In this document: in pieces, positions 1-64,000 of the stretch | Layout of the letters: every line of letters begins with the position of its first letter | Numbering within the stretch: position 1 is the first letter of the stretch | From: Flavobacterium luteum | Lineage (GTDB): Bacteria; Bacteroidota; Bacteroidia; Flavobacteriales; Flavobacteriaceae | DNA: 64,000 nucleotides | Direction: 5' to 3' | NCBI RefSeq assembly: GCF_008806775.1 | Contig: NZ_WAEM01000002.1 | Coordinates: 248,001 to 312,000 of the forward strand | Program-made: the position numbers and the translations under genes | Notes under the pieces: generated by a model | Told to the model about the DNA's origin: nothing | What the model saw: only the letters and a program-made list of their open reading frames with translations | Database searches by the model: none

Positions 1-139
1 CCGTTCCTCTAATGGCTATAAAAACATCGTTTTGAACTATTTTTCTAGAATCGAAATCAATGTTATGAATAGCAATATCTGTTGAACCTTTTACGGCTTC
101 AATTGCTACTTTGTATAATATGTCTTTAAGAAAAATCAC
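1..139 (-). CDS. murE: UDP-MurNAc-tripeptide synthetase MurE, N-terminal fragment (runs off the window)
   Basis: Only the first 46 codons are present. The reading begins GTG-Ile-Phe-Leu-Lys-Asp-Ile-Leu-Tyr-Lys-Val and contains FDSRK followed by NDVFIAIRGT, the N-terminal uridine-binding region of MurE ligases, which add the third stem-peptide amino acid to UDP-MurNAc-dipeptide in the cytoplasm. The GTG start overlaps the TGA stop of ftsI as GTGA, which suggests translational coupling. The family call also rests on position, because murE normally follows ftsI in this cluster. The specificity residues lie outside the window, so the amino acid added cannot be read. Confidence 0.85.
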   Translation of the reverse strand, partial: MIFLKDILYKVAIEAVKGSTDIAIHNIDFDSRKIVQNDVFIAIRGT

Positions 140-2142
140 GATAATTCTAATGTTATAAATGTGTTTTTATTAAAATTTTGTCCAGGCTGAATGGATTGTG
201 TTTTTACTTTTCCAACTCCAGTTATCTTTACTTTAAGACCTAAATTCCCCAACAAAGACAAGGCATCCATACCAGACATTCCTTTTAAGTTTGGAATGAC
301 TTTTGCTTTTTGCTTCGAAATTTTCGCATAATAGTTCGTATAATCTTTGTCTTGTTTTACGTTCTTTTTATTCAAATTTTTTATCTCATTTGTAGATGGC
401 GCATCGGTAAAAATCTTTTGAGCTATTCTTTTAAAAACGGGACCAGCAACATCAGCTCCGTAATAATTATTATTTGAAGTATTAGGTTCGTGAACGACAA
501 CTATGCAAGAATACTTAGGTGTATCGGCAGGAAAATAACCTACAAATGAAGAAATATAATGTTTTTCGACTCCTCCGTTTTTAGCATAATTAGCTTGGGC
601 AGTCCCTGTTTTTCCTGCCATAGAAAATTCTTTAGAATACAGTTTTGAGCCAGTGCCTCGCTTTACTACATTTTTTAAAACTTCTTTTAATTTTAAAATC
701 GTTTCTGATGAGCATACTTTTGGATTAATAATTTCTGTATCGTATTTCTTAATGGTTTTATTCCATTCTTTAATTTCTGAAACAAATTGCGGTTTTACCA
801 TGACACCATTATTGGCAACAGCATTATAATAAGTCAAGGTTTGTAATGGCGTAATTAAAACCCCATAACCGAAAGCCATCCACGGAAGTGAAATATTTGA
901 CCAGTTTTTATCACTTGACTGAGGAATATAGGGCTTTCCTTCTCCTTTTATAGGTAATCCTAAAGGTTTATTTAAACCGTAACCGTTTAGATGATTTACA
1001 AATTGAGACGGATTGTCCTTATAGGCATTATATACCGATTGAACCAACACTGTATTTGAAGAAAGCTCAAAGCCTCTTGCTAATGAAATTTTACCGTAAC
1101 CGCCATCATGAGAATCCCGAACTTTTTTTCCTGAATAGATAATTGTTCCACCTTTACTATCATATACTGTGCTTGTATCCGCTTTTTTATCTTCTAAAAG
1201 TGTCATCAAATCGGCTAACTTATAGGTCGATCCTGGCTCATGCGCTTCGGCTATAGCATAATTTGTAGTTTCAAAGTAGGAGCCATCAGTATCTTTTCCT
1301 AAATTTGAAATGGCTTTTATATAACCTGTTTTTGTTTCCATTACCACAACACAACCATGATTGGCGTCAAATATTTCTAATTGTTTTAACAAAGCATGGT
1401 GCGCAATATCTTGAATGTACACGTCGATAGTAGAAATAACATCATATCCGTCTTGAGGGTCTACTTCATTTACATCACGAATGGGCTTCCATTGTCCTTT
1501 AGCAATTTTTTGTTTTAAAATTTTCCCGTCTTTTCCGTTTAAGTATTTTCTAAAAGCCCATTCAATGCCTTTTCCATCTTTAGATCCTGAAGGCGTAACC
1601 CTTTCGTAGCCTATGGTTCTTTCAGCAATTTTCCCAATTGGATGTTCCCGAATTGTTTTTTGCTCAGTAATGATTCCGCCTTTATTTGCTCCTAAATTAA
1701 ATAACGGAAAACTTTTTATTTTCATGTACTGCGTGAAACTTAAGTCACGAGCCACTAAAAAATACCTGTTTTCGGTTGCTCTAGCTTGTCGTAATTCTGA
1801 CTCAAATTTCCCACTAGGTTTACCTAATAATACAGAAAGTGAATCGGCTAATGCTTGAACATTTTTGGTAAAAACTTCTTCTTTTGGAGCAACAGCATCA
1901 AAACGAATAATATAGTTTGGAATTGAAGTCGCTAATAAACTTCCATCTGCTGAATAGATGTTTCCTTTATTAGAAGGAATTATAAAATTTTTAACCGTTC
2001 TTTCTTTGGCTAATTTCCTGTAATAATCCCCTTCAACCCACTGAATATTAGTCAATTTTATAGTAATGGCAACCGCCATCAAGAAGATGACAAATGCCAC
2101 GAGATAAATTCGATAGGATATCTGTTTGTCGTCTACTGCCAT
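136..2142 (-). CDS. ftsI: Division-specific transpeptidase FtsI/PBP3 with C-terminal PASTA domain
   Basis: This is a 668-residue class B penicillin-binding protein that cross-links septal peptidoglycan. One N-terminal membrane segment lies at about residues 11-30, followed by the PBP dimerisation domain (about 50-220) and the transpeptidase domain. The catalytic motifs are intact: STYK with Ser305, SSN at 361-363 and KTGTA at 511-515. The last 60 residues (VIPNLKGMSGMDALSLLGNLGLKV in part) form one PASTA repeat, as in SpoVD/Pbp2B-type proteins. The start overlaps the end of the ftsL-like gene by 10 bases and the stop overlaps murE. It is the fourth gene of the mraZ operon. Confidence 0.95.
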   Translation of the reverse strand: MAVDDKQISYRIYLVAFVIFLMAVAITIKLTNIQWVEGDYYRKLAKERTVKNFIIPSNKGNIYSADGSLLATSIPNYIIRFDAVAPKEEVFTKNVQALADSLSVLLGKPSGKFESELRQARATENRYFLVARDLSFTQYMKIKSFPLFNLGANKGGIITEQKTIREHPIGKIAERTIGYERVTPSGSKDGKGIEWAFRKYLNGKDGKILKQKIAKGQWKPIRDVNEVDPQDGYDVISTIDVYIQDIAHHALLKQLEIFDANHGCVVVMETKTGYIKAISNLGKDTDGSYFETTNYAIAEAHEPGSTYKLADLMTLLEDKKADTSTVYDSKGGTIIYSGKKVRDSHDGGYGKISLARGFELSSNTVLVQSVYNAYKDNPSQFVNHLNGYGLNKPLGLPIKGEGKPYIPQSSDKNWSNISLPWMAFGYGVLITPLQTLTYYNAVANNGVMVKPQFVSEIKEWNKTIKKYDTEIINPKVCSSETILKLKEVLKNVVKRGTGSKLYSKEFSMAGKTGTAQANYAKNGGVEKHYISSFVGYFPADTPKYSCIVVVHEPNTSNNNYYGADVAGPVFKRIAQKIFTDAPSTNEIKNLNKKNVKQDKDYTNYYAKISKQKAKVIPNLKGMSGMDALSLLGNLGLKVKITGVGKVKTQSIQPGQNFNKNTFITLELS

Positions 2143-2486
2143 AATTTTTTGAAGAAACTTTTTTCCTCTATTTTTCTTACTATTATTTTTGTCGGCGGAA
2201 CCTCTGAAGGGAAAATTTGTTTGGCTTCCATTTTTTGAGAAACTGTTGATTCCATTTTTAACTTCATTAGCTCTGAACGCCTGTCAACAAACTCTGAGCG
2301 CAATTCTTTTACTTCGTTTGTTAAAGCTACAATCTCGAATACCTTTTGTTCGTATCGTTGCGTGTTTGCTATCATTAGTAATATCAAAACAATTACAAAA
2401 ACAATAAAACGCCAGTTTTTTGCAGCATTTGCCTCTTCACTTATAAGAAATCTGGCTTTTAATATGCCGTATACTCCTTTTTTCAT
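2133..2486 (-). CDS. ftsL: FtsL-like division protein
   Basis: The protein has 117 residues: a short cytoplasmic N-terminus, one membrane helix at about 26-41 (FIVFVIVLILLMIA), and an extracytoplasmic heptad-rich stretch at about 45-90 that looks like a coiled coil. FtsL proteins are poorly conserved, so the call depends mainly on size, topology and position between rsmH and ftsI, where Bacteroidetes carry an FtsL-like gene. It would act in the periplasm as part of the FtsQLB activator of septal wall synthesis. The stop codon overlaps the first codons of ftsI. Confidence 0.8.
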   Translation of the reverse strand: MKKGVYGILKARFLISEEANAAKNWRFIVFVIVLILLMIANTQRYEQKVFEIVALTNEVKELRSEFVDRRSELMKLKMESTVSQKMEAKQIFPSEVPPTKIIVRKIEEKSFFKKLWQ

Positions 2487-2489
2487 CTG

Positions 2490-3386
2490 CTATTTCTTTT
2501 CAGCTATTCTCAACTTTGCGCTACGGGCCCTATTGTTTATTTTAATTTCGGCTTGATTCGGAACTATTAATTTTCCGATGGTTGTGAATGGAACTGAAAA
2601 ATTTCCGAAAAAATCACGTTCTGGTTCACCTTCAAACATGCCATTTTTAATGAATCTTTTTACCAATCGATCTTCGAGTGAATGATAGGAAATCACGCTT
2701 AATCGCCCTCCTGGATTTAAAATCTCTAATGATTGTTCTAAAAATTCTTTTAAAACATCCATTTCCTGATTGACTTCAATTCGAATCGACTGATACATTT
2801 GAGCCAATATTTTATGGCTTTTATGTGCTGGCAAAAACTGACTTAAAACTGTTTTTAATTGCTCGGTGTTTTTTATCGGACTTTCTTCTCTGGCCTTTAT
2901 GATTACTCTAGCAATTGCGGGCGCGTTTTTAAGTTCACCAAATTCCAAAAAAACGCGTCGCAAGTTTGCCTCATCATATTCATTCACCACCTTATAAGCA
3001 TTTAAGTCGTTTTTTTGACTCATACGCATATCTAATTCCGCATCAAAACGAGTAGAAAAACCACGTTCTGCAACATCAAATTGATGCGAAGAAACTCCTA
3101 AATCAGCTAAGATTCCATCAACACTTTTAATATTATGAAATCGTAAAAATCTTTTTATATACCTAAAATTCTCATTTATTAAAACAAATCTTTCGTCATG
3201 TAAAGTATTTGCCAAGGCATCTTCATCCTGATCAAAAGCAAATAATTTACCGTTAGGTCCTAATTGATTTAAAATAAAAGCCGAGTGTCCGCCTCCGCCA
3301 AAAGTAACATCCACATACACACCGTCAGGCTTAATATTTAAACCAACGACAGAAGCTTGAAGCAAAACTGGATTATGATATTCCAT
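2490..3386 (-). CDS. rsmH: 16S rRNA (cytosine-1402-N4) methyltransferase RsmH
   Basis: SAM-dependent methyltransferase of about 298 residues that modifies C1402 in the 30S P site. The N-terminus MEYHNPVLL and the glycine-rich VDVTFGGGGHS are family hallmarks. GILADLGVSSHQFD and the C-terminal VISYHSLEDRLVKRF are also typical. Two further in-frame ATG codons lie up to 9 bases upstream (3395). I chose the ATG at 3386 because MEYHNPVLL matches the usual start. It overlaps the 3' end of mraZ by 14 bases and sits 3 bases from ftsL. Confidence 0.96.
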   Translation of the reverse strand: MEYHNPVLLQASVVGLNIKPDGVYVDVTFGGGGHSAFILNQLGPNGKLFAFDQDEDALANTLHDERFVLINENFRYIKRFLRFHNIKSVDGILADLGVSSHQFDVAERGFSTRFDAELDMRMSQKNDLNAYKVVNEYDEANLRRVFLEFGELKNAPAIARVIIKAREESPIKNTEQLKTVLSQFLPAHKSHKILAQMYQSIRIEVNQEMDVLKEFLEQSLEILNPGGRLSVISYHSLEDRLVKRFIKNGMFEGEPERDFFGNFSVPFTTIGKLIVPNQAEIKINNRARSAKLRIAEKK

Positions 3387-3843
3387 CGTCATCATTTACA
3401 TTTCCCATTACATCTTCGGCCAAATCAGCAAAATCGATTACCGAATCATCGATTGATTTTTCATACAAATCTTTATCCCAAATTTCAATTATATTAACAG
3501 CAGACGACAACACTAAATCTTTGGATACACTGGCAAAAACTACCAAATCTTTTGGGATTAATAATCGTCCTAAATTGTCAATCTCTACCACTTTTACCCC
3601 AGCAGTAAAACGACGAATAAAATCATTGTTTTTCTTAACGAATCGATTGAGATTGTTGATTTTTTGCATCATTAGATTCCATTCTTGCATAGGATACAAC
3701 TCCAGACAAGGCTGAAAAACAGAACGCTTCAAAACGAAACCATCCTGAAGAGAATGAGTCAATTGCTTTTTTAAAGGCGCTGGCAAAAGCAACCTTCCTT
3801 TAGCATCAACTTTACACTCATATGTTCCTACTATTGAATTCAA
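3373..3843 (-). CDS. mraZ: Transcriptional regulator MraZ
   Basis: The protein has 156 residues with two tandem SpoVT/AbrB-like domains, each carrying the MraZ signature: GTYECKVDAKGRLLLPAPLKK at the N-terminus (first 20 residues of the domain) and VVEIDNLGRLLIP in the middle. MraZ is a nucleoid-associated DNA-binding protein that controls its own division/cell-wall operon. The start is TTG: no ATG is available before an upstream in-frame stop, and TTG-Asn-Ser-Ile-Val-Gly-Thr fits the family N-terminus. Direct GTGGT repeats upstream are the likely binding site, implying autoregulation. Confidence 0.95.
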   Translation of the reverse strand: MNSIVGTYECKVDAKGRLLLPAPLKKQLTHSLQDGFVLKRSVFQPCLELYPMQEWNLMMQKINNLNRFVKKNNDFIRRFTAGVKVVEIDNLGRLLIPKDLVVFASVSKDLVLSSAVNIIEIWDKDLYEKSIDDSVIDFADLAEDVMGNVNDDDGIS

Positions 3844-3868
3844 GAAAACTGTTTTTAAATGATAGTAG

Positions 3869-3876
3869 CAAAAATA
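3869..3876 (-). promoter_or_regulatory. Candidate -7 promoter element of the mraZ operon
   Basis: On the minus strand this reads TATTTTTG, matching the Bacteroidetes sigma-A -7 consensus TAnnTTTG. It lies 26 bases upstream of the mraZ TTG start. The best TTG for the -33 element falls inside the MraZ repeat region, about 25 bases upstream, slightly longer than usual. Confidence 0.5.
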
Positions 3877-3887
3877 TAAAAATAATT

Positions 3888-3933
3888 ACCACATTTTACC
3901 ACAATATACCACTTTGTTAATAAGTTTTACCAC
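3888..3933 (-). promoter_or_regulatory. MraZ-box array upstream of mraZ
   Basis: On the minus strand GTGGT occurs four times. Three copies are spaced exactly 10 bases apart (plus-strand ACCAC at 3888, 3898 and 3908) and the fourth lies 21 bases further upstream (3929). Tandem TGGG/GTGG-type boxes with 10-base spacing are the known operator layout for MraZ in other bacteria. The array sits in the -33 region of the candidate promoter, so MraZ binding would be expected to block transcription of the operon. Binding itself is inferred. Confidence 0.75.
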
Positions 3934-4169
3934 TTTAAACCTAAAACCAGCAATAAATAGGAATTGAAAAGCAAATGCATATTTAACATATTGTTAAGGA
4001 ATGTTAATACTTGAATAAAAACAGCAGTTAAAATAAATAGTAATTAATAATTAATACCAATACATGTATTTAATAATCCTTTTTGAAATTTAATTTCTCA
4101 TAATAATTTACCTAAAACAAACTATTTATGTAAATTTTTCACAAAATTTCCTTTTAATGTATAAAACCT

Positions 4170-4177
4170 TATATTTG
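4170..4177 (+). promoter_or_regulatory. -7 promoter element of the hydrolase gene
   Basis: TATATTTG, an exact match to TAnnTTTG. It lies 27 bases before the ATG at 4205. The upstream ATG at 4157 would be inside or before the promoter, so the downstream start is preferred. Confidence 0.6.
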
Positions 4178-4204
4178 CGGAAATTTGAAACGCCAAACCC
4201 AATA

Positions 4205-4969
4205 ATGAAAAAAGATTTAAAAAAAGAAGGTAGATACTCGTATTATGAAGCGGGAGAAGGAACTCCAATTATCATTTTACATGGATTAATGGGCGGTTTA
4301 AGTAATTTTGACGGAGTTGCTAACTATTTTCCAGAAAAAGGGTATAAAGTGGTAATACCTGAATTGCCAATTTATACTCAAAATATTTTAAAAACAAACG
4401 TAAAAGCTTTTGCAAAATATGTTAAAGATTTTATCACTTTTAAAGGTTTTGACCGAGTAATTCTTTTAGGCAATTCGTTAGGAGGGCATATTGGTTTGTA
4501 TCATGCTAAAATGTATCCAGAAAAAATGTTGGGACTTGTAATAACTGGAAGTTCAGGATTATATGAAAGCGCCATGGGTGATAGTTACCCTCGTAGAGGC
4601 GATTATGATTATATTCAGAAAAAAGCTGAAGACGTATTTTATGACCCTAAAGTAGCTACCAAAGAAATAATAGACGAAGTGTATTCCATGGCGAATGACA
4701 GAATCAAATTAATAAAAACATTAACCATTGCCAAAAGCGCTATCCGCCACAATATGGCAAAAGATTTACCTAAAATGCACGTTCCAACCTGCATAATTTG
4801 GGGTAAAAACGATAAAGTAACACCGCCAGAAGTTGCAGAAGAATTTCATAAATTATTGCCGCACTCTTCTTTATATTGGATAGACAAATGTGGACACGCT
4901 GCTATGATGGAACATCCTGATGAATTTAACGAATTGATGTATGCTTGGCTAAAAAAGAGCGAAATGTAA
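4205..4969 (+). CDS. Alpha/beta hydrolase
   Basis: A 254-residue single-domain alpha/beta-hydrolase-fold protein with a complete apparent catalytic triad: Ser91 in the nucleophile elbow GNSLGG, Asp203 in WGKNDKVTPP and His231 in CGHAAMMEHP. The oxyanion-hole HG motif is at residues 26-27 (LHGLMGG). There is no signal peptide, so it is cytoplasmic. The substrate cannot be read from the sequence. A strong terminator separates it from engB, so it is probably transcribed alone. Confidence 0.85.
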   Translation: MKKDLKKEGRYSYYEAGEGTPIIILHGLMGGLSNFDGVANYFPEKGYKVVIPELPIYTQNILKTNVKAFAKYVKDFITFKGFDRVILLGNSLGGHIGLYHAKMYPEKMLGLVITGSSGLYESAMGDSYPRRGDYDYIQKKAEDVFYDPKVATKEIIDEVYSMANDRIKLIKTLTIAKSAIRHNMAKDLPKMHVPTCIIWGKNDKVTPPEVAEEFHKLLPHSSLYWIDKCGHAAMMEHPDEFNELMYAWLKKSEM

Positions 4970-4988
4970 ATCTTAAAAAATAAATAAA

Positions 4989-5034
4989 CCACTATTTTCT
5001 GATTGAATTTCAAGAAAATAGTGGATCTTTTTTT
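4989..5034 (+). terminator. Rho-independent terminator after the hydrolase gene
   Basis: A perfect 12-bp inverted repeat (CCACTATTTTCT / AGAAAATAGTGG) with a 12-base loop, followed by TCTTTTTTT. Confidence 0.85.
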
Positions 5035-5037
5035 AGC

Positions 5038-5045
5038 TATATTTG
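5038..5045 (+). promoter_or_regulatory. -7 promoter element of engB
   Basis: TATATTTG, placed 19 bases before the ATG at 5064 and directly after the preceding terminator. An in-frame ATG at 5043 lies within this element, so it is not the real start. Confidence 0.6.
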
Positions 5046-5063
5046 CCAAAATCAATTTTTGCT

Positions 5064-5684
5064 ATGAAAATTAACACTGCCGAATTTATAATTAGCAACT
5101 CCGAAGTAGACAAATGCCCTTTAGAACGTATCCCTGAATATGCCTTTATTGGCCGCTCAAATGTAGGGAAATCCTCATTGATTAATATGTTGACTAATCA
5201 TAAAAATTTAGCAAAAACTTCTGGGAGACCAGGAAAAACACAGTTAATTAATCATTTTAAAATTAATAGCAATTGGTTTTTAGTTGATTTACCAGGATAT
5301 GGCTATGCTAAGGTTTCTAAAAAAACAAAATCGGTTTTTCAACAATTCATAACTGATTATTTTGAAAAAAGAGAGCAACTGGTTTGTGCTTTTGTATTGA
5401 TAGATATTCGTCATGAAGCCCAAAATATCGATTTAGAATTTATGGCATATATGGGCGAAAGTGAAATTCCGTTTTGTATTATTTTTACTAAAGCGGATAA
5501 GATTAGTAAAGTTAAGATTGACTCTCATATTGCAGCTTACAAGAAACAAATGTTTGCCAATAATTGGGCAGAAATCCCGCCTTTTTTTGTAACTTCATCA
5601 ACTGAGGGTACCGGTAAAGACGATTTACTTGAATACATTGACGAGGTGAATCAGGAAGTTTTTAAAAACAATAGTGAGTTTTAA
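5064..5684 (+). CDS. engB: Ribosome biogenesis GTP-binding protein EngB/YsxC
   Basis: TRAFAC-class GTPase of 206 residues. The G1 loop is GRSNVGKSS (about residues 30-38), the G3 motif is DLPGYGYAK and the G4 motif is TKAD. The protein is close to the family's usual length and ends shortly after the GTPase domain. EngB homologues assist late assembly of the 50S subunit in the cytoplasm. The start at 5064 is fixed by the promoter element just upstream. The next gene begins one base after its stop. Confidence 0.95.
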   Translation: MKINTAEFIISNSEVDKCPLERIPEYAFIGRSNVGKSSLINMLTNHKNLAKTSGRPGKTQLINHFKINSNWFLVDLPGYGYAKVSKKTKSVFQQFITDYFEKREQLVCAFVLIDIRHEAQNIDLEFMAYMGESEIPFCIIFTKADKISKVKIDSHIAAYKKQMFANNWAEIPPFFVTSSTEGTGKDDLLEYIDEVNQEVFKNNSEF

Positions 5685-5685
5685 T

Positions 5686-6282
5686 ATGAAATGTAAAATC
5701 ATAATTATATGGATTATTTTGACTGTTGCGAGTTCTTGTACTCTTCCAAGATATGTTTTTGAAAATAAAGGGCAAACAACAGGATTAGATTTTACTAAAG
5801 GCAAATGGCTAATAAACAATATTGATTCTCCAAGTGAAGTTTCAGTTCAACTAACAAAAAAAGCTAAAGATGATTTCGAAAATTACCTTTCAAATCGCTT
5901 GTTTTTTATTTATGAACCAAAAGGTATAATTTTACCAAAGAAAATAACTATGAATCCTAGTAAAGGTACTTTAATAGAAATAAAAAAAGGAACCAATTTT
6001 GACTTCTTTATAAACATCCGAGCAGGAAAAATTAAAGATGAGTTAGGCTTAATTGATACGACTCCACATAATTTTTATACCGATAGAAATAATCAAAGCG
6101 AAGTGGTTATTGAAATTTATGATTTAAATCTTGCTCAAATTATATATTCACAAAAGGTAATAGGCACAGTCTCGTCTATTAAAAGTAATGAAGATGTTAA
6201 GTTTTACAAATCTACTCAGAGTCTAATTTTGGGATGTTATAAAAAATTGATTAGAGACATTAAACAAAAATCAATAAAATAA
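5686..6282 (+). CDS. Hypothetical lipoprotein
   Basis: The 198-residue product starts MKCKIIIIWIILTVASSC, a lipoprotein signal peptide with Cys18 as the predicted lipidated residue. The rest is soluble, with alternating beta-strand-like segments and no motif that I recognise. The ATG follows the engB TAA after one base, so the two are probably co-transcribed. A role in the cell envelope is inferred only from the lipobox. Confidence 0.7.
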   Translation: MKCKIIIIWIILTVASSCTLPRYVFENKGQTTGLDFTKGKWLINNIDSPSEVSVQLTKKAKDDFENYLSNRLFFIYEPKGIILPKKITMNPSKGTLIEIKKGTNFDFFINIRAGKIKDELGLIDTTPHNFYTDRNNQSEVVIEIYDLNLAQIIYSQKVIGTVSSIKSNEDVKFYKSTQSLILGCYKKLIRDIKQKSIK

Positions 6283-6321
6283 GCAACTAATTTAAATAAG
6301 CCAAAATTAAAAATGTAAGTT

Positions 6322-6657
6322 TTACTTATTCAACTCCAACTTTTCAGCAAAATAATCGCAAAAATCTTTCATAGTTGCGGTCATTTTTTCATCATTAGTG
6401 GCTCTATTAAAAGTATCGGACATGGCAACTAATGTTTGATGAAAAAACAATTTCATTTCATCTACTGGCATATCTTTAGTCCATAAATCAATTCGTAAAG
6501 TTTCTTGAGTTTTGCTGTCCCAAACAGAAAGCATCATGGCTTTAGCTTCCTCGGCATCAACACCGCCGTCTTGAGCAGTCCAAGTTAATTTTTCTGGAAC
6601 TCTATTTTGATCTAATTCGACTAAGAATTTTATTTCTGAGGTAATGGTATCCGGCAT
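6322..6657 (-). CDS. gldC: Gliding motility protein GldC
   Basis: A 111-residue soluble protein beginning MPDTITSEIKFLVELDQNRVP and containing LTWTAQDGG and DLWTKDMPVDEM, which I recognise as GldC of Flavobacterium. GldC supports gliding, and in F. johnsoniae its loss reduces spreading. Its biochemical role is unclear and it has no signal peptide. It follows gldB directly: the gldB stop and the gldC start share one base (TAATG), consistent with a two-gene operon. Confidence 0.9.
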   Translation of the reverse strand: MPDTITSEIKFLVELDQNRVPEKLTWTAQDGGVDAEEAKAMMLSVWDSKTQETLRIDLWTKDMPVDEMKLFFHQTLVAMSDTFNRATNDEKMTATMKDFCDYFAEKLELNK

Positions 6658-7616
6658 TATTTTTTAGGTTTGTATTTAGATTTTTCAAATATTTCTTTGG
6701 CATCCATTTGTAAAACTTGTTGCACACTTACTTCATTATTTTCTATAAAAGAACGAACGATTTGCCATCCTATCCATGAGCCAACTCTTCCGGGTGATTC
6801 GTTATCTATCTCTAAATAAAATTTAGAAAACGGTGCTGGATTTATAAATCGAGGAATCAGTTTTTGATCAGTATCGTATAGCAATTTTTTTTCAATAAAA
6901 TAACGCCACATATAGCCTTCATTTTCTTGACACCAAGTAATTTGTTCTTCTTTGTATCCAATTTTATTGGCATCAGAATAGTTGGGCAATAAAACGTCTT
7001 TTATATATAATTTCTTTCCTGAATAAATCATTTGCGCTAGAAAAGTTTCGTCTGAGGGTAGTGGAATTTTACTCACCGAATAAGCATCGACAATGTCTGG
7101 TAGCATTTGATTGGATTCGAAATTTTGTTTTAAATATTCAGGGAATTCATAAAACTTATGCTCTTTACCAAGATATAACTCTAATGAAATAACCAACATA
7201 TCATTGAGATAAATTACCTTATTATGATAATCCATTTCAGAGATAACCGTAAAAACTTTCGGCGTTTTAGTTTCTGGAAAATAATACTTAATATGCTTAA
7301 AAAGCGATTCGATTTCTGTTGTTTGAGAACTAAAGTCGGAATATTTTTTTTCAACTTCAGTATACAATTCTTTCCAAAGCGGATTTTGCATTTTCTCTAT
7401 CCAAATCGAATCGCCATTTCCTTCAGGAAAAAAAATTGGGTACTGTGCTTTTAATTTTTGTAAATCTTTTGGTTTGGTTTCAAAAAAAGCTTTGTCAAAT
7501 CGGTTTATCTTTATTTCTAGAGGAATGTTCTCGATTTCTTTTTCGACTTTACTTTTTTTATCACATGAAAATAAGACTATTGATATAAGAGTTATTATTA
7601 AAAAATACTTTTTCAT
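6657..7616 (-). CDS. gldB: Gliding motility lipoprotein GldB
   Basis: A 319-residue protein with lipoprotein signal MKKYFLIITLISIVLFSC (lipid anchor at Cys18). The body contains INRFDKAFFETKP and an extended soluble domain with a C-terminal GRVGSWIGWQIVRSF motif, characteristic of GldB. GldB is required for gliding and is thought to support type IX secretion/motility assembly at the envelope. It is divergent from nadE, as in other flavobacteria, and translationally coupled to gldC. Confidence 0.93.
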   Translation of the reverse strand: MKKYFLIITLISIVLFSCDKKSKVEKEIENIPLEIKINRFDKAFFETKPKDLQKLKAQYPIFFPEGNGDSIWIEKMQNPLWKELYTEVEKKYSDFSSQTTEIESLFKHIKYYFPETKTPKVFTVISEMDYHNKVIYLNDMLVISLELYLGKEHKFYEFPEYLKQNFESNQMLPDIVDAYSVSKIPLPSDETFLAQMIYSGKKLYIKDVLLPNYSDANKIGYKEEQITWCQENEGYMWRYFIEKKLLYDTDQKLIPRFINPAPFSKFYLEIDNESPGRVGSWIGWQIVRSFIENNEVSVQQVLQMDAKEIFEKSKYKPKK

Positions 7617-7748
7617 GAAGTGAATTTGGATATTAACCTAAAGTGAACCACAAATTAATTTATATTTAATTTTAAGTCCTCTATTTTATAGAAATTATAA
7701 AAATTTTACGAATGACACTAATTACTAAAAAATCTCTAGAAATAGTAT

Positions 7749-7756
7749 TATTTTTG
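7749..7756 (+). promoter_or_regulatory. -7 promoter element of nadE
   Basis: TATTTTTG, matching TAnnTTTG, 35 bases upstream of the nadE ATG. Confidence 0.55.
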
Positions 7757-7791
7757 CAAATATACATTACGGTTTTTATAATTTTTCAATT

Positions 7792-8592
7792 ATGTCTAAA
7801 AAAAGCACCTTACAAGTAGAAAAGGTTACTCTGCACATTGTAAACTGGTTAAAAGAATATGCAGAAAATGCAAAAGTAAATGGTTTTGTTGTAGGTATTT
7901 CTGGCGGAGTCGATTCAGCGGTGACCTCTACACTCTGTGCTCAAACAGGATTAAGTGTTCTATGTCTAGAAATGCCCATACATCAGGCAGAGTCACATGT
8001 GAGCCGCGGTAAAGAACATATTGAACAATTGAAAAAAAGATTTTTAAATGTCAATTCTATTGAAGTGAATTTGACTCCTGTTTTTGAAGATTTTAAAAAA
8101 CAAGTTCCAGATTCGAATGATATTCATAAGCTTCATTTATCATTAGCTAATACTAGAGCAAGATTAAGAATGACAACTCTTTATTATTTTGCTGGGATTC
8201 ATGGCTTATTAGTAGCTGGTACAGGTAATAAGGTTGAAGATTTTGGAGTTGGTTTTTACACAAAATATGGAGATGGAGGTGTTGATTTGAGTCCAATTGC
8301 AGACTTGATGAAATCGGAAGTATATGCTTTAGGAACCTTCTTGAAAGTTCCTGATTCAATATTAAATGCTGATCCTTCTGATGGATTATTTGGAGATGCA
8401 AGAACGGATGAACAACAACTTGGAGCCAGCTATGATGAATTAGAATGGGCTATGGAAGAAGATGAATTAGGCAAAACAGCAGCTGATTTTTCAGGAAGAG
8501 AAAAAGAAGTGTTTGAAATTTACAAACATCTCAATAAAACTAACCAACACAAAATGAATCCTATACCAATTTGCTTAGTTAATCGGAATTAA
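7792..8592 (+). CDS. nadE: NH3-dependent NAD+ synthetase
   Basis: A 266-residue N-type ATP pyrophosphatase. The PP-loop SGGVDSAV lies near residues 39-46. GTGNKVEDFGVGFYTKYGDGGVDL and DPSDGLFGDARTDEQQLG (read as separate motifs) match NadE active-site loops. The enzyme amidates nicotinic acid adenine dinucleotide to NAD+. No N-terminal nitrilase/glutaminase domain is present, so ammonia is probably the nitrogen source. It is divergent from gldBC with its own promoter. Confidence 0.93.
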   Translation: MSKKSTLQVEKVTLHIVNWLKEYAENAKVNGFVVGISGGVDSAVTSTLCAQTGLSVLCLEMPIHQAESHVSRGKEHIEQLKKRFLNVNSIEVNLTPVFEDFKKQVPDSNDIHKLHLSLANTRARLRMTTLYYFAGIHGLLVAGTGNKVEDFGVGFYTKYGDGGVDLSPIADLMKSEVYALGTFLKVPDSILNADPSDGLFGDARTDEQQLGASYDELEWAMEEDELGKTAADFSGREKEVFEIYKHLNKTNQHKMNPIPICLVNRN

Positions 8593-8686
8593 TTGTATTT
8601 TTATCTAATAAAATTGCATTATTAAGTTTTTTTTTCTTAAATTTATCTTATGCATTTGCCAATTTAATATTAAATAACAGAAAATT

Positions 8687-9316
8687 ATGATTAAAGTTTG
8701 TTTAGCTGATAATTATCCCGTAGTACATTTTGGAGTAAAATCATATTTTAGGGATCATGCTACAATAAGTATAGTTGCTAATGTAGGGAACTTTTCTATG
8801 GTGAAAGATGTTCTTTATACCAAAGAAATTGACGTATTAGTTATTGATTTAGATTTGGAAGGAATGTCTAGTCTTTATGAATTAAAAGCAATTATTAAAC
8901 ACTACACCAAAACTAAAATCATTATTTTTAGTGGTTATTCTGAACAAATATATGCCCCTAATGCTATAAAAGCGGGAGTTGCAGGATATGTTCACAAAAC
9001 CGCAAAATTAGAGACTTTAGGTATTGCCATCACAAAAGTACAACAAGGTCAGATTATTTTGAACGATGCCATTAAGAAGAGTTTAGCTTTAATTGCAAAA
9101 CAGAATAAAAGCGAACGTTTGTATAGAAAATTATCAAACAGAGAAATTGAAGTACTGCGTTATTTAAGTAATGGTAAAAAAAATAATGAAATTTCGGCCA
9201 TTCTTGGTTTGAATGAAAAAACGATTAGTACTTATAAATTAAGATTATTAACTAAATTGAACGTAACAAATCTTGTTGATTTAGTGAATAAAGCCAAAAC
9301 TCTTGAAATCGTCTAA
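8687..9316 (+). CDS. NarL/FixJ-type response regulator (orphan)
   Basis: The 209-residue protein has a receiver domain (about 1-120) and a LuxR-type helix-turn-helix (about 145-205, LSNREIEVLRYLSNGKKNNEIS). The receiver keeps acidic Asp8, phospho-acceptor Asp54 in VIDLDLEGM, Ser82 and Lys104 (GYVHKTA), so phosphorylation looks possible. No sensor kinase is nearby. Its stop overlaps the convergent dnaG stop by 4 bases. The target genes are unknown. Confidence 0.85.
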   Translation: MIKVCLADNYPVVHFGVKSYFRDHATISIVANVGNFSMVKDVLYTKEIDVLVIDLDLEGMSSLYELKAIIKHYTKTKIIIFSGYSEQIYAPNAIKAGVAGYVHKTAKLETLGIAITKVQQGQIILNDAIKKSLALIAKQNKSERLYRKLSNREIEVLRYLSNGKKNNEISAILGLNEKTISTYKLRLLTKLNVTNLVDLVNKAKTLEIV

Positions 9317-11289
9317 TTATAGCGAGACATTACTCTTCCTAGCTTTTTAGAAAAAGAATTTATTAGTTTAGAATAATCTACAGCCATAGCCATTGACTCA
9401 GAATTGTCTGCATCCACTTCCGATGAAATAGATGCTTTGAGTTCTTCGATAATTCCATCTACTAGAAACCACCTCATTGTTAGTATAGTTTCAGACACGT
9501 ATTGTGAAATGGTTTGGTCTTTTAGTTTTACAATAATATGTTGGCCTTCCCAATTGTGTAAAGTTTGTTGTTCATCTATCATTAGAATATCTGTAACTTC
9601 TTTAGAAAAATCAGATTCTAAATGCATTAGATACTGCTCAATTTGAAAAGTCTCGTTTTGATGATAGTAATTTATTAAGTGATTGTAAATCCCTCTAAAC
9701 AAAGGATTGGCTAATTCTACCTCATCTTCCTGTAAGCTCAAATAAATGCGCTGATAGACTTTATATTCCTTTCTTTCAATGGTATTTTCTATTTCGCCTT
9801 CTTCATTTGCTTTTAAAAGCACATCTTCAAATTCTTCAACTTTATCTCCGTACAACAAAAGAATTTCTATGATTTTTCGTTCTAATTCATATAAAACATC
9901 AATTTTTTCAACTGCAATTTTTTCGTCATTTTTTACAACTTCAAAGGCTTTTTGATCTTGTTTTAATTTTTTTCCCGCTTCAGAAATGTCCTTTTGAACC
10001 AATTGTGCCAATGTATTCAATAAAACCTGTTCAGAAATATCCATAATTCTAGAACATTCCTGTATATATATTTCGCGTTTAATACGATCAGGAATTTTAG
10101 AAATACTCAATACCATATCTCTAATTAAATCGGCTTTTTTTATAGGATCATTCTTAGCTTCATTCATCAACAACGACGCTTTAAATTGAATAAAATCTTT
10201 TGCATTATTTTCTAAATACAAAACTAAATCCTCGTAAGTTGTTTTTTTAGCAAAGCTATCGGGGTCTTCGCCTTCAGGAAAGGTGCACACTTTTACATTC
10301 ATGCCTTCCTCAAGGATTAAATCGATTCCACGAATAGAAGCTCGAAGTCCGGCGGCATCACCATCATAAAGTACTGTAATATTTTTGGTTAATCTATTTA
10401 TTAATCGAATTTGATCGGGAGTTAATGCTGTCCCTGAAGATGCTACTACATTTTCTATTCCCGATTGATTAAACTGAATTACATCAGTATACCCTTCAAC
10501 CAAATAACAATTGTCTTGCTTAGCGATGGCTTGCTTGGCTTGAAAGATTCCGTATAGCACTTTGCTTTTATGATAAATATCGCTTTCAGGAGAATTTAAA
10601 TATTTTGCTGCTTTTTTATCATTTCCTAGAATCCTAGCTCCAAAACCTAGAATTCTTCCCGACATACTTTGTATAGGAAACATTACTCGACCTCTAAAAC
10701 GATCTATAAGCTTGTCTTCCTTAACAATTGTGAGTCCTGTACTTTCTAGAAATTCTATTTTATATCCTTTCCCCAAAGCTTCTTTTGAGAAAGAATCCCA
10801 AACTTCAGGCGAATATCCTAAAACGAATTTTTTGATGGTTTCATTGGTAAAACCACGTTCTCTAAAATAAGTATAGCCAATGGCTTTACCTTCCTCTACA
10901 TTTAATAAAGTATCGTGAAAATAATTTTTTGCAAATTCAGTTACGAGATACATACTTTCTCGAACATCTGTAATGGCTTTTTCTTCATCAGTTTGTTCGG
11001 TTTCTTCAATTTCGATATTGTATTTTTTGGCTAAATACCGAATGGCTTCTGGATAGGTAAAATGAGAATGTTCCATCAAGAAAGCCACAGCATTGCCACC
11101 TTTTCCCGAACTAAAATCTTTCCAAATTCCCTTTGCTGGCGACACCATAAAGGATGGAGAGCGCTCATCTGAAAACGGACTCAACCCTTTGAAATTACTT
11201 CCAGCACGTTTTAATTGTACAAAATCGCCAATAACTTCCTCTACTCGAGCAGTTTCGAAAACGGTATCTATGGTGGCTTTTGAAATCAA
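9313..11289 (-). CDS. dnaG: DNA primase DnaG (zinc ligands absent)
   Basis: The protein has 658 residues: an N-terminal CHC2-type domain (about 1-100), the primase core with Toprim motifs (YLVEGYTDVI and LYDGDAAGLRA), and a C-terminal helicase-interaction region. It makes RNA primers at replication forks. Notably, the positions that hold Cys-His-Cys-Cys in most primases read Ser37, Ser40, Asp58 and Ser61 (SPFS and DFSS), so this ribbon cannot bind zinc in the normal way. The rest of the ribbon (SPSFMVSP, GKGGNAV) is conserved, so the fold is probably kept. Confidence 0.95.
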   Translation of the reverse strand: MISKATIDTVFETARVEEVIGDFVQLKRAGSNFKGLSPFSDERSPSFMVSPAKGIWKDFSSGKGGNAVAFLMEHSHFTYPEAIRYLAKKYNIEIEETEQTDEEKAITDVRESMYLVTEFAKNYFHDTLLNVEEGKAIGYTYFRERGFTNETIKKFVLGYSPEVWDSFSKEALGKGYKIEFLESTGLTIVKEDKLIDRFRGRVMFPIQSMSGRILGFGARILGNDKKAAKYLNSPESDIYHKSKVLYGIFQAKQAIAKQDNCYLVEGYTDVIQFNQSGIENVVASSGTALTPDQIRLINRLTKNITVLYDGDAAGLRASIRGIDLILEEGMNVKVCTFPEGEDPDSFAKKTTYEDLVLYLENNAKDFIQFKASLLMNEAKNDPIKKADLIRDMVLSISKIPDRIKREIYIQECSRIMDISEQVLLNTLAQLVQKDISEAGKKLKQDQKAFEVVKNDEKIAVEKIDVLYELERKIIEILLLYGDKVEEFEDVLLKANEEGEIENTIERKEYKVYQRIYLSLQEDEVELANPLFRGIYNHLINYYHQNETFQIEQYLMHLESDFSKEVTDILMIDEQQTLHNWEGQHIIVKLKDQTISQYVSETILTMRWFLVDGIIEELKASISSEVDADNSESMAMAVDYSKLINSFSKKLGRVMSRYN

Positions 11290-11302
11290 TTTATGTTAGA
11301 GT

Positions 11303-11334
11303 CAAAGTTGAAAAAGCTCAAAGTTACAAAGTTT
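11303..11334. repeat. CAAAGTT octamer repeat upstream of dnaG
   Basis: CAAAGTT occurs at 11303, 11319 and 11327, i.e. with spacings of 16 and 8 bases. The same spacing is found upstream of leuS (30605-30636). On the minus strand the unit reads TAACTTTG, a perfect -7 promoter core for dnaG (plus-strand 11319-11326). A TTG lies 16 bases further upstream (plus-strand CAA at 11343-11345). Confidence 0.6.
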
Positions 11335-11394
11335 TTAGATAGCAAAAAACCTTCTAGGATTTAAACTCTAAAAAAAAACTAATTCAAACTCATT

Positions 11395-12450
11395 TTAATT
11401 CCAATCCCAACGAATACCAAGAGAAACATTATTTTGGTCTATACTATTGTCACTAAACAAAGGGCTTATGTCGTATTTAGCATATAAGCTTATATCTTTA
11501 TAACCTATATATGCACTTGTACCATACATAAATTCATTTACATTAAAATCTCCTTTAGTACGAACTTTTACATCATTACCGTCAGTGTTTTCATATTTTA
11601 AAATTTGTTTCGATTTTAAATTAGCTCCAAAGTATCCACCTAATCCTATTCGAATACTTTGATGGGTTCTGAAAATGGTTTTATCACCGCTTTTTTTAGT
11701 TCTGGAAAAATCAAATTCTAAATGCAATGGAACAACTAAATACACGTTACGAAATCGAGATTCATCAAGTTTAAACTGACTTTTTTCTAGGCTTGTTTGT
11801 TTACCAGAATCAAAAAACAGTCTATCGTCTGTTGGTCGTAAGTTGTTATACATTACTGACATTCCATATTTTGCATGGAGTAAGTTACTTTTTTTGAAAA
11901 TTCTAGTGTTGCCCGTAAAACCCCATTCATAGAAATGTGAGCCTAAATAGCGATAATCCGAATTAGCAACTGCCTTATTAGTTACTAAATTATTTATCCC
12001 TAATGCAAAAACAAATTGAGTGGTAGTCCTAGAAAAATTCTTAATAGAGTCTTGGCATTTCATGAATTTATCATGATTTTTTCCGTCAGATTTGTGAAAA
12101 AACAAGAAATTAAAATCGTCATCGTTGGTTTTTATTTTTCCATCTACTTTTTCTTGCACTAAATTGACTAATTCGGTTTGAGCTTGAGACACTCTAAACT
12201 CAATAGCTTTAGCTCTAGATTCAGCTAGTTTTTGTTTTTTTTCGTCAGCTTGCTCTTTGGTAATAATGCCTTTTTCAAGTTCTACATTTACGGCTTCTAC
12301 TTCCTCTTTAAGTCCTGCTTTTTCGTCTTTAGTTATGTTCTCTATTTTTATTGCAATTGATTTTGCACGTGATTCAAAAGTATCTTGCGAAAAAACTTTG
12401 GTTAAAAAAAGACAAAGTAATCCTGTTAAGTAAATAGTAAAATTTCTCAT
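11395..12450 (-). CDS. Outer-membrane beta-barrel protein with N-terminal helical segment
   Basis: The 351-residue product has a cleavable signal peptide (about 1-21, ending VFSQ). Residues 25-110 are charged and helical with heptad-like character. From about 135 to the end there are alternating amphipathic strands ending in an aromatic-flanked strand (LGIRWDWN), typical of an outer-membrane barrel. No specific family is recognised. It is the third gene after an ECF sigma factor and a putative anti-sigma gene, with a 30-base gap, and is probably part of that regulon. Confidence 0.7.
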   Translation of the reverse strand: MRNFTIYLTGLLCLFLTKVFSQDTFESRAKSIAIKIENITKDEKAGLKEEVEAVNVELEKGIITKEQADEKKQKLAESRAKAIEFRVSQAQTELVNLVQEKVDGKIKTNDDDFNFLFFHKSDGKNHDKFMKCQDSIKNFSRTTTQFVFALGINNLVTNKAVANSDYRYLGSHFYEWGFTGNTRIFKKSNLLHAKYGMSVMYNNLRPTDDRLFFDSGKQTSLEKSQFKLDESRFRNVYLVVPLHLEFDFSRTKKSGDKTIFRTHQSIRIGLGGYFGANLKSKQILKYENTDGNDVKVRTKGDFNVNEFMYGTSAYIGYKDISLYAKYDISPLFSDNSIDQNNVSLGIRWDWN

Positions 12451-12480
12451 GATGATTTGTTTTAAATTTGATTAATTGAT

Positions 12481-13152
12481 TTATTCTTGATTGCGATTGG
12501 CTAATGCCACTTTTACAGTTTTGTAATTTTTACCTATGGTATTAATTACTTTTTCTCGAAAGGAAAGTTCCAATTCTCCATCTATTTGCGAAAGTAAATG
12601 AAGAGCATCCACTTTGACAACTGATTTTGGAATTTCATTTTTTGAAAGGTTTTCAATAGCGGCTATACGTTCGTCAACTATAACAGTGTTTTGATTTAAA
12701 GCATTTAATTGTTCTGCTTTTTGATTGATGATTTTATTTGGCGTTAGGCGTTGGGTATTGGGTGTTGGGTTCTGAATAACCTGATTTTGTTTAAAATTAC
12801 TATCCTTAGAGGCCATAGCTATACTTTTTGGAGATATACTAGGCGAAACGATTATTTTTGTTTGCTCTTTAATTGCATTTTCTAAAGGTTTTGTTATTGC
12901 TTTGCTTTCGAGAACTACATTATTTCTTTTTACATCAATAAGTTCTTCGGTTTGACTAAAAAATAATGTTCCAATAAATATAAATCCGATAATACTTGCG
13001 GCAATATACATCCAATCGTAATTGCGCTTTGTCTTTTTCTCTTCTGCAACAGTAAGCATCGCATCGAGCCTGTCCCAAGAATTTGCGCTAGGCTTAATCT
13101 GTCGATGATTCAGTTTCTTTTGGAAATCGATTTCAAATTTATTCGGTCCCAT
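12481..13152 (-). CDS. Putative membrane-anchored anti-sigma factor
   Basis: A 223-residue protein with a cytoplasmic segment of about 45 residues (KFEIDFQKKLNHRQIKPSANSWDRLDAML in short motifs), a single membrane helix at about 47-65 (MYIAASIIGFIFIGTLFF), and a long polar periplasmic part. This topology, with the gene overlapping the ECF sigma gene by 14 bases, fits an anti-sigma regulator, although it lacks a recognisable zinc-binding anti-sigma motif. Residues 127-140 (QNPTPNTQRLTPNK) are encoded by a 7-base tandem repeat that looks inserted. Confidence 0.6.
   Translation of the reverse strand: MGPNKFEIDFQKKLNHRQIKPSANSWDRLDAMLTVAEEKKTKRNYDWMYIAASIIGFIFIGTLFFSQTEELIDVKRNNVVLESKAITKPLENAIKEQTKIIVSPSISPKSIAMASKDSNFKQNQVIQNPTPNTQRLTPNKIINQKAEQLNALNQNTVIVDERIAAIENLSKNEIPKSVVKVDALHLLSQIDGELELSFREKVINTIGKNYKTVKVALANRNQE
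12740..12774. repeat. Heptanucleotide tandem repeat inside the anti-sigma gene
   Basis: Five consecutive 7-base units: GGCGTTA, GGCGTTG, GGTATTG, GGTGTTG, GGTTCTG. Because 7 is not a multiple of 3, the units are read in rotating frames and encode PTPNTQRLTPN-like sequence. The tract is G-rich against an AT-rich background. Confidence 0.85.
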
Positions 13153-13699
13153 TGCTATAATTTTTTAACTTTATTATTTGTTCTTGCAGCATTTTCCTAG
13201 CATGCGACAACTGCGATTTTGAAGTCCCTTCATTAATACCTAACATTGTTGCAATCTCTTGGTGTTTATATCCTTCAATAGCATATAAATTGAAAATCAT
13301 CTTATAACCATCGGGTAAATTATCTATTAGAAACTGAATGTCATTTACACTAAAATTACTTTCTATATTATTAAAACTTTCCTCTTTATAATAAGTATCT
13401 TCTAAAAAACTGACCTTTTTGTTTACTCTAATATAGGATATACATTCGTTTACCATAATGCGTCTTATCCAGCCTTCAAAACTTCCTTTATGTTCAAATT
13501 TTTTTAAATTAAAGAATACTTTCATAAATGCAGTAATCATCAAATCTTCAGCATTTTGCAAATCCTTGGTATATTGACGGCAAACACTTAACATTTTTGG
13601 AGAAAACTTTGCATAAATCACTTGTTGAGCCTGACGATTATTTTCGATAGCCAACTGAATGATTTCGTATTCCTCCTGATGTAAATTGATTACTTTCAA
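13139..13699 (-). CDS. ECF-family RNA polymerase sigma factor
   Basis: The 186-residue protein has sigma region 2 (about 25-95, including AEDLMITAFMKVFFNLKKF and EGWIRRIMVNECISYIR) and sigma region 4 (about 125-175, with the helix-turn-helix YKHQEIATMLGINEGTSKSQLSHARKML read in parts). The start is TTG and no early in-frame ATG exists. It sits at the head of a sigma / putative anti-sigma / outer-membrane protein operon, with a probable self-recognised promoter 26 bases upstream. The inducing signal is unknown. Confidence 0.93.
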   Translation of the reverse strand: MKVINLHQEEYEIIQLAIENNRQAQQVIYAKFSPKMLSVCRQYTKDLQNAEDLMITAFMKVFFNLKKFEHKGSFEGWIRRIMVNECISYIRVNKKVSFLEDTYYKEESFNNIESNFSVNDIQFLIDNLPDGYKMIFNLYAIEGYKHQEIATMLGINEGTSKSQLSHARKMLQEQIIKLKNYSNGTE

Positions 13700-13724
13700 A
13701 ATATTTTATAAAGTGTTTCTATTA

Positions 13725-13756
13725 GCATAGACGAGAACATCTGTAAAAAGGTTGCA
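13725..13756 (-). promoter_or_regulatory. Probable ECF-type autoregulatory promoter
   Basis: On the minus strand, TGCAACCTTTTTAC (plus 13743-13756) is followed by CGTCTATGC (plus 13725-13733), with 17 bases between GCAAC and CGTCTA. The AAC-T-rich/CGTC pattern is typical of ECF sigma promoters and differs from the TAnnTTTG elements elsewhere in the window. Autoregulation is inferred. Confidence 0.6.
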
Positions 13757-13838
13757 TGATGTATTAAAAAAAATAAAGAATAAAAAATAAAATAATTAAA
13801 ATACCAATAAAATCAGGACTTTAAAGATAAAATTTTAT

Positions 13839-14816
13839 TTATTTTTTTCTTTCAATTACATAATTTACCATTAAAATTAAGGCATCTTTAAATTCAGAAT
13901 TAGGATAATCTTGCAAAAGTTGAAGTGCTTCTTGCTGAAATTGAGCCATTTTTTGTTCAGCATAAAGCAATCCATTATTGTTTTTTACAAAAGTTATAAC
14001 TGCTGCAACTCGTTTTTTGTCTTTGTTGTGGTTTTTTATTGAATTAATGAGCCAAGATTTTTCTTTTGGACTGCAATTATTCAATACATGAATTAATGGC
14101 AATGTCATTTTCTGCTCTTTGATGTCAATTCCTGTTGGTTTTCCTATAGCTTCTTCTGAATAATCGAATAAATCATCTTTGATTTGAAATGCCATTCCAA
14201 TGAGTTCGCCAAATTTTCGCATGTTCTCTACCTGAATCTCATCATCAATTACCGATTTTGCTCCAAGTGCACAGCATGAAGCAATTAGTGTAGCTGTTTT
14301 TTTTCGAATAATTTCGTAATAAACCTCTTCTATAATATCTAATCTTCTGGCTTTTTCAATTTGTAACAACTCGCCTTCACTCATTTCGCGAACGGCAACG
14401 GATATAATTCTTAATAAATCAAAATCACCATTATCAATGGAAAGCAATAATCCTTTTGAAAGAAGATAATCCCCAACGAGAACCGCAATTTTATTCTTCC
14501 AAAGCGCATTGATGGAAAAAAAACCTCTTCGCCTATTGCTGTCATCTACTACATCGTCATGAACTAAAGTTGCTGTATGAATTAATTCAATTACCGAAGC
14601 ACCACGATAGGTTCTTTCATTTACACTTCCGTTAGAAACCATTTTGGCAGTAAGGAAAACAAACATCGGGCGCATTTGTTTGCCTTTTCTATTGACAATA
14701 TAATAGGTAATACGGTTAAGCAATGCGACTTTTGAAGTCATCGATTCATAGAACTTTTTCTCGAAAAGTTCCATTTCAACTTGAATGGGTTTTTTTATTT
14801 GTGAAGTGATGTTCAT
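13839..14816 (-). CDS. Polyprenyl synthetase (long-chain prenyl diphosphate synthase)
   Basis: A 325-residue trans-isoprenyl diphosphate synthase with both Asp-rich motifs: HDDVVDDSNRRRG (about residues 91-103) and IKDDLFDYS (about 217-225), plus GKQMRPMFVFL near the N-terminus. It condenses isopentenyl diphosphate onto an allylic primer, probably making the side chain of menaquinone (an IspB-like role). Chain length cannot be determined by eye. It has no apparent operon partner. Confidence 0.9.
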   Translation of the reverse strand: MNITSQIKKPIQVEMELFEKKFYESMTSKVALLNRITYYIVNRKGKQMRPMFVFLTAKMVSNGSVNERTYRGASVIELIHTATLVHDDVVDDSNRRRGFFSINALWKNKIAVLVGDYLLSKGLLLSIDNGDFDLLRIISVAVREMSEGELLQIEKARRLDIIEEVYYEIIRKKTATLIASCCALGAKSVIDDEIQVENMRKFGELIGMAFQIKDDLFDYSEEAIGKPTGIDIKEQKMTLPLIHVLNNCSPKEKSWLINSIKNHNKDKKRVAAVITFVKNNNGLLYAEQKMAQFQQEALQLLQDYPNSEFKDALILMVNYVIERKK

Positions 14817-14896
14817 CAGTTTTCAAAGGTACTTATAATGTACAAGAGTGCAAAAGTTATAATTTAGATTTTTTAGGCTATCAATTAAACCTTTTC

Positions 14897-14904
14897 TATA
14901 TTTG
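14897..14904 (+). promoter_or_regulatory. -7 promoter element of the lipoprotein gene
   Basis: TATATTTG, 32 bases upstream of the ATG. Confidence 0.5.
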
Positions 14905-14936
14905 AATGTCTTAATGGAAACTTAAAAAATGTAATT

Positions 14937-15755
14937 ATGAAATCAAAAATTGTAATGCTGGCTATGATTAGTTTTTTATTAATTATAAGCTGTGACAAAG
15001 AAGAAAAAACTTCTGTAGTAAGTGGTTCAGACATCGAATCTGATACGAAAATTGACGCTATTTCTGATGATGTTTTACAAATTGTAGAATCTCAATCAAA
15101 TGATGTAGTGGCTTCTGCAGGACGAACAAATTCTAACTCTGGAAGTTTTTTAACAAATTGTGCTACAGTTAATACTGTTGTTGATGGAGATTCTAGAACA
15201 AGAACTGTAGATTTTGGGACAACAAATTGTACTCTTTATAATGGAAATTTAGTTAGAGGAAAAATAATTATCAATTTTATAAATGATTTTGATGCCTTAA
15301 CAAGAACTATCAATTACACTTTCGAAAATTTTTATCATAATGATCGTCAAGTAGCTGGTTCGAGAACTGTAGTTAAAACTATTTTACAAAACGGAAATCG
15401 ACAAGCCACTATCAATTTAAATATGACTGTAACTTATCCAAACGGCAATATTTATACTCGAGTTGGAGAAAGAGTTAGAGAATTTACAGAAGGATATGGA
15501 ACTACAATTTTAACCGATAATGTGTTTTCGATAACTGGCAATTGGAAAACTACCTTACCAAACGGAACATTACATTCTACAACTATAACCAAACCATTAA
15601 TAGTAAAATGGAGTTGTCCAAATATTGTGAGCGGTACCATTTCAATAGTAAGAACGGGTGCTCCTTGGATTTTAGACTACGGAAATGGGGAGTGTGACAA
15701 TAAAGCGACTTTAACCATTAATGGCGAAACTCAAAATTTTACTTTACGAAATTAA
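14937..15755 (+). CDS. Hypothetical lipoprotein
   Basis: The 272-residue product has lipoprotein signal MKSKIVMLAMISFLLIISC (Cys19) followed by an acidic, Ser/Asp-rich linker (about 20-60), and then a beta-rich body with repeated Thr/Asn-rich strands. Four later Cys residues may form disulphides. No family is recognised. It is expected to sit in the outer or inner membrane facing the periplasm or surface. It is monocistronic, with its own promoter and a terminator shared with convergent rlmN. Confidence 0.7.
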   Translation: MKSKIVMLAMISFLLIISCDKEEKTSVVSGSDIESDTKIDAISDDVLQIVESQSNDVVASAGRTNSNSGSFLTNCATVNTVVDGDSRTRTVDFGTTNCTLYNGNLVRGKIIINFINDFDALTRTINYTFENFYHNDRQVAGSRTVVKTILQNGNRQATINLNMTVTYPNGNIYTRVGERVREFTEGYGTTILTDNVFSITGNWKTTLPNGTLHSTTITKPLIVKWSCPNIVSGTISIVRTGAPWILDYGNGECDNKATLTINGETQNFTLRN

Positions 15756-15765
15756 ACTATTTAGT

Positions 15766-15801
15766 AAGCCTAAAGACTCTAAATTTAGCGTTTTTAGGCT
15801 T
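15766..15801. terminator. Bidirectional terminator between the lipoprotein gene and rlmN
   Basis: Inverted repeat AAGCCTAAA / TTTAGGCTT with an 18-base loop. The distal arm overlaps the rlmN stop codon. Confidence 0.6.
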
Positions 15802-16837
15802 CTTTATTGGCTAATTGTCCGCAAGCAGCATCAATGTCTTTTCCTCTGCTTCTTCTTACTTTTGCTACAATTCCGTAAGATTCTAAAGCTTTGATATAGG
15901 CATTAATAGATTGTTCTGAGGCTTGTTGAAATTCTCCGTCATCAATAGGATTGTATTCTATAAGATTTACTTTGCACGGAACATATTTACAAAATTTTAC
16001 CAGCGCATCTATTGATTCCTTGTTGTCGTTTATGTCTTTCCAAACCACATATTCGTATGTGATTTTACTTTTGGTTTTATAGTACCAATATTCTAGTGAT
16101 TCTCGCAATTCTGCTAATGGAAAATTAACTGTAAAAGGCATAATCTTAAAACGAATTTCATCGATTGCAGAATGTAAAGAAACTGCTAATTTAAATTTTA
16201 CTTCATCATCAGCGAGCTTTTTAATCATTTTAGGCACTCCAGAAGTTGAAACTGTAATTCGTTTAGGCGACATGCCTAGACCTTCAGTAGATGTTATCAT
16301 ATCAATAGCTTTGATGACATTGTTGTAATTCATCAACGGCTCTCCCATTCCCATAAAAACAATATTGGAAAGCGGATGATTGTAGTACAAACGGCTTTCT
16401 TTATCTATAGCTAGTACTTGATCGTAAATTTCGGCAGGCTCTAGATTTCGCATTCTTTTTAGTTTTGCTGTAGCACAAAAATTACAATCCAAACTACAAC
16501 CCACTTGACTAGAAACACAAGCGGTTGTTCTTGTATTTGTTGGTATTAACACGCTTTCTACAACTAGTCCATCATGCAAACGAACTGCATTTTTTACAGT
16601 CCCATCCTCACTGCGTTGCATAGTATCGACTTTGATGTGATTGATTACAAAATTATCAGAAAGCATGGCTCGAGTTTCTTTAGATAGATTGGTCATATCA
16701 TCAAAATGGTGCGCTCCTTTGCTCCACAACCATTCGTAAACTTGATTCCCACGAAAAGATTTATCGCTATTTGAAACAAAAAAATCTCGTAATTGTTCTT
16801 TAGATAATGATCGTATGTCCTTTTTGTCGATTTGCAT
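15794..16837 (-). CDS. rlmN: 23S rRNA/tRNA adenine-C2 methyltransferase RlmN
   Basis: A 347-residue radical SAM enzyme that methylates A2503 of 23S rRNA and A37 of some tRNAs. The [4Fe-4S] motif CSLDCNFC (Cys-x3-Cys-x2-Cys) is intact, and the C-terminal segment holds the second conserved Cys (DIDAACGQL) used for methyl transfer. The N-terminal FRGNQVYEWLW matches the RNA-binding domain. A TAAATTTG element ends five bases before the ATG, so the transcript may be nearly leaderless. Confidence 0.96.
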   Translation of the reverse strand: MQIDKKDIRSLSKEQLRDFFVSNSDKSFRGNQVYEWLWSKGAHHFDDMTNLSKETRAMLSDNFVINHIKVDTMQRSEDGTVKNAVRLHDGLVVESVLIPTNTRTTACVSSQVGCSLDCNFCATAKLKRMRNLEPAEIYDQVLAIDKESRLYYNHPLSNIVFMGMGEPLMNYNNVIKAIDMITSTEGLGMSPKRITVSTSGVPKMIKKLADDEVKFKLAVSLHSAIDEIRFKIMPFTVNFPLAELRESLEYWYYKTKSKITYEYVVWKDINDNKESIDALVKFCKYVPCKVNLIEYNPIDDGEFQQASEQSINAYIKALESYGIVAKVRRSRGKDIDAACGQLANKEA

Positions 16838-16841
16838 GGCG

Positions 16842-16849
16842 CAAATTTA
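16842..16849 (-). promoter_or_regulatory. Candidate -7 element of rlmN, very close to the start codon
   Basis: The minus strand reads TAAATTTG followed by CGCC and then the ATG. A transcription start at the usual distance would fall at or next to the start codon. Confidence 0.4.
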
Positions 16850-16914
16850 ATGACAATTTGTTGATTAATTTCATGAATTTGCATAAATGCTCGTGTGTTG
16901 ATTTGATTATTTGA

Positions 16915-16922
16915 TAACTTTG
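16915..16922 (+). promoter_or_regulatory. -7 promoter element of the O-methyltransferase gene
   Basis: TAACTTTG, matching TAnnTTTG, 23 bases before the ATG. A TTG lies 14 bases upstream, closer than the usual spacing. Confidence 0.45.
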
Positions 16923-16945
16923 ACACAAATTGAAAAAATAATTAA

Positions 16946-17587
16946 ATGCACTTCATATCTCAAGAACTAGAAGATTATATTGAGCAACATTCTCAAGTTG
17001 AACCCAAATTATTAGCTGCTTTAAACAAAGAAACCTACCAAAAAATTTTATTGCCTAGAATGTTAAGCGGGCATTTTCAAGGCAGGGTTTTGAGTATGTT
17101 GTCAAAATTAATTAGCCCTATAAATATTCTCGAAATTGGGACTTACACGGGTTACTCTGCATTATGCTTGTGCGAAGGCATGCAAGAAAACGGAATACTT
17201 CATACCATAGACATCAAAGAGGAGTTAATCGATTTTCAAAGAAAGCATTTTGACAAATCGCCTTGGGGCAAACAAATAGTGCAACATTTAGGCGAGGCAA
17301 TAGACATTATTCCGACTTTATCTATAAAATTTGATTTGGTTTTTATTGATGCCGATAAAGAAAATTACCTTAACTATTTTGAATTGGTAGTTCCTAAAAT
17401 GAATAAGGGCGGCGTCATTTTATCGGATAATGTATTGTGGAGTGGCAAGGTTTTAGAGCCATTGCAACCCAATGACAGTAGCACTAAAGTTTTATTGGAA
17501 TACAATGAATTATTAAATAATGACACTCGAGTAGAAACGGTTTTATTACCCATTAGAGATGGACTCACGGTCACTAGAGTACTTTAG
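16946..17587 (+). CDS. SAM-dependent O-methyltransferase (class I)
   Basis: A 213-residue Rossmann-fold methyltransferase related to the catechol/caffeoyl-CoA O-methyltransferase family. The SAM motif is ILEIGTYTGYSALCL (about 65-79), the acidic loop is TIDIKEE, and FDLVFIDADKENY carries the metal-binding Asp pair, followed by GGVILSDNVLWSG. The substrate is not deducible. Its 3' end overlaps the convergent PAP2 gene by 14 bases. Confidence 0.88.
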   Translation: MHFISQELEDYIEQHSQVEPKLLAALNKETYQKILLPRMLSGHFQGRVLSMLSKLISPINILEIGTYTGYSALCLCEGMQENGILHTIDIKEELIDFQRKHFDKSPWGKQIVQHLGEAIDIIPTLSIKFDLVFIDADKENYLNYFELVVPKMNKGGVILSDNVLWSGKVLEPLQPNDSSTKVLLEYNELLNNDTRVETVLLPIRDGLTVTRVL

Positions 17588-18137
17588 TTTTAAAAACATA
17601 TTTCGTATACAATTTATAAAAGACAACACCAAAAGTAGCCCCAACAACATAACCTGTTAGAATATCTATAGGATAATGCAATCCAAGGTAAATTCGGCTG
17701 TAGGCAAAAATCAATGGAAATATAAACAACAAATAAATATGTTTATAGTGTTTGCGCATTATTAAATACGTAAAAACCGCAGTAGCCATTGAACTTGTTG
17801 CGTGACCTGAAAAGAAACTTTTTGTATCACTCGATTTTACTATTCGAATAACATCTTTAATTTCAGGATCATTACAAGGCCTTAAGCGTTGAAAAATTTC
17901 TTTAAAAAGATTAGCGGTTTGATCGCAAATAACTATTAAAACACTTATAAATAAAATGTAATATAGAAAATTTTTCCAGCCAATTTTCTTTTGTAAAAGA
18001 TAAAAAACCAATAGAAATAAAGGAGTCCAATTGATTTGTTTCGTTATTAATAGCCACAATCCATCAAAAGTCTCTGAGCCTAATCCGTTTAGATAAACAA
18101 AAACAACTTTATCAAAATTGATGATTTTTTCAAGCAT
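17574..18137 (-). CDS. PAP2-family membrane phosphatase
   Basis: The 187-residue integral membrane protein has about five helices and all three phosphatase motifs: KEIFQRLRP, SFFSGHATS and SRIYLGLHYPID (catalytic His residues in the second and third). Such enzymes dephosphorylate lipid phosphates such as undecaprenyl diphosphate or phosphatidic acid on the periplasmic face. Its ATG shares one base with the tatA stop (TAATG), so the two genes are coupled. Confidence 0.88.
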   Translation of the reverse strand: MLEKIINFDKVVFVYLNGLGSETFDGLWLLITKQINWTPLFLLVFYLLQKKIGWKNFLYYILFISVLIVICDQTANLFKEIFQRLRPCNDPEIKDVIRIVKSSDTKSFFSGHATSSMATAVFTYLIMRKHYKHIYLLFIFPLIFAYSRIYLGLHYPIDILTGYVVGATFGVVFYKLYTKYVFKTKVL

Positions 18138-18448
18138 TACAGTTGTCTTTTTATTGGTCCAGTAACTTCTTCAATATCTTCCTTTATTTTGGTTACAGTA
18201 GAGTTAGCATTTCCTATTAAGTTTTCTTTTGCTTTATTTATTTCTGAAGATATGTCAGTTATGGTCGTATCATAACCTGTACCATCTACTCCTTTTTGAA
18301 TTTCACTTTTAATATCATTAGTTGCGTTTTTTAATTGCGCCATTAATTTACCAAAAGTCCTAGCCATTTCTGGAACTTTATCTGATCCGAAAAGCATTAA
18401 AACTACAAGCAGTATAAAAAATATTTCTCCGCCTCCTATACCAAACAT
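18137..18448 (-). CDS. tatA: Twin-arginine translocase subunit TatA/TatE
   Basis: The 103-residue protein has an N-terminal membrane helix (EIFFILLVVLMLFGSDKVPEMARTFGK, first part of the region) followed by an amphipathic helix and a polar, charged tail, the standard TatA architecture. The FG dipeptide after the helix is present. It would form the pore-like element of the Tat export pathway in the inner membrane. No tatC gene is in the window. It is co-transcribed with the PAP2 gene. Confidence 0.9.
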   Translation of the reverse strand: MFGIGGGEIFFILLVVLMLFGSDKVPEMARTFGKLMAQLKNATNDIKSEIQKGVDGTGYDTTITDISSEINKAKENLIGNANSTVTKIKEDIEEVTGPIKRQL

Positions 18449-18523
18449 AATAATTGTTGTTTATTTCAATGCAAAAATACAAAAACTTCGGCATCTATTA
18501 TTTTGTGTAATAAATTAAAAATG

Positions 18524-19258
18524 TTATTCTTTTTTAAAAATAAGTTGACAATAATTTGTTGCTAATCCTTTTATTAAAAACAATGTCATTGCTTTATTTT
18601 TAGATTCTAATGCTCGCGAAAAATCAGCATCTTCTATCAAATAATATTGAAATCCTTTGATATATGCTGTAGGAATTTTTAAAACCTCTGTATAATAGTC
18701 GTCTTTATAATAGCCATCTAATCTTACTAGCAATTTTTCATGCTTTTCGACAATAATTTCTTTTTTCAACATTTTTGTTCGGCCAGTAAACCAGTTAATT
18801 AGAGGGTTAAGGGGTACTAGTCCTCCTCCTGATGTTGCTTCATATAATTTCCGTTCTGCATGAGTATATTTTTTAGCCGGCTTTTGCAAAACTCCAGCAG
18901 AAACTGCATTAATAGCTTCGTTTTGATTGACAACTACCTCTTTTAATTGATTGTTTTTAGTTTTCATTTTTACAATAATTTCACCTGATTTTAAATCATC
19001 TAGACTTATTTTTAATTTTTTGGGCTCAAGGTTTACTGCAGAAAACAGAATAATATCACCAACTGAAACACTCATAGATACAATTCCATACTTATTTGAT
19101 GCTGTGGCTTTTTGACTTATTTCATTAACTACATTAACTTTCTCTACGGGAATAGAGTCGACTAGAATTTGAAATGTAATTTTTTCTTCTATGAATGATT
19201 GGCTCGAGGCAATTTGAAAAACGAAAAACAGCATGAATAATAGAGATTTATTTCTCAA
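18524..19258 (-). CDS. Carboxypeptidase-like regulatory domain protein (second of a tandem pair)
   Basis: A 244-residue secreted protein with a signal peptide (about 1-19, ending ASSQS) followed by a beta-sandwich of the carboxypeptidase-regulatory/CNA-B type (about 22-110) ending LKEVVVN, then an unrecognised helical C-terminal part. The start is TTG and overlaps the end of the upstream gene by 11 bases. The upstream gene encodes a protein with the same layout, suggesting an old tandem duplication. The function is unknown. The envelope location is inferred from the signal peptide. Confidence 0.7.
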   Translation of the reverse strand: MRNKSLLFMLFFVFQIASSQSFIEEKITFQILVDSIPVEKVNVVNEISQKATASNKYGIVSMSVSVGDIILFSAVNLEPKKLKISLDDLKSGEIIVKMKTKNNQLKEVVVNQNEAINAVSAGVLQKPAKKYTHAERKLYEATSGGGLVPLNPLINWFTGRTKMLKKEIIVEKHEKLLVRLDGYYKDDYYTEVLKIPTAYIKGFQYYLIEDADFSRALESKNKAMTLFLIKGLATNYCQLIFKKE

Positions 19259-19994
19259 AATTGGCGATTTTTTTAAATTCTATATTCTTCTCTATTAAAA
19301 AATCCATTAATTCAAATTTTGTATTGGATTTTAATAATACACTTGATTTTGGGTCGTTTTCACAATAAACAAGAAAAAGTTTAATCTCATCATCTTTTAA
19401 CTTTAATGTGTTGTTAAAAAAAGAATAATCAATTTTTTTCATGACAAGTTCTGTAAAATCTGTTTTAGTTGTAAAATCTAATATTTTAGGCGTATTAATC
19501 TTCAATATTTTAAAAACATCTTTATAGATACGAACAAAATCCATGGGGTTTTCAAGAACATTTACTGGAATCATTGCTTTGTTTTTGGGAGATGACTTCT
19601 CATCGTCAAAATACTTTTTATCAATAATTGCCTGAGAACTAGCAATTGGTTTTGTTTTTTTTTCTTTAAACACCACAACTTCTGATAATTGATAGCTAAA
19701 TGCTTCTAATTTTACTTTAATTTCAGATCCTTTAATTTCAGAATAGATTATTTTTTTGGATTTAAATTGCAAGCCCGAAAAAACTAAAGTATCACTTTGC
19801 ATTACATATATTGAGAAATACCCTTGATTGCTTGTAACAGTGCCTGTCTTTGAATTCGCATTAAAAACAACAACATTCTCTACATTGATAGAATCATTAA
19901 CAACCTGACCATGAATTAACTTCCTTGTCCCAATTTGACCTAAACAAATTTGACCAAATAAAAAAAATGCTAGTATTCCTATTTTACTTTTCAT
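19248..19994 (-). CDS. Carboxypeptidase-like regulatory domain protein (first of a tandem pair)
   Basis: The 248-residue secreted protein has signal peptide MKSKIGILAFFLFGQICLGQ and a regulatory beta-sandwich (about 24-112, HGQVVNDSINVENVVVFN through LSEVVVF), then a helical C-terminal region. A GTG at 20003 is an alternative start, but the ATG at 19994 gives the cleaner signal peptide. This domain is often found at the N-terminus of TonB-dependent receptors, but here it stands without a barrel. It overlaps its downstream paralogue. Confidence 0.72.
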   Translation of the reverse strand: MKSKIGILAFFLFGQICLGQIGTRKLIHGQVVNDSINVENVVVFNANSKTGTVTSNQGYFSIYVMQSDTLVFSGLQFKSKKIIYSEIKGSEIKVKLEAFSYQLSEVVVFKEKKTKPIASSQAIIDKKYFDDEKSSPKNKAMIPVNVLENPMDFVRIYKDVFKILKINTPKILDFTTKTDFTELVMKKIDYSFFNNTLKLKDDEIKLFLVYCENDPKSSVLLKSNTKFELMDFLIEKNIEFKKIANFEK

Positions 19995-20016
19995 CTTCAA
20001 CACTATTTAGACATCT

Positions 20017-20024
20017 CAAAGCTA
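20017..20024 (-). promoter_or_regulatory. Candidate -7 element of the regulatory-domain pair
   Basis: The minus strand reads TAGCTTTG, fitting TAnnTTTG, 22 bases upstream of the ATG at 19994. The remaining 260 bases up to pepE show no gene or clear structure. Confidence 0.4.
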
Positions 20025-20286
20025 CTTCTCGTATTAAGAAAGACACTATTATTTTATTTTTAGCATTCAATGTACTAACAAAGCTAGTGATTTCTGGGAC
20101 ACAATCTTTAAATTATGTTATATATTCTACTATAAGCTAAGCCTTTATTTGTTTTGTAAATGTATTTTAATAGCCTCACAATAAATTGCTAATAGCTTAC
20201 TAATTTTAAGTTAATTTAAAAAAATATTTTGCTTATAGGTTTCCTATATTTTTTATCTTTATACTAAAATAGCACCATTTCAAAAA

Positions 20287-21003
20287 ATGATAAACCTTAT
20301 TATTGCTAGTACTTCAACGTTATGGGGTGAAGATTATTTAGAATATCTTTTACCGCATTTAGAAAATCATTTCAAAGATTGTAAAACTGTTCTGTTTATT
20401 CCCTATGCTAGACCAGGCGGCATTTCGCATGAAGAATATACCAACAGAGTACATTTAGCATTTTCTAAAATAAATATTACGGTTCGAGGCATTCATGAAT
20501 TTGAAAACCCGGCAGAAGCTATTGAAAAAGCAGAAGGGATTTTTACAGGAGGTGGAAACACGTTTCTATTGGTTTATGAATTGTATAAAAAAGAAATAAT
20601 GACCGTTTTAGCGACAACTCTAAAAAAAGGAACTCCTTATTTAGGCACAAGTGCTGGAAGTAATATTTGCGGCTTAACCATGCAAACAACAAATGATATG
20701 CCTATTGTTTATCCGCCAAGTTTCAAAACACTAGGATTAATTCCTTTTAATTTGAATCCACATTACATAGATGCTCTTTTGCAATCAAAATATATGGGAG
20801 AAACACGTGAAACTCGTATTTCTGAATTCCATCAATTTAATTCTATTCCCGTTTTAGGTTTACGGGAAGGAAGTTGGTTAGAGATAAATGGAGATAATAT
20901 TATTCTTAAAGGATCCCGTTCTGCTCGACTCTTTAGAAAAGATCAGACTCCTCAAGAATTAGTAAGCGAAACAAATCTGAGTCAAATAGATTTTTTAAAC
21001 TGA
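20287..21003 (+). CDS. pepE: Dipeptidase E (alpha-aspartyl dipeptidase, family S51)
   Basis: A 238-residue cytoplasmic serine peptidase. The nucleophile elbow GTSAGSN places Ser122. Asp137 (TTNDMPI) and His159 (NLNPHYID) complete the triad at spacings matching E. coli PepE (Ser120, Asp135, His157). IFTGGGNTF is the conserved glycine-rich turn. The enzyme cleaves Asp-X dipeptides. It is monocistronic and ends at a strong bidirectional terminator. Confidence 0.93.
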   Translation: MINLIIASTSTLWGEDYLEYLLPHLENHFKDCKTVLFIPYARPGGISHEEYTNRVHLAFSKINITVRGIHEFENPAEAIEKAEGIFTGGGNTFLLVYELYKKEIMTVLATTLKKGTPYLGTSAGSNICGLTMQTTNDMPIVYPPSFKTLGLIPFNLNPHYIDALLQSKYMGETRETRISEFHQFNSIPVLGLREGSWLEINGDNIILKGSRSARLFRKDQTPQELVSETNLSQIDFLN

Positions 21004-21014
21004 AAAATTAAAAA

Positions 21015-21037
21015 AAAATCGCTCAATGAGCGATTTT
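21015..21037. terminator. Bidirectional terminator between pepE and the CBM gene
   Basis: AAAATCGCTCA and TGAGCGATTTT form a near-perfect hairpin with A- and T-rich flanks, so it can act in both directions. Confidence 0.85.
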
Positions 21038-21056
21038 ATATTTTGTAGATTTAAAT

Positions 21057-21353
21057 TTACAATTCTAATACGCCATTTTCAGCACCTGCAAATTCATTCC
21101 AGATGAAATAATCCGCTTCAGAATCGTTAACATAAACACCATCAACAACATACTTAAATTCATAGATAGCGTCTGTATTTAATTCGAAAACTCCTTTAAA
21201 AGTTCCGTTTTTTAATTTGCTAAGTTGTCCTTCTTCTACACTCCAGTTGTTGAAATCACCTACTACTGATGCATTAGTTGCATCTTTTGCATCAACACTA
21301 AAAGTTACTTTGCAAACTGGTTTCGATTTTATAAATTGTTTCTTAATAGACAT
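21057..21353 (-). CDS. Small isoamylase-N/CBM48-like glycogen-binding domain protein
   Basis: The 98-residue protein is almost entirely one early-set beta-sandwich: CKVTFSVDAKDATNASVVGDFNNW, then KLKNGTFKGVFEL and YEFKYVVDGVY (each a typical AMPK-glycogen-binding-domain motif). No catalytic domain is attached, so it may bind glucans or regulate a partner. I chose the ATG at 21353 because it gives MSIKKQFIKSKPVCKV; an ATG at 21398 would add 15 residues that look non-conserved. Confidence 0.82.
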   Translation of the reverse strand: MSIKKQFIKSKPVCKVTFSVDAKDATNASVVGDFNNWSVEEGQLSKLKNGTFKGVFELNTDAIYEFKYVVDGVYVNDSEADYFIWNEFAGAENGVLEL

Positions 21354-21684
21354 AACTGTTTCATTTTTAGAATTATGGGACAAAGAAAGTAAATTCATTT
21401 GAACTATCCATAACTCTTGTTACGAATTAGGATAATGACAAGAAGTATCAAAAAAAATAACCATATTCATAACTTTTAACATTTTAAATTTCTATATACT
21501 TAAAGTGCAAACGTTTTTCTATTACATATTCTTCATTCTAATACTATTACTTTTTAAGAAAAATCCAATAATTCTGGTATTAAAAACATCAATTTAAACA
21601 GAATTCTTTTCGATTTTAAAAATAAACATCCGTTTTGTTTATTAATTTTTATAAATTAAAGAATAATCAACTTTTGTAACATCT
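21354..21684. other. Gene-free stretch between the CBM gene and the DUF423 gene
   Basis: AT-rich, with no ORF, hairpin or repeat that I can support. The promoter of the CBM gene must lie here, but I see no clean TAnnTTTG element. Confidence 0.5.
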
Positions 21685-22071
21685 TCATCTTTTATTATTT
21701 ATAACTGCGATAAAAGTAAAAAGCCAAGCCCCAATAAGGAATAATCCTCCAATAGGAGTAATAAAACCTATTGCTCTAAAATCAATACTAGTTAAGTCAT
21801 TTGTTGCTAAAAGATAAATGGAACCCGAAAAAAAGAGAACTCCTAACACCACTAAGTATAAAATTGTTCTTTTAGCCTTTTCGGTTACCAAAGTTGTTGT
21901 GCCAACAAACAATAAAAATAAAGTATGATACATTTGATATTTCACTCCAGTTTCAAAGGCAATCAATTGTTCTGTTGATAAAACTTTTTTCAATGCATGT
22001 GCTCCAAAAGCGCCTAGAACAATAGCAATTACTCCAAATAGTAACGCTGTTAATACCATTTTTCTTTCCAT
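21685..22071 (-). CDS. DUF423-family membrane protein
   Basis: The 128-residue protein has four hydrophobic segments. The signature LGAFGAHALKKVLS near residues 20-33 and GVKYQMYHTLFLLFVG near 42-57 match the DUF423 (YgdD) family. The biochemical function of the family is unknown. The product sits in the inner membrane. It stands alone. Confidence 0.88.
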   Translation of the reverse strand: MERKMVLTALLFGVIAIVLGAFGAHALKKVLSTEQLIAFETGVKYQMYHTLFLLFVGTTTLVTEKAKRTILYLVVLGVLFFSGSIYLLATNDLTSIDFRAIGFITPIGGLFLIGAWLFTFIAVINNKR

Positions 22072-22151
22072 TATATTTTATTTTTTTATAAAAAGTAAAA
22101 TTATTGGTTATACATGAAAATAGAAAGCTATTTATGATTTATTAATTCCTT

Positions 22152-22179
22152 TTGTTACTAATAAAAAATATTATATTTG
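22152..22179 (+). promoter_or_regulatory. Promoter of the DUF3108 gene
   Basis: TTG at 22152-22154, a 17-base spacer and TATATTTG at 22172-22179, matching both elements of the flavobacterial promoter. It lies 25 bases before the ATG. Confidence 0.7.
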
Positions 22180-22204
22180 TAATTCATAAAAATAGAGAAC
22201 CCTA

Positions 22205-22972
22205 ATGAGAAAAATACTTTTAATTCTTACTGTTATTCTAACGATTAACTCGCTTTTTGGACAAGTAAACAAAACTGTAAAATCAGGAGAGAAATTTATT
22301 TATGCGGCTTCCTATAACATGAGCGGTCTGATGACACAACTCGCCCAGGTAACTATGGAAACCGAAACGGTAAAGACTTCCAAAAAAACCTTACTTCATT
22401 TAAGTTGTCAAGCCACAACTTTTAGTAAATGGGATACTTTTTTTAAGATTAGAGATTTATATGAATCTTATGTAGATCCTATTACGCTAAAACCTAGTTT
22501 ATATAAAAGAGATATTTTTGAGGGCAAATACACTAAGAGAGAAAAATACATTTTCAAAAATGACGGAAAAACTATAGAAAGTACCGTTAATAAAAAAAAT
22601 ACTCCTGAAACTAAAAAAACCTTCCAAATCGGTGGAGCAACTCAAGATGTAGTTTCTTTATTATACAAAGTAAGAACAATAGATTTCAGCACATTTAAAC
22701 CCGGACAAATAAAATCTTTTATAGTAGTTTTTGACCAAAAAGAAATGGCAGTTTCGGTAAAATTTATGGGTAAAGAATCTGTTTCAGCTGGAAACTTAGG
22801 AACAAAAACATGTTATAAAATTTCTATTGGAGCAAAAACCCAAGCCCTTAGAGGAACTGACAAAAATATCATTTGGCTTACTGCCGATTCGGCAAAAATA
22901 CCTGCTTTAATCAAATTTAGTATTCCTGTGGGAACAGGACAACTTACATTAACTAACGCTTCTGGATTATAA
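22205..22972 (+). CDS. DUF3108 domain-containing secreted protein
   Basis: A 255-residue protein with a signal peptide (about 1-19, ending LFGQ) followed by a beta-rich domain containing GEKFIYAASYNMSGL, FKIRDLYESYVDPITLKPSLYKRDI (in parts) and a C-terminal WLTADSAKIPALIKF, as in DUF3108 proteins. It is probably periplasmic, possibly an envelope polymer or lipid-handling factor. The function is unknown. A small membrane-protein gene follows after 4 bases. Confidence 0.8.
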   Translation: MRKILLILTVILTINSLFGQVNKTVKSGEKFIYAASYNMSGLMTQLAQVTMETETVKTSKKTLLHLSCQATTFSKWDTFFKIRDLYESYVDPITLKPSLYKRDIFEGKYTKREKYIFKNDGKTIESTVNKKNTPETKKTFQIGGATQDVVSLLYKVRTIDFSTFKPGQIKSFIVVFDQKEMAVSVKFMGKESVSAGNLGTKTCYKISIGAKTQALRGTDKNIIWLTADSAKIPALIKFSIPVGTGQLTLTNASGL

Positions 22973-22976
22973 AATT

Positions 22977-23291
22977 ATGAGAAAATTATTTATTGTTTTA
23001 GCCATTGTATTTGCAATTCTAGGAATTGTATTTGCCGTATTACCTTTGGGAACCTTAGCACTATTGCCTGTAGGATTGGCATTAATTTTTGCTTTTATAG
23101 CATTTATACAATCCGATATTAATCAAAAAAGTTTGCCTAAATGGATTCTTATTATCATGGGAATTACACTAATTGTTGTAGTTGGAAAAGTAACTCTTAT
23201 AAAGGATGAAGTAGCCAAAGACGAACAATTTGAACAAAAAAAGATAGAATCTAAGCAAGAAGATTTAAAGGATTTAGAAGATTTAGAATAA
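22977..23291 (+). CDS. Small membrane protein of unknown function
   Basis: The 104-residue product has two or three hydrophobic segments (about 4-25, 28-44 and 54-70) and a strongly charged C-terminal tail rich in Lys, Glu and Asp ending KDLEDLE. No family is recognised. The 4-base gap to the DUF3108 gene and the terminator just downstream make these two genes an operon. Confidence 0.72.
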   Translation: MRKLFIVLAIVFAILGIVFAVLPLGTLALLPVGLALIFAFIAFIQSDINQKSLPKWILIIMGITLIVVVGKVTLIKDEVAKDEQFEQKKIESKQEDLKDLEDLE

Positions 23292-23311
23292 TCTCCCTTT
23301 ACCTAAAATAG

Positions 23312-23338
23312 AAAGCTCACTTCATGTGGGCTTTTTTA
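23312..23338 (+). terminator. Rho-independent terminator
   Basis: AAAGCTCAC / GTGGGCTTT hairpin (one G-U pair) with a 5-base loop, followed by a T run. Confidence 0.75.
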
Positions 23339-23374
23339 TTAATTTTCACTGCTGTTTATATTCTATCATGACTC

Positions 23375-24991
23375 TTATTCCTTGATAATTTTCACAACAA
23401 AAATCTCGGTTAGCGTATTAATTTTTAAAATATAATTTCCTTTTTTAAAAGTTGACACATCAATCTTTGAAATAAACGTTGATGGTTTTATTAATTCTTT
23501 TTTCAAGCATTTGCCTTGAACATCATAAATAGAATAATCAACAATTGAAATGAATTCAGAATTCAATTTGATATTTACAAAATCTTTTGTGGGATTTGGA
23601 TATGTAAATATGTTCGTTGTTTTTCTATTTGTTTTGGGAAGACCTAATACATCTGATAAATTAAACCTTGAAACGCCTATATTAGACGACGTACTCCCAG
23701 CTACTAATATTTGATTTGTGGGAAGATATATGGCATCATAAGCAGTCACAACAGGGTTGGGGTCGGTATTTTTATAATAATATTTACCGCTAGTAGCAAA
23801 AGTTAAATCTAAAACACCATCCTCACTGTAACGAGTCATCGCCAAACTAGCTCCAAAAGCTCTTCCTACTAGAATTATTTTACTATCGGGCTGAAATAAA
23901 ATTTGATAAGCAGTATCATTACTATAAGTAAACTCTGTAAATACTTTTCCTTGATTTCCAAAGGTTGTGTCTAAATCCCCATTCGCATTATACCGAAGCA
24001 TCATAAAGGCCTTTCCTTCATTAAAGGAAGTGTATTTTTCACCAGCAACAATAAACTTGCCGCCTTTTTGAAATTTCATACTTGTAACGTCTATTAAACT
24101 AGAACCAGAGAGTCCAATATCAGTTTTTACGGTTCCGTTTACACCAAAAGAAGGGTCTAAATTTCCTTTTGAATCAAATTTAGCAACTGCTACCATTTGG
24201 TTTGATATTCCTGAAACAATTATTTCTTGATCATCCGTTAACAATAAAGAATTCCCAAAATCACCATTATTATTATCTCCAAAAGATAATACCACTTTTC
24301 CATTACTGCCAAAAGTAGTATCTAATGTGCCATTTGTATTATATCTAGCCAAAATAAAATTCCCATGCTGTGAGGAATATTCTGGCGGATAGGTAGAACC
24401 ATCTGTAAAATTAGTTTTCCCACATAGTACAATTTTGCCGTCATTTTGAATTTTAACATCGGTTGCGCTATCTGAAAAACCATCAAAATCGGTAAAAACT
24501 TTTCCCCCAACTCCAAAACTCGTATCTAAAGTTCCATCTTTATTGTATCGCGCCATGGCAACATCCAAAAAATTATACAAGTTAAAATTTGAAGTATTTC
24601 CAACGGCGACAATTTTGTCATCTGTTTGAATAGCAATAGCCAATATCGCATCATAAGTGCTGCTTAAATTATAGGGAGGATTAACAAAATCTGTGTTAGT
24701 AACACCATTGGTTCCAAAAGTGATGTCTAGACTCCCATCAGCATTCATTCTGGTCAAACCAAATTCAGTTCCAGTTCCAATAGGGGTTTTAGTTCCTGCT
24801 AAAACAATTTTACCATCGCTTTGCAAAGCAATTGCATTGGCACGTGAGGTAGCGAGAGAAGTTGGAGAATTTTTGGGAAAAACAGCAACTTGGGTGCCAT
24901 TATTTCCAAAACTTGTGTCGAGACTTATTGCTTGAGAAAAAGCTGTAGTAATACAAAAAACGAGACTAAAGATTAAGTAAATTCTATACAT
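23375..24991 (-). CDS. Delta-60 repeat protein with type IX secretion sorting domain
   Basis: The 538-residue exported protein has a signal peptide (about 1-19). Residues 20-440 carry tandem repeats of about 50-60 residues with the pattern LDTSFGNNGT, ARYNKDGTLDTSFGVGGKV and IQxDGKIVLxG, predicted as a beta-propeller-like fold. The last 75 residues (TYPNPTKDFVNIKL to the terminal VVKIIKE) form a type A T9SS C-terminal sorting domain. It should be secreted or attached at the cell surface. No partner gene is adjacent and its ligand is unknown. Confidence 0.9.
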   Translation of the reverse strand: MYRIYLIFSLVFCITTAFSQAISLDTSFGNNGTQVAVFPKNSPTSLATSRANAIALQSDGKIVLAGTKTPIGTGTEFGLTRMNADGSLDITFGTNGVTNTDFVNPPYNLSSTYDAILAIAIQTDDKIVAVGNTSNFNLYNFLDVAMARYNKDGTLDTSFGVGGKVFTDFDGFSDSATDVKIQNDGKIVLCGKTNFTDGSTYPPEYSSQHGNFILARYNTNGTLDTTFGSNGKVVLSFGDNNNGDFGNSLLLTDDQEIIVSGISNQMVAVAKFDSKGNLDPSFGVNGTVKTDIGLSGSSLIDVTSMKFQKGGKFIVAGEKYTSFNEGKAFMMLRYNANGDLDTTFGNQGKVFTEFTYSNDTAYQILFQPDSKIILVGRAFGASLAMTRYSEDGVLDLTFATSGKYYYKNTDPNPVVTAYDAIYLPTNQILVAGSTSSNIGVSRFNLSDVLGLPKTNRKTTNIFTYPNPTKDFVNIKLNSEFISIVDYSIYDVQGKCLKKELIKPSTFISKIDVSTFKKGNYILKINTLTEIFVVKIIKE

Positions 24992-25183
24992 GATATTTTA
25001 TTAAAACAAAGAAGCGAAGCTAGTTAATTGTTTGTATACAAACAAATTAATTAAATTTTTCTTACTTCAAATTCATCGTTGTATTAATATTAAAACTTTA
25101 AATGATTACAAAAACTTTTAGAAACTATCCTCAAAAAATCAATCAAAATTATACATTATATCTTACAAGCATTTACAATTTAA

Positions 25184-25191
25184 TATATTTG
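25184..25191 (+). promoter_or_regulatory. -7 promoter element of the saccharopine dehydrogenase-like gene
   Basis: TATATTTG, 20 bases before the ATG. Confidence 0.6.
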
Positions 25192-25211
25192 TATCACTAT
25201 TCACAAAAACA

Positions 25212-26582
25212 ATGAGAAATATTCTAATTATTGGAGCTGGTCGTTCAGCATCTTCTTTAATACAATACCTATTAAAAAAATCCGATCAGGAAAATTTGCA
25301 TCTTACTATTGCCGATTTATCTATCGAGTTAGCCCAAAGAAAAACCAACAATCATAAAAATGCAACAGCAATTGCTTTAGATATTTTTGATGAAAATCAG
25401 AGAAAAATCGAAATTCAGAAAGCCGATATCGTTATTTCGATGTTGCCAGCGCATTTACACATTGAAATTGCTAGAGATTGTATAGTTTATAAAAAACACA
25501 TGGTTACCGCCTCATACGTGAGCGATGCCATGCAAGAATTAGATGCTGCAGCAAAAGAGAACAATCTTATTTTCATGAACGAAATTGGTCTTGACCCTGG
25601 AATTGACCACATGAGTGCCATGAAAGTCATTGATGAAATTAGAGAAAAAGACGGAAAAGTAATTCTGTTTGAATCTTTTTGTGGCGGATTGGTTGCGCCA
25701 GAATCAGATACAAATTTATGGAATTATAAATTTACTTGGGCTCCTAGAAATGTGGTTTTAGCAGGGCAAGGTGGCGCAGCTAAGTTCATTCAGGAAGGAA
25801 CCTATAAATACATTCCTTATCACAAGTTATTCCGTAGAACCGAGTTTATGGAAGTGGAAGGATACGGAAGATTTGAAGGATACGCCAACAGAGATTCACT
25901 CAAATACCGAAGCGTTTATGGTCTAGACGACGCTTTGACTTTATATCGTGGCACCATTCGTCGTGTGGGATTTTCTAAAGCATGGAATATGTTTGTGCAA
26001 CTCGGCATGACCGATGATACTTATGTCATCGATAATTCTGAAACCATCAGTTACCGAGAATTCACCAACTTGTTCTTGCCCTATCACCCCACCGATTCAG
26101 TTGAAATTAAATTGCGATTGAGTTTAGGCATCGAACAAGACGATATCATGTGGGACAAATTATTAGAATTAGATATTTTGAATTCTAAGAAAATTGTGGG
26201 ATTGAAAAATGCTACTCCTGCACAAATTCTAGAAAAAATACTTACCGATAGTTGGACCTTGCAACCCAATGACAAAGACATGATTGTGATGTACCACAAG
26301 TTTGGTTTCGAAATAAACGGTGTTCAAAAACAAATAGATTCTAAAATGGTTTGCATTGGCGAAGATCAAACCTATACCGCAATGGCAAAAACGGTAGGAT
26401 TACCGGTAGCTATGGCAACTTTACAAATCCTAAATGGGAATATTACAACTCCAGGCGTGCAATTGCCCATAAATAAAGAAGTATATCTGCCCATTTTGAA
26501 AGAACTTGAAGAGTATGGAGTAATTTTCAACGAAAAGGAAATGCCCTATTTGGGCTACAATCCTGATAAAGTTAGAGGGTAA
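25212..26582 (+). CDS. Saccharopine dehydrogenase-family oxidoreductase
   Basis: The 456-residue protein has an N-terminal Rossmann fold (IIGAGRSASSLIQYLL, about 5-20) and the saccharopine dehydrogenase catalytic region including NEIGLDPGIDHMSAMKVID and ESFCGGLVAPESDTNLWNYKF (both read in part). The family interconverts saccharopine with lysine or glutamate and semialdehyde. In Bacteroidetes it may act in lysine catabolism, but this is inference. It is monocistronic and bounded by its own promoter and a hairpin terminator. Confidence 0.88.
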   Translation: MRNILIIGAGRSASSLIQYLLKKSDQENLHLTIADLSIELAQRKTNNHKNATAIALDIFDENQRKIEIQKADIVISMLPAHLHIEIARDCIVYKKHMVTASYVSDAMQELDAAAKENNLIFMNEIGLDPGIDHMSAMKVIDEIREKDGKVILFESFCGGLVAPESDTNLWNYKFTWAPRNVVLAGQGGAAKFIQEGTYKYIPYHKLFRRTEFMEVEGYGRFEGYANRDSLKYRSVYGLDDALTLYRGTIRRVGFSKAWNMFVQLGMTDDTYVIDNSETISYREFTNLFLPYHPTDSVEIKLRLSLGIEQDDIMWDKLLELDILNSKKIVGLKNATPAQILEKILTDSWTLQPNDKDMIVMYHKFGFEINGVQKQIDSKMVCIGEDQTYTAMAKTVGLPVAMATLQILNGNITTPGVQLPINKEVYLPILKELEEYGVIFNEKEMPYLGYNPDKVRG

Positions 26583-26599
26583 TTAACTTAACGCAAAAA

Positions 26600-26625
26600 A
26601 AATCCGCTTCTCTTGAAACGGATTT
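26600..26625. terminator. Bidirectional terminator
   Basis: AAATCCG / CGGATTT hairpin, extended inward by TTC/GAA across one mismatch, with a 4-base loop and flanking A and T tracts. It lies between convergent genes. Confidence 0.7.
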
Positions 26626-26649
26626 CTGTCTCATAAAATAATAAGAATA

Positions 26650-27321
26650 TTACCTTCTATTATTAAAAATAGAAATATAATACAACAACGTGGCAATAGA
26701 CCCAATTGCAGCAACAACGTAGGTTCTAGCAGCCCAATTCAAGGCGTCTTTAGCTCCAGCATGTTCTTCACGAGTGAGCATATTTTTGTTTTCTAACCAT
26801 GCTAAAGCTCTGTTACTTGCATCATATTCTACAGGTAAAGTGATTACAGTAAATAGCGTTGTAGCTGCAAATATTACAATTCCAACCAATAATAATTGCG
26901 GAAATGTTTTCAACATTAAAATACCTGCAATCAAAATCCATTGTACATAATTAGATGTTATGCTTACCACAGGGACTAATTTAGAACGCATTTCTAACCA
27001 ACTATAAGCAGTAGCATGCTGTACAGCGTGACCACATTCGTGAGCGGCAACTGCAGCAGCGGCGGCATTTCTTTGGTTGTAAACTCCTTCACTTAGATTA
27101 ACTGTTTTGTCGGCTGGATTGTAATGGTCGGTCAATTGTCCTTCAACCGAAATGACTCTTACATCACGAATGCCATGATCGGCGAGCATTTTTTCGGCAA
27201 TTTCACGCCCTGACATTCCGTTTTGCAATTGCAATTTAGAATACAACTCAAATTTACTTTTCAATCGACTACTTACTAACCAACTGAATAACATGATTAA
27301 ACCTGCTAATATCAAATACAT
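26650..27321 (-). CDS. Membrane zinc metallopeptidase (YugP-like)
   Basis: The 223-residue protein has an N-terminal membrane helix (about 1-17), zinc motif HECGH (His94, Glu95, His98) in AAHECGHAVQH, and two or three hydrophobic helices after residue 115. Residues 68-83 (NPADKTVNLSEGVYN) and the C-terminal DASNRALAWLE are typical of the YugP/neutral zinc metallopeptidase family. The physiological substrate is unknown. The enzyme is inner-membrane bound. Confidence 0.88.
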   Translation of the reverse strand: MYLILAGLIMLFSWLVSSRLKSKFELYSKLQLQNGMSGREIAEKMLADHGIRDVRVISVEGQLTDHYNPADKTVNLSEGVYNQRNAAAAAVAAHECGHAVQHATAYSWLEMRSKLVPVVSITSNYVQWILIAGILMLKTFPQLLLVGIVIFAATTLFTVITLPVEYDASNRALAWLENKNMLTREEHAGAKDALNWAARTYVVAAIGSIATLLYYISIFNNRR

Positions 27322-27544
27322 AATTCTTTGTTTTAAAATTTAAAATTATTTAACGATCATCAAATTATAAGCCAATTTTTGAAAATGTCAATTTGGCATT
27401 ATTATTTTAATCCCATAGAAACATAGATAATAAGATGTTTTGGTATGTATTGTAGTCAACAATAGAAAAAATGAATGGTTTTTTCATACTTATGATTCTC
27501 TTTTTTAATTTTAAAAAAGCCATATTTCTATGTCGCAAACCTTT

Positions 27545-30500
27545 TTATCCAACCAAATTAATCACTTTCCCAGGAACAATAATTACTTTTTTAGGTGCAT
27601 TTCCTGCTAATTGTTTTATCGTTCTTTCATCTTTCATGATGATTTCCTCAATTTGATCTGGAGTTAAATCTAAAGGCAATTCGATGGTGAAACGCATTTT
27701 TCCGTTGAAAGAAACTGGATATTCCTTACTGCTTTCTATTAAATATTTTTCGTCTAATGCTGGAAAATCAACCGTAGCAATTGAACCAGAATGTCCTAAT
27801 TGACTCCACAATTCCTCAGCAATGTGTGGCGCATAAGGCGATATCAAAATGGCTAACGGTTCTAGAATTGCACGAGAATGACAATTTTGAGCCGACAGTT
27901 CATTCACACAAATCATAAACTGCGAAACCGAAGTGTTGAAAGAAAATCCTTCAATATCTTCAGCTACTTTTTTGATGGTTTTATGTAACGACTTTAAATT
28001 GTCTTTGGTTGGTTCGGCATCAGTAACACAAAACATGTTCTGTTCTCCCCCTTCGGGGGAGTTAGAGGGGGATTCAAAATACAAACGCCATAATTTTTTT
28101 AAAAAACCAAAAACTCCAGAAATTCCTGCTGTATTCCATGGTTTTGCTTGTTCTAAGGGTCCTAAAAACATTTCGTACAAACGCAAGGTATCGGCTCCGT
28201 ATTCATTACAAATATCATCTGGAGTAACTACATTGTATTTGGATTTGGACATTTTTTCGACCTCGCGAACAACAGTAATATTTTTATTCTCGATTACATC
28301 ATTACCATCAAAATAAGATGCATTATACAACCTTTTATATCTTTCATCTTTAGATAAATCTGTTAAATCTATTTCGTTCTTTGAATTGACATATTTAACA
28401 TCTATTGACGACTTAAAACAGACAAAACTTCTTTCTAATCCTGATAATCGATTATTAAAACTTTCAAAAACTGATAATCTTTCATCAAGAAATTCAAATA
28501 ATTTTTTTGGTAAATTGTTTATTAAACCTCCATTCATATATTCTTTATATGTTTGAAAGTTTATCAAAACTTGTTCAAAGGCATTTTCATCACCAATTTT
28601 TGCTTGTAAAACAAACACAAATGCGCTTTCTCCCAAAATCATCCCCTGATTAATCAACTTCTTGAAAGGTTCTTCTGTCGGTGCAAAACCTTTGTCTTTT
28701 AAAAATTTATTCCAAAAACGGGAGTACAATAAATGTCCAGTGGCGTGTTCGCTTCCGCCAATATATAAATCCACGCTTTCCCAATAGTTTAAAGCTTCTT
28801 TACTGGCAAATTCTCCGTCGTTATGTGCATCCATATACCGCATCCAATACCAAGAACTTCCCGCCCAACCCGGCATGGTGTTCAATTCTAATGGAAAAAT
28901 GGTTTTATTGTCGACCAAATTCGTTTCAACTACTTTACAGTTTAGACTGTCCCAAGCCCAAACGGTAGCATTTCCTAATGGCGGTAATCCGTCTTCGGTT
29001 GGTAAGTATTTTTCTACTTCTGGCAACACGATTGGTAAATGTTTTGCATCAATCATTTGCGGTAAGCCATTCACATAATACACTGGAAATGGTTCGCCCC
29101 AATATCTTTGGCGAGAGAAAACGGCGTCACGCAAACGGTAATTGATTTTGCCTTTTCCTTGACCTATTTTTTCTAATTCTGAGATAACTTTCTTAGTTGC
29201 TTCTTTATAATTCAATCCATTCAAGAAATCAGAATTGGCAATAACAACGTTGTCTTTAGAACTGAATGCTTCTTTTGAAATATCGGCATTGGCAAAAATA
29301 TTCTTGATCTCTTGCATTCCCTCTTGCCCCTTGAAGAAATTCGCAAAAGCATAATCTCGTTCATCACCACAGGGAACCGCCATAACAGCGCCAGTTCCGT
29401 ATCCTGCCAAAACATAGTCTCCAATCCAAACTGGAATTGGTTCTTTGGTAAACGGATGCTCTGCATAGGCTCCCGTAAAAACACCTGAAATGGTTTTTAC
29501 ATCTGCCATGCGCTCTCTTTCAGAACGTTTTGCGGATTTTTCGATATAGGCTTCAACAGCTGCTTTTTGTTCTGGAGTGGTGATTTGAGCCACCAATTCG
29601 TGTTCTGGAGCCAATGTCATAAAGGTTACTCCAAAAATAGTGTCAGGCCGTGTTGTGAATACTTCGATATTTGCTTCGTGATTTTTTAATTTAAAAGAAA
29701 CCATCGCTCCAACCGATTTTCCAATCCAATTTCTTTGGCTTTCCTTAATGCTTTCGCTCCAATCAATGCTTTCTAAACCTTGCAACAAACGTTCCGCATA
29801 GGCTGAAATTCGCATACTCCATTGGGTCATTTTCTTGCGAACAACTAGGAAACCTCCGCGTTCTGAAACGCCATTTACAATTTCGTCATTGGCTAAAACA
29901 GTTCCCAAGCCTGGACACCAGTTTACTTCAGTTTCCGCCAGATAAGTTAATCGATATTGTAATAGTATTTTTTGTCGTTCTTCTGATGAAAATGCGTTCC
30001 ATTCGCTTAACGAAAAAGTTGGAATGTTATCATCGCAAACCGCATTTACATTAGCATTTCCTTCGCTTTCGAAAACAGCAATTAGCGTTGCAATATCTTC
30101 GGCTTTGTCAGTATTTTTATTGTACCAAGAATTGAATAATTGAATAAAAATCCATTGGGTGTGCTTGTAATAATCTGGATTTGAAGTACGGACTTCACGA
30201 CTCCAATCGAACGAAAAACCAATTTTATCCAATTGCTTTCTATAGCCTGCTATTTGTTTTCCTTCTTTATCTACTCCACCATCAATATTTACTGAAGTTG
30301 TGTCTTCTGGGCGTTGCCCCGTTTGAATAGCATATTGCTCAGCTGGCAACCCAAAGCTATCATAACCCATTGGGTGCAGAACATTGAATCCGCGATGTCT
30401 CTTGTATCGCGCATACACATCAGATGCGATGTATCCTAACGGATGCCCCACATGTAATCCTGCTCCTGATGGATAAGGAAACATATCTAAAACATAAAAT

Positions 30501-30595
30501 TTAGGTTTGTCGGAATGGTTTGATGCTGCAAATGTTTGGTTTTCTGACCAGAATTTTTGCCATTTAGCTTCTATTTCGTTGGGATTGTATTTCAT
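27545..30595 (-). CDS. leuS: Leucyl-tRNA synthetase
   Basis: The 1016-residue class I synthetase has the HIGH-type motif HVGH (about 48-51, within GAGLHVGHPLGY), the CP1 editing domain (about 300-420, TTRPDTIFGVTFM and GTGAVMAVPCGDERDYAF in parts) and KMSKS (781-785). The start at 30595 (MKYNPNEIEAKWQKFW) is preferred over an ATG 12 codons upstream that lies in a repeat. Two oddities: about 115 residues separate MILGESAFV from REVEKMSKS, which seems long, and residues 841-851 (ESPSNSPEGGE) are encoded by a palindromic element. Confidence 0.96.
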   Translation of the reverse strand: MKYNPNEIEAKWQKFWSENQTFAASNHSDKPKFYVLDMFPYPSGAGLHVGHPLGYIASDVYARYKRHRGFNVLHPMGYDSFGLPAEQYAIQTGQRPEDTTSVNIDGGVDKEGKQIAGYRKQLDKIGFSFDWSREVRTSNPDYYKHTQWIFIQLFNSWYNKNTDKAEDIATLIAVFESEGNANVNAVCDDNIPTFSLSEWNAFSSEERQKILLQYRLTYLAETEVNWCPGLGTVLANDEIVNGVSERGGFLVVRKKMTQWSMRISAYAERLLQGLESIDWSESIKESQRNWIGKSVGAMVSFKLKNHEANIEVFTTRPDTIFGVTFMTLAPEHELVAQITTPEQKAAVEAYIEKSAKRSERERMADVKTISGVFTGAYAEHPFTKEPIPVWIGDYVLAGYGTGAVMAVPCGDERDYAFANFFKGQEGMQEIKNIFANADISKEAFSSKDNVVIANSDFLNGLNYKEATKKVISELEKIGQGKGKINYRLRDAVFSRQRYWGEPFPVYYVNGLPQMIDAKHLPIVLPEVEKYLPTEDGLPPLGNATVWAWDSLNCKVVETNLVDNKTIFPLELNTMPGWAGSSWYWMRYMDAHNDGEFASKEALNYWESVDLYIGGSEHATGHLLYSRFWNKFLKDKGFAPTEEPFKKLINQGMILGESAFVFVLQAKIGDENAFEQVLINFQTYKEYMNGGLINNLPKKLFEFLDERLSVFESFNNRLSGLERSFVCFKSSIDVKYVNSKNEIDLTDLSKDERYKRLYNASYFDGNDVIENKNITVVREVEKMSKSKYNVVTPDDICNEYGADTLRLYEMFLGPLEQAKPWNTAGISGVFGFLKKLWRLYFESPSNSPEGGEQNMFCVTDAEPTKDNLKSLHKTIKKVAEDIEGFSFNTSVSQFMICVNELSAQNCHSRAILEPLAILISPYAPHIAEELWSQLGHSGSIATVDFPALDEKYLIESSKEYPVSFNGKMRFTIELPLDLTPDQIEEIIMKDERTIKQLAGNAPKKVIIVPGKVINLVG
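28043..28072. repeat. REP-like palindrome inside leuS
   Basis: CTCCCCC-TTC-GGGGGAG forms a perfect 7-bp GC-rich stem, followed by TTAGAGGGGGA. It is read in frame as SPSNSPEGGE in LeuS. A GC-rich hairpin is out of keeping with the surrounding AT-rich coding DNA. Confidence 0.75.
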
Positions 30596-30604
30596 AAAAA
30601 GATT

Positions 30605-30636
30605 CAAAGTTAGAACGTGACAAAGTTGCAAAGCCT
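30605..30636. repeat. CAAAGTT octamer repeat upstream of leuS
   Basis: CAAAGTT at 30605 and 30621 and CAAAGCC at 30629, with 16- and 8-base spacings identical to the copy upstream of dnaG. The minus strand reads TAACTTTG (plus 30605-30612), a -7 consensus match close to the leuS start. Confidence 0.6.
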
Positions 30637-30660
30637 ATCTCACATGACTATTTAAGTCAG

Positions 30661-30689
30661 CAAATTTACGTTTATTGTACTAAAGTCAA
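30661..30689 (-). promoter_or_regulatory. Main candidate promoter of leuS
   Basis: On the minus strand TTG (plus 30687-30689), an 18-base spacer and TAAATTTG (plus 30661-30668), matching both flavobacterial elements. The start codon is 66 bases downstream. Confidence 0.65.
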
Positions 30690-30758
30690 AACTTTAAACG
30701 TTATAAAGTATAATTAAAGAAATTCTTTATTATTTTTACCACATAATTTAAATTTATT

Positions 30759-31634
30759 ATGAGTTCTTCTTTCGAAAAGTTTCAAAAACGCAGACTGATA
30801 TCCTCTTATTTTTCGGTTGTGTTAAGCATATTTCTGGTACTCTTCCTTTTAGGCCTTCTTGGTTTATTTGTTATTAATTCTAAAAAACTATCTGACGATT
30901 TTAAGGAAGAAATTGCTATGACTGTTTTCTTCAAAAACGAAGCTAATGATAGTGTCATGAAGGCTTTTCAAGAGGAACTTAAAGTGGCTAAATTTGTAAA
31001 ATCGAGCGAATATGTTACAAAAGAGCAAGCCGCTAAACAGCATACCGATATTATTGGGGAAGATTTTATGACTTTTTTAGGTGCCAATCCTCTACAAAAC
31101 TCCTTTGACATTCATTTAAAAGCCGATTATATTGATACAGAGAATATCCGAAAAATTGAAAGTCGTTTTAGAGCTAATGAAATGGTTTCGGATATAGTTT
31201 ATGACAAGCAATTAGTAAGTTTAGTAAACGATAATATCAAGAAAGTAAGTATGTGGATTTTGATTATTAGTGGTATTTTAGCTTTTATTGCCGTAATTTT
31301 AATTAATAGTTCTATGCGGTTATCCATTTATGCGAATCGATTTATTATAAAAACAATGCAAATGGTAGGTGCTACAAAATCATTTATTAGAAAACCATTC
31401 ATCATGCGAAGTATAAAATTAGGATTGATAGGTTCTTTTTTAGCAGTTTTAGCATTGATTGGTGTACTTATTTATTTAGATACTAGCTTCCCAAATTTAG
31501 AAATACTCGAGGAGCCATTATTTATTGGAGCTGTATTACTTGGCGTACTTTTAGTTGGAATTTTAATCACATGGTTGAGCACCTATTTTGCAACGCAACG
31601 CTATTTGAATTTAAGAACCGACGATTTATATTAA
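30759..31634 (+). CDS. ftsX: Cell division protein FtsX
   Basis: The 291-residue permease-like protein has a cytoplasmic N-terminus, a first membrane helix (about 17-38), an extracytoplasmic domain (about 40-165) and three further helices at about 170-280 in an FtsX fold. With the ATPase FtsE (not in this window) it regulates peptidoglycan hydrolases at the septum. It heads an apparent operon with the DUF3098, uppP and truB genes, the first two gaps being 71 and 35 bases. Confidence 0.9.
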   Translation: MSSSFEKFQKRRLISSYFSVVLSIFLVLFLLGLLGLFVINSKKLSDDFKEEIAMTVFFKNEANDSVMKAFQEELKVAKFVKSSEYVTKEQAAKQHTDIIGEDFMTFLGANPLQNSFDIHLKADYIDTENIRKIESRFRANEMVSDIVYDKQLVSLVNDNIKKVSMWILIISGILAFIAVILINSSMRLSIYANRFIIKTMQMVGATKSFIRKPFIMRSIKLGLIGSFLAVLALIGVLIYLDTSFPNLEILEEPLFIGAVLLGVLLVGILITWLSTYFATQRYLNLRTDDLY

Positions 31635-31705
31635 TTTAGAATCACAGATTAAAAATACAACCTTAAAACAGAGGATAAGATTGCTTCAATCCTCAAAATG
31701 ATAAA

Positions 31706-31945
31706 ATGGAAGACAAACAACAACCACAAGAATTTCTTTTTGATGCAATAAACTATAAAATTCTTTTAATTGGAATTGCCGTAATTGCCCTTGGATTTAT
31801 ATTAATGTCAGGCGGTGGCAGCGATGATCCTAAGGTTTTTAATGAAGCCGTTTTTAACTTCAGAAGAATCCGTTTGGCACCTACGATGGTTTTGATTGGC
31901 TTTGGAATTACCATATACTCTATATTAAAAAAAGATAAAAAATAG
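31706..31945 (+). CDS. DUF3098-family small membrane protein
   Basis: The 79-residue protein has two membrane helices, ILLIGIAVIALGFILMSGGG (about 19-38) and TMVLIGFGITIYSIL (about 60-74), separated by the conserved SDDPKVFNEAVFNFRRIRLAP. It matches the DUF3098 family found in Bacteroidetes between ftsX and uppP. The function is unknown. The position hints at a role in cell-wall or division biology. Confidence 0.88.
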   Translation: MEDKQQPQEFLFDAINYKILLIGIAVIALGFILMSGGGSDDPKVFNEAVFNFRRIRLAPTMVLIGFGITIYSILKKDKK

Positions 31946-31980
31946 ATTATTCTCTTATAATCTAAAATACAAAAACATAC

Positions 31981-32766
31981 ATGGATATTTTACAAGCTAT
32001 TGTTCTTGCTATTATTGAAGGGATTACTGAGTTTTTACCTGTTTCTTCAACTGGTCACATGATTCTTGCGAGTACTTTTTTCGGAATCGAACACGATGAT
32101 TTTACTAAATTATTTACAATAGTCATTCAATTGGGAGCTATACTTTCTGTAGTGGTTTTGTATTTTAAACGCTTTTTTCAAACTTTCGAATTTTATTTAA
32201 AAATTCTGGTAGGTTTTATACCCGCTGTAATTTTAGGATTATTATTTGCCAAAAAAATTGATGCTTTGTTAGAAAATCCTATTACCGTTGCCGTATCACT
32301 TTTGATTGGAGGAGTTTTATTATTGAAAGTGGATGACTGGTTTGGAAATTCAACCAATACCGAAATCACTTATCTTAAAGCTTTTAAAATTGGTATATTC
32401 CAGTGTTTAGCCATGATTCCGGGTGTTTCAAGAAGTGGCGCAAGTATTGTTGGCGGAATGTCGCAAAAATTATCACGCCCTTCGGCGGCAGAATTTTCTT
32501 TCTTTTTGGCAATACCAACCATGCTTGGCGCGACAGTGAAAAAGTGTTATGATTATTACAAAGATGGCTTTGTGCTGACTCACGATCAAATTAATTTATT
32601 AGTTATTGGAAATGTAATTGCCTTTATAGTTGCGCTAGTTGCTATTAAATCTTTTATTGGCTTTTTAAGCAAACATGGGTTTAAAGTTTTTGGTTATTAT
32701 AGAATTATTGTAGGGATTGCATTGCTAATAATCCACTTTTTTATCCATCCTCTTTCAGTAATTTAA
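31981..32766 (+). CDS. uppP: Undecaprenyl-diphosphatase
   Basis: A 261-residue BacA/UppP integral membrane phosphatase that recycles undecaprenyl diphosphate for peptidoglycan synthesis. Both active-site motifs are present: [14 protein letters not shown] (about 14-27) and [10 protein letters not shown] (about 148-157). About seven or eight membrane segments are seen. The stop codon shares one base with the truB start (TAATG), so the two are translationally coupled. Confidence 0.95.
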
Positions 32767-33464
32767 TGAATGCTGAAGACTACTTAAACGGGGAAATTTT
32801 GCTTATTGATAAGCCTTTGCATTGGACTTCGTTTCAAGCCGTAAACAAACTGAAATATTTGCTTATAAATAAAGTTGGTTTACCAAAAAAATTTAAGATA
32901 GGTCATGCTGGAACCCTAGATCCATTAGCTTCAGGGTTATTACTCGTTTGTACAGGAAAATTTACCAAACGAATTACTGAACTGCAAGGACAGGCCAAAG
33001 AATATACGGGTACCTTTTATATTGGAGCCACGACGCCTTCTTACGATTTAGAGACCGAAATTGACGAAACTTTTCCAACTTCTCATATCAACGAATCTTT
33101 GATTCATGAAACTGTTAAACAATTTTTGGGAGAAATTAACCAAAAGCCACCTGTTTTTTCTGCTATTAAAAAAGACGGCGTTCGACTTTATGAACATGCT
33201 CGTGCAGGAGAAACTGTTGAAATTGCATCAAGAAAAACAACCATTCACGAATTTGAAATTACAAGAATTGCTCTTCCTGAGATTGATTTTAGAGTAGTTT
33301 GTAGTAAAGGTACTTACATTCGTTCTTTAGCTTATGATTTTGGAAAAGCGATGGATTCTGGCTCGCATTTAACATCGTTACGAAGAACAAAAATTGGCGA
33401 TTATGATGTTAATAAGGCTATTGAGGTAAATGATTTTGAAGATAGTTTAGTTTCCAATTTATAG
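32766..33464 (+). CDS. truB: tRNA pseudouridine-55 synthase TruB
   Basis: The 232-residue pseudouridine synthase has catalytic Asp52 in GHAGTLDPLASGLL and the further motifs KEYTGTFYIGATTPSYDLE (in part), KPPVFSAIKKDGVRLYEHAR (in part) and CSKGTYIRSLAYD. It isomerises U55 in the T-loop of tRNAs. The protein is short, ending soon after the catalytic domain, without a long PUA domain. It is coupled to uppP. Confidence 0.95.
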   Translation: MNAEDYLNGEILLIDKPLHWTSFQAVNKLKYLLINKVGLPKKFKIGHAGTLDPLASGLLLVCTGKFTKRITELQGQAKEYTGTFYIGATTPSYDLETEIDETFPTSHINESLIHETVKQFLGEINQKPPVFSAIKKDGVRLYEHARAGETVEIASRKTTIHEFEITRIALPEIDFRVVCSKGTYIRSLAYDFGKAMDSGSHLTSLRRTKIGDYDVNKAIEVNDFEDSLVSNL

Positions 33465-33512
33465 TGTCTTATTATTTTTTATAAACACTATTTCATAAAA
33501 ACAGAATATAGC

Positions 33513-33520
33513 TATATTTG
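33513..33520 (+). promoter_or_regulatory. -7 promoter element of pyrH
   Basis: TATATTTG, 73 bases before the pyrH ATG, giving a leader of roughly 65-70 bases. Confidence 0.6.
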
Positions 33521-33542
33521 CAGAACTAAACTTAACAAAAAA

Positions 33543-33573
33543 ATGGTGGAGAAATATGCATAATAAACTCCAC
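33543..33573 (+). promoter_or_regulatory. pyrH leader: six-codon upstream ORF and hairpin
   Basis: An ATG-initiated micro-ORF (MVEKYA then TAA, 33543-33563) overlaps a hairpin formed by GTGGAG (33546-33551) and CTCCAC (33568-33573). It sits between the candidate promoter and pyrH. A regulatory role is only inferred. Confidence 0.35.
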
Positions 33574-33593
33574 ATAAAAACAAAAAAACTAGA

Positions 33594-34301
33594 ATGAAAT
33601 ACAAAAGAATTCTTCTAAAATTAAGCGGCGAAGCACTAATGGGCGACAGACAATACGGTATTGACCCATCACGTTTGGCTGAATATGCTGATGAAATTAA
33701 GGAAATTCACGACAAAGGTGTAGAAATTGCCATTGTAATTGGTGGAGGAAATATCTTTAGAGGTGTTGCTGGAGCTAGCAATGGTATGGATCGAGTTCAA
33801 GGTGATTATATGGGTATGCTTGCTACGATAATAAATGGAATGGCTTTGCAAGGTGCGCTTGAAGATAAGGGCATGCTTACTCGTTTGCAAACGGCTTTAA
33901 AAATAGAAGCTATTGCTGAGCCTTATATTAAAAGAAGAGCCGTTCGTCACTTAGAGAAAGGCCGAATTGTAATTTTTGGTGCTGGTACAGGAAATCCTTA
34001 TTTTACTACCGATACAGCTGCGGTTTTACGTGGTGTAGAAATTCATGCTGATGTCATTTTAAAAGGTACTCGAGTAGATGGAATCTATACTTCTGATCCT
34101 GAAAAAGATCCTACAGCAACAAAATTTGATTATATTTCATTTGAAGATGTACTTAAAAAAGGATTAAATGTAATGGATACTACCGCTTTTACTTTAAGCC
34201 AAGAAAACAAATTACCCATCCTTGTCTTTGATATGAATAAGAAAGGCAACTTAATAAAAATTTGCGAAGGAGAAAATATTGGAACCGTAGTTAATATATA
34301 G
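33594..34301 (+). CDS. pyrH: UMP kinase
   Basis: The 235-residue amino-acid-kinase-fold enzyme phosphorylates UMP to UDP. The motifs KLSGEALMG (about 8-16), GGGNIFRG (about 50-57), [13 protein letters not shown] (about 131-143) and [13 protein letters not shown] are typical of bacterial PyrH. Its leader is unusually structured. frr follows 87 bases downstream, so the usual pyrH-frr pair is kept. Confidence 0.96.
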
Positions 34302-34388
34302 ACACTTGGACAAACTTAGATTTTTAGACAAAACCAAATAAGTCTAAATAAATTATCTAAGAAGTCTAACCATCTAAAAATCTAAAAT
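34302..34388. repeat. Low-complexity spacer between pyrH and frr
   Basis: A spacer built of recurring TCTAA/CTTAG-like words (TCTAAATAAATTATCTAAGAAGTCTAA-type runs) with no ORF or stable hairpin. Confidence 0.45.
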
Positions 34389-34952
34389 ATGACTGAAGAA
34401 ATTGAATTTATATTAGATAGTACCGAAGAATCGATGAATGGTACAATTGCACATTTAGAAAAAGCATTTTTGAATATTCGCGCTGGAAAAGCTTCTCCTG
34501 CAATGTTAGGAAGCGTTTTTGTAGATTATTATGGTTCGGCAACACCGCTTTCGCAAGTATCTAAAATAAGTGTTCCAGATGCCAGAACAATCACACTTCA
34601 ACCTTTTGAGAAAAACATGCTTCATCTTATAGAAAAGGCTATAATGGTTGCTAATATAGGTTTTAATCCTATGAACAATGGCGATTTAATTATCATTAGC
34701 GTACCACCTTTAACAGAAGATAGAAGACGTGATCTTGCCAAACAAGCAAAAGGAGAAGCCGAAGAAGCTAAAATTGGTATTAGAAATGCTAGAAAAGAAG
34801 CTAATACAGATATTAAAAAGTTAGAAAAAGAGGGCACATCAGAAGATATTTGTAAAACTGCTGAAGAAGAAGTTCAGACTTTAACCAATACATTTATACG
34901 TAAAATAGATGAATTACTAGTAAATAAAGATGCTGAAATTATGAAAGTGTAA
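34389..34952 (+). CDS. frr: Ribosome recycling factor
   Basis: The 187-residue protein has the RRF signatures FLNIRAGKASPAML near residues 27-40, PDARTITLQPFEK in the beta domain, and LTEDRRRDLAKQAKGEAEEAK of domain I (read in part). It splits post-termination ribosomes with EF-G. Its length is near the usual 185 residues. It is the second gene of the pyrH-frr pair. Confidence 0.96.
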   Translation: MTEEIEFILDSTEESMNGTIAHLEKAFLNIRAGKASPAMLGSVFVDYYGSATPLSQVSKISVPDARTITLQPFEKNMLHLIEKAIMVANIGFNPMNNGDLIIISVPPLTEDRRRDLAKQAKGEAEEAKIGIRNARKEANTDIKKLEKEGTSEDICKTAEEEVQTLTNTFIRKIDELLVNKDAEIMKV

Positions 34953-34975
34953 TTTTAGCATCTTCTTTATATTCT

Positions 34976-37246
34976 CTAAGGTTTGATAATTAAAACCGAA
35001 GGAATACTAGATAACCAAACACTCTGAGAATCAATAAGCTTTTTCCAACTTTCAAGACTAACAATCATTAAGTCCTGCTTGCCTAAAAACTCTTTTTTCA
35101 TTGTTCTTTCGTTCATTAAAGAAATATTTTTAGGATAATTTTTTTGTAAAGAATCGATAGCACTTTCTATAACAAAATTATTATCAAACATATTATTTAT
35201 ATCTAAAATAAAGATAGTAGAATTATTGTTGAAAATTAATTTTTGAGCATAATCTAAAAGAAAAGAATCTTCAGAATTAAAAATAGGAATAAATACATTA
35301 TTAACCGTTTTTAAACTCTTATCAATCAAAACCCCTAATGGCATTTTTGTTTTCGAAATGATTTGTCTGGTTCGTTCGTCAAATGGCGAATTTTCGAATA
35401 ACCCTTCTTTACCCGTAAATTTATCAATAAGTCTGTCTGGATTTATAATTCGAGTAGTAAATCCTAGCACTTTTCCTAGTAAAGTACCTTCAAAAATTGA
35501 TTTTCCTAATCCTACTAATAACAAATCATAGTCTCCATGATTCGCGATATCTGCTATATCAGTTTCGATATCTGTGGTAGCTTTAAAAAGAGTAGTGATT
35601 TCTTGATTCAACAAATTTGATTCTTCAAGTATGGGGTCGAATCTTCTTTTTTCTTGTTCTTCTATATCATAGGAATGCATTTCATCGCTTAATGACAAAT
35701 GCATTGCGGTTATAGTTGATGTTTCTTTTTGTTTTTTAACTAAACAATTGGCGAGTCTTAAAAGAGATTTTGCTTTCTCATTATTGCCAAAAGATATTAA
35801 AATTTTATACTTATTATCATTCGGAACGTTATCTATAACTGCCTCCGCTTTAGTTTTAAAAATAAAATTTATTAAATCAAGGGCTGGCCCCGTCATAACA
35901 GTCGTTACAAGTGCCATAATAACCATCATAGTAAAAACTTCGGATGTGAGAACACCTAAATCATAACCAATGTTTAAAACTACCAATTCCATTAATCCTC
36001 TTGTATTCATTAAAGCACCAATTGTTAAACTGTCCTGCCAGCTCTGTCCAACAAATTTAGCAGCTAATGCACTTCCGAAAAATTTTCCTACAACAGCTAC
36101 TAATATAATTGCCCCTGTTAGTTTCCATAAATAAGGGTCGTTTATTAGCCCTATTTGAGTTCTTAAACCTGTAAAAACAAAAAATAAGGGTAACAATAAT
36201 ATAACCGATACATCTTCGACTTTTTCAATAAAAATAGCTCTAAACTTAGTAATGTCAGGCATAATTGCCCCAGCCATAAATGCTCCAAATAGCGCATGAA
36301 TACCTATAATTTCGCTGGTATAAGAAGATAAAATAAGTGTTAAAAAGAAAATGGCTACAACAGGTTTGCTTAATTTATTTTTAGTTTTATATAAATCCCC
36401 TATTCTTTTAAGAAAAGGTCTTACTATAAGAAGCATCACGCCTACATAAAGTATTGCTAACCCTATTACATATAGCGAACTAACGAACGACCCTGCTTTA
36501 ACTATAGCAATTACCGCTGCTAAAATACACCAAGCTGTAATATCATCAGCGGCTGCGCAAGTAATAACAATAGTTCCTAAACGTGTTTTATGTATTTCTC
36601 TTTCTTGTACAATTCGTGCTAAAACGGGAAAAGCAGTTATACTCATAGCGATTCCCATGAATAAACTAAATGACAAAAATTCGACTCCTAGAGGAGCAAA
36701 TCTGTAATAAATAAAATAAGCTAAACCAATGCCTAGGGAAAAAGGGATTACAATGCTAGCATGACTAATTACAACTGCATCGTTTGCTTTGTTTTTTAAT
36801 ACTTTTAAATCCAATTCCATTCCAATTACAAACATAAAGAGTATCAAACCTATTTGACTCAAGAATTGCAGATTCCCAAGAGAAGCTATAGGAAATAATA
36901 CAGAAGAAAATTCCGGAAAATACAAACCTAGTAATGATGGTCCTAATGCAATTCCAGCTACGATTTCACCTATAACTGATGGTTGCCCTATTTTTCTGAA
37001 AATCCACCCAAATAGTCTGGCAACAAAAATTATCGTAATTATTTGCCCTAAAAGTATCGCAAGCGGATGTTGCAGATTGTGAGACAGTGAAGTTAAAAAT
37101 TGAGTCCATTGATTTTCTTTAGAAGCTACAACCACAATTTCTCTTCCGTTTTCTAAAAATTTTCCTTTGGACAAAATCCAATAAATCAAAACTGAAAAAC
37201 CTCCAGTAACAACAATATAAAAAATAGAATTTTTATGTCTTTTCAT
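34976..37246 (-). CDS. CPA2-family cation:proton antiporter
   Basis: The 756-residue membrane protein has about 12-13 helices in residues 15-460, with Kef/NapA-type motifs GEIVAGIALGPSLLGLYFPE, ITAFPVLARIVQE and MNTRGLMELVVLNIG (all read in part). The C-terminal 280 residues are soluble and resemble a universal-stress-like alpha/beta domain, with no obvious KTN ring. It probably exchanges Na+ or K+ for protons at the inner membrane. It lies convergent with frr. Confidence 0.88.
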   Translation of the reverse strand: MKRHKNSIFYIVVTGGFSVLIYWILSKGKFLENGREIVVVASKENQWTQFLTSLSHNLQHPLAILLGQIITIIFVARLFGWIFRKIGQPSVIGEIVAGIALGPSLLGLYFPEFSSVLFPIASLGNLQFLSQIGLILFMFVIGMELDLKVLKNKANDAVVISHASIVIPFSLGIGLAYFIYYRFAPLGVEFLSFSLFMGIAMSITAFPVLARIVQEREIHKTRLGTIVITCAAADDITAWCILAAVIAIVKAGSFVSSLYVIGLAILYVGVMLLIVRPFLKRIGDLYKTKNKLSKPVVAIFFLTLILSSYTSEIIGIHALFGAFMAGAIMPDITKFRAIFIEKVEDVSVILLLPLFFVFTGLRTQIGLINDPYLWKLTGAIILVAVVGKFFGSALAAKFVGQSWQDSLTIGALMNTRGLMELVVLNIGYDLGVLTSEVFTMMVIMALVTTVMTGPALDLINFIFKTKAEAVIDNVPNDNKYKILISFGNNEKAKSLLRLANCLVKKQKETSTITAMHLSLSDEMHSYDIEEQEKRRFDPILEESNLLNQEITTLFKATTDIETDIADIANHGDYDLLLVGLGKSIFEGTLLGKVLGFTTRIINPDRLIDKFTGKEGLFENSPFDERTRQIISKTKMPLGVLIDKSLKTVNNVFIPIFNSEDSFLLDYAQKLIFNNNSTIFILDINNMFDNNFVIESAIDSLQKNYPKNISLMNERTMKKEFLGKQDLMIVSLESWKKLIDSQSVWLSSIPSVLIIKP

Positions 37247-37416
37247 TTTTTTTGATTCATCTTAACAATGATTTTTTACCTTCAAAATTACTGAACCAAA
37301 TATATAAATTTTAAAATTCAAAAAAATTAATACATAAATTAAATCTTATTAAAAAAATCATGATTTAAAACTGTAATTCTATAGGTCATAAATTATTAAA
37401 TATGTCCCGATTTATT

Positions 37417-37424
37417 TACCTTTG
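37417..37424 (+). promoter_or_regulatory. -7 promoter element of the RND/MMPL exporter gene
   Basis: TACCTTTG, matching TAnnTTTG, 18 bases before the ATG. Confidence 0.5.
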
Positions 37425-37441
37425 CAGCCATTTTATATGAT

Positions 37442-39853
37442 ATGATAAAGAAAATAAAGGTAGGCTTCTGGGAATTTATTGCTGGGATTATACTACGAAA
37501 TAGAATTACAATACTAATTGTAATAGGAATTATTACTGTTTTCCTAGCCTTTCAATGGCATAAAATACAATTTACCCATTCAGAGGCTAATCTTCTTCCA
37601 GACGACCATATAGTCAATATAGAGTACAATGCTTTTTTGAAAAAATTTGGTGAAGAAGGAAATTTAATCGTTGTAGGTGTAAAAAGCGAAGAATTATTTA
37701 CTCCAAAAGCTTTTTCGGCTTGGAATAAACTAATGACCGATTTAAAAGATGACAAAGAAGTAGATTTAGTTGTATCTGTAAATGATTTAAAAAAATTACA
37801 AAAAAACGATTCTCTTCAAAGGTTCGAATTGGTTTCATTTACTAATGATAAAAAAGTATTAAGCAAAGAATATCTCTCTGAAATTAAGAACGATTTATTT
37901 CAAAAATTACCTTTTTACGAAGGATTACTTTACAATAAAAAAAGTGGTTCCATTCGTTCAGCAATTTATTTAGATAAAAAAATAGTCAATACTATTATCC
38001 GGAAAGAGTATGTTCTGGATGCTTTTATTCCAAAAATTGAAGCTTTTGAAAAAGAAACGGGTATCGATTTGAAAGTGTCAGGAATGCCTTATATCCGTAC
38101 ATTAAACGCAAAAAGCATTGTCGATGAAATTGGTTTATTTGTTGGAGCTGCTTTATTTATTACTTCTTTAATATTCTTTTTGTTTTTTAGATCGCATCGT
38201 GCAACTTTAATTTCTGTTGTAATTGTTATAATTGGCGTCATGTGGACCTTTGGATTATTAGGCCTATTTAATTATCAAATTACTGTTTTAACTGCCGTTG
38301 TTCCATCGTTAGTTATTATCATTGGAATTCCTAACTGTATCTTTCTTACCAATAAATACCAACAAGAATATGTTGCCCATGGCAATAAAGCGAAATCATT
38401 GCAAAGAGTCATCACGAAAGTAGGCACGGCAACATTAATGACTAATCTTACTACCGCAGCGGGATTTGCAACATTTATAATTACAAATAGTGAGATTCTT
38501 AAAGAATTTGGAATTATAGCTTCTATTAGCATTATAGCGCTTTTCTTTTTATGCCTTATAATTATACCTATATATTACAGTTACCAACCTGTTCCTCAAC
38601 CCAAACACTTAGAACATTTAAATCGAAATTACACTCGAGTATTTATGTCTTGGATTGAAAGAACTGTAAAATACAGAAAAAGTTACGTTTATACGGTTTC
38701 CATAGCTTTATTCTGCATAAGTATTTATGGCGCATTACAAATAAAAACATCAGGCAGCTTAATAGAAGATATGCCTAAAAATACTGATTTTTTTAAAGAT
38801 ATTATCTTTTTTGAGAAAGAGTTTGACGGAGTTATGCCTTTAGAAATAATGATAGACACCAAACGTAAAAAGGGTGTTTTAAAATTATCAACTCTAAAAA
38901 AAATGGACGAACTTCAAAAAACCATTGAAGAAATTCCAGAACTTTCTAAACCCATTTCTATATTAAATCTTGTAAAATATTCTAAACAAGCGTATTATAA
39001 TGGAAATCCTGGATATTATGATTTACCAACTTCTCAAGAGCAAACATTCATAGCCAGTTATGCTAAAAATGCTTTTAATGGAGGTAAAAAAGACATCATG
39101 AAAAGCTATGTAGATAAAGAGGGCCAAGTTGCCCGAATTACTACCTTCATGAAAGATATTGGCACAGGAAATATGGAAAAAATTGATCAAAAATTGTGGA
39201 AAAAGATTAACGAAATTTTTCCTCCTGATCGTTATACGGTTACCATTACTGGTAAAGCTTCTGTATTCGAAAAAGGAACAAAATACTTACTTGACAACTT
39301 GGTTTCTTCTCTGCTATTTGCTGTTTTCTTGATAGCCCTGCTAATGGTAATAATGTTTCGATCATTTAAGATGGTTATTGTTTCATTGATTCCTAATATT
39401 TTACCTTTAATGATTACCGCTGGGTTAATGGGCTTTTTTGGAATTCCATTAAAACCGTCAACAATATTAGTATTCAGTATTGCTTTTGGGCTTTCAGTAG
39501 ATGATACCATACATTTCTTAGCACAATACCGTCAAGAATTAACAAAACACAACTGGAAAATAAAAAAATCGGTTTTTGCCACTTTACAGGAAGCTGGCGT
39601 AAGTATGTTTTATACATCAGTGGTATTGTTCTGTGGATTCTCTGTATTTATGCTCTCTAGTTTTGGAGGCACCATAGCACTTGGTGGTTTAATAGCCATG
39701 ACGTTGGGCTTCGGAATGTTATCTAACCTTATGCTTTTACCATCTTTAGTATTAACTTTAAACAAAAGATTGGCTAATGAACAAGAGTTTCATGAACCGA
39801 CTATAAATATTGTAGATAAAGAAGATTACGAAGAAAATTTAGAAGAAAAATAA
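37442..39853 (+). CDS. RND/MMPL-family exporter
   Basis: The 803-residue protein has the two-fold RND layout: one helix near the N-terminus (about 19-40), a large periplasmic loop, helices at about 225-370, then a repeat with a helix near 415, a second loop and helices at about 630-790. The second half carries FGLSVDDTIHFL, the proton-relay region. HAE3/MMPL-like proteins move lipids or hydrophobic compounds. Its substrate is unknown. It directly precedes asnS but has its own promoter. Confidence 0.88.
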   Translation: MIKKIKVGFWEFIAGIILRNRITILIVIGIITVFLAFQWHKIQFTHSEANLLPDDHIVNIEYNAFLKKFGEEGNLIVVGVKSEELFTPKAFSAWNKLMTDLKDDKEVDLVVSVNDLKKLQKNDSLQRFELVSFTNDKKVLSKEYLSEIKNDLFQKLPFYEGLLYNKKSGSIRSAIYLDKKIVNTIIRKEYVLDAFIPKIEAFEKETGIDLKVSGMPYIRTLNAKSIVDEIGLFVGAALFITSLIFFLFFRSHRATLISVVIVIIGVMWTFGLLGLFNYQITVLTAVVPSLVIIIGIPNCIFLTNKYQQEYVAHGNKAKSLQRVITKVGTATLMTNLTTAAGFATFIITNSEILKEFGIIASISIIALFFLCLIIIPIYYSYQPVPQPKHLEHLNRNYTRVFMSWIERTVKYRKSYVYTVSIALFCISIYGALQIKTSGSLIEDMPKNTDFFKDIIFFEKEFDGVMPLEIMIDTKRKKGVLKLSTLKKMDELQKTIEEIPELSKPISILNLVKYSKQAYYNGNPGYYDLPTSQEQTFIASYAKNAFNGGKKDIMKSYVDKEGQVARITTFMKDIGTGNMEKIDQKLWKKINEIFPPDRYTVTITGKASVFEKGTKYLLDNLVSSLLFAVFLIALLMVIMFRSFKMVIVSLIPNILPLMITAGLMGFFGIPLKPSTILVFSIAFGLSVDDTIHFLAQYRQELTKHNWKIKKSVFATLQEAGVSMFYTSVVLFCGFSVFMLSSFGGTIALGGLIAMTLGFGMLSNLMLLPSLVLTLNKRLANEQEFHEPTINIVDKEDYEENLEEK

Positions 39854-39860
39854 ATTAATT

Positions 39861-39868
39861 TATATTTG
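39861..39868 (+). promoter_or_regulatory. -7 promoter element of asnS
   Basis: TATATTTG. The upstream ATG at 39878 would be almost leaderless, so the ATG at 39923, which gives the family N-terminus, is preferred. Confidence 0.55.
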
Positions 39869-39922
39869 TAAGACGATTTGGAATTTCATTATTATTCCCT
39901 AATCAATAATCAAAATTTTAAA

Positions 39923-41356
39923 ATGAAACATACAAAAATAAAAGACTTATTAAGCAGTTCAAAAACAGCACAAGAAGTAAATGCTAAAGGCTGGGTAAGA
40001 ACTTTTAGAAACAATCAATTTATTGCTTTAAATGATGGTTCGACTATTAATAATATTCAATGTGTAGTCGATTTTGAAAATACTTCTGAAGAAACTTTAA
40101 AAAGAATTACAACTGGCGCAGCCATTTCAGTAACTGGTGAATTAGTAGAAAGCAAAGGTGCTGGACAAAAATATGAAATTCAAGTTACAAAACTTGAAAT
40201 TCTTGGCGATTCTGATGCTGAGAAATTTCCGATGCAACCCAAAAAACATTCGTTAGAATTTTTACGTGAAAATGCTCATTTACGAGTTCGTACTAATGCT
40301 TTTGGAGCCATTATGAGAGTGCGTTCGGTTTTGTCATTTGCAGTACATAACTATTTTCAACAAAAAGGATTTGTATATGTAAACACGCCTATCATCACTG
40401 GATCTGACGCTGAAGGTGCCGGAGAAATGTTTAAAGTAACCTCACTACCATTTGACAATCCACCAAGAAATGAAGATGGGAAAATAGACTATAAAAAAGA
40501 TTTTTTTGGAAAAGAAACCAATTTAACGGTTTCAGGTCAATTAGAAGGCGAAACTTTTGCAATGGCATTAGGTCAGATTTATACTTTCGGACCTACATTT
40601 CGTGCCGAAAACTCGAATACATCCCGACATTTAGCCGAATTTTGGATGATTGAACCCGAAGTCGCTTTTAATGATTTGAATGACAATATGGATTTGGCAG
40701 AAGATTTTATTCAATACGTTATTAAATATACGTTGGATAAATGCCCAGACGATTTGAAATTTTTAGACAGTCGTTTAACCGAAGAAGAAAAGTCGAAACC
40801 ACAAACAGAACGCAGCGAAATGTCTTTGTTGGAGAGGCTAAACTTCGTTTTGTCAACTAATTTCAAACGCGTTTCATATACAGAAGCTATTGATATTTTA
40901 AGAGATTGCACCCCAAACAAAAAGAAAAAGTTCAATTACATCATTAACGAATGGGGAGCTGACTTGCAGTCGGAACACGAACGCTATTTAGTAGAAAAAC
41001 ATTTTAAATGTCCAGTAATATTATTTGATTACCCAGCAAACATAAAAGCATTTTATATGCGTTTAAATGAAGACGGAAAAACAGTTCGAGCTATGGATAT
41101 CCTCTTCCCGGGAATTGGTGAAATTGTTGGCGGTTCACAAAGAGAAGAACGTTACGATGTTTTGGTTGAAAAAATGAAAGCATTAGGAATTGCTGAGGAA
41201 GAATTGTGGTGGTATCTTGATACCAGAAGATTTGGAAGTGCAGTTCATTCTGGTTTTGGATTAGGGTTTGAAAGATTGGTATTATTTGTAACCGGAATGT
41301 CTAACATTCGTGATGTGATTCCTTTTCCTAGAACACCAATGAATGCAGAATTTTAA
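39923..41356 (+). CDS. asnS: Asparaginyl-tRNA synthetase
   Basis: The 477-residue class IIb synthetase has an N-terminal OB-fold ([19 protein letters not shown], about 23-41), class II motif 2 [21 protein letters not shown] (first part) and motif 3 [12 protein letters not shown] near the C-terminus. [19 protein letters not shown] marks the catalytic core entry. It charges tRNA-Asn directly. The chosen start gives [14 protein letters not shown]. Confidence 0.96.
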
Positions 41357-41384
41357 AAAAAGTTGATTCGGTTAATCAGTAATT

Positions 41385-41428
41385 CGATTAATCAATTAAA
41401 CAAATAAACGATTAATCGATTAAACAAA
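41385..41428. repeat. Tandem repeat between asnS and rpoN
   Basis: CGATTAATCAATTAAACAAA (41385-41404) and CGATTAATCGATTAAACAAA (41409-41428) are 19/20 identical with a 24-base period. A degenerate third part (TTGATTCGGTTAATCAG) lies just upstream. Confidence 0.75.
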
Positions 41429-41431
41429 CAC

Positions 41432-42898
41432 ATGCTCAAGCAATTCTTAAATCTTAAATTATCTCAAAAATTATCTCCACAGCAAATACAGTTGATGAAG
41501 CTAATACAGTTACCTACGCAAGCTTTTGAGCAACGTTTGAAGGAAGAGATGAATGAAAATCCAGCTCTCGAAGCTGGAAAAGAAGAGGAAGAATTGTACG
41601 AAAAAGACGAATTTGATAACAATGATGAATTCGATGATTATGAGGATAATGAAAGTATCGGTGCTGAAGAAATTAACATCGACGAATATCTAAGCAACGA
41701 CGAAACCCCTGATTATAAAACCCAAAGCAACAATTACAGTGATGACGATGAAGATCGAGAATCACCGTTGACAGCTCCAATAAGTTTTCACCAAGATTTA
41801 ATCAATCAATTGAATACTTTTATTCTTAACGATGAAGAACGAGAAATTGCGGAATTTCTTGTAGGAAGCATAGATGACATGGGTTACATCCGCAGAAGTA
41901 TTGCTGATATTGTTGATGATATGGCATTTACACAAGCTATTTATACTGACGAAAAAAAAGTTGAAAAAATGCTTTATATTATTCACGAACTTGAGCCTTC
42001 TGGTGTTGGTGCTCGTGACTTACAAGAATGTTTGTTGTTGCAATTAAAGCATAAAACTCCTACAGAATATATTGCATTAGCAATCGACATTATTGAAAAT
42101 CAGTTTGATGCGTTTACCAAAAAACATTACGACAAACTACTTCAAAAATACAATGTTTCAAATGAGCAACTCAAAAAAGCCATACACGAAATAGAAAAAT
42201 TGAATCCCAAACCAGGTGGTTCGTTTACAGGTAATAATAAAATTACTGAAAATGTAGTTCCCGATTTTGCTATTCGAATCGTAGATGGTAATCTAGAATT
42301 GACTCTTAACGGAAGAAATGCTCCTTCTTTGCACGTTTCGAAAGATTATCAGGAAATGATGCAAACTTATAAAGATTCCAGAGATAAATCGAATGCTCAA
42401 AAAGATGCCGTGCAATTTATCAAGCAAAAATTAGATTCAGCCAAATGGTTTATTGATGCTATTAGACAACGTCAAGAAACTTTATTTGTCACTATGAATG
42501 CCATTATGCATTTTCAACAAGAATTTTTCCTTGAAGGAGACGAAACCAAGATGAAGCCAATGATTTTAAAAGACATTGCTGACATGGTTGGTTTAGATAT
42601 TTCGACAGTTTCCCGTGTAGCCAATAGCAAATATGTTGAAACGCCTTATGGAACAAAACTCATCAAAGAATTTTTCTCAGAAGCCATGAAAAACGATCAA
42701 GGCGAAGATGTTTCTACCTTAGAAATCAAGAAAATTCTTAAAAACACTATTGAGGAAGAAGACAAACACAAACCACTTCCTGACGATCAGTTGGCTGAAA
42801 TTTTAAAAGAAAAAGGCTATCCTATTGCTAGAAGAACCATTGCAAAATACCGAGAACAGCTCGATATTCCTGTTGCTAGAATGAGGAAGAAAATGTAG
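41432..42898 (+). CDS. rpoN: RNA polymerase sigma-54 factor RpoN
   Basis: A 488-residue sigma-54. Region I is LSQKLSPQQIQLMKLIQLP followed by ENPALE. An acidic linker (about 50-110) leads to the core-binding domain, a helix-turn-helix around LDISTVSRVANSKYVET, and the RpoN box ARRTIAKYRE near the C-terminus that binds the -24 element. Transcription from sigma-54 promoters needs an AAA+ activator, and none is in this window. Confidence 0.96.
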   Translation: MLKQFLNLKLSQKLSPQQIQLMKLIQLPTQAFEQRLKEEMNENPALEAGKEEEELYEKDEFDNNDEFDDYEDNESIGAEEINIDEYLSNDETPDYKTQSNNYSDDDEDRESPLTAPISFHQDLINQLNTFILNDEEREIAEFLVGSIDDMGYIRRSIADIVDDMAFTQAIYTDEKKVEKMLYIIHELEPSGVGARDLQECLLLQLKHKTPTEYIALAIDIIENQFDAFTKKHYDKLLQKYNVSNEQLKKAIHEIEKLNPKPGGSFTGNNKITENVVPDFAIRIVDGNLELTLNGRNAPSLHVSKDYQEMMQTYKDSRDKSNAQKDAVQFIKQKLDSAKWFIDAIRQRQETLFVTMNAIMHFQQEFFLEGDETKMKPMILKDIADMVGLDISTVSRVANSKYVETPYGTKLIKEFFSEAMKNDQGEDVSTLEIKKILKNTIEEEDKHKPLPDDQLAEILKEKGYPIARRTIAKYREQLDIPVARMRKKM

Positions 42899-42963
42899 CA
42901 GTTTTGTTTTTCTGTTATAAATCATAGGATTTTGGACTATTAATTTATTATAAACTTATTTCA

Positions 42964-43569
42964 TTGAAAAAAATCCTTCCACTATTTTCCTATCTTTTTC
43001 ATCCAATATTTATTCCATTATTCGGAACGATTTTTTATCTATTTTTTATACCTAATTATTTTGAATTCAATCAAAAGTACCTGCTTTTGATTCAAATACT
43101 TATAATTACAATTTTCATTCCTATTTCATTTTATTATCTTTTAAGAACGCTAGGAAAAGTAGATTCTATGATGGTTTCTGAATTATCTCAGCGAAAAATT
43201 CCGTTAATTATTCAAGCAGTATTAATTGTCACTTTAATTCAAAAAAGCATCACTATAGATCGAGTGCCTGAATTGTTTTTTTTCTTTTTTGGTGGTCTTA
43301 TTAGCACTTTATTGACACTGATTTTTCTATTTGGAAAAATAAAAGCTAGTATTCATATGATTGGAATTAGCTCATTAACCGCTTTTGTTGTTGGACTCAG
43401 TTTACACAACCAAGTAAATTTTATATATTATATTGCCTTTTTGATTCTAATGAACGGAGTTATTGCATCTTCTCGATTAGCAATGAAAGCTCATACAAAC
43501 ATAGAATTGGGAATTGGTTTTTTAGTTGGATTAATTCCACAAGTTGCTTTAGGTTTTTTTTGGCTATAG
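42964..43569 (+). CDS. Conserved membrane protein of unknown function
   Basis: The 201-residue protein has about six hydrophobic helices (FSYLFHPIFIPLFGTIFYLFF at the N-terminus through GFLVGLIPQVALGFFWL at the end). A GxRLAMKAHT-like stretch (ASSRLAMKAHTNIELGIGF in part) is the only notable loop. No family is recognised. Helix arrangement recalls PAP2-like proteins, but the catalytic motifs are missing. The start is TTG at 42964. Its stop overlaps the convergent barrel gene by 6 bases. Confidence 0.75.
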   Translation: MKKILPLFSYLFHPIFIPLFGTIFYLFFIPNYFEFNQKYLLLIQILIITIFIPISFYYLLRTLGKVDSMMVSELSQRKIPLIIQAVLIVTLIQKSITIDRVPELFFFFFGGLISTLLTLIFLFGKIKASIHMIGISSLTAFVVGLSLHNQVNFIYYIAFLILMNGVIASSRLAMKAHTNIELGIGFLVGLIPQVALGFFWL

Positions 43570-44262
43570 GATGTAAAACATCAATCCTAAATTTAAAGTA
43601 CGCATACCTATTGTCTCTCCATTTATTTTTGCTGAAGATTTAAAGAAAGGAGTCAATCCGTAATTTACATAAAAATTCCACGTGTTATAACCAAAAGCCA
43701 AATAGGTCTTGAATTGTAACTGGTTTAAATCAGTATTTCCTGAAATATGATAATTAGAATCATTGTCTATATGAGAGTATTTGTCATGAATTAAATAACT
43801 TAATTTTACTCCAGCATAAATTCTCCAAAACTCGTGACTCTCCGGAGTAGAAGTTCGCCATCTAAATTCTAGAGGGACATCAACATAATACTGATCTTGT
43901 CTGTTTTTTGAAGTATTATTTACTGAACCTAGAGTTGAATATGAAATGAATTGATTCGCTTTTGTAATCAATAAATTATGAAAACAACGGTCGTAAGAAA
44001 AACCCAAACCCGCTGCTATCGCTAAAGTTCTACTTATATTTATAGGCATATCTCTCAAAAAACCTAATTCAATTCCTGAAGAAAATTTATTTTGAGAAAT
44101 AGCATCTGGTTTATTAAACAAACTATTATAAGTAAATCCTAAATAAAATTGATCCTCACGATACAACGAATCTACTGCTATTATAGGTGCTGACAACATA
44201 TTCTCTTGTGAAAAAATAGCACAACTTATAAAAAACAAAAAAATAGTGAGTGTAAACTTCAT
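43564..44262 (-). CDS. Outer-membrane beta-barrel protein (PorT-like porin fold)
   Basis: The 232-residue product has a signal peptide (about 1-18, ending IFSQ) and alternating beta strands typical of an eight-stranded outer-membrane barrel, ending in MRTLNLGLMFYIL with a C-terminal aromatic pair. It resembles the PorT/outer-membrane-beta-barrel superfamily, but it is not the PorT orthologue, which lies at 46142-46846. Its function is unknown. Confidence 0.75.
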   Translation of the reverse strand: MKFTLTIFLFFISCAIFSQENMLSAPIIAVDSLYREDQFYLGFTYNSLFNKPDAISQNKFSSGIELGFLRDMPINISRTLAIAAGLGFSYDRCFHNLLITKANQFISYSTLGSVNNTSKNRQDQYYVDVPLEFRWRTSTPESHEFWRIYAGVKLSYLIHDKYSHIDNDSNYHISGNTDLNQLQFKTYLAFGYNTWNFYVNYGLTPFFKSSAKINGETIGMRTLNLGLMFYIL

Positions 44263-44338
44263 AGTGCATATTTGGTGGCTTAAAATTACAAAAAAACACT
44301 TATAAAAGGTAACTTTGAAAAGTTTAGATTCTAAATTG

Positions 44339-44346
44339 TAAATTTG
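44339..44346 (+). promoter_or_regulatory. -7 promoter element of folA
   Basis: TAAATTTG, fitting TAnnTTTG, 45 bases before the ATG. Confidence 0.45.
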
Positions 44347-44391
44347 TTTGTCTAAAATTTCCTTTTAGTCTCATTTATTATACAAAAAAAC

Positions 44392-44874
44392 ATGATTATA
44401 CTTGTAGCGGCGGCTGGTAAAAATAATGCTTTGGGCAAAAACAATGATTTAATTTGGCATTTACCAAATGATTTTAAGCGTTTTAAAGCACTTACATCAG
44501 GTCATCATATTATTATGGGGAGAAAAACATTCGAAAGTTTTCCGAAACCTCTTCCTAATAGAACACATATTGTAATAACAAGGCAGAAAGAATATCAACC
44601 TGAAGGCTGCATTATCGCTGATAGTATTGAAAAAGCATTAGAGATTTCGCCTAAAAGTGAAGATGTTTTTATTATTGGTGGTGGAGAAATTTATGCACTA
44701 GGATTGCCTTATGCAAATAAAATAGAGCTTACACGTGTTTTAGATAGTTTTGAAGCTGATGTTTTTTTTCCTGAAATTGATTTAAAGGAATGGAAACTGG
44801 TAGAGGAAGAGTTTCATCCAAAAGATGAGAGACATAAATATGATTTTAGTTACCAAACTTTTATAAGAAAATAA
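44392..44874 (+). CDS. folA: Dihydrofolate reductase
   Basis: The 160-residue enzyme has the N-terminal IILVAAAGKNNALGKNNDLIWHLPNDFKRF (read in part; substrate-binding Asp at D27-equivalent position), GRKTFESF with the NADPH-contact residues, and FIIGGGEIYALGLPYANKI near residue 101. It reduces dihydrofolate to tetrahydrofolate in the cytoplasm. The length is usual. A disrupted membrane gene lies convergent downstream. Confidence 0.96.
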   Translation: MIILVAAAGKNNALGKNNDLIWHLPNDFKRFKALTSGHHIIMGRKTFESFPKPLPNRTHIVITRQKEYQPEGCIIADSIEKALEISPKSEDVFIIGGGEIYALGLPYANKIELTRVLDSFEADVFFPEIDLKEWKLVEEEFHPKDERHKYDFSYQTFIRK

Positions 44875-44887
44875 GTAATACTTCTTT

Positions 44888-45191
44888 CTAATGTAAAATC
44901 TTATAGGTAAATATAACCAACGCCAATATAATTCCAGTTGAAAAAATAATGACGTTGGTATATTTGTGAGAATAACTCTCAAAAAATCCTTTAATACCAA
45001 ATACCACAAAGGTACTAAAGGCGGAAAAAACTAAAATTTCCAAAAACAAATTTAAACCAAAGAACGTTTTTTGCGCTTCAAAATTAACACCATATAAATT
45101 TGTTGTATTTACAACGTTTACAAGAAAAAATGAAATAATAATAACGACTATTAACCATTTAATTTCTCTTATGAAATCTCTTGAAAAACAT
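44888..45191 (-). pseudogene. Small three-helix membrane protein gene with a frameshift near its start
   Basis: The minus strand is open for about 100 codons ending in TAG. It encodes segments such as WLIVVIIISFFLVNVVNTTN, FFGLNLFLEILVFSAFSTFV and NVIIFSTGIILALVIF, clearly membrane helices. No ATG, GTG or TTG starts that frame. The only sensible ATG (45191) is followed by five T bases and is one base out of frame, reaching a stop after ten codons. Removing one T would give MFSRDFIREIKWLIVV. Either a recent disruption, a sequencing error in the homopolymer, or a shift mechanism. No family is recognised. Confidence 0.65.
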
Positions 45192-45255
45192 ATTCTAAAT
45201 GTTAATTAATTGCTTAGTAAAATTGAAATTAATTTATCAGACCAACAATACCCAT

Positions 45256-45281
45256 AATTAGTGATTTTTTATTCACTAATT
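45256..45281. repeat. Inverted repeat between the disrupted membrane gene and ubiE
   Basis: AATTAGTGA / TCACTAATT, perfect 9-bp arms around an 8-base T-rich loop, with a third partial copy (TTTTAGTGA) directly after. It could be an operator or a weak terminator. It lies about 105 bases before the ubiE start. The rest of the spacer is AT-rich without genes. Confidence 0.5.
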
Positions 45282-45365
45282 TTAGTGAGCAAAAGAACAA
45301 AACTTAAGACTCTCTCTTAGAGTTAATATATTTTAAAACACAATTAGAGATTGTGCAGTTTATAT

Positions 45366-45373
45366 TATATTTG
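45366..45373 (+). promoter_or_regulatory. -7 promoter element of ubiE
   Basis: TATATTTG, 13 bases before the ATG at 45386. An ATG 33 bases further upstream (45353) precedes the element and is not the start. Confidence 0.55.
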
Positions 45374-45385
45374 CAAAAAACAAAA

Positions 45386-46117
45386 ATGCCAAAAATCATT
45401 ACTCCATATAAAGAATCTTTATTAAGTAAAAAAGAACAAGTTGCTCAAATGTTTGATACAATTTCTGAAAATTATGACGGTTTAAATCGAATAATTTCAT
45501 TTGGTATTGATGTTAAGTGGAGAAAAAAAGTATTGCAAATAGTCACGCAATCAAATCCTAAAACAATTCTCGACATTGCTACAGGAACAGGTGACTTAGC
45601 CATATTAATGGCAAAAACAAATGCAGAAAAAATTATTGGTTTAGACATTTCTCCAGGAATGCTAGAGGTGGGCATAAAAAAAATAGCCAATAAAAATCTT
45701 GCCAATAAAATTGAGATGATTATTGGAGATTCTGAAAAAATGCCTTTTGAGGACAATACTTTTGATGCTATTACAGTTGCTTTTGGCGTACGAAATTTTG
45801 AAAATCTTGAAAAAGGATTAACCGAAATTTTACGTGTGTTGAAACCAAATGGTGTTTTTGTAATTTTAGAAACTTCAAATCCTACAAAATTTCCTTTCAA
45901 ACAAGGATATGTTTTTTATACTAAAAACATCTTGCCATTAATAGGGCGAATATTTTCTAAAGATGATGTAGCTTATGGTTATTTATCAGAATCGGCTTCA
46001 GTTTTTCCTTTTGGAGAAGCTTTAAACAATATTTTGAGAAAAATTGGGTTTATAAATGTTGTAGATAGGCCTCAAACATTTGGTGTTGCAACCATTTATT
46101 CAGCTTCCAAGAAATAA
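45386..46117 (+). CDS. ubiE: Demethylmenaquinone methyltransferase (UbiE/MenG)
   Basis: The 243-residue class I methyltransferase has SAM motif [12 protein letters not shown] (about 60-71), [12 protein letters not shown], and [20 protein letters not shown] of the UbiE family (in part). It performs the last methylation in menaquinone biosynthesis. Flavobacteria use menaquinone, so menG is the functional name. The porT-like gene follows after 24 bases. ubiE-porT adjacency is common in flavobacteria. Confidence 0.94.
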
Positions 46118-46141
46118 TACTGAAAAACAGTACGCATCAAT

Positions 46142-46846
46142 ATGAAAAAAATAATTGTTTTTATTGTAATGTTCATTTTTACTGATGGATACTCCCAGTT
46201 TCCAGGTGGTGTATTTAGTAAAGACCCAATTATTAACAATGAAAATTTTGACAAACAACGAGTATACTGGGGCTATTTTTTAGGTTTTAATTCCTATGAT
46301 TTTAAATTTGAATATAAAAATGTTGCTCCAGATGTTTTAGTCAAAACTACTACTGGTTTTAATGTTGGTTTGGTAGGTGATTTACGTCTTTTTGAATATG
46401 TTAATTTGCGGTTTGAACCCGGACTGTATTATACCCAAAGAGATTTAACTTTTGCCAATCAAACTAAACCTATTGATGCTTTGAGGCCTGTTGGCGCTAC
46501 TTATATCCATTTGCCATTATTATTAAAATTCTCTTCTTTAAGAACTGGTAATGTGAGACCTTATCTAGTTGGAGGCTTATCCTCTACTTTAAATTTATCT
46601 AGTAATTCGCAATCCTTAGATGATAATTTTCAGCAACGTTTTAGAGTAAAAAAATGGACTCGAAATTATGAAATTGGTTTTGGCGTTGATTTATACTTAG
46701 AATATTTTAAATTCTCCCCTTCTATACGTGGTGTTTTTGGTTTAAACGATGAATTAATTAGAGATAATGACCTCAACAGTCCTTGGACTGGAAATATTCA
46801 ATCGATGAAAACTCGGGCTTTTTTAGTAAACTTTACTTTTCATTAA
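46142..46846 (+). CDS. porT: PorT/SprT outer-membrane protein of the type IX secretion system
   Basis: The 234-residue protein has a signal peptide (about 1-18, ending GYSQ) and an eight-stranded barrel with RVYWGYFLGFNSYDFKF, LRFEPGLYYTQRDLTF and a C-terminal FLVNFTFH, which I recognise as PorT (SprT in F. johnsoniae). It is needed for T9SS secretion and gliding. Its position after ubiE supports the call. It sits 4 bases from a convergent SpoU gene. Confidence 0.88.
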   Translation: MKKIIVFIVMFIFTDGYSQFPGGVFSKDPIINNENFDKQRVYWGYFLGFNSYDFKFEYKNVAPDVLVKTTTGFNVGLVGDLRLFEYVNLRFEPGLYYTQRDLTFANQTKPIDALRPVGATYIHLPLLLKFSSLRTGNVRPYLVGGLSSTLNLSSNSQSLDDNFQQRFRVKKWTRNYEIGFGVDLYLEYFKFSPSIRGVFGLNDELIRDNDLNSPWTGNIQSMKTRAFLVNFTFH

Positions 46847-46849
46847 AAT

Positions 46850-47578
46850 TTAACAATTTCGTTTAAATTCGCTTAAAACTATAGCGGTTGCTGTTGCTAC
46901 ATTTAAGCTTTCGGTTTGTTGTAAACTACCAAATCTAGGAATTGATAATCGCTCAGATATAATTTTCTCTATATTTTCAGTAATTCCATTGGCTTCATTT
47001 CCCATGACAATGATTCCTTCTTTTGGAAGTTTTTGGTTGTAAATATTTTTGCCATCCATAAAGGTTCCAAAAATGGGTAATGAAGTATTTTTTAAAAATG
47101 AATTCAAATCTACATAATTCACATTTACTCTCGAGATAGAACCCATTGTGGCTTGTATCACTTTTGGATTAAAAATATCGACAGTTGATTGTGAGCAAAC
47201 TACATCGGTAATACCAAACCAATCACACAATCTGAGAATGGTTCCCAAGTTTCCTGGATCACGAACATCATCTAATGCGACAAGTAATCCTTCTTCTTGA
47301 ATGATTTTAGACTCTGGTATCCTAAAAACACCCAAACATGTATTTATGGATGATAATGCGGAAATTTTTTTTAAATCACCTTCAGAAATAATGGTTTTCT
47401 CAACAATGGAAATTTCATTAAAATCTTCTTTAGTGGTATATAAATGTTGTAATTTGAAATTGGATTGCAACAATTCTTGAATTACTTTTGTTCCCTCGGC
47501 AATAAATAATTTTTCGATATTGCGATATTTTTTTTGTTGCAAACTCGTTATTAATTTTATTTGGTTTTTACTAACCAT
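46850..47578 (-). CDS. TrmH/SpoU-family RNA 2'-O-methyltransferase
   Basis: The 242-residue SPOUT enzyme has an N-terminal RNA-binding segment (IKLITSLQQKKYRNIEKLFIAEG, in part) and the deep-trefoil-knot domain with VALDDVRDPGNLGTILRLCDW, IVMGNEANGI and SIPRFGSLQQTESLNVATA (each read in part). It methylates a ribose in rRNA or tRNA. The exact nucleotide is unknown. I chose the ATG at 47578 (MVSKNQIKLI) over one 33 bases upstream. Confidence 0.9.
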   Translation of the reverse strand: MVSKNQIKLITSLQQKKYRNIEKLFIAEGTKVIQELLQSNFKLQHLYTTKEDFNEISIVEKTIISEGDLKKISALSSINTCLGVFRIPESKIIQEEGLLVALDDVRDPGNLGTILRLCDWFGITDVVCSQSTVDIFNPKVIQATMGSISRVNVNYVDLNSFLKNTSLPIFGTFMDGKNIYNQKLPKEGIIVMGNEANGITENIEKIISERLSIPRFGSLQQTESLNVATATAIVLSEFKRNC

Positions 47579-47616
47579 AGAAATAATGTACTTTTGAATT
47601 AAATATTTCACAACCC

Positions 47617-50181
47617 TTGAGAAACACCTTTACAAAAATATCATTATTTATTTTAATTGGAATACTTATATCTGGTTGTGCCTCAGAAAAAAAAGTGCCT
47701 AACGGTAAAAAACTATTAACAAAAAACGTAATTGAAGTTAATAATAAGAATGAGAAAAAAGAACTCATTCACAATCAACTCTACCAAAAACCAAATAGTG
47801 CTATTTTAGGATTTCCCTTTCGATTAAATTTATACAACCTAGCCAATTCTAAACACGATTCAATTTATAAAGCTAAGTTTATTGCAAATCCGGAGAAATA
47901 TAATCGCAAATCTAAATGGTTATCCGCTAAACAAGTAAATCGTTTAGGACAATCTTTTTGGTATGCAGGAATTCACGAATTTTTAATGAAGTCTGGTGAA
48001 GCACCAGTTATTTTAGACGAAAAAAGCACGAAAAAATCAGAAGCTTTATTAAAATCGTACTATTTCAACAATGGTTTTTTTAACACCAAAACCAAATATA
48101 AAATAGATTCTATTGGTGCTAAAAAAGCAAAAATTAAATATACCGTAAATACGGGCAATGCTTTCTTTATAGATTCATTACAAACTAAAATTATTTCCCC
48201 AATATTAGATTCATTATATAACTCTAAAAAAACGAACTCATTAATAAAAATAGGAAAACAATACAAGACTGACGATTTTAATGCCGAAATTGCTAGGATT
48301 ACAAGTCATTTTAGAAATAATGGGATTTATCTTTTTCAACAAAACTATATTAATTTTGACATAGATACCATTAACAAAAAAAACAAAGTAGGTGTCGATC
48401 TTAAAATTAACGATTATTCTTATAGAGAAGGCGATTCTACCAAAACAAAACCTTTTATAGCCTATAAAATAAGTGAAGTTAATATTTATACTGATTTTAA
48501 AGCAAATAAATCAAAATCAGAAAAAAAAGATACTACAAAAGTAACGTACAATAATTTTAATTTATTTAGCAAAGGAAAATTAAAATACAAACCAAAAGCA
48601 ATTTCTGATGCGGTTTTTATAACTAAAGGAAGTCTTTATTCTGACACTAAAACCAATTTAACCTCCCGGTATTTTAGTAATTTAAAAGTGTTTAATTACC
48701 CCACAATTCAATACGATTTCGATACAAAAGACAGTACACAAAACGCTCTGATTGCAAATATTTATTTAACCCCTCGAAAAAAATTTAGTTTTGGTACTTC
48801 GCTAGATTTAACACATTCTAACATTCAAGATTTTGGAATTGTAGCAACAACTTCACTCTCAATTAGAAATATTTTTAATGGTGCTGAAACCTTTGATATT
48901 GCAGGTAGAGGAAACATAGGCTCTTCACAAGATTTGGCAAATCCTAGCGATAATTTTTTTAATGTTTTTGAATATGGTATTGACATGAAATTAAATTTTC
49001 CTAGAATTTTTATGTTTTTTAATCCCGATAAAATTATACCAAAAAGCATGATTCCAACTACAACTTTAAATGTAGGTTATGCAAAACAAAGAAATATTGG
49101 ACTAGATAAAGAAAATTTTACAAGCACTTTAACCTATAATTGGACTCCCAAACGAAATGTAATTGCCCGTTTAGACTTGGTAAACATTCAGTTTGTAAAA
49201 AATATAAATCTTGGTAATTACTTTAAAGTGTATAGCTCATCTTATAACACACTAAATAGCATAGCAAGAGAATATCCCTCAACTAATCCTGATTTTTTTG
49301 ATGACAAGAAAAATTTAATTATTGAAAGTGGCACTAATGGATTTTTAGGAAGTAGCCTAGGTAACAATCCATCTATAGTTTTAAATGATATCGATCGAAA
49401 AATAGTAAATAGTTTAAATGAACGAAAAATAAGACTAACAGAAAATAATTTGATTTTTGCTTCTAATTTTACATTTACAAAGACTACCAAAAGTGATTTG
49501 AATGATGAAAATTTCTATAGCTTTAAAACAAAGGTGGAATCTGCAGGGAATTTATTATCCCTCATTGCTAGAGCTTCGAAACAGCTAGATAATCAGGGTG
49601 GTAGCAATACCGTTTTTCAGGTTGAATTTTCTCAATATATTAAAAATGAATTAGAATTCATTAAACATTGGGACTTAAACCGAAAAAAAATAGTCGCCTT
49701 TAGAAGTTTTATAGGAATTGCAATTCCATACGGAAACTCAAATAGTATTCCTTTTTCTCGTAGTTATTTTGCAGGCGGATCAAATGACAATAGAGCATGG
49801 CAATCATACTCTTTAGGTCCCGGAAGAGTAGCTTCTTTTAACGATTTTAATGAAGCTAATTTAAAAATCGCTATGAGTGCTGAGTTTAGATTTAATTTCT
49901 TTGGGCAATTAAATGGAGCTTTGTTTGTTGATGCAGGAAATATATGGAACGTATTAGACAATGTTACTGACGAAAAAGCAGTATTTACCGGCCTCAAATC
50001 ATTAAAAGACACAGCTATAGGATCTGGAATGGGCTTTAGATATGACTTCAATTTTTTTGTTGTTCGTTTAGATCTTGGATTTAAAACCTATGTTCCTTCG
50101 GAAGAATACAACAAAAAATGGTTTAGAGATTATAATTTTAGTAACTCGGTACTAAATATCGGAATAAATTATCCTTTCTAA
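47617..50181 (+). CDS. TamA-like (TamL) BamA-superfamily outer-membrane lipoprotein
   Basis: The 854-residue protein has a lipoprotein signal (Cys21 after LIGILISG), POTRA-like domains at about 100-330, and a surface-antigen/BamA-type barrel from about 390 to the end, terminating SNSVLNIGINYPF. The barrel carries FSRSYFAGGSNDNRAWQ, resembling the conserved lid-loop/strand motif of the Omp85 family. A lipid anchor on a BamA-like barrel is the hallmark of Bacteroidetes TamL. The start is TTG at 47617. It is divergent from the SpoU gene. It probably works with a TamB partner outside the window. Confidence 0.82.
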   Translation: MRNTFTKISLFILIGILISGCASEKKVPNGKKLLTKNVIEVNNKNEKKELIHNQLYQKPNSAILGFPFRLNLYNLANSKHDSIYKAKFIANPEKYNRKSKWLSAKQVNRLGQSFWYAGIHEFLMKSGEAPVILDEKSTKKSEALLKSYYFNNGFFNTKTKYKIDSIGAKKAKIKYTVNTGNAFFIDSLQTKIISPILDSLYNSKKTNSLIKIGKQYKTDDFNAEIARITSHFRNNGIYLFQQNYINFDIDTINKKNKVGVDLKINDYSYREGDSTKTKPFIAYKISEVNIYTDFKANKSKSEKKDTTKVTYNNFNLFSKGKLKYKPKAISDAVFITKGSLYSDTKTNLTSRYFSNLKVFNYPTIQYDFDTKDSTQNALIANIYLTPRKKFSFGTSLDLTHSNIQDFGIVATTSLSIRNIFNGAETFDIAGRGNIGSSQDLANPSDNFFNVFEYGIDMKLNFPRIFMFFNPDKIIPKSMIPTTTLNVGYAKQRNIGLDKENFTSTLTYNWTPKRNVIARLDLVNIQFVKNINLGNYFKVYSSSYNTLNSIAREYPSTNPDFFDDKKNLIIESGTNGFLGSSLGNNPSIVLNDIDRKIVNSLNERKIRLTENNLIFASNFTFTKTTKSDLNDENFYSFKTKVESAGNLLSLIARASKQLDNQGGSNTVFQVEFSQYIKNELEFIKHWDLNRKKIVAFRSFIGIAIPYGNSNSIPFSRSYFAGGSNDNRAWQSYSLGPGRVASFNDFNEANLKIAMSAEFRFNFFGQLNGALFVDAGNIWNVLDNVTDEKAVFTGLKSLKDTAIGSGMGFRYDFNFFVVRLDLGFKTYVPSEEYNKKWFRDYNFSNSVLNIGINYPF

Positions 50182-50194
50182 ATTATTAAATTAT

Positions 50195-50202
50195 TATTTT
50201 TG
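50195..50202 (+). promoter_or_regulatory. -7 promoter element of fbaA
   Basis: TATTTTTG, 32 bases before the ATG. Confidence 0.5.
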
Positions 50203-50234
50203 TGCTCTAAATCTGTAAACTAAAAACAAACACA

Positions 50235-51302
50235 ATGGCACATAACATTAAACCTGGTGTTGCAACTGGCGACCAAGTTCAAGAAATTTTCAACTATGCA
50301 AAAGAAAAAGGCTTTGCACTTCCCGCAGTAAATGTAATAGGTTCAAGTACAATAAACGGGGTAATAGAGACTGCTGCAAAACTAAATGCACCAGTAATTA
50401 TTCAGTTTTCTAATGGAGGAGCTCAATTTAATGCTGGAAAAGGATTGTCTAATGCTAACGAAAAATCAGCCATTGCTGGAGGTATTGCTGGCGCAAAACA
50501 CGTTCACACGTTAGCAGAAGCTTATGGTGCAACGGTAATTTTGCATACTGACCATTGTGCTAAAAAATTATTGCCTTGGATTGATGGTTTACTAGATGCT
50601 TCGGAGAAAAATTTTGCTGAAACTGGAAAACCATTGTTTAGCTCTCACATGATTGACTTATCTGAAGAACCAATTGAAGAAAATATAGAAATTTGCAAAA
50701 CCTATTTGGCTAGAATGAGCAAAATGGGAATGACACTTGAAATAGAATTAGGAATTACCGGTGGTGAAGAAGATGGAGTAGACAACTCGGATGTAGATAG
50801 TTCAAAATTATATACACAACCAGAAGAAGTAGCTTATGCTTACGAAGAATTAATGAAAGTGAGCCCTCGTTTTACAATTGCAGCTGCTTTTGGAAATGTA
50901 CACGGGGTTTACAAACCAGGAAATGTAAAATTAACTCCTAAAATCTTGAAAAATTCTCAAGATTACGTTCAAAACAAATTCAACACAGGTCACAATCCAG
51001 TAGATTTTGTTTTTCATGGTGGATCGGGTTCTACTCTAGAAGAAATTCGTGAAGGGATTTCTTATGGTGTAATTAAAATGAATATCGATACTGATTTGCA
51101 ATTTGCATTTACAGAAGGAATTCGTGATTATATGGTTAAAAATATTGATTATTTAAGAACTCAAATTGGTAGCCCTGAAGGAGCTGACTCTCCAAACAAA
51201 AAATATTACGATCCAAGAAAATGGATTCGTGAAGGCGAAGTAACTTTCATCAAAAGACTAGAAGTAGCTTTTGCTGATTTGAACAACGTAAATACATTAT
51301 AG
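50235..51302 (+). CDS. fbaA: Class II fructose-bisphosphate aldolase
   Basis: The 355-residue aldolase interconverts fructose 1,6-bisphosphate with dihydroxyacetone phosphate and glyceraldehyde 3-phosphate. ILHTDHCAKKLLPWIDGLL carries the catalytic Asp and a zinc-binding His. A second zinc site is in AFGNVHGVYKPGNV and VDFVFHGGSGST (phosphate/zinc loop). The usual bacterial class IIA length is kept. accD lies 76 bases downstream. Confidence 0.95.
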   Translation: MAHNIKPGVATGDQVQEIFNYAKEKGFALPAVNVIGSSTINGVIETAAKLNAPVIIQFSNGGAQFNAGKGLSNANEKSAIAGGIAGAKHVHTLAEAYGATVILHTDHCAKKLLPWIDGLLDASEKNFAETGKPLFSSHMIDLSEEPIEENIEICKTYLARMSKMGMTLEIELGITGGEEDGVDNSDVDSSKLYTQPEEVAYAYEELMKVSPRFTIAAAFGNVHGVYKPGNVKLTPKILKNSQDYVQNKFNTGHNPVDFVFHGGSGSTLEEIREGISYGVIKMNIDTDLQFAFTEGIRDYMVKNIDYLRTQIGSPEGADSPNKKYYDPRKWIREGEVTFIKRLEVAFADLNNVNTL

Positions 51303-51366
51303 CTAGAAGCTAGTAGTTTGAAGCTGGGATAAAATCTTCCATCTTCTAACTTCCATCTTCCATCCA
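51303..51366. repeat. Repetitive spacer between fbaA and accD
   Basis: The spacer is made of near-repeats: AGCTAGAAGCTAGTAGTTTGAAGCT-like words (AGCT/GAAGCT three times) followed by three copies of a CTTCCATC-type word. No ORF or stable terminator is seen. Confidence 0.55.
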
Positions 51367-51378
51367 AAAATAAAAATT

Positions 51379-52233
51379 ATGGCTTGGTTTAAACGAACAG
51401 AAAAAGGAATTACAACAGCAACCGAAGACAAAAGAGATGTACCAAAAGGATTGTGGTATAAATCTCCTACTGGAAAAATAATCGATGCTGATGAATTGGC
51501 ACGCAATCTTTGGGTTAGTCCCGAAGATGATTTTCATGTACGAATTGGAAGCGCTGAATATTTTGAAATTTTGTTTGACAATAATGAATTCAAAGAGTTA
51601 GATAAAAATCTACAATCTAAAGATCCATTGCATTTTGAAGACACTAAAAAGTATGCCGATCGTTTAAAAGACGCAATGTCTAAAACAAATCTTAAAGATG
51701 CCGTTCGTACTGGAGTTGGAAAATCTAAAGGAAAAGATTTAGTGATTTGTTGTATGGATTTTGCTTTTATAGGAGGTTCTGTTGGAGCAGTTGTTGGAGA
51801 AAAAATTGCTCGTGCAATAGATTATTCAATCAAAAACAAAGTTCCTTTTTTAATGATTTCAAAATCAGGTGGGGCTAGAATGATGGAAGCAGCCTATTCG
51901 TTGATGCAATTAGCCAAAACAGCGGCTAAATTAGCGCAACTAGCCGAAGCCGAGATTCCTTACATTTCATTATGTACTGATCCAACAACGGGAGGAACAA
52001 CTGCTTCTTATGCCATGCTGGGTGACGTAAACATTTCTGAACCTGGAGCCTTAATTGGTTTTGCTGGTCCTAGAGTGGTAAAAGACACCACTGGTAAAGA
52101 TTTGCCAGAAGGTTTTCAAACTGCTGAGTTTGTTTTAGATCACGGTTTCTTAGATTTTATAACTCCAAGAAAAGAGCTAAAAGACAAGATAAATTTGTAT
52201 CTCGATTTGATACAGAATAATGAAATTAGATAA
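51379..52233 (+). CDS. accD: Acetyl-CoA carboxylase carboxyltransferase subunit beta (zinc ligands absent)
   Basis: The 284-residue beta subunit transfers CO2 from carboxybiotin to acetyl-CoA with AccA. The carboxyltransferase core is clear: [19 protein letters not shown] and [20 protein letters not shown] (both in part). The N-terminal zinc ribbon is altered: where the family has two CxxC pairs, residues read SPTG (29-32) and SPED (47-50), and no Cys occurs in the first 100 residues. The surrounding framework ([20 protein letters not shown]) is intact. Compare the same change in DnaG here. Confidence 0.95.
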
Positions 52234-52237
52234 CTTG

Positions 52238-52264
52238 AAATCCTGAGCAATCAGGATTTTTTTG
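52238..52264. terminator. Bidirectional terminator after accD
   Basis: AAATCCTGA / TCAGGATTT with a 4-base loop and T run, between convergent genes. Confidence 0.85.
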
Positions 52265-52285
52265 TATACAAAAATGATAACAAAA

Positions 52286-53536
52286 CTAAATCCCCGTTCT
52301 AATAGCCTCTACAGGATCTAATCGTGATGCTGAAATGGCTGGCAAAATGCCCGAAATTAATCCAATTACTGCAGCTAAACCTGTTCCGAGAAGAATGTTT
52401 CCGGTACCAAGAAAGAAATCAAAATCTAATGCCTTAGTCAAAACGATAGAGATAATCCAAACTAAAAATAAACCAATTATTCCGCCAATTACGGATAGTA
52501 TTACCGCTTCAAATAAAAATTGCATTAAGATGAATTTATTTTTAGCACCTAATGATTTCTGAATACCTATCAAGTTGGTGCGTTCTTTTACAGAAACAAA
52601 CATAATATTGGCAATTCCAAAACCGCCTACAAGAAGAGAGAAACCAGCAATTATCCACCCCACAAGATTCATTTGACTAATGATACTGTCAAGAAAATCG
52701 GTAAATCCCGAAAGTACATTAATGAAAAAATTATCGATATCTCCCGTTTTTACGCCTCTATAATTTCTTAGTTTTTGAGATAATTCAGCTTTAAAAGCAT
52801 CGATATCAATTCCTTTTAACGGTTTTAAAATAATTACAGGTGTCAAAAAATCGGCATTATCTCCGTACATTCTTCTTAAAAAATTAGAAGGTAAAAAAAC
52901 CGAAGTATCATTACTGTCTCCAAAAAGCCCTGCTCCTTGCTTTTTTAAAACTCCTATAACTGTAAAATTTTGACCATACAATCGAACCTTTTGGCCTATT
53001 GCTTCATAATTCTCGAATAAATTTTGAGCAACATCATAACCAAGAACAATTAAAGCTGCTCCTGAGTTCGATTCCGATTCATTATAAAAACGTCCTTCTT
53101 TAAAATCTAATTTCTGAATATCATCGAACTCTGATGAAACTGGAACCACATTCAAATCACTAACTGTTTTAGATTCAAATTTTACATTTTCACGTTTGGT
53201 AAACAATTGATAACATAAATTTTCTGCTCCATTCATCGAACTTTTTAAATATTGGTATTCTTCATAAGTTACTTTTGGAAACTGTTCCCTTTTCCATCGC
53301 GGGATTTCTGTTGGTGCAAAAGAAAAATTCATTAAATAAACTGTATTCTTATCGAGAGTACTCAAATCCTTCTTGATTTTTCTGTCTAACGAATCTACAG
53401 CAGCTAGAACGGCAATAATAGAAAAAATTCCAATAGTAACTCCCAATAACGAAAGGATTGTCCTCAATTTATTGGTGCGAAGCGCATTCATCGCAAAACT
53501 AAAACTCTCATTGAGTAATCGAAAATAAACAACCAT
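52286..53536 (-). CDS. MacB-type ABC transporter permease
   Basis: The 416-residue protein has an N-terminal helix (about 29-47, RTILSLLGVTIGIFSIIAVLA), a periplasmic MacB core domain (about 50-280) and three C-terminal helices in the FtsX fold, ending PAISASRLDPVEAIR, a signature of this family. It acts with an ATPase that is not adjacent. Transport or mechanotransmission targets are unknown. It is divergent from purH. Confidence 0.88.
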   Translation of the reverse strand: MVVYFRLLNESFSFAMNALRTNKLRTILSLLGVTIGIFSIIAVLAAVDSLDRKIKKDLSTLDKNTVYLMNFSFAPTEIPRWKREQFPKVTYEEYQYLKSSMNGAENLCYQLFTKRENVKFESKTVSDLNVVPVSSEFDDIQKLDFKEGRFYNESESNSGAALIVLGYDVAQNLFENYEAIGQKVRLYGQNFTVIGVLKKQGAGLFGDSNDTSVFLPSNFLRRMYGDNADFLTPVIILKPLKGIDIDAFKAELSQKLRNYRGVKTGDIDNFFINVLSGFTDFLDSIISQMNLVGWIIAGFSLLVGGFGIANIMFVSVKERTNLIGIQKSLGAKNKFILMQFLFEAVILSVIGGIIGLFLVWIISIVLTKALDFDFFLGTGNILLGTGLAAVIGLISGILPAISASRLDPVEAIRTGI

Positions 53537-53644
53537 AAATTTACTTATTGGATATTGTAAAATTCATTACTATTTTTTTAAAAACCTAATAAAATCCTAC
53601 ACCAATATTTGTCCTATTTTTTAAAATATTGTTACACAAATACA

Positions 53645-53675
53645 TTGAATTTTAGGTTTAAAAAAATTACTTTTG
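53645..53675 (+). promoter_or_regulatory. Promoter of purH
   Basis: TTG (53645-53647), 20-base spacer and TACTTTTG (53668-53675), matching both flavobacterial elements. It shows that the real purH start is the downstream ATG at 53720. Confidence 0.65.
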
Positions 53676-53690
53676 CATTTTTAAATCTTC

Positions 53691-53700
53691 CTGTCGACAG
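53691..53700 (+). repeat. Ten-base palindrome in the purH leader
   Basis: CTGTCGACAG, a perfect palindrome, flanked so that CCTG...CAGG also recurs (53690-53705). It lies between the -7 element and the start codon. Confidence 0.5.
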
Positions 53701-53719
53701 TCAGGCACAACTCAACAAA

Positions 53720-55246
53720 ATGAACACAACTAAAACTATTCAATCGGCATTAATTTCAGTCTTTTCTAAAGACGGGTTAGAGCCAATTGTTCGCAAACTA
53801 CACGAACAAAATGTCACCCTTTATTCAACTGGCGGAACCGAAGATTTTATTAAAAATCTAGGAATTCCAGTTGTTCCAGTAGAAGATGTTACTTCCTATC
53901 CTTCCATCCTTGGCGGAAGAGTAAAAACATTGCATCCAAAAATTTTTGGAGGAATATTAAACCGTCAGGACAACGAAAGTGATGTGCAACAAATGGAAGA
54001 ATTTAAAATACCTCAAATCGATTTAGTGATTGTCGATTTATATCCTTTTGAAAAAACAGTACAATCAGGAGCTCCAGAAAGTGATATTATCGAAAAAATA
54101 GATATTGGTGGCATCTCATTAATTCGTGCTGCTGCAAAAAACTTCAAAGACACTGTTATTGTTGCTTCAGTTGACGAATATAGTTTGCTTTTGGATTTAA
54201 TTTCGACTCAAAATGGCGCAACAACTTTAGAAAACAGAAAACTTTTCGCAACAAAAGCTTTTCATGTTTCCTCTCATTATGATACTGCAATTTTCAATTA
54301 TTTTAATACAGATGATACTATTTTCAAAACAAGTATTGCAAACGGTCAAGTATTGCGATATGGCGAAAATCCGCATCAAAAAGGATTTTTCTTTGGTGAT
54401 TTTGACGCTATGTTTTCAAAATTACACGGAAAAGAATTGTCTTATAATAATTTATTAGATGTTGATGCTGCTGTAAATTTAATTTTAGAATTCAAAAACG
54501 AAGCCCCTACTTTTGCAATACTAAAGCACAACAACGCTTGTGGTCTTGCCACCAGAAGTACTATATATGAAGCGTATGTTGCGGCATTAGCTTGCGACCC
54601 AACCTCAGCATTCGGTGGAGTTTTAATTTCTAATGTAAAGATTGATGTGGCAACAGCTGCCGAAATAAACAAACTTTTTTGTGAAGTTGTAATAGCACCT
54701 AGTTATGAAAAGGAGGCAATTGCTATTTTATCTGAAAAGAAAAATAGAATTATATTAGTTCAAAATGATGTAGAGTTACCTCAGAAACAAGTTCGAACTT
54801 GCCTAAACGGACTTTTAGTTCAAGATAAAAACAATGTCACAGATGCTAAACAAGACTTAAAAACAGTTACAATTAAAAGTCCAACTGCTCAGGAAATCGA
54901 AGATTTGATATTTGCCTCTAAAATTTGCAAAAACACCAAGTCAAACACTATTGTTTTTACAAAAAACGGAACTTTGATCTCCTCTGGAACAGGACAAACA
55001 TCTAGAGTTGATGCCTTGAAACAAGCTATTGAAAAAGCAAATACATTTGGTTTTGATTTAAACGGAGCGGTAATGGCAAGTGATGCTTTTTTTCCTTTTC
55101 CTGATTGTGTGGAGATTGCTAAAAAAGCAGGGATTACTGCTGTTATTCAGCCTGGGGGTTCTATAAAAGACGAATTAAGCATCAAATATTGTAATGAAAA
55201 TAAAGTTGCAATGGTATTTACAGGAACACGTCATTTTAAACATTAA
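53720..55246 (+). CDS. purH: Bifunctional AICAR transformylase / IMP cyclohydrolase
   Basis: The 508-residue protein has an N-terminal MGS-like IMP cyclohydrolase domain (about 8-190, with YSTGGTEDFIKNLG and GGRVKTLHPKIFGG) and a C-terminal transformylase domain (KHNNACGLA, DPTSAFGG, VIQPGGSIKDE and the terminal TGTRHFKH). It performs the last two steps of IMP synthesis. The start gives MNTTKTIQSALISVFSKDG. A palindromic leader lies between the promoter and the start codon. Confidence 0.96.
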   Translation: MNTTKTIQSALISVFSKDGLEPIVRKLHEQNVTLYSTGGTEDFIKNLGIPVVPVEDVTSYPSILGGRVKTLHPKIFGGILNRQDNESDVQQMEEFKIPQIDLVIVDLYPFEKTVQSGAPESDIIEKIDIGGISLIRAAAKNFKDTVIVASVDEYSLLLDLISTQNGATTLENRKLFATKAFHVSSHYDTAIFNYFNTDDTIFKTSIANGQVLRYGENPHQKGFFFGDFDAMFSKLHGKELSYNNLLDVDAAVNLILEFKNEAPTFAILKHNNACGLATRSTIYEAYVAALACDPTSAFGGVLISNVKIDVATAAEINKLFCEVVIAPSYEKEAIAILSEKKNRIILVQNDVELPQKQVRTCLNGLLVQDKNNVTDAKQDLKTVTIKSPTAQEIEDLIFASKICKNTKSNTIVFTKNGTLISSGTGQTSRVDALKQAIEKANTFGFDLNGAVMASDAFFPFPDCVEIAKKAGITAVIQPGGSIKDELSIKYCNENKVAMVFTGTRHFKH

Positions 55247-55252
55247 TTTGTT

Positions 55253-55260
55253 TAACTTTG
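55253..55260 (+). promoter_or_regulatory. -7 promoter element of the mreB operon
   Basis: TAACTTTG, seven bases after the purH stop and 41 bases before the mreB ATG. Confidence 0.55.
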
Positions 55261-55301
55261 TACGCTTAAATTTATATAAATAATAAACCCTTAAAAATCG
55301 T

Positions 55302-56330
55302 ATGGGATTTTTTGATTTCATGACTGAGGATATTGCGATAGACCTTGGTACCGCCAACACGTTAATTATTCACAATGATAAAGTTGTCATTGATAGTCCA
55401 TCTATAGTAGCTCGTGATCGAATATCGGGTAAAATAATTGCCGTAGGAAAAGAGGCAAATATGATGCAAGGTAAAACGCATGAAAACATAAAGACCATAA
55501 GACCATTGAAAGATGGTGTTATTGCCGATTTTGATGCTTCTGAAAAAATGATTAGCATGTTCATTAAAAGCATTCCTGCTTTAAAGAAAAGAATGTTTAC
55601 TCCAGCGTTGCGTATGGTAGTTTGTATTCCTTCTGGAATTACCGAGGTGGAAATGCGAGCTGTAAAAGAATCTTGTGAGCGAGTAAACGGAAAAGAAGTA
55701 TATCTAATTCATGAACCAATGGCTGCCGCAATTGGTATTGGCATAGACATCATGCAACCTAAAGGAAACATGATTGTTGATATAGGTGGCGGAACTACTG
55801 AAATTGCTGTTATTGCATTGGGGGGGATTGTATGCGACAAATCTGTGAAAATTGCAGGTGACGTTTTTACAAATGATATTGTTTATTACATGCGTACGCA
55901 ACACAACTTATTTGTTGGAGAAAGTACTGCCGAAAAAATTAAAATTACTATTGGCGCTGCTATTGAAGATCTTGAAACACCTCCAGATGACATGTCTGTT
56001 CAAGGTAGAGATTTATTAACAGGAAAACCAAAGCAAGTAGAGGTTTCTTATAGAGAAATTGCTAAAGCGTTAGATAAATCTATTCAGCGTATTGAAGATG
56101 CTGTAATGGAGACCTTATCTCAAACTCCTCCAGAGTTAGCTGCCGATATTTATAATACAGGTATTTATCTTGCTGGCGGTGGTTCAATGTTGAGAGGTCT
56201 TGATAAAAGAATTTCTCAAAAAACAGACTTGCCTGTATATATTGCAGAAGACCCATTAAGAGCCGTAGTTCGAGGAACAGGCATGGCACTTAAAAATATT
56301 CCTAAATTCAGAAGTGTTTTAATTAAATAA
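55302..56330 (+). CDS. mreB: Rod-shape protein MreB
   Basis: The 342-residue actin homologue has phosphate-binding loops AIDLGTANTLI (about 12-22) and IVDIGGGTTEIAVIALGG (about 155-172), plus the adenosine-binding IYLAGGGSMLRGLDKRI near 286. It forms membrane-associated filaments that direct lateral wall synthesis. It is the first gene of the mreB-mreC-mreD-pbp2-rodA operon. Confidence 0.97.
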   Translation: MGFFDFMTEDIAIDLGTANTLIIHNDKVVIDSPSIVARDRISGKIIAVGKEANMMQGKTHENIKTIRPLKDGVIADFDASEKMISMFIKSIPALKKRMFTPALRMVVCIPSGITEVEMRAVKESCERVNGKEVYLIHEPMAAAIGIGIDIMQPKGNMIVDIGGGTTEIAVIALGGIVCDKSVKIAGDVFTNDIVYYMRTQHNLFVGESTAEKIKITIGAAIEDLETPPDDMSVQGRDLLTGKPKQVEVSYREIAKALDKSIQRIEDAVMETLSQTPPELAADIYNTGIYLAGGGSMLRGLDKRISQKTDLPVYIAEDPLRAVVRGTGMALKNIPKFRSVLIK

Positions 56331-56343
56331 TTACGACTAATTA

Positions 56344-57165
56344 ATGCAGCAAATATTTAATTTTATATTTAAAAACAGCTATAGATTGCTGTTTTTGCTG
56401 CTTTTGGGTACCTCATTAATCCTAACTATTCAGTCACATTCTTATCATAGAAGCAAAATAATCAGTTCGGCTAACTTTTTAACAGGCGGTGTTTATGAGA
56501 GAATAAATTCAATTAGTGAATATTTGAATTTAAAAACTCAAAATGAGGAATTAGCTCTTGAAAATGCTAGACTTAAAAGTATTATATTTAATTCAAAAGA
56601 TACTACTTCTTTACCTAAAATTGACACCATTAGAGGAGTTAGTAAAGCTAATATTATAGTTTCTAAAGTAATCCACAATTCCTACAGTTCATATGAAAAT
56701 TACCTCACTATTAATAGTGGAGAAGCTGCTGGGGTAAAATCAGACATGGGTGTAATTAATAGTGCAGGGATAATCGGAATTGTTGATAAGACTTCGAAAA
56801 ATTATGCTACTGTAATTAGTATATTGAATGTAAAATCTCAAATTAATGCAAAAATTAAAAAATCAAATCACTTTGGATCATTAGTTTGGAATGGTAAAAG
56901 CACTGGATTTGTACAATTAATTGATGTTCCAAGATTGGCATCGGTTAGAAAAGGGGACACTATTGTTACTGGAGGCCAGTCGGTTATTTTCCCTGAAAAC
57001 ATCGGAATAGGAACAATCAATAATATCTTTATTGATAATAAAACCAATTACTACACCCTAAACATAAAACTATTTAATGACATGACTAGCCTTGGTCATG
57101 TATATATCATAAAAAGTAAAGATAGCGAAGAAATTAAAAATCTAGAAAAAAAAGAAAATGAATAG
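56344..57165 (+). CDS. mreC: Rod-shape protein MreC
   Basis: The 273-residue protein has an N-terminal membrane helix (about 13-29, YRLLFLLLLGTSLILTI), a coiled coil (about 55-85), and a periplasmic beta-barrel core containing NYLTINSGEAAGVKSDMGVIN and GDTIVTGGQSVIFPENIGIG (in part). It scaffolds the elongasome in the periplasm. It is 13 bases after mreB and overlaps mreD by 8 bases. Confidence 0.94.
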   Translation: MQQIFNFIFKNSYRLLFLLLLGTSLILTIQSHSYHRSKIISSANFLTGGVYERINSISEYLNLKTQNEELALENARLKSIIFNSKDTTSLPKIDTIRGVSKANIIVSKVIHNSYSSYENYLTINSGEAAGVKSDMGVINSAGIIGIVDKTSKNYATVISILNVKSQINAKIKKSNHFGSLVWNGKSTGFVQLIDVPRLASVRKGDTIVTGGQSVIFPENIGIGTINNIFIDNKTNYYTLNIKLFNDMTSLGHVYIIKSKDSEEIKNLEKKENE

Positions 57166-57664
57166 CGCCATCTTAGTAAATTTAGCTCGATTTATTCTGC
57201 TATTGGCGGCTCAAGTTCTTATTTTTAATAATATGAATTTTTTAGGATATATTAATCCGTATCCTTATCTTCTATTTATTATTCTTTATCCTGTAAATGG
57301 TAATAAATATGGGCTTTTACTTTCAAGCTTTTTATTGGGTATTATTCTAGATATGTTTTGTAATTCTGGAGGAGTTCATGCAGCTTCTTGTTTGGCATTA
57401 GCCTACTATAGACCCTATATTTTTAAATTTTCTTTTGGTTTAAGTTATGAATACCAAACCGTAAGACTAAATGATATTCTTACTCCAGAACGATTTTCAT
57501 TTATTCTTTTTTCAGTTGTTCTACATCATTTTTCTTTGTTTTTACTAGAAGTTTTTAGATTAAATTTTTTATGGGAAATTATTCTAAAAACAATTCTTAG
57601 CACCGTGTTTACTATAATTATTTGCATTATAATTATTTATATTATAAAGCCAAGTAAGCGATGA
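57158..57664 (+). CDS. mreD: Rod-shape protein MreD
   Basis: The 168-residue inner-membrane protein has about five helices, typical of MreD (for example ILVNLARFILLLAAQVLIF at the N-terminus). MreD sequences are weakly conserved, so the call rests on topology, size and the position between mreC and pbp2. Overlaps with both neighbours show tight coupling. Confidence 0.9.
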   Translation: MNSAILVNLARFILLLAAQVLIFNNMNFLGYINPYPYLLFIILYPVNGNKYGLLLSSFLLGIILDMFCNSGGVHAASCLALAYYRPYIFKFSFGLSYEYQTVRLNDILTPERFSFILFSVVLHHFSLFLLEVFRLNFLWEIILKTILSTVFTIIICIIIIYIIKPSKR

Positions 57665-59601
57665 GAAAAGTTTTATTACCTACAATAATCATTATAGCAA
57701 CTATCTTATTAATATTGAGGCTTTTTTATTTGCAAGTTATTAATGATTCCTTAAAATTAAAATCGGATAACAATGCCATTAAAATTCAATATGAATATCC
57801 CGAAAGAGGGTATATCTATGATAGAAATGGGGTTCTTCTTGTGGCCAATCAACCGTCATACGACATCATGGTAATCCCAAGAGAATTAAAAAATATTGAC
57901 ACTTTAGAATTTTGTAAATTATTAAATGTTCCCAAATCTGAATATATTAGGATTATAAAAAAAGCAAAAGTATATAGCCCTCGATTACCATCCGTATTTC
58001 TTCCGCAATTAAACAAATTAGAATTTGCGGCTTTTCAGGAAAAAATTAGAAAGTTTGAAGGATTTTATATTCAAAAAAGATCCCTTCGTGATTACCAAGT
58101 AAATTTTGGAGCAAATGTTTTCGGTTTTATTACACAAGCCAATGAAAGAACAATTGAAAAAAACCCCTATTATAATAGTGGGGACTTGCTAGGCATGCAA
58201 GGTGTAGAACAAAGTTATGAAGAAGTACTGCGAGGAATAAAAGGGGTAAAATATATTCAAAAAGACAAATACAATAGAGAAATTGGCTCTTATAAAGAAG
58301 GGGAATTTGACACTATTGCCGTGCAAGGAGAAGATATTAATTTAACTATTGATGCTGAACTTCAAAAATATGGGGAGCAATTAATGAATAACAAACGTGG
58401 AGGAATCGTTGCAATTGAGCCTAAAACTGGAGAAATCCTAGCATTGGTTACTGCTCCTTCCTATGATCCTGCAATTTTAGTTGGAAGACAACGCTCTAGG
58501 AATTACACAATGTTATATCGAGATTCTATTGCAAAACCTTTGTATGACAGGGGTTTACTCGCGGAATATCCACCAGGTTCTCCTTTTAAAATTATGACAG
58601 GTCTTGTTGGACTTCAAGAACGAGTGATAGATGAGCAAACTACTTTTATGTGCCATCACGGTTTTAGTTATGCGCCAGGGCGATTTATGAAGTGTCATGG
58701 ATCTGGCCCTCATCAATTACACAATGGAATCTACAATTCTTGTAATACTTATTTTGCAAATGTTTACTTACGTATTATCGGAAAATATTCGAATACACCA
58801 TATGCAGTAGATACTTGGAGTAATCATGTGAAAAGTTTTGGATTAGGACAATTTATGGGCTACGATTTACCGACGGGTAAAAAAGGAAAAATTCCTACTT
58901 CAAAAACATATAAAAAAATATATCCTGGCTGGGGTTATAGTGGTAAAACAATTATTTCAAACGCAATTGGTCAAGGTGAGGTATTAATGACTCCTATTCA
59001 ATTGGCGAATATGATGGCTACAGTTGCAAATCAAGGTTATTATTATACACCTCATATCATTAAGAAAATTAAGGGTGAAAAAATTGATAAAAAATTCACA
59101 ACTAAACATGTAAGCACAATTGACAAAAAATATTTTGCTCCTATGATTAGTGGTTTATTTGATGTTTATAACTTTGGAACAGCAAGTGCTCTTCGTGTAG
59201 AAGGGATTGATATTTGCGGAAAAACCGGAACCGCGGAAAATTTTGCTAAAATTAATGGTAAAAGAACGCAACTAGAAGACCATTCAATATTTGTTGCCTT
59301 TGCCCCAAAAGACAATCCTAAAATTGCTATAGCTATTTTGGTGGAAAATGGTGGTTTTGGAGCAACAATTGCTGGGCCAATTGCAAGTTTAATGATTGAA
59401 AAATATCTTAGACATAAAATAACAAGAATAGATTTAGAAAAAAGAACACTAGAGAGAAGCTTACAAGATAGATATGCCAAATATTCTGGAAAAAAAACGG
59501 TAGATAGTTTATTGATTTCAAAGCCAAAGATTGGAGATAGCCTATTGGTAATGAAGCCAAAAAAAGTGATTTTAACTGATAGCATGAAGAAAAAGAATTA
59601 G
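57661..59601 (+). CDS. mrdA: Elongation-specific transpeptidase PBP2
   Basis: The 646-residue class B penicillin-binding protein has a membrane helix (about 6-24), a dimerisation domain and a transpeptidase domain with SPFK (Ser307), SCN (360-362) and KTGTA (Lys521). It cross-links lateral-wall peptidoglycan together with RodA. The C-terminal tail (about 580-646) is charged and Lys-rich. It overlaps mreD as ATGA. Confidence 0.95.
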   Translation: MRKVLLPTIIIIATILLILRLFYLQVINDSLKLKSDNNAIKIQYEYPERGYIYDRNGVLLVANQPSYDIMVIPRELKNIDTLEFCKLLNVPKSEYIRIIKKAKVYSPRLPSVFLPQLNKLEFAAFQEKIRKFEGFYIQKRSLRDYQVNFGANVFGFITQANERTIEKNPYYNSGDLLGMQGVEQSYEEVLRGIKGVKYIQKDKYNREIGSYKEGEFDTIAVQGEDINLTIDAELQKYGEQLMNNKRGGIVAIEPKTGEILALVTAPSYDPAILVGRQRSRNYTMLYRDSIAKPLYDRGLLAEYPPGSPFKIMTGLVGLQERVIDEQTTFMCHHGFSYAPGRFMKCHGSGPHQLHNGIYNSCNTYFANVYLRIIGKYSNTPYAVDTWSNHVKSFGLGQFMGYDLPTGKKGKIPTSKTYKKIYPGWGYSGKTIISNAIGQGEVLMTPIQLANMMATVANQGYYYTPHIIKKIKGEKIDKKFTTKHVSTIDKKYFAPMISGLFDVYNFGTASALRVEGIDICGKTGTAENFAKINGKRTQLEDHSIFVAFAPKDNPKIAIAILVENGGFGATIAGPIASLMIEKYLRHKITRIDLEKRTLERSLQDRYAKYSGKKTVDSLLISKPKIGDSLLVMKPKKVILTDSMKKKN

Positions 59602-59604
59602 AAA

Positions 59605-60861
59605 ATGAAAAACCAAAGCGTAACAAATAATCTAGATTGGGTTAGCGTGATTATCTACATCACACTAGTGGTTATGGGTTGGTTAAATATTTATTCCTCT
59701 TCTCTATCTCTTTCAGATGACAATTATATTTTAGATTTATCCCAATTTTACGGGAAACAATTGTTGAGTATCGTATTAACCATTCCTTTAATTTTTATGG
59801 TTTTATCAGTAGATGGAAAATTCTACGAAAAATATTCGACAATAATTTTTGGTGTTGCATTGTTATCATTAGCTGGATTATTTGTTTTTGGAAAAACTAT
59901 AAAAGGACAAGCCAATTGGTATTCGTTTGGTTCGTTTGGATTACAACCTTCTGAATTTGCTAAAGCTGCAACTGCGCTTGCAATAGCTAAATATTTAAGT
60001 GATGTACAAGTAAATTTAAAAGATGTAAATAGGCAAATACAAGCCCTAGGAATCATTTTTTTACCCATTCTTTTAATAGTTCCACACGACCCTGGAAGTG
60101 CTTTAATTTATACCATGTTTATTATCGTTTTATATCGGGAGGGATTACCGCCTTGGTATCTTTGGACTGGTTTTATTGCAATTGTTGTGTTTGTGCTTTC
60201 ATTGGTTTTAGAACCTTGGGCCGTAATTTTAATTTCTTTTTTAGTTACTAGCTTTATTTATTATAAAAGCCGTATAATCGATAGAAACGTTGTTGCAAGC
60301 GCCATAATTCTAGTATTAATTTCAGGATTTGTATTTTCTGTGGATTATGTTTTTGACAATGTATTTAAACAACACCATCGTGACCGTTTTAATATTCTTT
60401 TAGGCAAAGAAGTAGACATGAAAGGAATTGGATATAATACAAACCAATCAGAAATTGCAATAGGCTCAGGAGGCTGGTTTGGAAAAGGATTTCTTGAAGG
60501 TACTCAGACTAAAGGGGGATTTGTACCTGAGCAACACACCGATTACATTTTTACAACAGTTGGGGAAGAATGGGGGTTTTTAGGTTGTTTAATCGTTATT
60601 GGTTTGTTTGTAGGTTTGATTTTTAGGGTAATCTATTTATCTGAAAGGCAAAAAACAAAATTTAGCCGAGTCTATGGATATTGTGTAGCCGCCATATTAT
60701 TTATGCACTTTTTTGTAAACATTGCCATGGTTACTGGAATTTTTCCAACAATTGGAGTGCCTTTGCCTTTCTTTTCCTATGGAGGATCGGGGCTTTGGGG
60801 TTTTACAATATTACTGTTTATCTTCTTAAAAATGGATGCTAATAAAGTAAATGAATGGTAA
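59605..60861 (+). CDS. rodA: Peptidoglycan polymerase RodA
   Basis: The 418-residue SEDS glycosyltransferase has about ten helices. The family markers LQPSEFAKAATALAIAKYL (about 112-130), HDPGSALIY, and the catalytic-loop EEWGFLGCLIVIGLF, plus VPLPFFSYGGSGLW near the C-terminus, are all present (read in part). It polymerises lipid II for the lateral wall with PBP2. It is 3 bases after mrdA and is the last gene of the operon. Confidence 0.95.
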   Translation: MKNQSVTNNLDWVSVIIYITLVVMGWLNIYSSSLSLSDDNYILDLSQFYGKQLLSIVLTIPLIFMVLSVDGKFYEKYSTIIFGVALLSLAGLFVFGKTIKGQANWYSFGSFGLQPSEFAKAATALAIAKYLSDVQVNLKDVNRQIQALGIIFLPILLIVPHDPGSALIYTMFIIVLYREGLPPWYLWTGFIAIVVFVLSLVLEPWAVILISFLVTSFIYYKSRIIDRNVVASAIILVLISGFVFSVDYVFDNVFKQHHRDRFNILLGKEVDMKGIGYNTNQSEIAIGSGGWFGKGFLEGTQTKGGFVPEQHTDYIFTTVGEEWGFLGCLIVIGLFVGLIFRVIYLSERQKTKFSRVYGYCVAAILFMHFFVNIAMVTGIFPTIGVPLPFFSYGGSGLWGFTILLFIFLKMDANKVNEW

Positions 60862-60863
60862 AC

Positions 60864-61083
60864 TCACTTTAATCGCTCCTTTATAAAAATTATTTTTTTT
60901 TTAACTTCCTCTTCTTGATTTTCAAGTTTAGGAAAAAAATCTACTACTGTATTTTGTACTATATCCTATAGACACCACGAAATTATAAAATGGCATTTCT
61001 GATTTTGATAGGGAATTAAAAAAGCAATCATATTGTATTTTTCAGCATTTTGTCTTGGTAGAATTTTATAAATAAATGAAAGT
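60864..61083 (-). pseudogene. Degraded ORF with an internal amber codon
   Basis: On the minus strand one reading frame runs for about 72 codons with a single TAG (60966-60968) before the final TGA (60864-60866). The upstream half encodes ILPRQNAEKYNMIAFLIPYQ and following residues. The downstream half encodes DIVQNTVVDFFPKLENQEEE and a basic tail ending IKERLK. The two parts lie in the same frame, and no good start codon precedes them. It reads like the C-terminal remnant of a lost gene. The parent protein is not recognised. This stretch fills most of the 330-base gap between rodA and the protease gene. Confidence 0.35.
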
Positions 61084-61112
61084 TAAAAGATGATATACAC
61101 TAATTAAACACT

Positions 61113-61148
61113 AAAAAACCCATAAAAATAATTTTTTTTATGGGTTTT
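61113..61148. terminator. Bidirectional terminator before the tail-specific protease gene
   Basis: AAAACCCATAAAAA pairs with TTTTTATGGGTTTT across a short AT loop, with A and T tracts on both sides. Confidence 0.75.
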
Positions 61149-61190
61149 ATATTTAAACTATCTAAACTGCTTAAGTTTAAAAATAATTAT

Positions 61191-63440
61191 CTACGATTTA
61201 ACTAACTTATCTTTTTTTAAGGGTTCAATATTCTTTTTTACAATTGGTTTAGTTTGTAAATCGTTAAGAATATTAATTGCTTCTTCAACATAAATATCTT
61301 TAGACAAACTTTCGTGCCATCTTTCTCGCTTTTCTTTTAAAGCACCATCCGTTTTCATTGCTTCAATTTCAGTTGGCAAAGAATAAAACTTTAATTGCGT
61401 TTGATAATCAGCAATAGATTTGAATTTTTTTGCAGCTTCTTCAATTGTATTTTGCTCCTTCTTAAATTTATCAATATTTAAACTATAAATACTTTCTTTA
61501 TTTCTAGTATCAATCCATTTTGCATTTTCCTCAATTAATTTAAACTTATCATTCAACGCTACTCTTTTCTTACTATTTTCTATGGCAGCATCAAAATTGG
61601 TTTGCTTGTCCCAAAAATTAAATATAGCTGGATCTATTTTATCCCAAGGCATTGCATTATCTATATCACGCTCGCCCATTTTTAAGTAAGAATAACGATC
61701 CGGCATTGCCACATCACTTGTTACTCCCTCTAGCTGAGTAGAACCTCCATTAATTCTATAAAATTTTTGAGTTGTTGTTTTTAATGCACCAATATCACCA
61801 ATAGCACTATTTCTAACAAATTGATTCAAATCAATTACATTTTGAACCGTTCCTTTGCCATAGGTTTGCTTGCTACCAATAATGATTCCTCTTCTATAAT
61901 CTTGTATTGCGGCAGCTAAAATTTCTGAAGCAGATGCCGAAAAACTATTTACCATTACAACTAATGGTCCGTCCCATTGTACTTTTTTATCTCTATCATA
62001 AAGCACTTCTTTTTTTCTGCCAGCCGATTTTATTTGAACTACTGGACCTTCTTCAATAAATAACCCAGCAATGTCTACAACTGTTTTTAAAGAACCTCCT
62101 CCATCATCACGAACATCAACTATGATTCCACTAACGCCTTCTTTCTTTAATTTATCAACTTCAATAGCCATGTCTTTACCAGCATCTCTACCATCGTTGT
62201 TCTCAAAATCGATATAGAACTTAGGCAAATAAATGATTCCGTATTTTAAACCATCTTTTTCAACCACGCTTGATTTTGCATATGTTTCTTCAATTTCAAC
62301 AATATCTCTAATTATTGAAATTATTTTAATAGTTCCATCAACTTTTTTTACGGTAAGTCGAACTTCGGTTCCTTTAGGTCCTTTTATTTTTTTTACTACA
62401 TCGTCAAGATGCATTCCAACTACTTCTACAGGCTCCTTATCTCCTTGAGCGACTTTCATGATAACGTCTCCAGCTTCCAACTCTTTTCCTCTCCATGCAG
62501 GCCCACCTGATATTAATTCTGAAATTTCGGTGTAGTCATTTTTCTTTTGAAGTCTGGCTCCAATTCCTTCTAATTTACCACTTATACTAACATCAAACTG
62601 CTCTTTTGCGTCTGGCGGAAAATAATTTGTATGAGGGTCAAAACGTGTTGCAATAGCATTAATGTATATAGAAAACCAGTCATTTCTTTCCAAATCTTCT
62701 ACAAAATCATAGTATTCATTAAAAGATTTTAGTGAACTTTCTCTTGTTTCTTTTTCGAGTTGTTGAAAAGTTTTAATTGGACTTTTATCTGAATCTTTAT
62801 TTTCTTTTTCGTCAGTACTATTATTACTATCCGTTAAAGATTTTAAAGGGCTCAAAGAATCGTCAGTCTCCTTTTTATCTTTATCCTTTACGACTCCATT
62901 TTTTTTATCTTCTTGCATCTTTAATTTATCGGTCAAAGAAGAAAGAGTCGATAACTTAATTTGTTTTCTCCATTTCTCTTTCAACTCCTTAGAAGTTTTA
63001 GCAAAAGGCAAAATAGAATAATCGGTATTAAAATCCTCTTGAACAGAATAATCGAAAGGTTTGTCTAAAATTTCTTTATAAAAGGTTTTGCTTTCAGTAA
63101 GTCTCTTAACTAATCTATCGTAGGTTAAATTGAAAAAAGTTAAATCTTTATTCTTAATTTCATCGTCTAATTGCAATTCATATTTAGCAAATTCATCAAC
63201 ATCTGATTGTAAAAAAAATCGTTTTGAAGGGTCTAAAGCTTCAATATAATCTTTATAAACTCCTTTAGAAAAAGCATCATCAATAGCTGCAGGATCATAA
63301 TGACCTCGTTCTATTACAAAAGTCAATAACTCCAATAACAATTTATCTTTTTCAGGATCTTCCGTTTTTTTGGGGATAAAACTCCATAAACCAATGGAAA
63401 ATGCTATGGCTACAACTATTATTTTATAATTCCTTTTCAT
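61191..63440 (-). CDS. prc: Tail-specific (S41, Prc-type) carboxy-terminal protease
   Basis: The 749-residue protein has an N-terminal membrane/signal helix (MKRNYKIIVVAIAFSIGLW), an N-terminal helical domain, a PDZ domain (about 235-330; VSISGKLEGIGARLQKKNDY) and an S41 core. The catalytic Ser is in VNSFSASASEIL and the Lys in GSKQTYGKGTVQ. A Lys/Asp-rich insert lies near 190-230 before the PDZ domain. It degrades periplasmic proteins from their C-termini. Two upstream in-frame starts (63485 and 63461) are possible but less likely. Confidence 0.92.
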   Translation of the reverse strand: MKRNYKIIVVAIAFSIGLWSFIPKKTEDPEKDKLLLELLTFVIERGHYDPAAIDDAFSKGVYKDYIEALDPSKRFFLQSDVDEFAKYELQLDDEIKNKDLTFFNLTYDRLVKRLTESKTFYKEILDKPFDYSVQEDFNTDYSILPFAKTSKELKEKWRKQIKLSTLSSLTDKLKMQEDKKNGVVKDKDKKETDDSLSPLKSLTDSNNSTDEKENKDSDKSPIKTFQQLEKETRESSLKSFNEYYDFVEDLERNDWFSIYINAIATRFDPHTNYFPPDAKEQFDVSISGKLEGIGARLQKKNDYTEISELISGGPAWRGKELEAGDVIMKVAQGDKEPVEVVGMHLDDVVKKIKGPKGTEVRLTVKKVDGTIKIISIIRDIVEIEETYAKSSVVEKDGLKYGIIYLPKFYIDFENNDGRDAGKDMAIEVDKLKKEGVSGIIVDVRDDGGGSLKTVVDIAGLFIEEGPVVQIKSAGRKKEVLYDRDKKVQWDGPLVVMVNSFSASASEILAAAIQDYRRGIIIGSKQTYGKGTVQNVIDLNQFVRNSAIGDIGALKTTTQKFYRINGGSTQLEGVTSDVAMPDRYSYLKMGERDIDNAMPWDKIDPAIFNFWDKQTNFDAAIENSKKRVALNDKFKLIEENAKWIDTRNKESIYSLNIDKFKKEQNTIEEAAKKFKSIADYQTQLKFYSLPTEIEAMKTDGALKEKRERWHESLSKDIYVEEAINILNDLQTKPIVKKNIEPLKKDKLVKS

Positions 63441-63564
63441 ATATTGAATAATAACATTCATTAAATTTTTAACCAAATTACACAAAAAATCATGCCAAGT
63501 AATTCTTTAGCTTCCTAATTTTTTGTTAAAGATAGTAATTTACAAACATCCTAACAAAAAAGCT

Positions 63565-63572
63565 TATTTTTG
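63565..63572 (+). promoter_or_regulatory. -7 promoter element of surE
   Basis: TATTTTTG, 64 bases before the surE ATG. Confidence 0.45.
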
Positions 63573-63636
63573 TACCGTTATTTTAATCTTTGCACCTAAA
63601 ATAAGAGCCCTTTGTGATTTTAACTTCAAATTAATA

Positions 63637-64000
63637 ATGAAAAAACCATTAATATTAGTAACAAATGACGACGGTATTTCTGCTCCTGGAATAAGAAGTC
63701 TAATAGATGTCATGTCAGAAATTGGAGAAGTCGTCGTGGTTGCTCCAGACAAACCTCAAAGCGCAATGGGTCATGCTATAACCATAAACAATACATTATT
63801 CTTAAATAAAGTATCAAAATCAAATGCAGCAATAACAGAATACAATTGTTCGGGAACACCCGTTGATTGTGTAAAGTTAGCTGTAAATGAAATTTTTCAT
63901 AGAAAACCAGATTTGTGTGTTTCAGGAGTTAACCATGGCTCTAACTCGTCTATAAATGTTATCTATTCAGGAACAATGAGTGCTGCAGTTGAAGCTGGTA
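63637..64000 (+). CDS. surE: 5'/3'-nucleotidase SurE, N-terminal part (runs off the window)
   Basis: The first 121 codons are present. [20 protein letters not shown] contains the metal-binding Asp pair (NDD), followed by [18 protein letters not shown] (Ser-bearing metal site), [13 protein letters not shown] and SGVNHGSN. These are the SurE signatures. The enzyme dephosphorylates nucleoside monophosphates and related substrates. It is divergent from the protease gene, with its own promoter. Confidence 0.95.

What the first reader, a model, noticed from the sequence alone, without database searches (positions are those of the whole stretch)
51457..51534. AccD has lost its zinc-ribbon cysteines in the same style as DnaG
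The two CxxC pairs of AccD read SPTG and SPED, and no Cys occurs in the first 100 residues. A second, unrelated essential zinc ribbon in the same window shows Cys-to-Ser and Cys-to-Asp replacement in an otherwise conserved frame. Two independent losses suggest a trend to metal-free ribbons (zinc economy) in this lineage and not relaxed selection on one gene.
Basis: partly seen in the sequence, partly recalled or inferred. Interest (0 to 1): 0.6.

Follow-up and report, generated by a model that had tools for sequence, protein, structure and literature searches.

The report
Zinc ribbons rebuilt without zinc
In these bacteria several important proteins, including a fatty-acid enzyme subunit and the DNA primase, have swapped the cysteines that normally hold a zinc atom for conserved zinc-free sequences, and such swaps tend to occur together in the same lineages.

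Summary
AccD (51379-52233 +) keeps its N-terminal ribbon region but has none of the four zinc cysteines. DnaG (9313-11289 -) has lost all four ligands too, and LeuRS in the same window has lost most of zinc site 1. Corrections: AccD's first knuckle is one residue shorter than CxxCG, not a plain substitution; and 'two losses' understates it. Of 151 AccD sequences read, 67 lack the Cys4 set. AccD and DnaG each need 5 losses on a 29-genome species tree. L32, UvrA zinc module I and DUF164 show losses as well. The RpoC, MetG and UvrA module II ribbons are kept in 29 of 29 panel genomes, LigA clearly in 27 of 29, so the loss is selective. Outside AccD and LeuRS the second Cys of a CxxCG knuckle becomes Ser/Thr before Gly in 17 of 19 inferred losses. 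Losses cluster by genome beyond independent evolution (variance P at most 0.0065 in every run with three or more families); AccD-DnaG alone is weak. An AlphaFold2 model keeps the zinc-AccD fold. The trend is supported; 'zinc economy' as cause is untested. Zinc-free ribosomal proteins and DUF164 of Bacteroidetes were already in print. New variant of a known kind.

The parts
51379..52233 (+). accD, acetyl-CoA carboxylase carboxyltransferase subunit beta, 284 aa
   Evidence: TIGR00515 above cut-off; best solved relatives 2f9y, 8uxz, 2f9i
51463..51474 (+). first knuckle, residues 29-32 SPTG in place of CxxCG (one residue shorter)
   Evidence: alignments
51517..51528 (+). second knuckle, residues 47-50 SPED in place of CPxC
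   Evidence: Ser47 and Asp50 45/45 in the Flavobacteriaceae clade
9313..11289 (-). dnaG, DNA primase, 658 aa
   Evidence: TIGR01391 419.7 bits, PF01807 91.3 bits although all four ligands are replaced
11107..11181 (-). DnaG former CHC2 ribbon, residues 37-61: S37, S40, D58, S61 in place of C, H, C, C
27545..30631 (-). leuS, leucyl-tRNA synthetase; zinc site 1 (29852-29917) reads CPGLG...SERGG against CPKC...CWRH in 1h3n (which residues are ligands there is recalled); the stretch aligned with the later Cys pair of 1h3n also lacks Cys

Best explanation
AccD of this Flavobacterium-like genome folds its N-terminal ribbon without a metal. The two zinc knuckles have become ordinary beta-hairpin turns (Ser/Thr-Pro-x-Gly and Ser-Pro-Glu-Asp), stabilised by side-chain caps of backbone NH groups in place of Cys-zinc bonds. 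It is one case of a recurrent replacement in Bacteroidota in which selected structural zinc ribbons (AccD, DnaG, L32, UvrA module I, DUF164) were converted several times, outside AccD most often from CxxCG to (Asp/Cys)-x-x-(Ser/Thr)-Gly, and the conversions cluster by lineage. Shown by sequence: the losses, their conservation in AccD, their repetition, the shared replacement outside AccD, and the clustering. Predicted: retention of the fold. Inferred: absence of metal, the turn and capping chemistry, and lower zinc demand as a benefit.
For: Zinc-less AccD 67 of 151 in eight residue patterns, 5 losses on the species tree. DnaG zinc-less 24 of 60; 5 losses on the species tree, 6 changes on the DnaG tree of which supported branches force at least 5. 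Second Cys of the knuckle replaced by Ser/Thr: DnaG 24/24, L32 19/19 (all Thr), DUF164 13/13, UvrA-I 21/25; by inferred independent loss 17 of 19, P 6e-13 against a rough BLOSUM62 yardstick (the residue of each loss was assigned by hand). Clustering: variance P 0.0005, mean-phi P 0.022; variants. A model of the window AccD built from zinc-less sequences only has pLDDT 80-87 over residues 31-60 and aligns from residue 24 on with zinc-type AccD 8uz2_H (Z 32.4, rmsd 2.2, 260 residues) and 2f9y_B (Z 31.6, rmsd 2.0, 254); a Balneolaceae AccD with a separate loss does likewise. General Cys avoidance is not seen (rho -0.17, P 0.38; contrasts r -0.22, P 0.26).
Against: No metal content is known. AlphaFold2 may reproduce a remembered fold, its confidence here is moderate (mean pLDDT 73.5), and coordinates were not readable, so no hydrogen bond was checked. 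AccD itself fits the shared replacement least: the fourth position of knuckle 1 is deleted in 62 of 67, and knuckle 2 mostly takes Asp there (59 of 67). LeuRS site 1 does not follow it (CPxLG...SERGG), nor do 4 of 25 UvrA-I. Clustering rests on 29 genomes and on families partly picked because they vary; the mean-phi statistic is weaker (P 0.02-0.12 with three or more families, 0 on the levelled tree, 0.19 for AccD and DnaG alone).
Confidence: 0.72

Rival explanations
1. The losses are independent, gene-by-gene drift of structural zinc sites that tolerate replacement; the apparent clustering comes from shared ancestry and a few fast lineages.
For: AccD-DnaG alone: phi 0.31, P 0.17; only 4 independent pairs, no power. 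The labile families are a subset: RpoC and MetG never vary in 29 genomes.
Against: The variance of losses per genome exceeds independent simulation in every variant run (P 0 to 0.021), also without the deviating genome G109 (P 0.0015). The models used one rate per family and no lineage-specific rates.
Confidence: 0.3
2. Selection was against oxidisable zinc-thiolates (oxidative stress), not against zinc use; loss of zinc is a by-product.
For: The four panel genomes with no loss in the five labile families (G018, G074, G132, G105) include a near relative of Ignavibacterium (G132), whose anaerobic lifestyle is recalled, not tested.
Against: Cys content outside zinc sites does not track the losses; Cys is often kept at the first knuckle position (L32 13/19, UvrA-I 10/24).
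Confidence: 0.2
3. The replaced ribbons still bind a metal through Asp, Ser and the invariant His53, or bind another metal.
For: Asp50 and His53 are 45/45 in the Flavobacteriaceae clade.
Against: His53 is invariant in the alignment that also holds Cys-type AccD, so it is no replacement ligand; Ser/Thr and Gly are poor zinc ligands (established chemistry); other losses use other residues (VTDS, S-DS, DTSS, S-VE).
Confidence: 0.06

Closest known systems
C+ / C- pairs of ribosomal proteins (L32, L36, L31, S14, L33 and others)
   Same: Zinc and zinc-free versions of one protein with lineage-wide replacement; Table 2 of PMC3087516 (section 13 read) lists Bacteroidetes as C- for L36, L31, S14, L33, S18, L28 and S4 and mixed for L32, and the text names zinc economy as a possible cause
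   Different: Here it extends to proteins outside the ribosome (AccD, DnaG, UvrA module I); each of 158 genomes had one AccD match at E 1e-40, so no C+/C- paralogue pair was seen
DUF164 / Zn_ribbon_9 proteins of Flavobacteria
   Same: PMC3372290 (passages read) reports SXXS-X20-DXXS in place of the two CXXC motifs in Flavobacteria, close to the DnaG pattern SxxS...DxxS here
   Different: The passages read treat this one family, call zinc binding unclear and make no link to other families
Adenylate kinase LID domain (zinc-Cys4 in some bacteria, hydrogen-bond network in E. coli)
   Same: A zinc ribbon kept in fold with ligands replaced by residues that hydrogen-bond
   Different: Recalled only; the search listing showed no paper on it. 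One enzyme, not a multi-protein pattern
E. coli / S. aureus AccD zinc finger
   Same: Same protein and predicted fold
   Different: In E. coli the zinc finger is said to bind accA/accD mRNA and to be required for catalysis (review PMC3896788, passages read); here the zinc ligands are gone

Membership tests
AccD (TIGR00515) | full-length match above curated cut-off | tested here: met
   330.7 bits against 317.45, residues 1-281
AccD zinc ribbon (PF17848) | four Cys in two CxxC pairs / profile match | tested here: not met
   no Cys at the four positions; no profile match in the protein at E 1e-3 nor in the genome at E 0.01
AccD ribbon fold | ribbon fold kept over residues 24-53 | tested here: inconclusive
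   AlphaFold2 model aligns from residue 24 on with 8uz2_H and 2f9y_B; a prediction, not a structure
DnaG (TIGR01391) | match above curated cut-off | tested here: met
   419.7 bits against 283.6
CHC2 zinc finger of DnaG | Cys-His-Cys-Cys ligands | tested here: not met
   S, S, D, S at the four positions, although PF01807 matches at 91.3 bits
C- type ribosomal proteins in the same genome | zinc Cys set incomplete in L32, S14, L36 | tested here: met
   L32 CPITGE...HRAYW; S14 NRCKLTGR...ISRVTF; L36 with one Cys
metal-free AccD | no metal in the purified protein | not testable with these tools
   needs metal analysis
zinc-economy adaptation | losses follow zinc supply or zinc-responsive regulation | not tested
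   no habitat or regulon data used

The most novel reading that the evidence does not exclude
Bacteroidota lineages carried out a correlated, stepwise conversion of a defined set of structural zinc ribbons (AccD, DnaG, UvrA module I, L32, DUF164) into metal-free ribbons, largely by one substitution code, CxxCG to (D/C)-x-x-(S/T)-G, so that metal-free primase and carboxyltransferase are normal, conserved states in whole families.
Probability: 0.5. Interest if true: 0.68.

Novelty: new variant of a known kind. Interest (0 to 1): 0.55.

Why it matters
The zinc ribbons of primase (PMC6163395, passages) and of AccD (PMC3896788, passages) are described as functional parts. Lineages in which both are zinc-less allow a direct comparison of what the metal does. 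The recurring replacement gives a simple way to recognise zinc-less ribbons in annotation and to judge zinc demand from genomes. It also warns that a profile match to a zinc domain (PF01807 in this DnaG) does not show zinc binding.

Tried and rejected
General cysteine avoidance: a first count gave rho -0.55, P 0.002, but it included the zinc Cys of UvrA module I; with zinc sites masked it fell to rho -0.17, P 0.38, so I rejected it. Gene transfer as the main source: most zinc-less AccD and DnaG sit with their own lineages in the gene trees. One AccD group (Chryseobacterium/Kaistella) stands on a long branch away from its order in the AccD tree; I take that as a tree artefact, untested. A replaced metal site using His53: it is invariant in Cys-type AccD too. 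AccD-DnaG by independent pairs: 4 pairs, no power.

Corrections of my own counts. One search carried a hand-entered '18 of 19'; the right count is 17 of 19, because UvrA-I gives 3 of 5 (in one of the two others, G058 with G096, one genome has Asp and one Ser). One search lists DUF164 'lost 15' because its motif failed on two rows that keep all Cys (G064, G041); the true count is 13 of 29. One search failed and was redone. Three rows were first unread because those loci are shorter than my scripts assumed (G096 UvrA, G088 S14, G045 LigA); one search read them (UvrA module I lost and II kept; S14 zinc-free; LigA kept). LeuRS: 28 of 29 read (26, two; G017 unread); 26 lost, 2 keep most Cys (CPxD...CExC). 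The clustering test was rerun with these cells filled; some searches were made before. G096 has no L32 match. L36 was read in 13 of the 20 regions fetched for it. DnaG: 60 of 61 genomes gave a match at E 1e-20. AccD: of 158 genomes with AccD I read 70, plus 80 named records and E. coli. LigA: 27 of 29 over the cut-off, G105 weak, G109 no match. PF17848 also rings weakly (E 0.004-0.008) in f8 genomes, two of which (G076, G111) have one Cys left, so a ring does not prove four ligands.

Families were not drawn at random: RpoC, LigA, UvrA and MetG were named in the finding, L32, S14 and L36 I picked recalling that they vary, DUF164 after reading PMC3372290, LeuRS because it lies in the window. Without DUF164 the clustering stands at variance P 0.0005 and phi P 0.057 (0.002 and 0.07). 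Missing cells counted as zero in the variance. Family codes f1, f2 ... were named by their neighbours in the AccD tree; some family names are recalled.

Paper searches that showed no report of zinc loss in AccD; in DnaG; on the L32 ribbon in Bacteroidetes: (listings, plus the passages named elsewhere). Most subscription journals are not in that library.

Full report
WHAT IS THERE. The ORF 51379-52233 + is accD. Residues 27-52 read [27 protein letters not shown]. coli AccD has Cys at 27, 30, 46 and 49; the window has Ser29, a one-residue deletion, Ser47 and Asp50. So the second knuckle is a plain replacement and the first is shortened. DnaG in the same window has Ser, Ser, Asp, Ser where CHC2 primases have Cys, His, Cys, Cys. 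Leucyl-tRNA synthetase, also in the window, keeps only the first Cys of the CPKC...CWRH site seen in 1h3n, and the stretch aligned with a later Cys pair has none.

CONSERVED, NOT DECAYED. In the 45 AccD sequences of the Flavobacteriaceae clade the new residues are about as conserved as the rest of the protein: Ser47 45/45, Asp50 45/45, Gly32 45/45, Pro30 44/45; domain 0.84 against 0.86.

HOW OFTEN IT HAPPENED. I read 151 AccD sequences: 70 of the 158 unnamed Bacteroidota genomes, 80 named records and E. coli. 84 have all four Cys, 67 do not, in eight residue patterns. Zinc-less groups, named by their neighbours in the AccD tree, are Flavobacteriaceae, a Chryseobacterium/Kaistella group, a Cyclobacteriaceae/Cytophagales group (Algoriphagus and others, some with one Cys left), Balneolaceae with a sister family, and two more families (codes f29, f30). 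On a species tree of 29 genomes (RpoC, UvrA, MetG; 23 of 26 inner branches well supported) AccD needs 5 losses; on the AccD tree 8 changes. A wider profile search found the AccD zinc ribbon in 201 of 296 Bacteroidota genomes and in 7 of 14 control genomes, E. coli and B. subtilis among them. DnaG is zinc-less in 24 of 60 genomes, with 5 losses on the species tree and 6 changes on its own tree.

WHICH RIBBONS ARE KEPT. In 29 panel genomes the RpoC ribbon is kept in 29, MetG in 29, UvrA module II in 29, LigA above its profile cut-off in 27. With an incomplete ligand set: L32 19 of 28, UvrA module I 25 of 29, DUF164 13 of 29, LeuRS site 1 26 of 28 read, S14 28 of 29, L36 10 of 13 read. So zinc-site loss is broad but selective.

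A LARGELY SHARED REPLACEMENT. In CxxCG knuckles of four families the second Cys becomes Ser or Thr and the Gly stays: DnaG 24/24, L32 19/19 (all Thr), DUF164 13/13, UvrA-I 21/25. The first Cys becomes Asp or stays Cys, save three Tyr in UvrA-I. Counted by inferred independent loss it is 17 of 19, against 0.143 expected from BLOSUM62, P about 6e-13; the yardstick is rough and the residue of each loss was assigned by hand. Asp and Thr are two nucleotide steps from Cys, so this is no mutational default (genetic code). Exceptions: LeuRS (CPxLG, SERGG), 4 of 25 UvrA-I, and AccD itself, whose first knuckle has mostly lost a residue (62 of 67) and whose second mostly takes Asp (59 of 67); only 5 of 67 AccD show the full x-P-x-T-G form at knuckle 1. 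That D-P-x-T-G and S-P-x-G are natural beta-hairpin turns with side-chain caps is my inference from general knowledge of hairpin loops, not computed here.

DO LOSSES GO TOGETHER? With each family evolving independently on the tree, the observed variance of losses per genome is reached in 0.0005 of simulations and the mean correlation in 0.022. Variants, variance P / phi P: without G109 0.0015 / 0.119; equal branches 0.0065 / 0.076; levelled tree 0 / 0; other root 0.0005 / 0.036; 20 genomes 0.002 / 0.036; AccD, DnaG and DUF164 only 0.0005 / 0.024; AccD and DnaG only 0.021 / 0.19. After filling the unread cells: five families 0.0005 / 0.025; with LeuRS 0 / 0.023; without DUF164 0.0005 / 0.057; AccD and DnaG only 0.0185 / 0.19. 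The strongest of 10 pairs is AccD-DUF164 (phi 0.79, P 0.01 uncorrected). AccD and DnaG states differ in 12 of 60 genomes (7 with AccD kept and DnaG lost, 5 the reverse). So a lineage-level trend is supported; the specific AccD-DnaG link is not.

CAUSE. General cysteine avoidance is not seen once zinc sites are masked. Zinc economy was proposed for ribosomal proteins in PMC3087516 (section 13 read), where Bacteroidetes are almost wholly C-. My data extend the pattern to enzymes but contain no test of zinc supply; oxidation resistance and tolerated drift remain possible.

HOW IT PROBABLY WORKS. An AlphaFold2 model of the window AccD built from zinc-less relatives only has mean pLDDT 73.5, with 80-87 over residues 31-60, and aligns from residue 24 on with zinc-type AccD (8uz2_H Z 32.4, rmsd 2.2 over 260; 2f9y_B Z 31.6, rmsd 2.0 over 254). 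A Balneolaceae AccD with a separate loss gives a like result (pLDDT 80.7; 8uz2_H Z 32.6, rmsd 1.9); its alignment also held Cys-type rows. The likely reading is a metal-free ribbon with the same shape. In E. coli the AccD zinc finger is said to bind mRNA and to be required for catalysis (PMC3896788, passages); if so, these lineages have either lost that regulation or keep it without metal.

WHAT IS KNOWN. Zinc-free ribosomal proteins in Bacteroidetes (PMC3087516) and SXXS...DXXS DUF164 proteins in Flavobacteria (PMC3372290, passages) are in print; variable loss of zinc ligands in treble-clef folds too (PMC4999995, passages). My searches for AccD and DnaG showed no report of these losses in the held library. 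Verdict: real, conserved, recurrent; new variant of a known kind.

Noticed in passing
window 27545-30631 (-), zinc site 1 at 29852-29917: A third zinc-type protein in the window, LeuRS, lacks most zinc ligands; the loss of site 1 spans most of the phylum (26 of 28 read) and does not follow the D-x-x-S/T-G pattern.
   Followed up: partly
G109 (family code f30): loci L050, L115, L234, L341, L436: One genome outside the class has incomplete zinc ligands in AccD, DnaG, L32, UvrA module I and DUF164, and gave no match to the LigA zinc domain.
   Followed up: no
L084 (G099) against L087, L088, L094: Within one family (code f3, near Mucilaginibacter and Pedobacter in the AccD tree) one of four genomes has a zinc-less DnaG (SPFA...DFSS) while the others keep CHC2: a recent loss suited to experiment.
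   Followed up: partly
L018, L019, L161, L170, L172: AccD with exactly one of the four Cys left (TP-G...CPDD or CPED) in a Cytophagales group, possible intermediates of the loss.
   Followed up: no
L296 (G105): The LigA zinc domain of G105 is altered (CPCDHRS in place of CPxCG) and falls below the profile cut-off.
   Followed up: no
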